A stretch of 9,996 nt of DNA, taken from contig JACQWU010000035.1 in assembly GCA_016209155.1 (NCBI GenBank), forward strand, positions 1 to 9,996. The letters run 5' to 3'. A program made the position numbers and the translations under genes. Of this stretch, positions 1 through 9,996 are shown piece after piece. This DNA comes from Candidatus Desantisiibacteriota bacterium (GTDB taxonomy: Bacteria > JACRDZ01). The notes under the pieces were generated by a model. It made no database searches and was not told where the DNA came from. It saw nothing but the letters and a program-made list of their open reading frames with translations. Numbering within the stretch: position 1 is the first letter of the stretch; the number at the start of each line of letters is the position of its first letter.

Positions 1-80
1 CAGGGAATTAATAAAATTTCATGGAGAGTTATATATACTTTAAAGTATTTGATAATGCAAATCTATTTAATTTTAAATAT
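1..80. other. intergenic end of the operon, no clear gene
   Basis: Very AT-rich stretch downstream of the TVP38 gene. It holds a 14-nt perfect palindrome (ATACTTTAAAGTAT, 35-48) but no GC-rich stem with a T-run, so I do not call a terminator. Two short plus-strand frames run in from the window edge (stops at 41-43 and 82-84), so a convergent gene might end here; that cannot be judged from this window. Confidence 0.3.
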
Positions 81-779
81 TTAATTCAATAAATTCTCTG
101 TTTTTCTGGCCTTAACTTTATTTCTGATAATAGGGATAAGTACAAAAAGCATTAATACTATAAAAGTAAATAGAATTTTTAATGATACAATGTCTTTTAA
201 CGACGAAATAGTATTTAATTGACTGCCCGCAGAAACATAGACCAATGAACCCGGGATAATACCAACAGATGTTGTCCATATAAAAGTGATAAACGGAATT
301 GTGGTTAATGCGGCTAAAATGTTGATAAGAAAAAACGGGAAAACAGGGAGTAATCTCATCATTAATAAATAACTGTAGCCATTTGTTTTAATTTCGTTAT
401 TAAATTTAGCCAGTTTATCTTGATAAGTTTTCTGCATCCACTCACCTAATATGTATCTGGTAAAAAGAAATGCCAATCCCGCGCCGGTTGTCGCACCGAA
501 GTTTACATAAATGGCTCCGGGTGTTATGCCAAATAAGTATCCTGCTGCCAGCGTGAGAATAGCTGCGCCGGGAATTGATAATGATACTACTAAAATATAT
601 ATGATTATATATAGAAAAACAGATGATAAATAATTTTGTTTTACAAAACTGTTCAAGTATTCTTTATTATTTTTAAGATTTTCAAATGTAAGATGATTCC
701 CAAATTTTGTGTTTTTGATTAGCAATACCGAAATTATTATTAAAATTAAAACAGTTATTTTTTTAAATGATGTTTTCAT
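81..779 (-). CDS. TVP38/TMEM64 (VTT domain, DedA-like) membrane protein
   Basis: Polytopic inner-membrane protein of 232 aa, a normal length for the TVP38/TMEM64 family. Hydrophobic segments lie near residues 8-22, 51-70, 72-90, 92-109, 137-158, 161-184 and 199-218. The VTT-domain signature is visible: a Gly-rich stretch around residues 71-102 (GAAILTLAAGYLFG, then GATTGAG), an FTR at 106-108, and the R142-LLPVFPF segment followed by a conserved Pro/Gly pair near 173-177. The family is related to DedA proteins and is linked to lipid scrambling or membrane homeostasis; the substrate is unknown here. It is the last gene of the operon: its ATG overlaps the TGA of the upstream flavoprotein gene (ATGA), which implies translational coupling. 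An AAGGAA sits about 17 nt upstream, rather far for a ribosome site, so coupling is likely to matter. TVP38 proteins are often found next to mercuric-reductase-like flavoproteins, which supports the pairing but does not give the function. Confidence 0.9.
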   Translation of the reverse strand: MKTSFKKITVLILIIISVLLIKNTKFGNHLTFENLKNNKEYLNSFVKQNYLSSVFLYIIIYILVVSLSIPGAAILTLAAGYLFGITPGAIYVNFGATTGAGLAFLFTRYILGEWMQKTYQDKLAKFNNEIKTNGYSYLLMMRLLPVFPFFLINILAALTTIPFITFIWTTSVGIIPGSLVYVSAGSQLNTISSLKDIVSLKILFTFIVLMLFVLIPIIRNKVKARKTENLLN

Positions 780-2251
780 TTGTTTATGTTTGGAAGTTCC
801 TTCTTTTTTGGCTTTTTACCAAACTCATAAAAATATTTTAATATTTTAATGAATAAATTATTTTGTAAAGCATCGATATAACATAATTTAGCTGATTGTT
901 TCAGTACGTCTGAATAGGAAGGATAAGCATGAATAACTGATTGAATTTTAGAAAAAGGAATTCCCAATGATTTTGCCAATTGGGCTTCATGGATTATTTC
1001 TCCCGCCCGTTCTCCCAGAATATGCACACCTACTAAATTTGATTTCCCGTCACAAATGAATTTCGCAATACCTTCGCCTGTCAAATCTATTTTTCCTCTG
1101 TCAATTTTATTATACTCTGTACAATAAATTTTTATTTTATCCCCGTATTTAAGCCTTGCTTCCTCTTCAGTCAATCCTGCATGCGTCAATTCCGGGTCTG
1201 TATAAGTGCACCATATTACATTTTTGTAATTTAAATCTTTTCTTATTGGGAGTAACATATTGGTTACAGCGGTTACTGCCTGATATTCTGCTATATGACT
1301 AAATTGGTAAGGACCAACCACATCTCCGCATGCATAAATATTAGGGGCTGTTGTTCTTAATCTGCTATTTGTTGTTATTCCTTTTTTTGTATATTGAATA
1401 CCTGCTTTTTCAAGAGCTAATCCCTCGACATTCGGAACCCTGCCGACAGCTACCAGAACAGCATCTGTAGAGATTTCATAATTTTGTTTTTTTTTATTTT
1501 CCGCTTTGAGTATTATTTTTCCATCCTTACCTGAAAATTTTAAAGCTGATGTATTTGTTAATAAATTTAATCCTTCTTTTTTTAGTATTTCCGAAAGCCG
1601 TTCCCCCAATTCTTTATCCTCACGGAAAAGTATTCTATCCGCTATTTCTATAATAGTCACATCTATCCCTAACCTGTTTAAAGCCTGGGCAAGTTCAATT
1701 CCTATCGGCCCTCCTCCCAGAATAATCATTGATTTTGGTAAAACTTCGAGATTAAAGAGTGTATCATTAATTAAATAAGGGATTTCGTTTATTCCATCGA
1801 TTAGCGGGACGAAGGCTCTCGAACCGGTAGAAATTATAAAATTTTTAGATGATAATATCTTCTCATCAAGTCTGATATTATGATCATCAACAAAAGAAGG
1901 TTCCCCAAAAAGAATATTTATTCCCATTTTTTCAAAACTTTCCGGTAAATGACCGGTATAAACTTTATTTATAATTGAATGAACAAAAGGTATAACATTT
2001 TTTGTATCAAATGATAACGGAGTTTTTAGATCTATCCCGAAATCTCCCGCATTTTTTAAAATATGCGCTATTTTGCCTGCTTTTATAAGCGCTTTGCTGG
2101 GAACGCATCCAAACCATGTGCACTGGCCGCCAATCTTATTTTTTTCAATTATGGCGGTTTTAGCTCCAAAACCGTTCGCTAATTTTGCGGAAACAAAACC
2201 ACCGGCACCACCCCCAACAACAATTAAATCATAATCATATTTTTTTTTCAT
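776..2251 (-). CDS. mercuric-reductase-like FAD/NAD(P) disulfide oxidoreductase
   Basis: Cytoplasmic class I pyridine nucleotide-disulfide oxidoreductase, 491 aa, in the dihydrolipoamide dehydrogenase/MerA superfamily. Visible parts: N-terminal FAD-binding GGGAGG (residues 13-18); redox-active pair C44-TWFG-C49 in GGQC...GCVPSKAL; central NAD(P)-binding GGGPIGIELA near 180; second FAD motif around IYACGDVVG; C-terminal dimerisation domain. It has no N-terminal heavy-metal domain and no C-terminal vicinal Cys pair, so it is not a canonical mercuric reductase. The usual HxHPTxxE catalytic motif reads H441-A-Y443-P-S-Y-S-D448: the second His is Tyr and the acidic residue is Asp, so the acid-base chemistry probably differs from lipoamide dehydrogenase. 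The start is supported by CAGGA upstream and by the ATGA overlap with the glycosyltransferase gene before it. The substrate is unknown; the operon suggests a disulfide or arsenic/thiol-linked reductant, which is an inference. Confidence 0.9.
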   Translation of the reverse strand: MKKKYDYDLIVVGGGAGGFVSAKLANGFGAKTAIIEKNKIGGQCTWFGCVPSKALIKAGKIAHILKNAGDFGIDLKTPLSFDTKNVIPFVHSIINKVYTGHLPESFEKMGINILFGEPSFVDDHNIRLDEKILSSKNFIISTGSRAFVPLIDGINEIPYLINDTLFNLEVLPKSMIILGGGPIGIELAQALNRLGIDVTIIEIADRILFREDKELGERLSEILKKEGLNLLTNTSALKFSGKDGKIILKAENKKKQNYEISTDAVLVAVGRVPNVEGLALEKAGIQYTKKGITTNSRLRTTAPNIYACGDVVGPYQFSHIAEYQAVTAVTNMLLPIRKDLNYKNVIWCTYTDPELTHAGLTEEEARLKYGDKIKIYCTEYNKIDRGKIDLTGEGIAKFICDGKSNLVGVHILGERAGEIIHEAQLAKSLGIPFSKIQSVIHAYPSYSDVLKQSAKLCYIDALQNNLFIKILKYFYEFGKKPKKKELPNINK

Positions 2252-2805
2252 TTAATATATTCCTGAAGATTGTGAAAACCGAAGATATATTTTGACAGGT
2301 AAGAATATGTGTTTAAATGATTAATTCCTGAGTACTTGTTTCTGGCATCAGGAACAAAAGTATTGGAATTGAAACCAAGCAGATAATATCCTCCATCGCT
2401 TGCCGGCCCTATTACAACATCATGATTATTTAAGAATAAAAATGCATTTTTAATAAATTTGCCGGGCAGATCGGGCAAATCGCTTCCGATAACAATAACT
2501 CGTTTAAATTTCAGGGAGAACGCTTTGATAAAACAATTTTTCATCCTACCCCCGAGATCTAATCCATTTTGCGGCATATACAAATATTTTCCACCCATCC
2601 AGTCTATAAATTTTTTTTTTGCATTCCCTGGATAGAAACAGATATATAATTTGATTTTAAGTTTATTTATAGTAGATAAAATATCCATGACAAAGTTTTT
2701 GTAAAGTTCAACTTTGTCTATTTTTTTAAATCCGGAGGAAAGTCTTGTTTTGATTTTACCATTTTCCGGATATTTGACGAATAAAAGCACGCAGCAATCA
2801 TTCAT
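2248..2805 (-). CDS. TIGR04282-type glycosyltransferase (arsenosugar biosynthesis-associated)
   Basis: Small GT-A-fold nucleotidyl/glycosyltransferase-like protein of the TIGR04282/DUF2064 group, named for its co-occurrence with ArsS-type radical SAM proteins. The N-terminal nucleotide-binding motif is clear (LLFVKYPENGKIKTRL, residues 7-22), followed by QNGLDLGGRM (79-88), GSDLPDL (107-113) carrying the metal-binding acidic residues, and GPASDGGYYLLGF (133-145). At 185 aa it is short for the family. After about residue 160 it lacks the usual W-S-T segment and the final D-x-D-T-x-x-D motif and ends in a divergent basic/aromatic tail. Translating the two alternative frames past that point gives early stops and no restored motif, so a simple frameshift is not apparent. 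AGAGGA lies about 7 nt before the ATG. Its stop overlaps the next start (ATGA). Probable role: sugar transfer in organoarsenical synthesis, inferred from the ArsS neighbour. Confidence 0.87.
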   Translation of the reverse strand: MNDCCVLLFVKYPENGKIKTRLSSGFKKIDKVELYKNFVMDILSTINKLKIKLYICFYPGNAKKKFIDWMGGKYLYMPQNGLDLGGRMKNCFIKAFSLKFKRVIVIGSDLPDLPGKFIKNAFLFLNNHDVVIGPASDGGYYLLGFNSNTFVPDARNKYSGINHLNTYSYLSKYIFGFHNLQEYIK

Positions 2806-2833
2806 TGTTTTCCTCTAAAGATAAAATTTAAAT

Positions 2834-2854
2834 ATCACAGATCGTAATTGTGAT
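2834..2854. repeat. small inverted repeat between arsS-like gene and glycosyltransferase gene
   Basis: ATCACA and TGTGAT form a perfect 6-bp inverted repeat around a 9-nt centre, in the 65-nt gap that separates two genes of an otherwise tightly packed operon. Next to it is a short direct repeat (GTCTGA-AGTCTGA, about 2855-2867). No T-run follows on either strand, so it is not a convincing terminator. It could be an mRNA hairpin or a protein site; the arrangement TCACA-TGTGA is the reverse of a CRP half-site order. Confidence 0.3.
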
Positions 2855-2870
2855 GTCTGAAGTCTGAGCT

Positions 2871-3830
2871 CTATATTAGTGCGCCTATACAACTGGATCC
2901 TTCTCCTGCTGTGCAGGAATAACAATGCTCAGCGGTAATAATTTCATTTTTGTTATAAATAAAATCATCCATATTTTCTACTTCCATAATTTTCCCTATT
3001 TTATCTCTTATTGGAAGTCCTGCCGCCTGATTAAAGTCACAATTGTATAGAATTCCCTGCCAGTCAATATTGATTAAAGAACGGCACATAATATGAGGTA
3101 CAATCCGTGAATTAAAATTACTGGCAAGCAGTCTGATATATTGTTCCATTTTACCGTTTAATATAAGGTAATTTTTAAACCTGCCGAGAGGAGCGTTTGT
3201 TAATGTTAATAATTTGTTAAAGATAATCCCGTATTTTTTAAAAAGATTTTTTTTAAAATCTTTTTCCAGTTTTTTTTGAGGAGCAGGCAAAAATTCACCG
3301 GCGGGATTATACATAATATCAAGAGGTAAATCTTTTCCATAGCCAAGTGAGTTCAATTTTTTTAATGCCTTTATGCTTTTTTCGAATACACCATTTCCCC
3401 GCTGTTTATTTACATTTTTTTCTGTGTAACACGGCAGGGATGCTATCAGAGTAATCCTTTTTTCCCTATACCATTCGGGAAGCCGCTCCATCCCATTTTC
3501 ATAGAACACTGTAAGGTTTGTTCTAACCATAATTTCAGTGCAAACCCTTTCAGCGTATTCAATAAAAAGTCTGAACCCGGGATTAAGCTCAGGACACCCT
3601 CCTGTTACATCAAGAATAATTCCGGGATGTTTTTCCAAAAATAGTATGATTTTTTCCATAACATTAACACTCATTATATTGGAACCTCCCGGTTCTGCGT
3701 AGACATGGCAATGCCTGCATCGCTGATTACACGTATTACCAAGATTCACCTGTAATGTTTTTAGATTTGTAAATCTTATATAATCCGAATTAATGTCTTT
3801 TATTGTTTCTTTAAAATTACAATTCATCAT
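2871..3830 (-). CDS. arsS: ArsS-type arsenosugar biosynthesis radical SAM protein
   Basis: Radical SAM enzyme, 319 aa. The [4Fe-4S] cluster motif is C34-NQR-C38-RH-C41 (CX3CX2C) in NTCNQRCRHCHVYAEPGG, a sequence typical of the ArsS/TIGR04167 family. The SAM-binding TGGCPELNPGF segment follows. The C-terminal DUF3641-type domain carries CRSLINIDWQGILYNCDF and ends in C303-YS-C306-TAGEGSS-C314, the family's terminal Cys-rich tail. Some members of this family use selenocysteine there; here all positions are TGT cysteine codons and the gene ends at TAG just after the motif. The family is credited with adding a SAM-derived 5'-deoxyadenosyl group to methylated arsenic on the way to arsenosugars. 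Two tandem ATG codons are possible starts (3830 and 3827), and no strong ribosome site precedes either. It lies 41 nt after the hydrolase gene and is probably in the same transcript. No arsM methyltransferase is seen nearby. Confidence 0.93.
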   Translation of the reverse strand: MMNCNFKETIKDINSDYIRFTNLKTLQVNLGNTCNQRCRHCHVYAEPGGSNIMSVNVMEKIILFLEKHPGIILDVTGGCPELNPGFRLFIEYAERVCTEIMVRTNLTVFYENGMERLPEWYREKRITLIASLPCYTEKNVNKQRGNGVFEKSIKALKKLNSLGYGKDLPLDIMYNPAGEFLPAPQKKLEKDFKKNLFKKYGIIFNKLLTLTNAPLGRFKNYLILNGKMEQYIRLLASNFNSRIVPHIMCRSLINIDWQGILYNCDFNQAAGLPIRDKIGKIMEVENMDDFIYNKNEIITAEHCYSCTAGEGSSCIGALI

Positions 3831-3871
3831 TGTTAATCGTTTTCAAAATAGCCAATATTCTGCCCAATGGC

Positions 3872-4645
3872 TCACTTAAATATTTCTGCAAAAAATAATT
3901 TCATAGCTTCCCATGATCTTTTGTCAGCCTTTTCATTATAAGCCACCCCTTTTGAAGGGTCGTTTCCTGAGTCTGGATTTGTAAAACTGTGAACAGCGCC
4001 CCCGTAAATATAAACCTGCCAATCAGCATTCGATTTTCGCATCTCATCCTGAAATCCGGACATATGTTCCGGTTTTACACTCTTATCATCGCCGCCGTGT
4101 AGAACTAATACTTTTGCTTTAATTTCTTTTTTATCATAATTTGGAGCATCAAGACTTCCATGAAAGCTTACTACTCCCGATAATAATGCTCCGCCGCGAG
4201 CTAATTCAAGAACCGTTGTTCCTCCAAAGCAATAACCTATTGCCGCGATTTTATCAGTATCAGTGAGATTATGTTTTTTTAACACATCAAGTCCTGCATT
4301 AGCTCTGGCTCTCATCAATGCTCTATCGCTTCTATATATCCCGGCTAATGAACCTGCTTCCTTAAAATCCTTTGCTATTTTTCCTTTCCCGTACATATCA
4401 AGCGCAAAAGCTATATATCCCAGCCTCGCTATCTGTTCAGCCCGTTTACGGACATATTTATTATGCCCCCACCATTCATGCACAACCAGAACTCCCGGAC
4501 GTTTTCCTTTTACATCATCATCATACGCAAGATAACCTTCGAGCTCAGTATTGCCATGCTTGTAATCAACTACTTCAGTGCGGAGTTTAGCTGAAATATT
4601 GACAGACCAAAATAAAATCAACCAGACAATCAGCAGGTTTTTCAT
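3872..4645 (-). CDS. exported dienelactone hydrolase family protein
   Basis: Alpha/beta hydrolase of the dienelactone hydrolase (DLH) family. I place the start at the ATG at 4645 (257 aa), not at the in-frame ATG at 4660. A strong GGAAGGGA lies 5 nt before the inner ATG, and that start gives a clean signal peptide (MKNLLIVWLILFWSVNISA, cleavage near residue 19), so the product is probably periplasmic. In this numbering the triad is C139 in GYCFGG, D187 in HGGDDKSV and H219 in GAVHSF, with the oxyanion-region HEWWG near residue 56. The Cys nucleophile is typical of true DLH-type enzymes rather than Ser esterases. The substrate is not known. It follows a 44-aa ORF by 26 nt and precedes the radical SAM gene by 41 nt, so it is probably co-transcribed with both. 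The DNA appears somewhat richer in G+C than the genes to its left (not counted). Confidence 0.9.
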   Translation of the reverse strand: MKNLLIVWLILFWSVNISAKLRTEVVDYKHGNTELEGYLAYDDDVKGKRPGVLVVHEWWGHNKYVRKRAEQIARLGYIAFALDMYGKGKIAKDFKEAGSLAGIYRSDRALMRARANAGLDVLKKHNLTDTDKIAAIGYCFGGTTVLELARGGALLSGVVSFHGSLDAPNYDKKEIKAKVLVLHGGDDKSVKPEHMSGFQDEMRKSNADWQVYIYGGAVHSFTNPDSGNDPSKGVAYNEKADKRSWEAMKLFFAEIFK

Positions 4646-4671
4646 GTATATCCCTTCCATTATGATTTTAT

Positions 4672-4806
4672 CTATTTCATATTGATCGCATTTCTTTTTT
4701 CATAAAGATTATACGCAACCTCGCTGATTTTTTTATCCAATTGTGTTTTTGATAAATGATCCTTTGAAACTTTAGAATTTAAATCTAAACTTGTTTTTTT
4801 TGCCAT
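4672..4806 (-). CDS. 44-aa hypothetical protein at head of operon
   Basis: A 44-codon ORF with a textbook AAGGAG 8 nt before its ATG, located between promoter elements at 4849-4911 and the hydrolase gene. It begins MAKKTSLDLN and is lysine-rich, hydrophilic, without a signal peptide or Cys. The C-terminal part (KKISEVAYNLYEKR, residues 25-38) should form an amphipathic helix. It loosely resembles the start of DUF2934 proteins (I-x-x-x-AY-x-LYE-x-R), but it stops before the rest of that domain, so the relation is only a suggestion. The strong ribosome site and its position directly behind a recognisable promoter make it likely to be translated. It could be a small regulatory or accessory protein, or a leader peptide. 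It is too short to be called by usual ORF cut-offs. Confidence 0.65.
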   Translation of the reverse strand: MAKKTSLDLNSKVSKDHLSKTQLDKKISEVAYNLYEKRNAINMK

Positions 4807-4848
4807 GGTAATATCTCCTTTTTTTTTTATAAAATTAAGTTTGGTTAA

Positions 4849-4911
4849 ATTTTATAGTAAAATATAAAAATGTAAATTGGCTTGTACCGCCTTTTATTGA
4901 CTTTTTTACAC
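4849..4911 (-). promoter_or_regulatory. promoter with shared upstream box, copy B (44-aa ORF/hydrolase/arsS operon)
   Basis: On the minus strand, -35 TTTACA (4876-4871), a 16-nt spacer and -10 TAAAAT (4854-4849) lie upstream of the 44-aa ORF, with a predicted RNA start near 4842 and a leader of about 36 nt. The 35 nt upstream of the -35 (from 4911) align without gaps to the boxes before 6567 and 6814. 22 of the 41 positions from the start of the box to the end of the -35 are identical in all three copies. Half-site-like GTGTA and GCGGT are 21 nt apart, followed by the invariant GC just before the -35. Confidence 0.62.
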
Positions 4912-4920
4912 TATTTTTCA

Positions 4921-6567
4921 TTAAGATTTATCAAATAAATTCGCATCCCTGTAATTGATATAAGTCGCGTAGCTGCCCGAAAGGTTATAGGCATCGTATC
5001 CATTTTGCATCAATATTCTTACGGCATTATGCGCCCTTACACTGCTTTGACAAAAGACCGCTGTTTTTTTGTTTTTAGGAATTTCATTGATCCTTTCCCT
5101 GAGTTCGTCCAGCGGGATGTTTACGCTTCCGGGTACACTGCCTCTTTTAAATTCAGCGGGAGTTCGTACATCCAGCAGGAATTCTTCACCGGTTAGCCTG
5201 TCCCAGTGAGTAAATCCGGATAAACCGTTTACATGATTTTGCGCCGCCATTCCAATAAAATTTATTGCGTCTTTTACCGTCCCATAGGGTGGAGCGTAAG
5301 AGAATTCAGCCTCTGCGAGGGCGTTCATAGTAAGTCCATTTTTAATCGCAAGCGCGAAGATATCAGTTTTTTTATCTACTCCGTCTTTCCCGATTATCTG
5401 TGCACCCAGTAATTTCCCGCTCACAGGATCAAACAAGGTTTTAATCGACATCTGCGATGCTCCGGGATAATATGCCGCGTGATTGGTTGTATGGGTATAT
5501 ATTTTTTCATATTTTATCCCTGAAGCTTTGAGTATTTTCTCTGACAGGCCGCTCATCCCGGCGGTAAGAGAAAAGACATTAACGATCAAAGTCCCATAAG
5601 TCCCGTTATATGTATCATCGATTCCAAAAATATTATTTGCTACGACAAGCGCCTGTTTAGCAGCAGGCCCGGCAAGCGGAATATAATGATTCTGCCCTGT
5701 CAGAGGGTTCAGTGTTTCAACGGCATCGCCAATAGCATAAATGTCAGGGTTATTTGTCTGCATTCTGTTATTTACACTCACACCTGTTTTCCCGATATTA
5801 AGCCCCGCGTCTTTAAAGAGTTTTGTTTCCGGCATAACACCAATGGATATTATTATAATATCGCATGTTACTTTATCACCTGATTTTGTTTCAACAATAT
5901 ATCCGGAGCTTTTTTTAATAGCTGTAACCTCTCTGCTAAGAATAATATGTATCCCGCTTGACTCCAGTTCCCGGTGAAGAATAACCGCCATATCTTTATG
6001 AAACGCCGGCGTAACCTGGTCAAGCCTTTCTCTTAAAACAACATCAATATTTCTTAATTTAATATTCTCAGCCATCTCGACGCCTATGAACCCGCTTCCG
6101 ATAATAACAGCCTTTTTCACAGAACCTGAATCAAGCTTCGCTTTTAACCGGTCGATATCGGGTAAAGTGTGTATTGTATAAATATCTTCAAGATCAATAC
6201 CTTCAAACCCGGGTAAAACCGGTTTCGCGCCCGGAGAGATAATGAGTTTGTCGTATCTCTCAACATATTCCAGCCCTTTTTTAAGATCTTTTATACGGAT
6301 ATTTTTGTCTTTCGGGTTGATTGAAACAACTTCGTTATTTATCCTGACATCGATATTGAATCTCTTTGAAAAACTTGCCGGTGTTTGTAAAAGCAGGCTG
6401 TCCCGTTCTTTTATTATTCCTCCGGCGTAATAGGGCAGTCCGCAATTCGCAAAAGATATATTTTCACCCTTTTCAAACATAATTATCTCCGCCAGCTCAT
6501 CCAGCCGCCTGTATCGTGCTGCTGCCGCGGCTCCACCTGCAACTCCGCCGACTATTAGCAATTTCAT
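4921..6567 (-). CDS. CoA-disulfide/polysulfide reductase with C-terminal rhodanese domain (CoADR-RHD)
   Basis: Flavoprotein of 548 aa, the usual size for the CoADR-RHD family, which reduces CoA disulfide, CoA persulfide or polysulfide with NAD(P)H in the cytoplasm. N-terminal FAD-binding GGVAGGAAAA (residues 7-16) is followed by the single active cysteine C42 in SFANCGLPYY. The NAD(P)-binding GSGFIGVEMAE is at 157-167 and the second FAD motif IYAIGDAVE at 276-284. Tyrosines of the CoA-binding and catalytic region appear in HAAYYPGA (near 366) and YAPPYG (424-429). The rhodanese domain runs from about 455 to the end, with DVRTPAEF (466-473) and a sulfur-carrying C506 in the loop CQSSVR. AAGGAG sits 6 nt before the ATG. 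The gene is divergent from a DUF2892 gene; in E. coli YgaP a rhodanese and a similar membrane domain are fused, which suggests a shared sulfane-sulfur function. It is more G+C-rich than its neighbours by eye. Confidence 0.94.
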   Translation of the reverse strand: MKLLIVGGVAGGAAAAARYRRLDELAEIIMFEKGENISFANCGLPYYAGGIIKERDSLLLQTPASFSKRFNIDVRINNEVVSINPKDKNIRIKDLKKGLEYVERYDKLIISPGAKPVLPGFEGIDLEDIYTIHTLPDIDRLKAKLDSGSVKKAVIIGSGFIGVEMAENIKLRNIDVVLRERLDQVTPAFHKDMAVILHRELESSGIHIILSREVTAIKKSSGYIVETKSGDKVTCDIIIISIGVMPETKLFKDAGLNIGKTGVSVNNRMQTNNPDIYAIGDAVETLNPLTGQNHYIPLAGPAAKQALVVANNIFGIDDTYNGTYGTLIVNVFSLTAGMSGLSEKILKASGIKYEKIYTHTTNHAAYYPGASQMSIKTLFDPVSGKLLGAQIIGKDGVDKKTDIFALAIKNGLTMNALAEAEFSYAPPYGTVKDAINFIGMAAQNHVNGLSGFTHWDRLTGEEFLLDVRTPAEFKRGSVPGSVNIPLDELRERINEIPKNKKTAVFCQSSVRAHNAVRILMQNGYDAYNLSGSYATYINYRDANLFDKS

Positions 6568-6607
6568 AGGAATCTCCTTATAGTTTTTTTTAATTAACTT
6601 TTGTTAT

Positions 6608-6670
6608 AGAATACTAATTTTATAAAATTTGTAAATTAGCCGTTTCTACTTTTTTATGACTTTTCTCCAC
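6608..6670 (-). promoter_or_regulatory. promoter with shared upstream box, copy A (CoA-disulfide reductase gene)
   Basis: On the minus strand, -35 TTTACA (6635-6630), a 16-nt spacer and a weaker -10 TATTCT (6613-6608) precede the reductase gene, giving a leader of about 34 nt. The upstream box (6670-6636) starts GTGGAGAAAA, continues GTCATAAAAA and has a second half-site GTAGA 21 nt after the first. It matches the other two copies position for position. Confidence 0.6.
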
Positions 6671-6701
6671 CCTCCCTATTAATTTACAAAAAATTTTTAT
6701 A

Positions 6702-6764
6702 GTGGAAAATTATCATAAAAAAGTGGAGGTTGCATCTTTATATTTTTACGCAAAAGCGTAAAAT
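6702..6764 (+). promoter_or_regulatory. promoter with shared upstream box, copy C (DUF2892 operon)
   Basis: On the plus strand, -35 TTTATA (6737-6742), a 16-nt spacer and -10 TAAAAT (6759-6764) precede the DUF2892 gene, giving a leader of about 43 nt. The box begins GTGGAAAA at 6702, has TCATAAAAAAGTGGA at 6713-6727 (second GTGGA 21 nt after the first) and the invariant GC at 6732-6733. It faces copy A, so the two together look like a large imperfect inverted repeat (12-bp perfect arms 6648-6659 and 6713-6724). Confidence 0.6.
6744..6763. promoter_or_regulatory. palindromic operator candidate inside promoter C
   Basis: Perfect palindrome with 8-bp arms TTTTACGC and GCGTAAAA around an AAAA centre. 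It fills the spacer and overlaps the -10 of the DUF2892 promoter, the classical place for a repressor. The GC-containing arms stand out in AT-rich surroundings, and neither of the two sister promoters carries it. No T-run follows, so a terminator is unlikely. The cognate regulator is not identified. Confidence 0.5.
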
Positions 6765-6813
6765 AAATATAAACAATAAAGAAATGATGCAGTAGGGAGG
6801 GAAAGGGGGCATT

Positions 6814-7023
6814 ATGGAAAAGAATATGGGGATAGTTGATAGAAGTATACGAATAGTAACAGCTGTTTTTTTTAGCATTCTGATTTATACAAATCAGATA
6901 TACGGAACTGTTGCAATAATTTTAGGTGTTTTTGCCATTATATTTATTCTGACAAGCCTTATAGGGTGGTGTCCGCTATATAAACTTTTGGGAATATCTA
7001 CACTTAAAAAAAAGGAACAGTAA
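6814..7023 (+). CDS. DUF2892 (YgaP-type transmembrane domain) small membrane protein
   Basis: 69-aa inner-membrane protein with two hydrophobic helices (about residues 12-27 and 31-49) and the DUF2892 signature: an N-terminal NMGxxDRxIR segment (4-13) and a C-terminal GWCPLYKLLGIST (51-63) with C53. A purine-rich AAAGGGGG lies about 4 nt before the ATG, and the N-terminal residues match family starts. The same domain forms the membrane part of E. coli YgaP, where it is fused to a rhodanese. Here the nearest rhodanese is the C-terminal domain of the divergent reductase, so a role in sulfane-sulfur or thiol handling at the membrane is a reasonable inference. It is the first gene of a plus-strand operon, with 16 nt to the next gene. 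Confidence 0.9.
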   Translation: MEKNMGIVDRSIRIVTAVFFSILIYTNQIYGTVAIILGVFAIIFILTSLIGWCPLYKLLGISTLKKKEQ

Positions 7024-7039
7024 AATTGGAAAGATAATA

Positions 7040-8356
7040 ATGAAAAAAATAAATTTTGTAGTTATTGCCTTTATAATTACATCAAAAATAGTTTATGCGC
7101 AGCACGAACATCATTTAACATTTAAAGAAGACACAACAAGTATAAATGTGGAAACAAATATGGATATGTCACATCCATACTTGCTAAGCCTGCCAATGAA
7201 TAGAAATGGCTCAGGTACATCATGGATACCTGATGAATCCCCTATGTATGGTTATATGCTGCATTTAAATAAATGGTTATTAATGTTCCATGGCAGTATA
7301 TTTTTAAGATATACCGGAACAGACATTACCAGAGAAGGTTCAAAAGGTGCTGCTAAATGGGATGCTCCTAACTGGTTTATGGGTATGGCTCAAAAACAAA
7401 TTAAAGAAAACGGATTGTTAAAATTCAGTCTGATGATGTCTCTTGAAAAATTAACTGAATCAGGCAGGGGTTATCCTCTATTATTCCAGTCCGGTGAAAC
7501 ATGGAACGGGGAAAGACTCGTTGACAGGCAGCATCCGCACGATTTGTTTTCCGAGTTAAGCGGCGCTTATACACAAAGAATTAATAAAAATATAGATGTA
7601 ATTTGCTATTTCGGTTATCCGGGTGAGCCGGCATTGGGCCCGACAGCATTTATGCACAGGGCCTCAAGCTCAAATAATCCGGATGCACCGCTATCGCATC
7701 ACTGGCAGGATGCATCGCACATTACATTTGGAACAGGAACACTTGGAGTTAGATATAAAATGTTGAAAATTGAAGGTTCTATTTTTAATGGCAGCGAACC
7801 TGATGAGAATAGGTTTGATTTTGATAAAGCTAAATTTAATTCATTAAGCTACAGATTATCATTAAATCCGACTAAAAATTTTGCAATGCAATTTTCTCAG
7901 GGATTTCTGAAAAGTCCTGAAGCTCTTGAACCTGATATTAATGTTATAAGGACAACAGCTTCTGTAATTCATAGTTATGTTTTTTCCTCTGTGAAAAATA
8001 TTAACACAACTACATCATGGGGAATGAATGATAAAGAATCCGGAAATATAGAGCACTCATTTTTACTGGAAAGTGATTTGAAAATAAACAAATTAAATGT
8101 CTATGAAAGATACGAATTTGTTCAAAAAGACAGCGAGGAACTCAATCTGGCAGAATTTGATACTGAAAAAAAATTCATTATCACTTCTTTAACTATTGGA
8201 GCAAATTATAAAGTTTTTAATATTGGGAATACTGATTTTTCGCTTGGAATTCAGGGTAATATATATTTTACACCTTCTGAGCTTCGTACAATTTATGGAA
8301 ATCGTCCTTTATCAGCTCAAGTGTATTTAAAAATAAATCCGTCATTAATGAATTAA
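7040..8356 (+). CDS. unnamed family: exported, probably outer-membrane beta-barrel protein
   Basis: Protein of 438 aa with a signal peptide (residues 1-20, cleavage after VYA) and a mature N-terminus rich in His and Met (QHEHH at 21-25, NMDMSH at 40-45). The rest has no long hydrophobic helix and shows alternating polar/aromatic strand patterns, ending in YGNRPLSAQVYLKINPS (419-435), as expected of an outer-membrane barrel. Conserved-looking landmarks are DRQHPHDLF (162-170), YFGYPGEPALGPTAFMHR (190-207) and LSHHWQDASHITFG (218-231), dense in His. I do not recognise a named function. The His/Met content could mean metal contact, and similar proteins may occur near metal-resistance genes, but that is memory rather than proof. 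GGAAAG precedes the ATG by 6 nt. It lies between the DUF2892 gene and the cytochrome lipoprotein gene and is probably co-transcribed with both. Confidence 0.75.
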   Translation: MKKINFVVIAFIITSKIVYAQHEHHLTFKEDTTSINVETNMDMSHPYLLSLPMNRNGSGTSWIPDESPMYGYMLHLNKWLLMFHGSIFLRYTGTDITREGSKGAAKWDAPNWFMGMAQKQIKENGLLKFSLMMSLEKLTESGRGYPLLFQSGETWNGERLVDRQHPHDLFSELSGAYTQRINKNIDVICYFGYPGEPALGPTAFMHRASSSNNPDAPLSHHWQDASHITFGTGTLGVRYKMLKIEGSIFNGSEPDENRFDFDKAKFNSLSYRLSLNPTKNFAMQFSQGFLKSPEALEPDINVIRTTASVIHSYVFSSVKNINTTTSWGMNDKESGNIEHSFLLESDLKINKLNVYERYEFVQKDSEELNLAEFDTEKKFIITSLTIGANYKVFNIGNTDFSLGIQGNIYFTPSELRTIYGNRPLSAQVYLKINPSLMN

Positions 8357-8393
8357 ATTGAATAAACAACCATTTCAAAAGGAGTAAATCAGG

Positions 8394-9386
8394 ATGAAAA
8401 AAATAAAATCTTTTTTGTATCTTATATATCTTATTTTGTGTATTACAGCAATAAGCTGTGGTACAGGCAAAAATAAAAATAAAAATTCAAATGCATATGG
8501 AAATAAAACAAATTCAGCGCCTATTGCTGATGCGGGTCCTGATAAAACAGTAATAGTAAATACACTTGTAATTCTTGATGGAAGTAAAAGTTCGGACCCG
8601 GAGGGAGCTTCTCTTACTTATAAATGGTCATTGTCTGTCCCTGATCAAAGTCAGGCTGTTTTATCCGATAGTACTTCTGTAAAACCAAAATTTACACCTG
8701 AAGCAGCCGGAACATATATTGCTAAACTTATTGTTAATGATGGAAATTCTGGAAGCGCTCCTGATACTGTTATTATAACCGCAAAAATAAAATCATCTGC
8801 AAATTCAGCACCTATTGCAAGCGCAGGAGATAATATAACCGTAGCAGTTAATACTATAGCTACTCTTGATGGAAGTAAAAGTTCTGATCCGGACGGAGAT
8901 TCTCTTACCTATAAATGGTCATTATCTGTTCCTGATCAAAGTCAAACTGTTTTAACTGAAAGTACTTTAGTAAAAACGGAATTTACACCTGATATTAACG
9001 GAATATACATTGCTACGCTTATTGTTAATGACGGGCTAATTAATAGTAATCCTGACAGTATAACTATTAATGCTGCTGCTATTTCATTTTCGAAAGATGT
9101 TCAAACTATATTCAACAATAATTGCATAGGATGTCATTCACAGGGAAGCTTAGCTTCTTTTTTTAGGTTAACATCAGAAGTCTCATACTCGAATCTGGTA
9201 AATGTTCAGGCTGAAAAATCATCAGGTATTAGAGTTATCCCTTTTAATTCAAGTAACAGCATATTAATTTTAAGAATAAGCGGAAACAGTGTTGGAGCGC
9301 AAATGCCAAAAGGCGGATCTCCATTAAATAGTCAAAATCAGAATTTAATAAAAAAATGGATAGACGAAGGCGCCAAAAACAATTAA
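8394..9386 (+). CDS. lipoprotein with two PKD-like repeats and a c-type cytochrome domain
   Basis: 330-aa lipoprotein. A type II signal peptide ends at C22 (lipobox AIS-C), with Gly rather than Asp at +2. After a Lys/Asn-rich linker come two PKD-like Ig-fold repeats, about residues 40-130 and 137-227, both containing LDGSKSSDP, SLTYKWSLSVPDQSQ and LIVNDG. From about 230 there is a cytochrome domain with one haem-c site C244-IG-C247-H248 and a likely distal Met ligand M304 in AQMPKGG, then LNSQNQNLIKKWIDEGA. This layout is like the PSCyt1-type domain found at the end of many environmental-bacterial proteins. Likely role: an envelope-anchored electron carrier or haem-dependent sensor on a stalk; partner unknown. 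AAGGAG lies 11 nt before the ATG. The gene ends 10 nt from a convergent histidine kinase gene. Confidence 0.88.
   Translation: MKKIKSFLYLIYLILCITAISCGTGKNKNKNSNAYGNKTNSAPIADAGPDKTVIVNTLVILDGSKSSDPEGASLTYKWSLSVPDQSQAVLSDSTSVKPKFTPEAAGTYIAKLIVNDGNSGSAPDTVIITAKIKSSANSAPIASAGDNITVAVNTIATLDGSKSSDPDGDSLTYKWSLSVPDQSQTVLTESTLVKTEFTPDINGIYIATLIVNDGLINSNPDSITINAAAISFSKDVQTIFNNNCIGCHSQGSLASFFRLTSEVSYSNLVNVQAEKSSGIRVIPFNSSNSILILRISGNSVGAQMPKGGSPLNSQNQNLIKKWIDEGAKNN
8511..9089 (+). repeat. intragenic tandem duplication (about 291-nt unit) encoding PKD-like repeats
   Basis: Two in-frame units beginning at 8511 and 8802 (NSAPIA in each), a period of 97 codons. They share long identical protein runs and near-identical DNA stretches such as CTTGATGGAAGTAAAAGTTC, so the duplication looks fairly recent rather than an ancient domain pair. 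Confidence 0.8.
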
Positions 9387-9396
9387 AAATAAGGTT

Positions 9397-9996
9397 TTAG
9401 CAGCTTTTTCTTTTTGGTAAAGTTACTGAGACTTCTGTTCCTTTGCCCTGTTCACTTTCTATATTTATTGAACCTGCATGAAGATCTATTATCTGTCTGC
9501 ATACAGAAAGTCCAAGTCCTGTTCCTTTGGATTTGGTGGAAAAAAACGGGTCAAATACTTTGCCCAAATTTTCTTTGCTAATTCCAGTTCCATTATCTTT
9601 AATACAGACTTTCAACGATTTGTTATTATCATCAAAAGTTTTTATTTCTATCAATCCATCAGGTTGAAAAACAGAGTCATAAGCATTGTTTAATAGATTA
9701 ATAAATACCTCTTTTATCTGAAAAGGGTCTGCTTCAATAAAAGTATCTTTGACAGATTCAAATTCTTTTTTTATTGGAATATTTTTCCCGGGTTCTTTTT
9801 TAAGATCACTAACACATTCATTAAGAATTTTATAGAAATTAATATTCTTATAATTTGGGGGTCTTATGTTTGAGTAAAATAAAAGGTTATTTATTATTTG
9901 TTCACTTTCGAGTATTTTATTTTCGATATTATTTATGGAACGTTCCACAGATGGATCTTGAATTTTTCTTTTGATATTGTAAACTGCCATTTGTAT
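9397..9996 (-). CDS. sensor histidine kinase, C-terminal part (5' end outside window)
   Basis: C-terminal transmitter of a two-component histidine kinase. The ATG at 9990 is probably not the start: the frame stays open to the window edge (codons CAA and ATA precede it). The first visible residues (AVYNIKRKI...) read like the segment just after an H-box (HE-x-RNPLxxI), so the phosphorylated His lies beyond the edge. Counting from that Met, the second dimerisation helix is at about 15-41 (ending LLFYSN), the N-box NLLNNAYDSV at 98-107, the G1 box DNGTGIS at 132-138, the F-box FDPFF at 146-150 and the G2 box GTGLGLS at 156-162, so the ATPase domain is complete. The response regulator and sensory domain are not visible. 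It is convergent with the cytochrome lipoprotein gene, with only 10 nt between the stop codons and no clear terminator there. Confidence 0.9.
   Translation of the reverse strand: MQMAVYNIKRKIQDPSVERSINNIENKILESEQIINNLLFYSNIRPPNYKNINFYKILNECVSDLKKEPGKNIPIKKEFESVKDTFIEADPFQIKEVFINLLNNAYDSVFQPDGLIEIKTFDDNNKSLKVCIKDNGTGISKENLGKVFDPFFSTKSKGTGLGLSVCRQIIDLHAGSINIESEQGKGTEVSVTLPKRKSC

Follow-up and report, generated by a model that had tools for sequence, protein, structure and literature searches.

A 63-nt promoter module shared by arsenosugar, CoA-disulfide reductase-like and YgaP-like genes, and a candidate AraC-type response regulator for a wider redox and stress-like regulon

The window, i.e., the whole stretch of 9,996 nt that was analysed (contig JACQWU010000035.1 of a Candidatus Desantisiibacteriota bacterium), carries three transcription units, each preceded by one copy of a 63-nt module (boxes A, B and C). 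The unit behind box A lies on the minus strand and begins with a short ORF (4672..4806, 44 aa) that has no Pfam match by itself and is like the start of a 98-aa DUF2934-like ORF found at the same place in a relative of the same phylum (G003); it is apparently shortened compared with the latter, and the window copy may be degenerate. Next come genes encoding a dienelactone hydrolase-family protein (3872..4660; PF01738, 2.7e-50), whose orthologues sit behind the same box in G003 (contig C8) and in a second relative, G001 (contig C18), the arsenosugar biosynthesis radical SAM protein ArsS (2871..3830; TIGR04167, 395.9 bits for a cut-off of 300), an arsenosugar biosynthesis glycosyltransferase (2248..2805; TIGR04282, 136 bits for a cut-off of 134), a pyridine nucleotide-disulfide oxidoreductase related to MerA and lipoamide dehydrogenase (776..2251; below the equivalog cut-offs) and a VTT-domain membrane protein (81..779; domain match). 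Box B precedes a gene on the same strand (4921..6567) for a CoA-disulfide reductase-like FAD enzyme with a C-terminal rhodanese domain (TIGR03385, 467 bits, below the cut-off of 578.8). The third unit, a putative outer-membrane/cytochrome-like operon on the plus strand behind box C, encodes a YgaP-like transmembrane protein (6814..7023; PF11127, 8e-21), a 438-aa protein with an N-terminal hydrophobic segment (7040..8356), which is predicted to be exported and has no family match, and a PKD-domain lipoprotein-like protein with a C-terminal CxxCH motif (8394..9386; sequence and domain match). ArsS, the rhodanese-containing CoA-disulfide reductase-like enzyme and the YgaP-type membrane protein are all confirmed by family or domain matches. 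The window ends within the C-terminal part of a histidine kinase (9397-9996, minus strand) that is cut by the contig end and resembles receiver-PAS-kinase proteins which G003 and G001 encode within their regulon clusters.

The three segments (4911-4849 and 6670-6608 on the minus strand, 6702-6764 on the plus strand) align without any gap, with pairwise identities of 35/63, 37/63 and 38/63; 28 of the 63 columns are identical in all three, including 22 of the first 41. Box A (4849..4911, -; E 1.5e-12 with R1, a sequence-only model made from ten sites) comprises GTGTA (4911-4907), GTCA (4901-4898), GCGG (4890-4887) and GCCAAT (4881-4876), followed by a -35 TTTACA (4876-4871) and a -10 TAAAAT (4854-4849). 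The corresponding parts of box B (6608..6670, -; R1 E 8.6e-13) are GTGGA (6670-6666), GTCA (6660-6657), GTAG (6649-6646), GCTAAT (6640-6635), TTTACA (6635-6630) and TATTCT (6613-6608), and those of box C (6702..6764, +; R1 E 3e-11) are GTGGA (6702-6706), ATCA (6712-6715), GTGG (6723-6726), GCATCT (6732-6737), TTTATA (6737-6742) and TAAAAT (6759-6764). Boxes B and C form divergent promoters 31 bp apart. Such divergent pairs are also frequent elsewhere, for example in G003 (C8 12443-/12444+ and 15754-/15784+; C3 69999-/70019+) and G001 (C18 8156-/8170+). An independent weight matrix was built from 62 sites of other genomes, the window and its two close relatives being excluded. The three best window positions for this matrix are precisely 4911- (42.7), 6670- (41.7) and 6702+ (19.6), the fourth reaching only -1.4; even box C, the weakest, exceeds the maximum found over 300 first-order Markov windows (12.8). 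The gap-free alignment first described thus holds on realignment as well as by this ranking.

Examination of 55 sites gave the logo GTGGAAAAAAGTCAATAAAAAGYRGAWTYAGCCAATTTAYATWTTT, with boxes at positions 1-5, 11-14, 22-26 and 31-36 and then a TATAAT-like hexamer, so that the element can be written as GTGGAAAAAAGTCAATAAAAAGYRGAWTYAGCCAATTTAYAT plus a TATAAT hexamer at a constant distance. The four boxes (GTGG, GTCA, GYRG and GCCA) are spaced by about one helical turn and constitute two direct repeats 20-21 bp apart, each made of two boxes, that abut the -35. This is the layout of AraC/XylS-type sites (two repeats about 21 bp apart, two boxes each, abutting the -35). When the best -10 match was located in 160 sites, it began at position 58 or 59 in 91 of them, every other start accounting for at most 9. 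The -35 hexamer is poorly conserved outside the phylum of the window. Most of the information is located upstream of the -35, unlike in a generic sigma70 promoter, where it is found in the -35 and -10 hexamers only. The GTGGA-like half-sites initially noted at positions 1 and 22 are therefore genuine, those at 11 (GTCA) and 31 (GCCAAT) having been missed, and the logo supports the proposal of a direct-repeat activator site lying on one DNA face and adjoining the -35 of a sigma70-type promoter before the three units.

The genome to which the window belongs (3.08 Mb in 352 contigs, 79% complete) contains further copies: a DNA search with box A found two and pattern searches added others, all located about 90-250 nt upstream of genes and aligning without gaps with the window sites. 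A first pattern allowing three mismatches was too noisy overall (151 matches versus 138 for the reversed control), but the best of these matches pointed to the true consensus. Scanning with R1 gave ten matches below E 1e-7 and two more at 1.8e-6 and 0.002, followed by noise. The element thus precedes about 12 genes rather than hundreds of unrelated ones, indicating a regulon and not a generic promoter. The first genes behind these sites encode a CMD/AhpD-like protein, a cyclopropane-fatty-acid synthase (CMAS), a rubredoxin, an APS kinase, a porin-like protein and unassigned proteins, and one site precedes two ORFs, the first ferritin-like and the second OsmC-like (the OsmC-like, porin-like and short ferritin-like assignments being made by eye). 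Three other genomes of the phylum were compared. In G003 and in G001, which belongs to another family, the element is found before 14-30 genes, whereas the scan of G002 yielded no site. The orthologous ArsS operon carries the box in the same place in both motif-bearing relatives (G003 C8 24081; G001 C18 8156). Their other targets encode desulfoferrodoxin (superoxide reductase), Hsp20, ferritin, a phosphoribosyltransferase, a flavodiiron protein, cytochromes, receiver-domain proteins and Ku, with a LigD-like gene behind that of Ku. A 48-kb contig of G003 (C22) harbours about ten boxes together with Ku, the LigD-like gene, superoxide reductase, cytochromes and several sensor kinases, and resembles a stress island.

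The element is not restricted to this phylum. An exact pattern, which matches only 12 of the 55 known sites and hence retrieves a minority of sites in named genomes, was searched in 257 Gb of one-genome-per-species data. It matched 52 stretches for about 1-3 expected by chance, mostly from Candidatus Omnitrophota and Elusimicrobia, the others coming from Auribacter, Schekmanbacteria, Ratteibacteria and unnamed bacteria, with two evident chance matches (Proteus and Oceanirhabdus). In the full sites of these stretches, the four boxes are kept and the -10 is mostly kept. Besides the phylum of the window, the element is therefore present in Omnitrophota, Elusimicrobiota, Auribacterota, Schekmanbacteria and Ratteibacteria; none was found in the viral contigs searched. 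A strong box was also detected outside the main phyla, in Planctomycetales bacterium Bin_37_1_1 (L160), whose genome lacks the regulator described below; this box could be on a mis-binned contig.

Among 132 first genes located behind boxes, those encoding a receiver domain are the largest single class (33/132), and a type II/IV secretion ATPase domain is encoded by seven. The next classes carry desulfoferrodoxin, DUF2934, DLH, Hsp20, CMD, ferritin and rubredoxin domains; a Fe/Mn superoxide dismutase and a ribosome-hibernation-like protein (S30AE and cold-shock domains) are single cases. In one genome (G036), a receiver-ATPase fusion is encoded immediately behind the regulator. In Elusimicrobiota (e.g., L155:5705-7720, minus strand, and L215), a box lies directly behind the regulator gene and before a gene for a receiver domain fused to a type II/IV secretion (PilB-like) ATPase. 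Many of the targets so listed are redox or stress genes. From their nature we infer a redox and general-stress regulon that would also feed signalling; that the signal is a stress is a guess drawn from the target genes alone. Of the initial proposal that one factor serves the three units of the window, the shared predicted activator site stands, but a local or arsenic- and persulfide-specific regulon is not supported: the sites are distributed genome-wide and in other phyla, and their targets appear rich in redox and stress genes and in response regulators.

No regulator had been named for the module. A well-supported candidate, on the basis of co-occurrence and proximity, is a response regulator encoded within the regulon clusters, about 244 aa long and combining a receiver with an AraC-type HTH domain (Response_reg and HTH_18). 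It is encoded by one full-length copy in the genome of the window (C163:1927-2661), in G003 (C22:31638-32369) and in G001 (C94:9194-9961), all three bearing the motif, and is absent from the motif-less G002. The AraC domain is recognized by PF12833 (HTH_18; 1.2e-21 and 6.6e-25) and both HTH motifs are conserved in aligned homologues. The receiver has the residues involved in phosphorylation (acidic cluster, Asp, Thr and Lys), the consensus VDDD, LD, TG and EKP being found in at least 85% of homologues. In many loci, the gene overlaps or abuts a PAS/sensor-kinase-like gene; the next gene in G001 encodes a protein with PAS, HisKA and HATPase_c domains, and that in G003 is judged from its sequence to encode a PAS histidine kinase, while none is adjacent in the genome of the window. 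In the latter, no box lies directly upstream of the regulator gene, the nearest being 1.2 kb upstream, before the rubredoxin gene. The family reaches no NCBIfam equivalog cut-off.

Among 37 genomes found through the motif alone, 32 encode this regulator (E 1e-106 to 1e-66), nearly always as a single copy, as against only 8% of unselected genomes drawn evenly from Omnitrophota and Elusimicrobiota; the two genomes with evident chance matches lack it. In the Omnitrophota sample (n=145), 7 genomes have both regulator and motif, 4 the regulator only, 3 the motif only and 131 neither (Fisher p=1.6e-7); the counts for Elusimicrobiota (n=149) are 9, 3, 1 and 136 (p=2.8e-11). Once genomes previously known from the motif are left aside, the values are 1.4e-4 and 6.6e-7, respectively; all these p-values overstate the evidence, since they treat phylogenetically related genomes as independent. 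Some sites of model R2 stem from the sampled genomes, an overlap that the reduced counts take care of. In all 16 double-positive genomes, a box is found no more than about 6 kb from the regulator gene, and often at less than 150 bp (combined p ~7e-24, genomes being taken as independent). The association is not perfect. In five motif-bearing genomes, all drafts, the regulator was not detected, and motif-only drafts yielded no full-length regulator down to E 1e-12. Conversely, some regulator-bearing genomes (G087, G257 and G126) have weak or no boxes according to the model; a closer look revealed weak boxes in four of the seven regulator-only genomes, and a matrix scan found a box 21 bp behind the regulator gene of G309 (L257).

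These data have to be weighed against other explanations of the module. The box might be bound by a different regulator, the AraC-type response regulator only travelling along or being itself a target. The frequency of receiver-domain proteins among first genes (about a quarter), which makes regulators common targets, and the five motif-bearing genomes devoid of a detectable copy speak for this possibility. Nevertheless, inspection of neighbourhoods by eye revealed no other recurrent DNA-binding protein beside the boxes, the geometry of four boxes in direct repeats is that predicted for an AraC domain with two HTH motifs, and the box is downstream of the regulator gene in many genomes and upstream in others, so that the regulator is not simply a target. 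Control by another protein therefore appears unlikely, though it is the most serious of the alternatives.

The other alternatives concern the nature of the element itself. Fixed spacing over 63 nt and conservation across phyla are also typical of promoters of alternative sigma factors, and the poorly conserved -35 could be counted in favour of such a factor. However, the conserved bases extend from about -70 to -30, past the reach of a sigma factor, with a period of 20-21 bp and a standard TATAAT-like -10. An alternative sigma factor was rejected because of the extension to about -70 and is very improbable. The three window sites also looked like targets of a CRP/FNR-type dimer centred near -61, as GTG (1-3) and TCA (12-14) are spaced like TGTGA-N6-TCACA around a centre near -62. 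The 55-site logo led to the rejection of a palindromic GTGA-N6-TCAC site and makes this reading extremely improbable: the motif is non-palindromic (GTGGA on the left, GTCAA on the right), its spacing departs from the CRP rule by one base, and conservation is just as high in the second repeat (22-36). Finally, all three window promoters are A-rich and might be alike by chance, an explanation whose probability is practically negligible, being refuted by the matrix from other genomes, the 12 clear sites in the genome of the window, and the excess of exact matches in 257 Gb, nearly all of them in a few candidate phyla.

The reading that we consider clearly the most likely, from the arrangement and conservation of the element and its co-occurrence with and proximity to the regulator gene, is that the 63-nt module is an activator-dependent promoter whose upstream 42 bp would bind one regulator of the receiver plus AraC/XylS type, within a wider redox and general-stress regulon. 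The three promoters of the window would thus probably be part of a cross-phylum network in which a two-component response regulator switches on stress-protection genes together. The following scheme can be drawn. A histidine kinase, often encoded by an adjacent gene, would phosphorylate the regulator, leading two monomers to sit side by side on the two repeats, each reading two neighbouring boxes with its two HTH motifs. The bound regulator would then recruit RNA polymerase at the weak -35. Joint activation in the window would concern the ArsS operon, the CoA-disulfide reductase gene and the YgaP/outer-membrane operon, the last two being divergent, within a broader redox and general-stress regulon that would also feed further two-component proteins. 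More tentatively, this could be a general-stress two-component system with its own 42-bp box, shared by five or more phyla, most of them uncultured (Omnitrophota, Elusimicrobiota, Auribacterota, Schekmanbacteria and that of the window), in which an AraC-type regulator might take the role played by alternative sigma factors in well-studied bacteria. Arsenosugar and persulfide genes would be under what looks like general redox or stress control. Very little work has addressed how genes are regulated in Omnitrophota, Elusimicrobiota and neighbouring candidate phyla. With a 42-bp box that can be searched for and a candidate regulator, co-regulated genes can be listed in any genome of these groups, a common role in stress or redox processes can be proposed for proteins of unknown function, and one protein-DNA pair becomes available for bench tests.

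Neither this family of regulators nor its box and regulon seem to have been described, as no NCBIfam equivalog cut-off is reached and a search of open-licence papers found none on such a regulon or box; their parts, an AraC-type response regulator and a XylS-like promoter plan, are of known kinds. XylS sites consist of two 15-bp direct repeats, in each of which 6 bp lie between a box A and a box B (PMC5481539). As in the XylS-dependent Pm promoter and at AraC sites, the element has a pair of direct repeats next to the -35, and each repeat contains a 5' box A that lies about one helical turn from a 3' box B; 5-6 bp separate the two boxes here, versus 6 bp in XylS sites. XylS and AraC have, like the candidate, a C-terminal domain with two HTH motifs belonging to the same Pfam family. 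However, they sense small molecules and control one or a few operons, whereas the candidate has a receiver domain and would control a multi-operon redox and stress-like regulon, and the box sequences differ (GYRG/GYCA versus TGCA/GGTA). Regulators of the YesN/XydR type likewise combine a receiver with a C-terminal AraC-type HTH and are usually encoded beside a histidine kinase gene. One of them, XydR of Clostridium cellulolyticum, is an AraC-type response regulator of 532 aa with a long middle part that controls hemicellulase genes (PMC3572039). The candidate is much shorter (about 244 aa), and its box precedes redox, repair and signalling genes instead of hemicellulase genes. In mycobacteria, the dormancy regulon is governed by DosR/DevR, a response regulator that switches on Hsp20, phosphoribosyltransferase and redox genes. 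DosR belongs to the LuxR/NarL type and its box is palindromic, so that the two systems are alike in the kinds of their targets (Hsp20, phosphoribosyltransferase and redox proteins) and differ in both regulator family and box.
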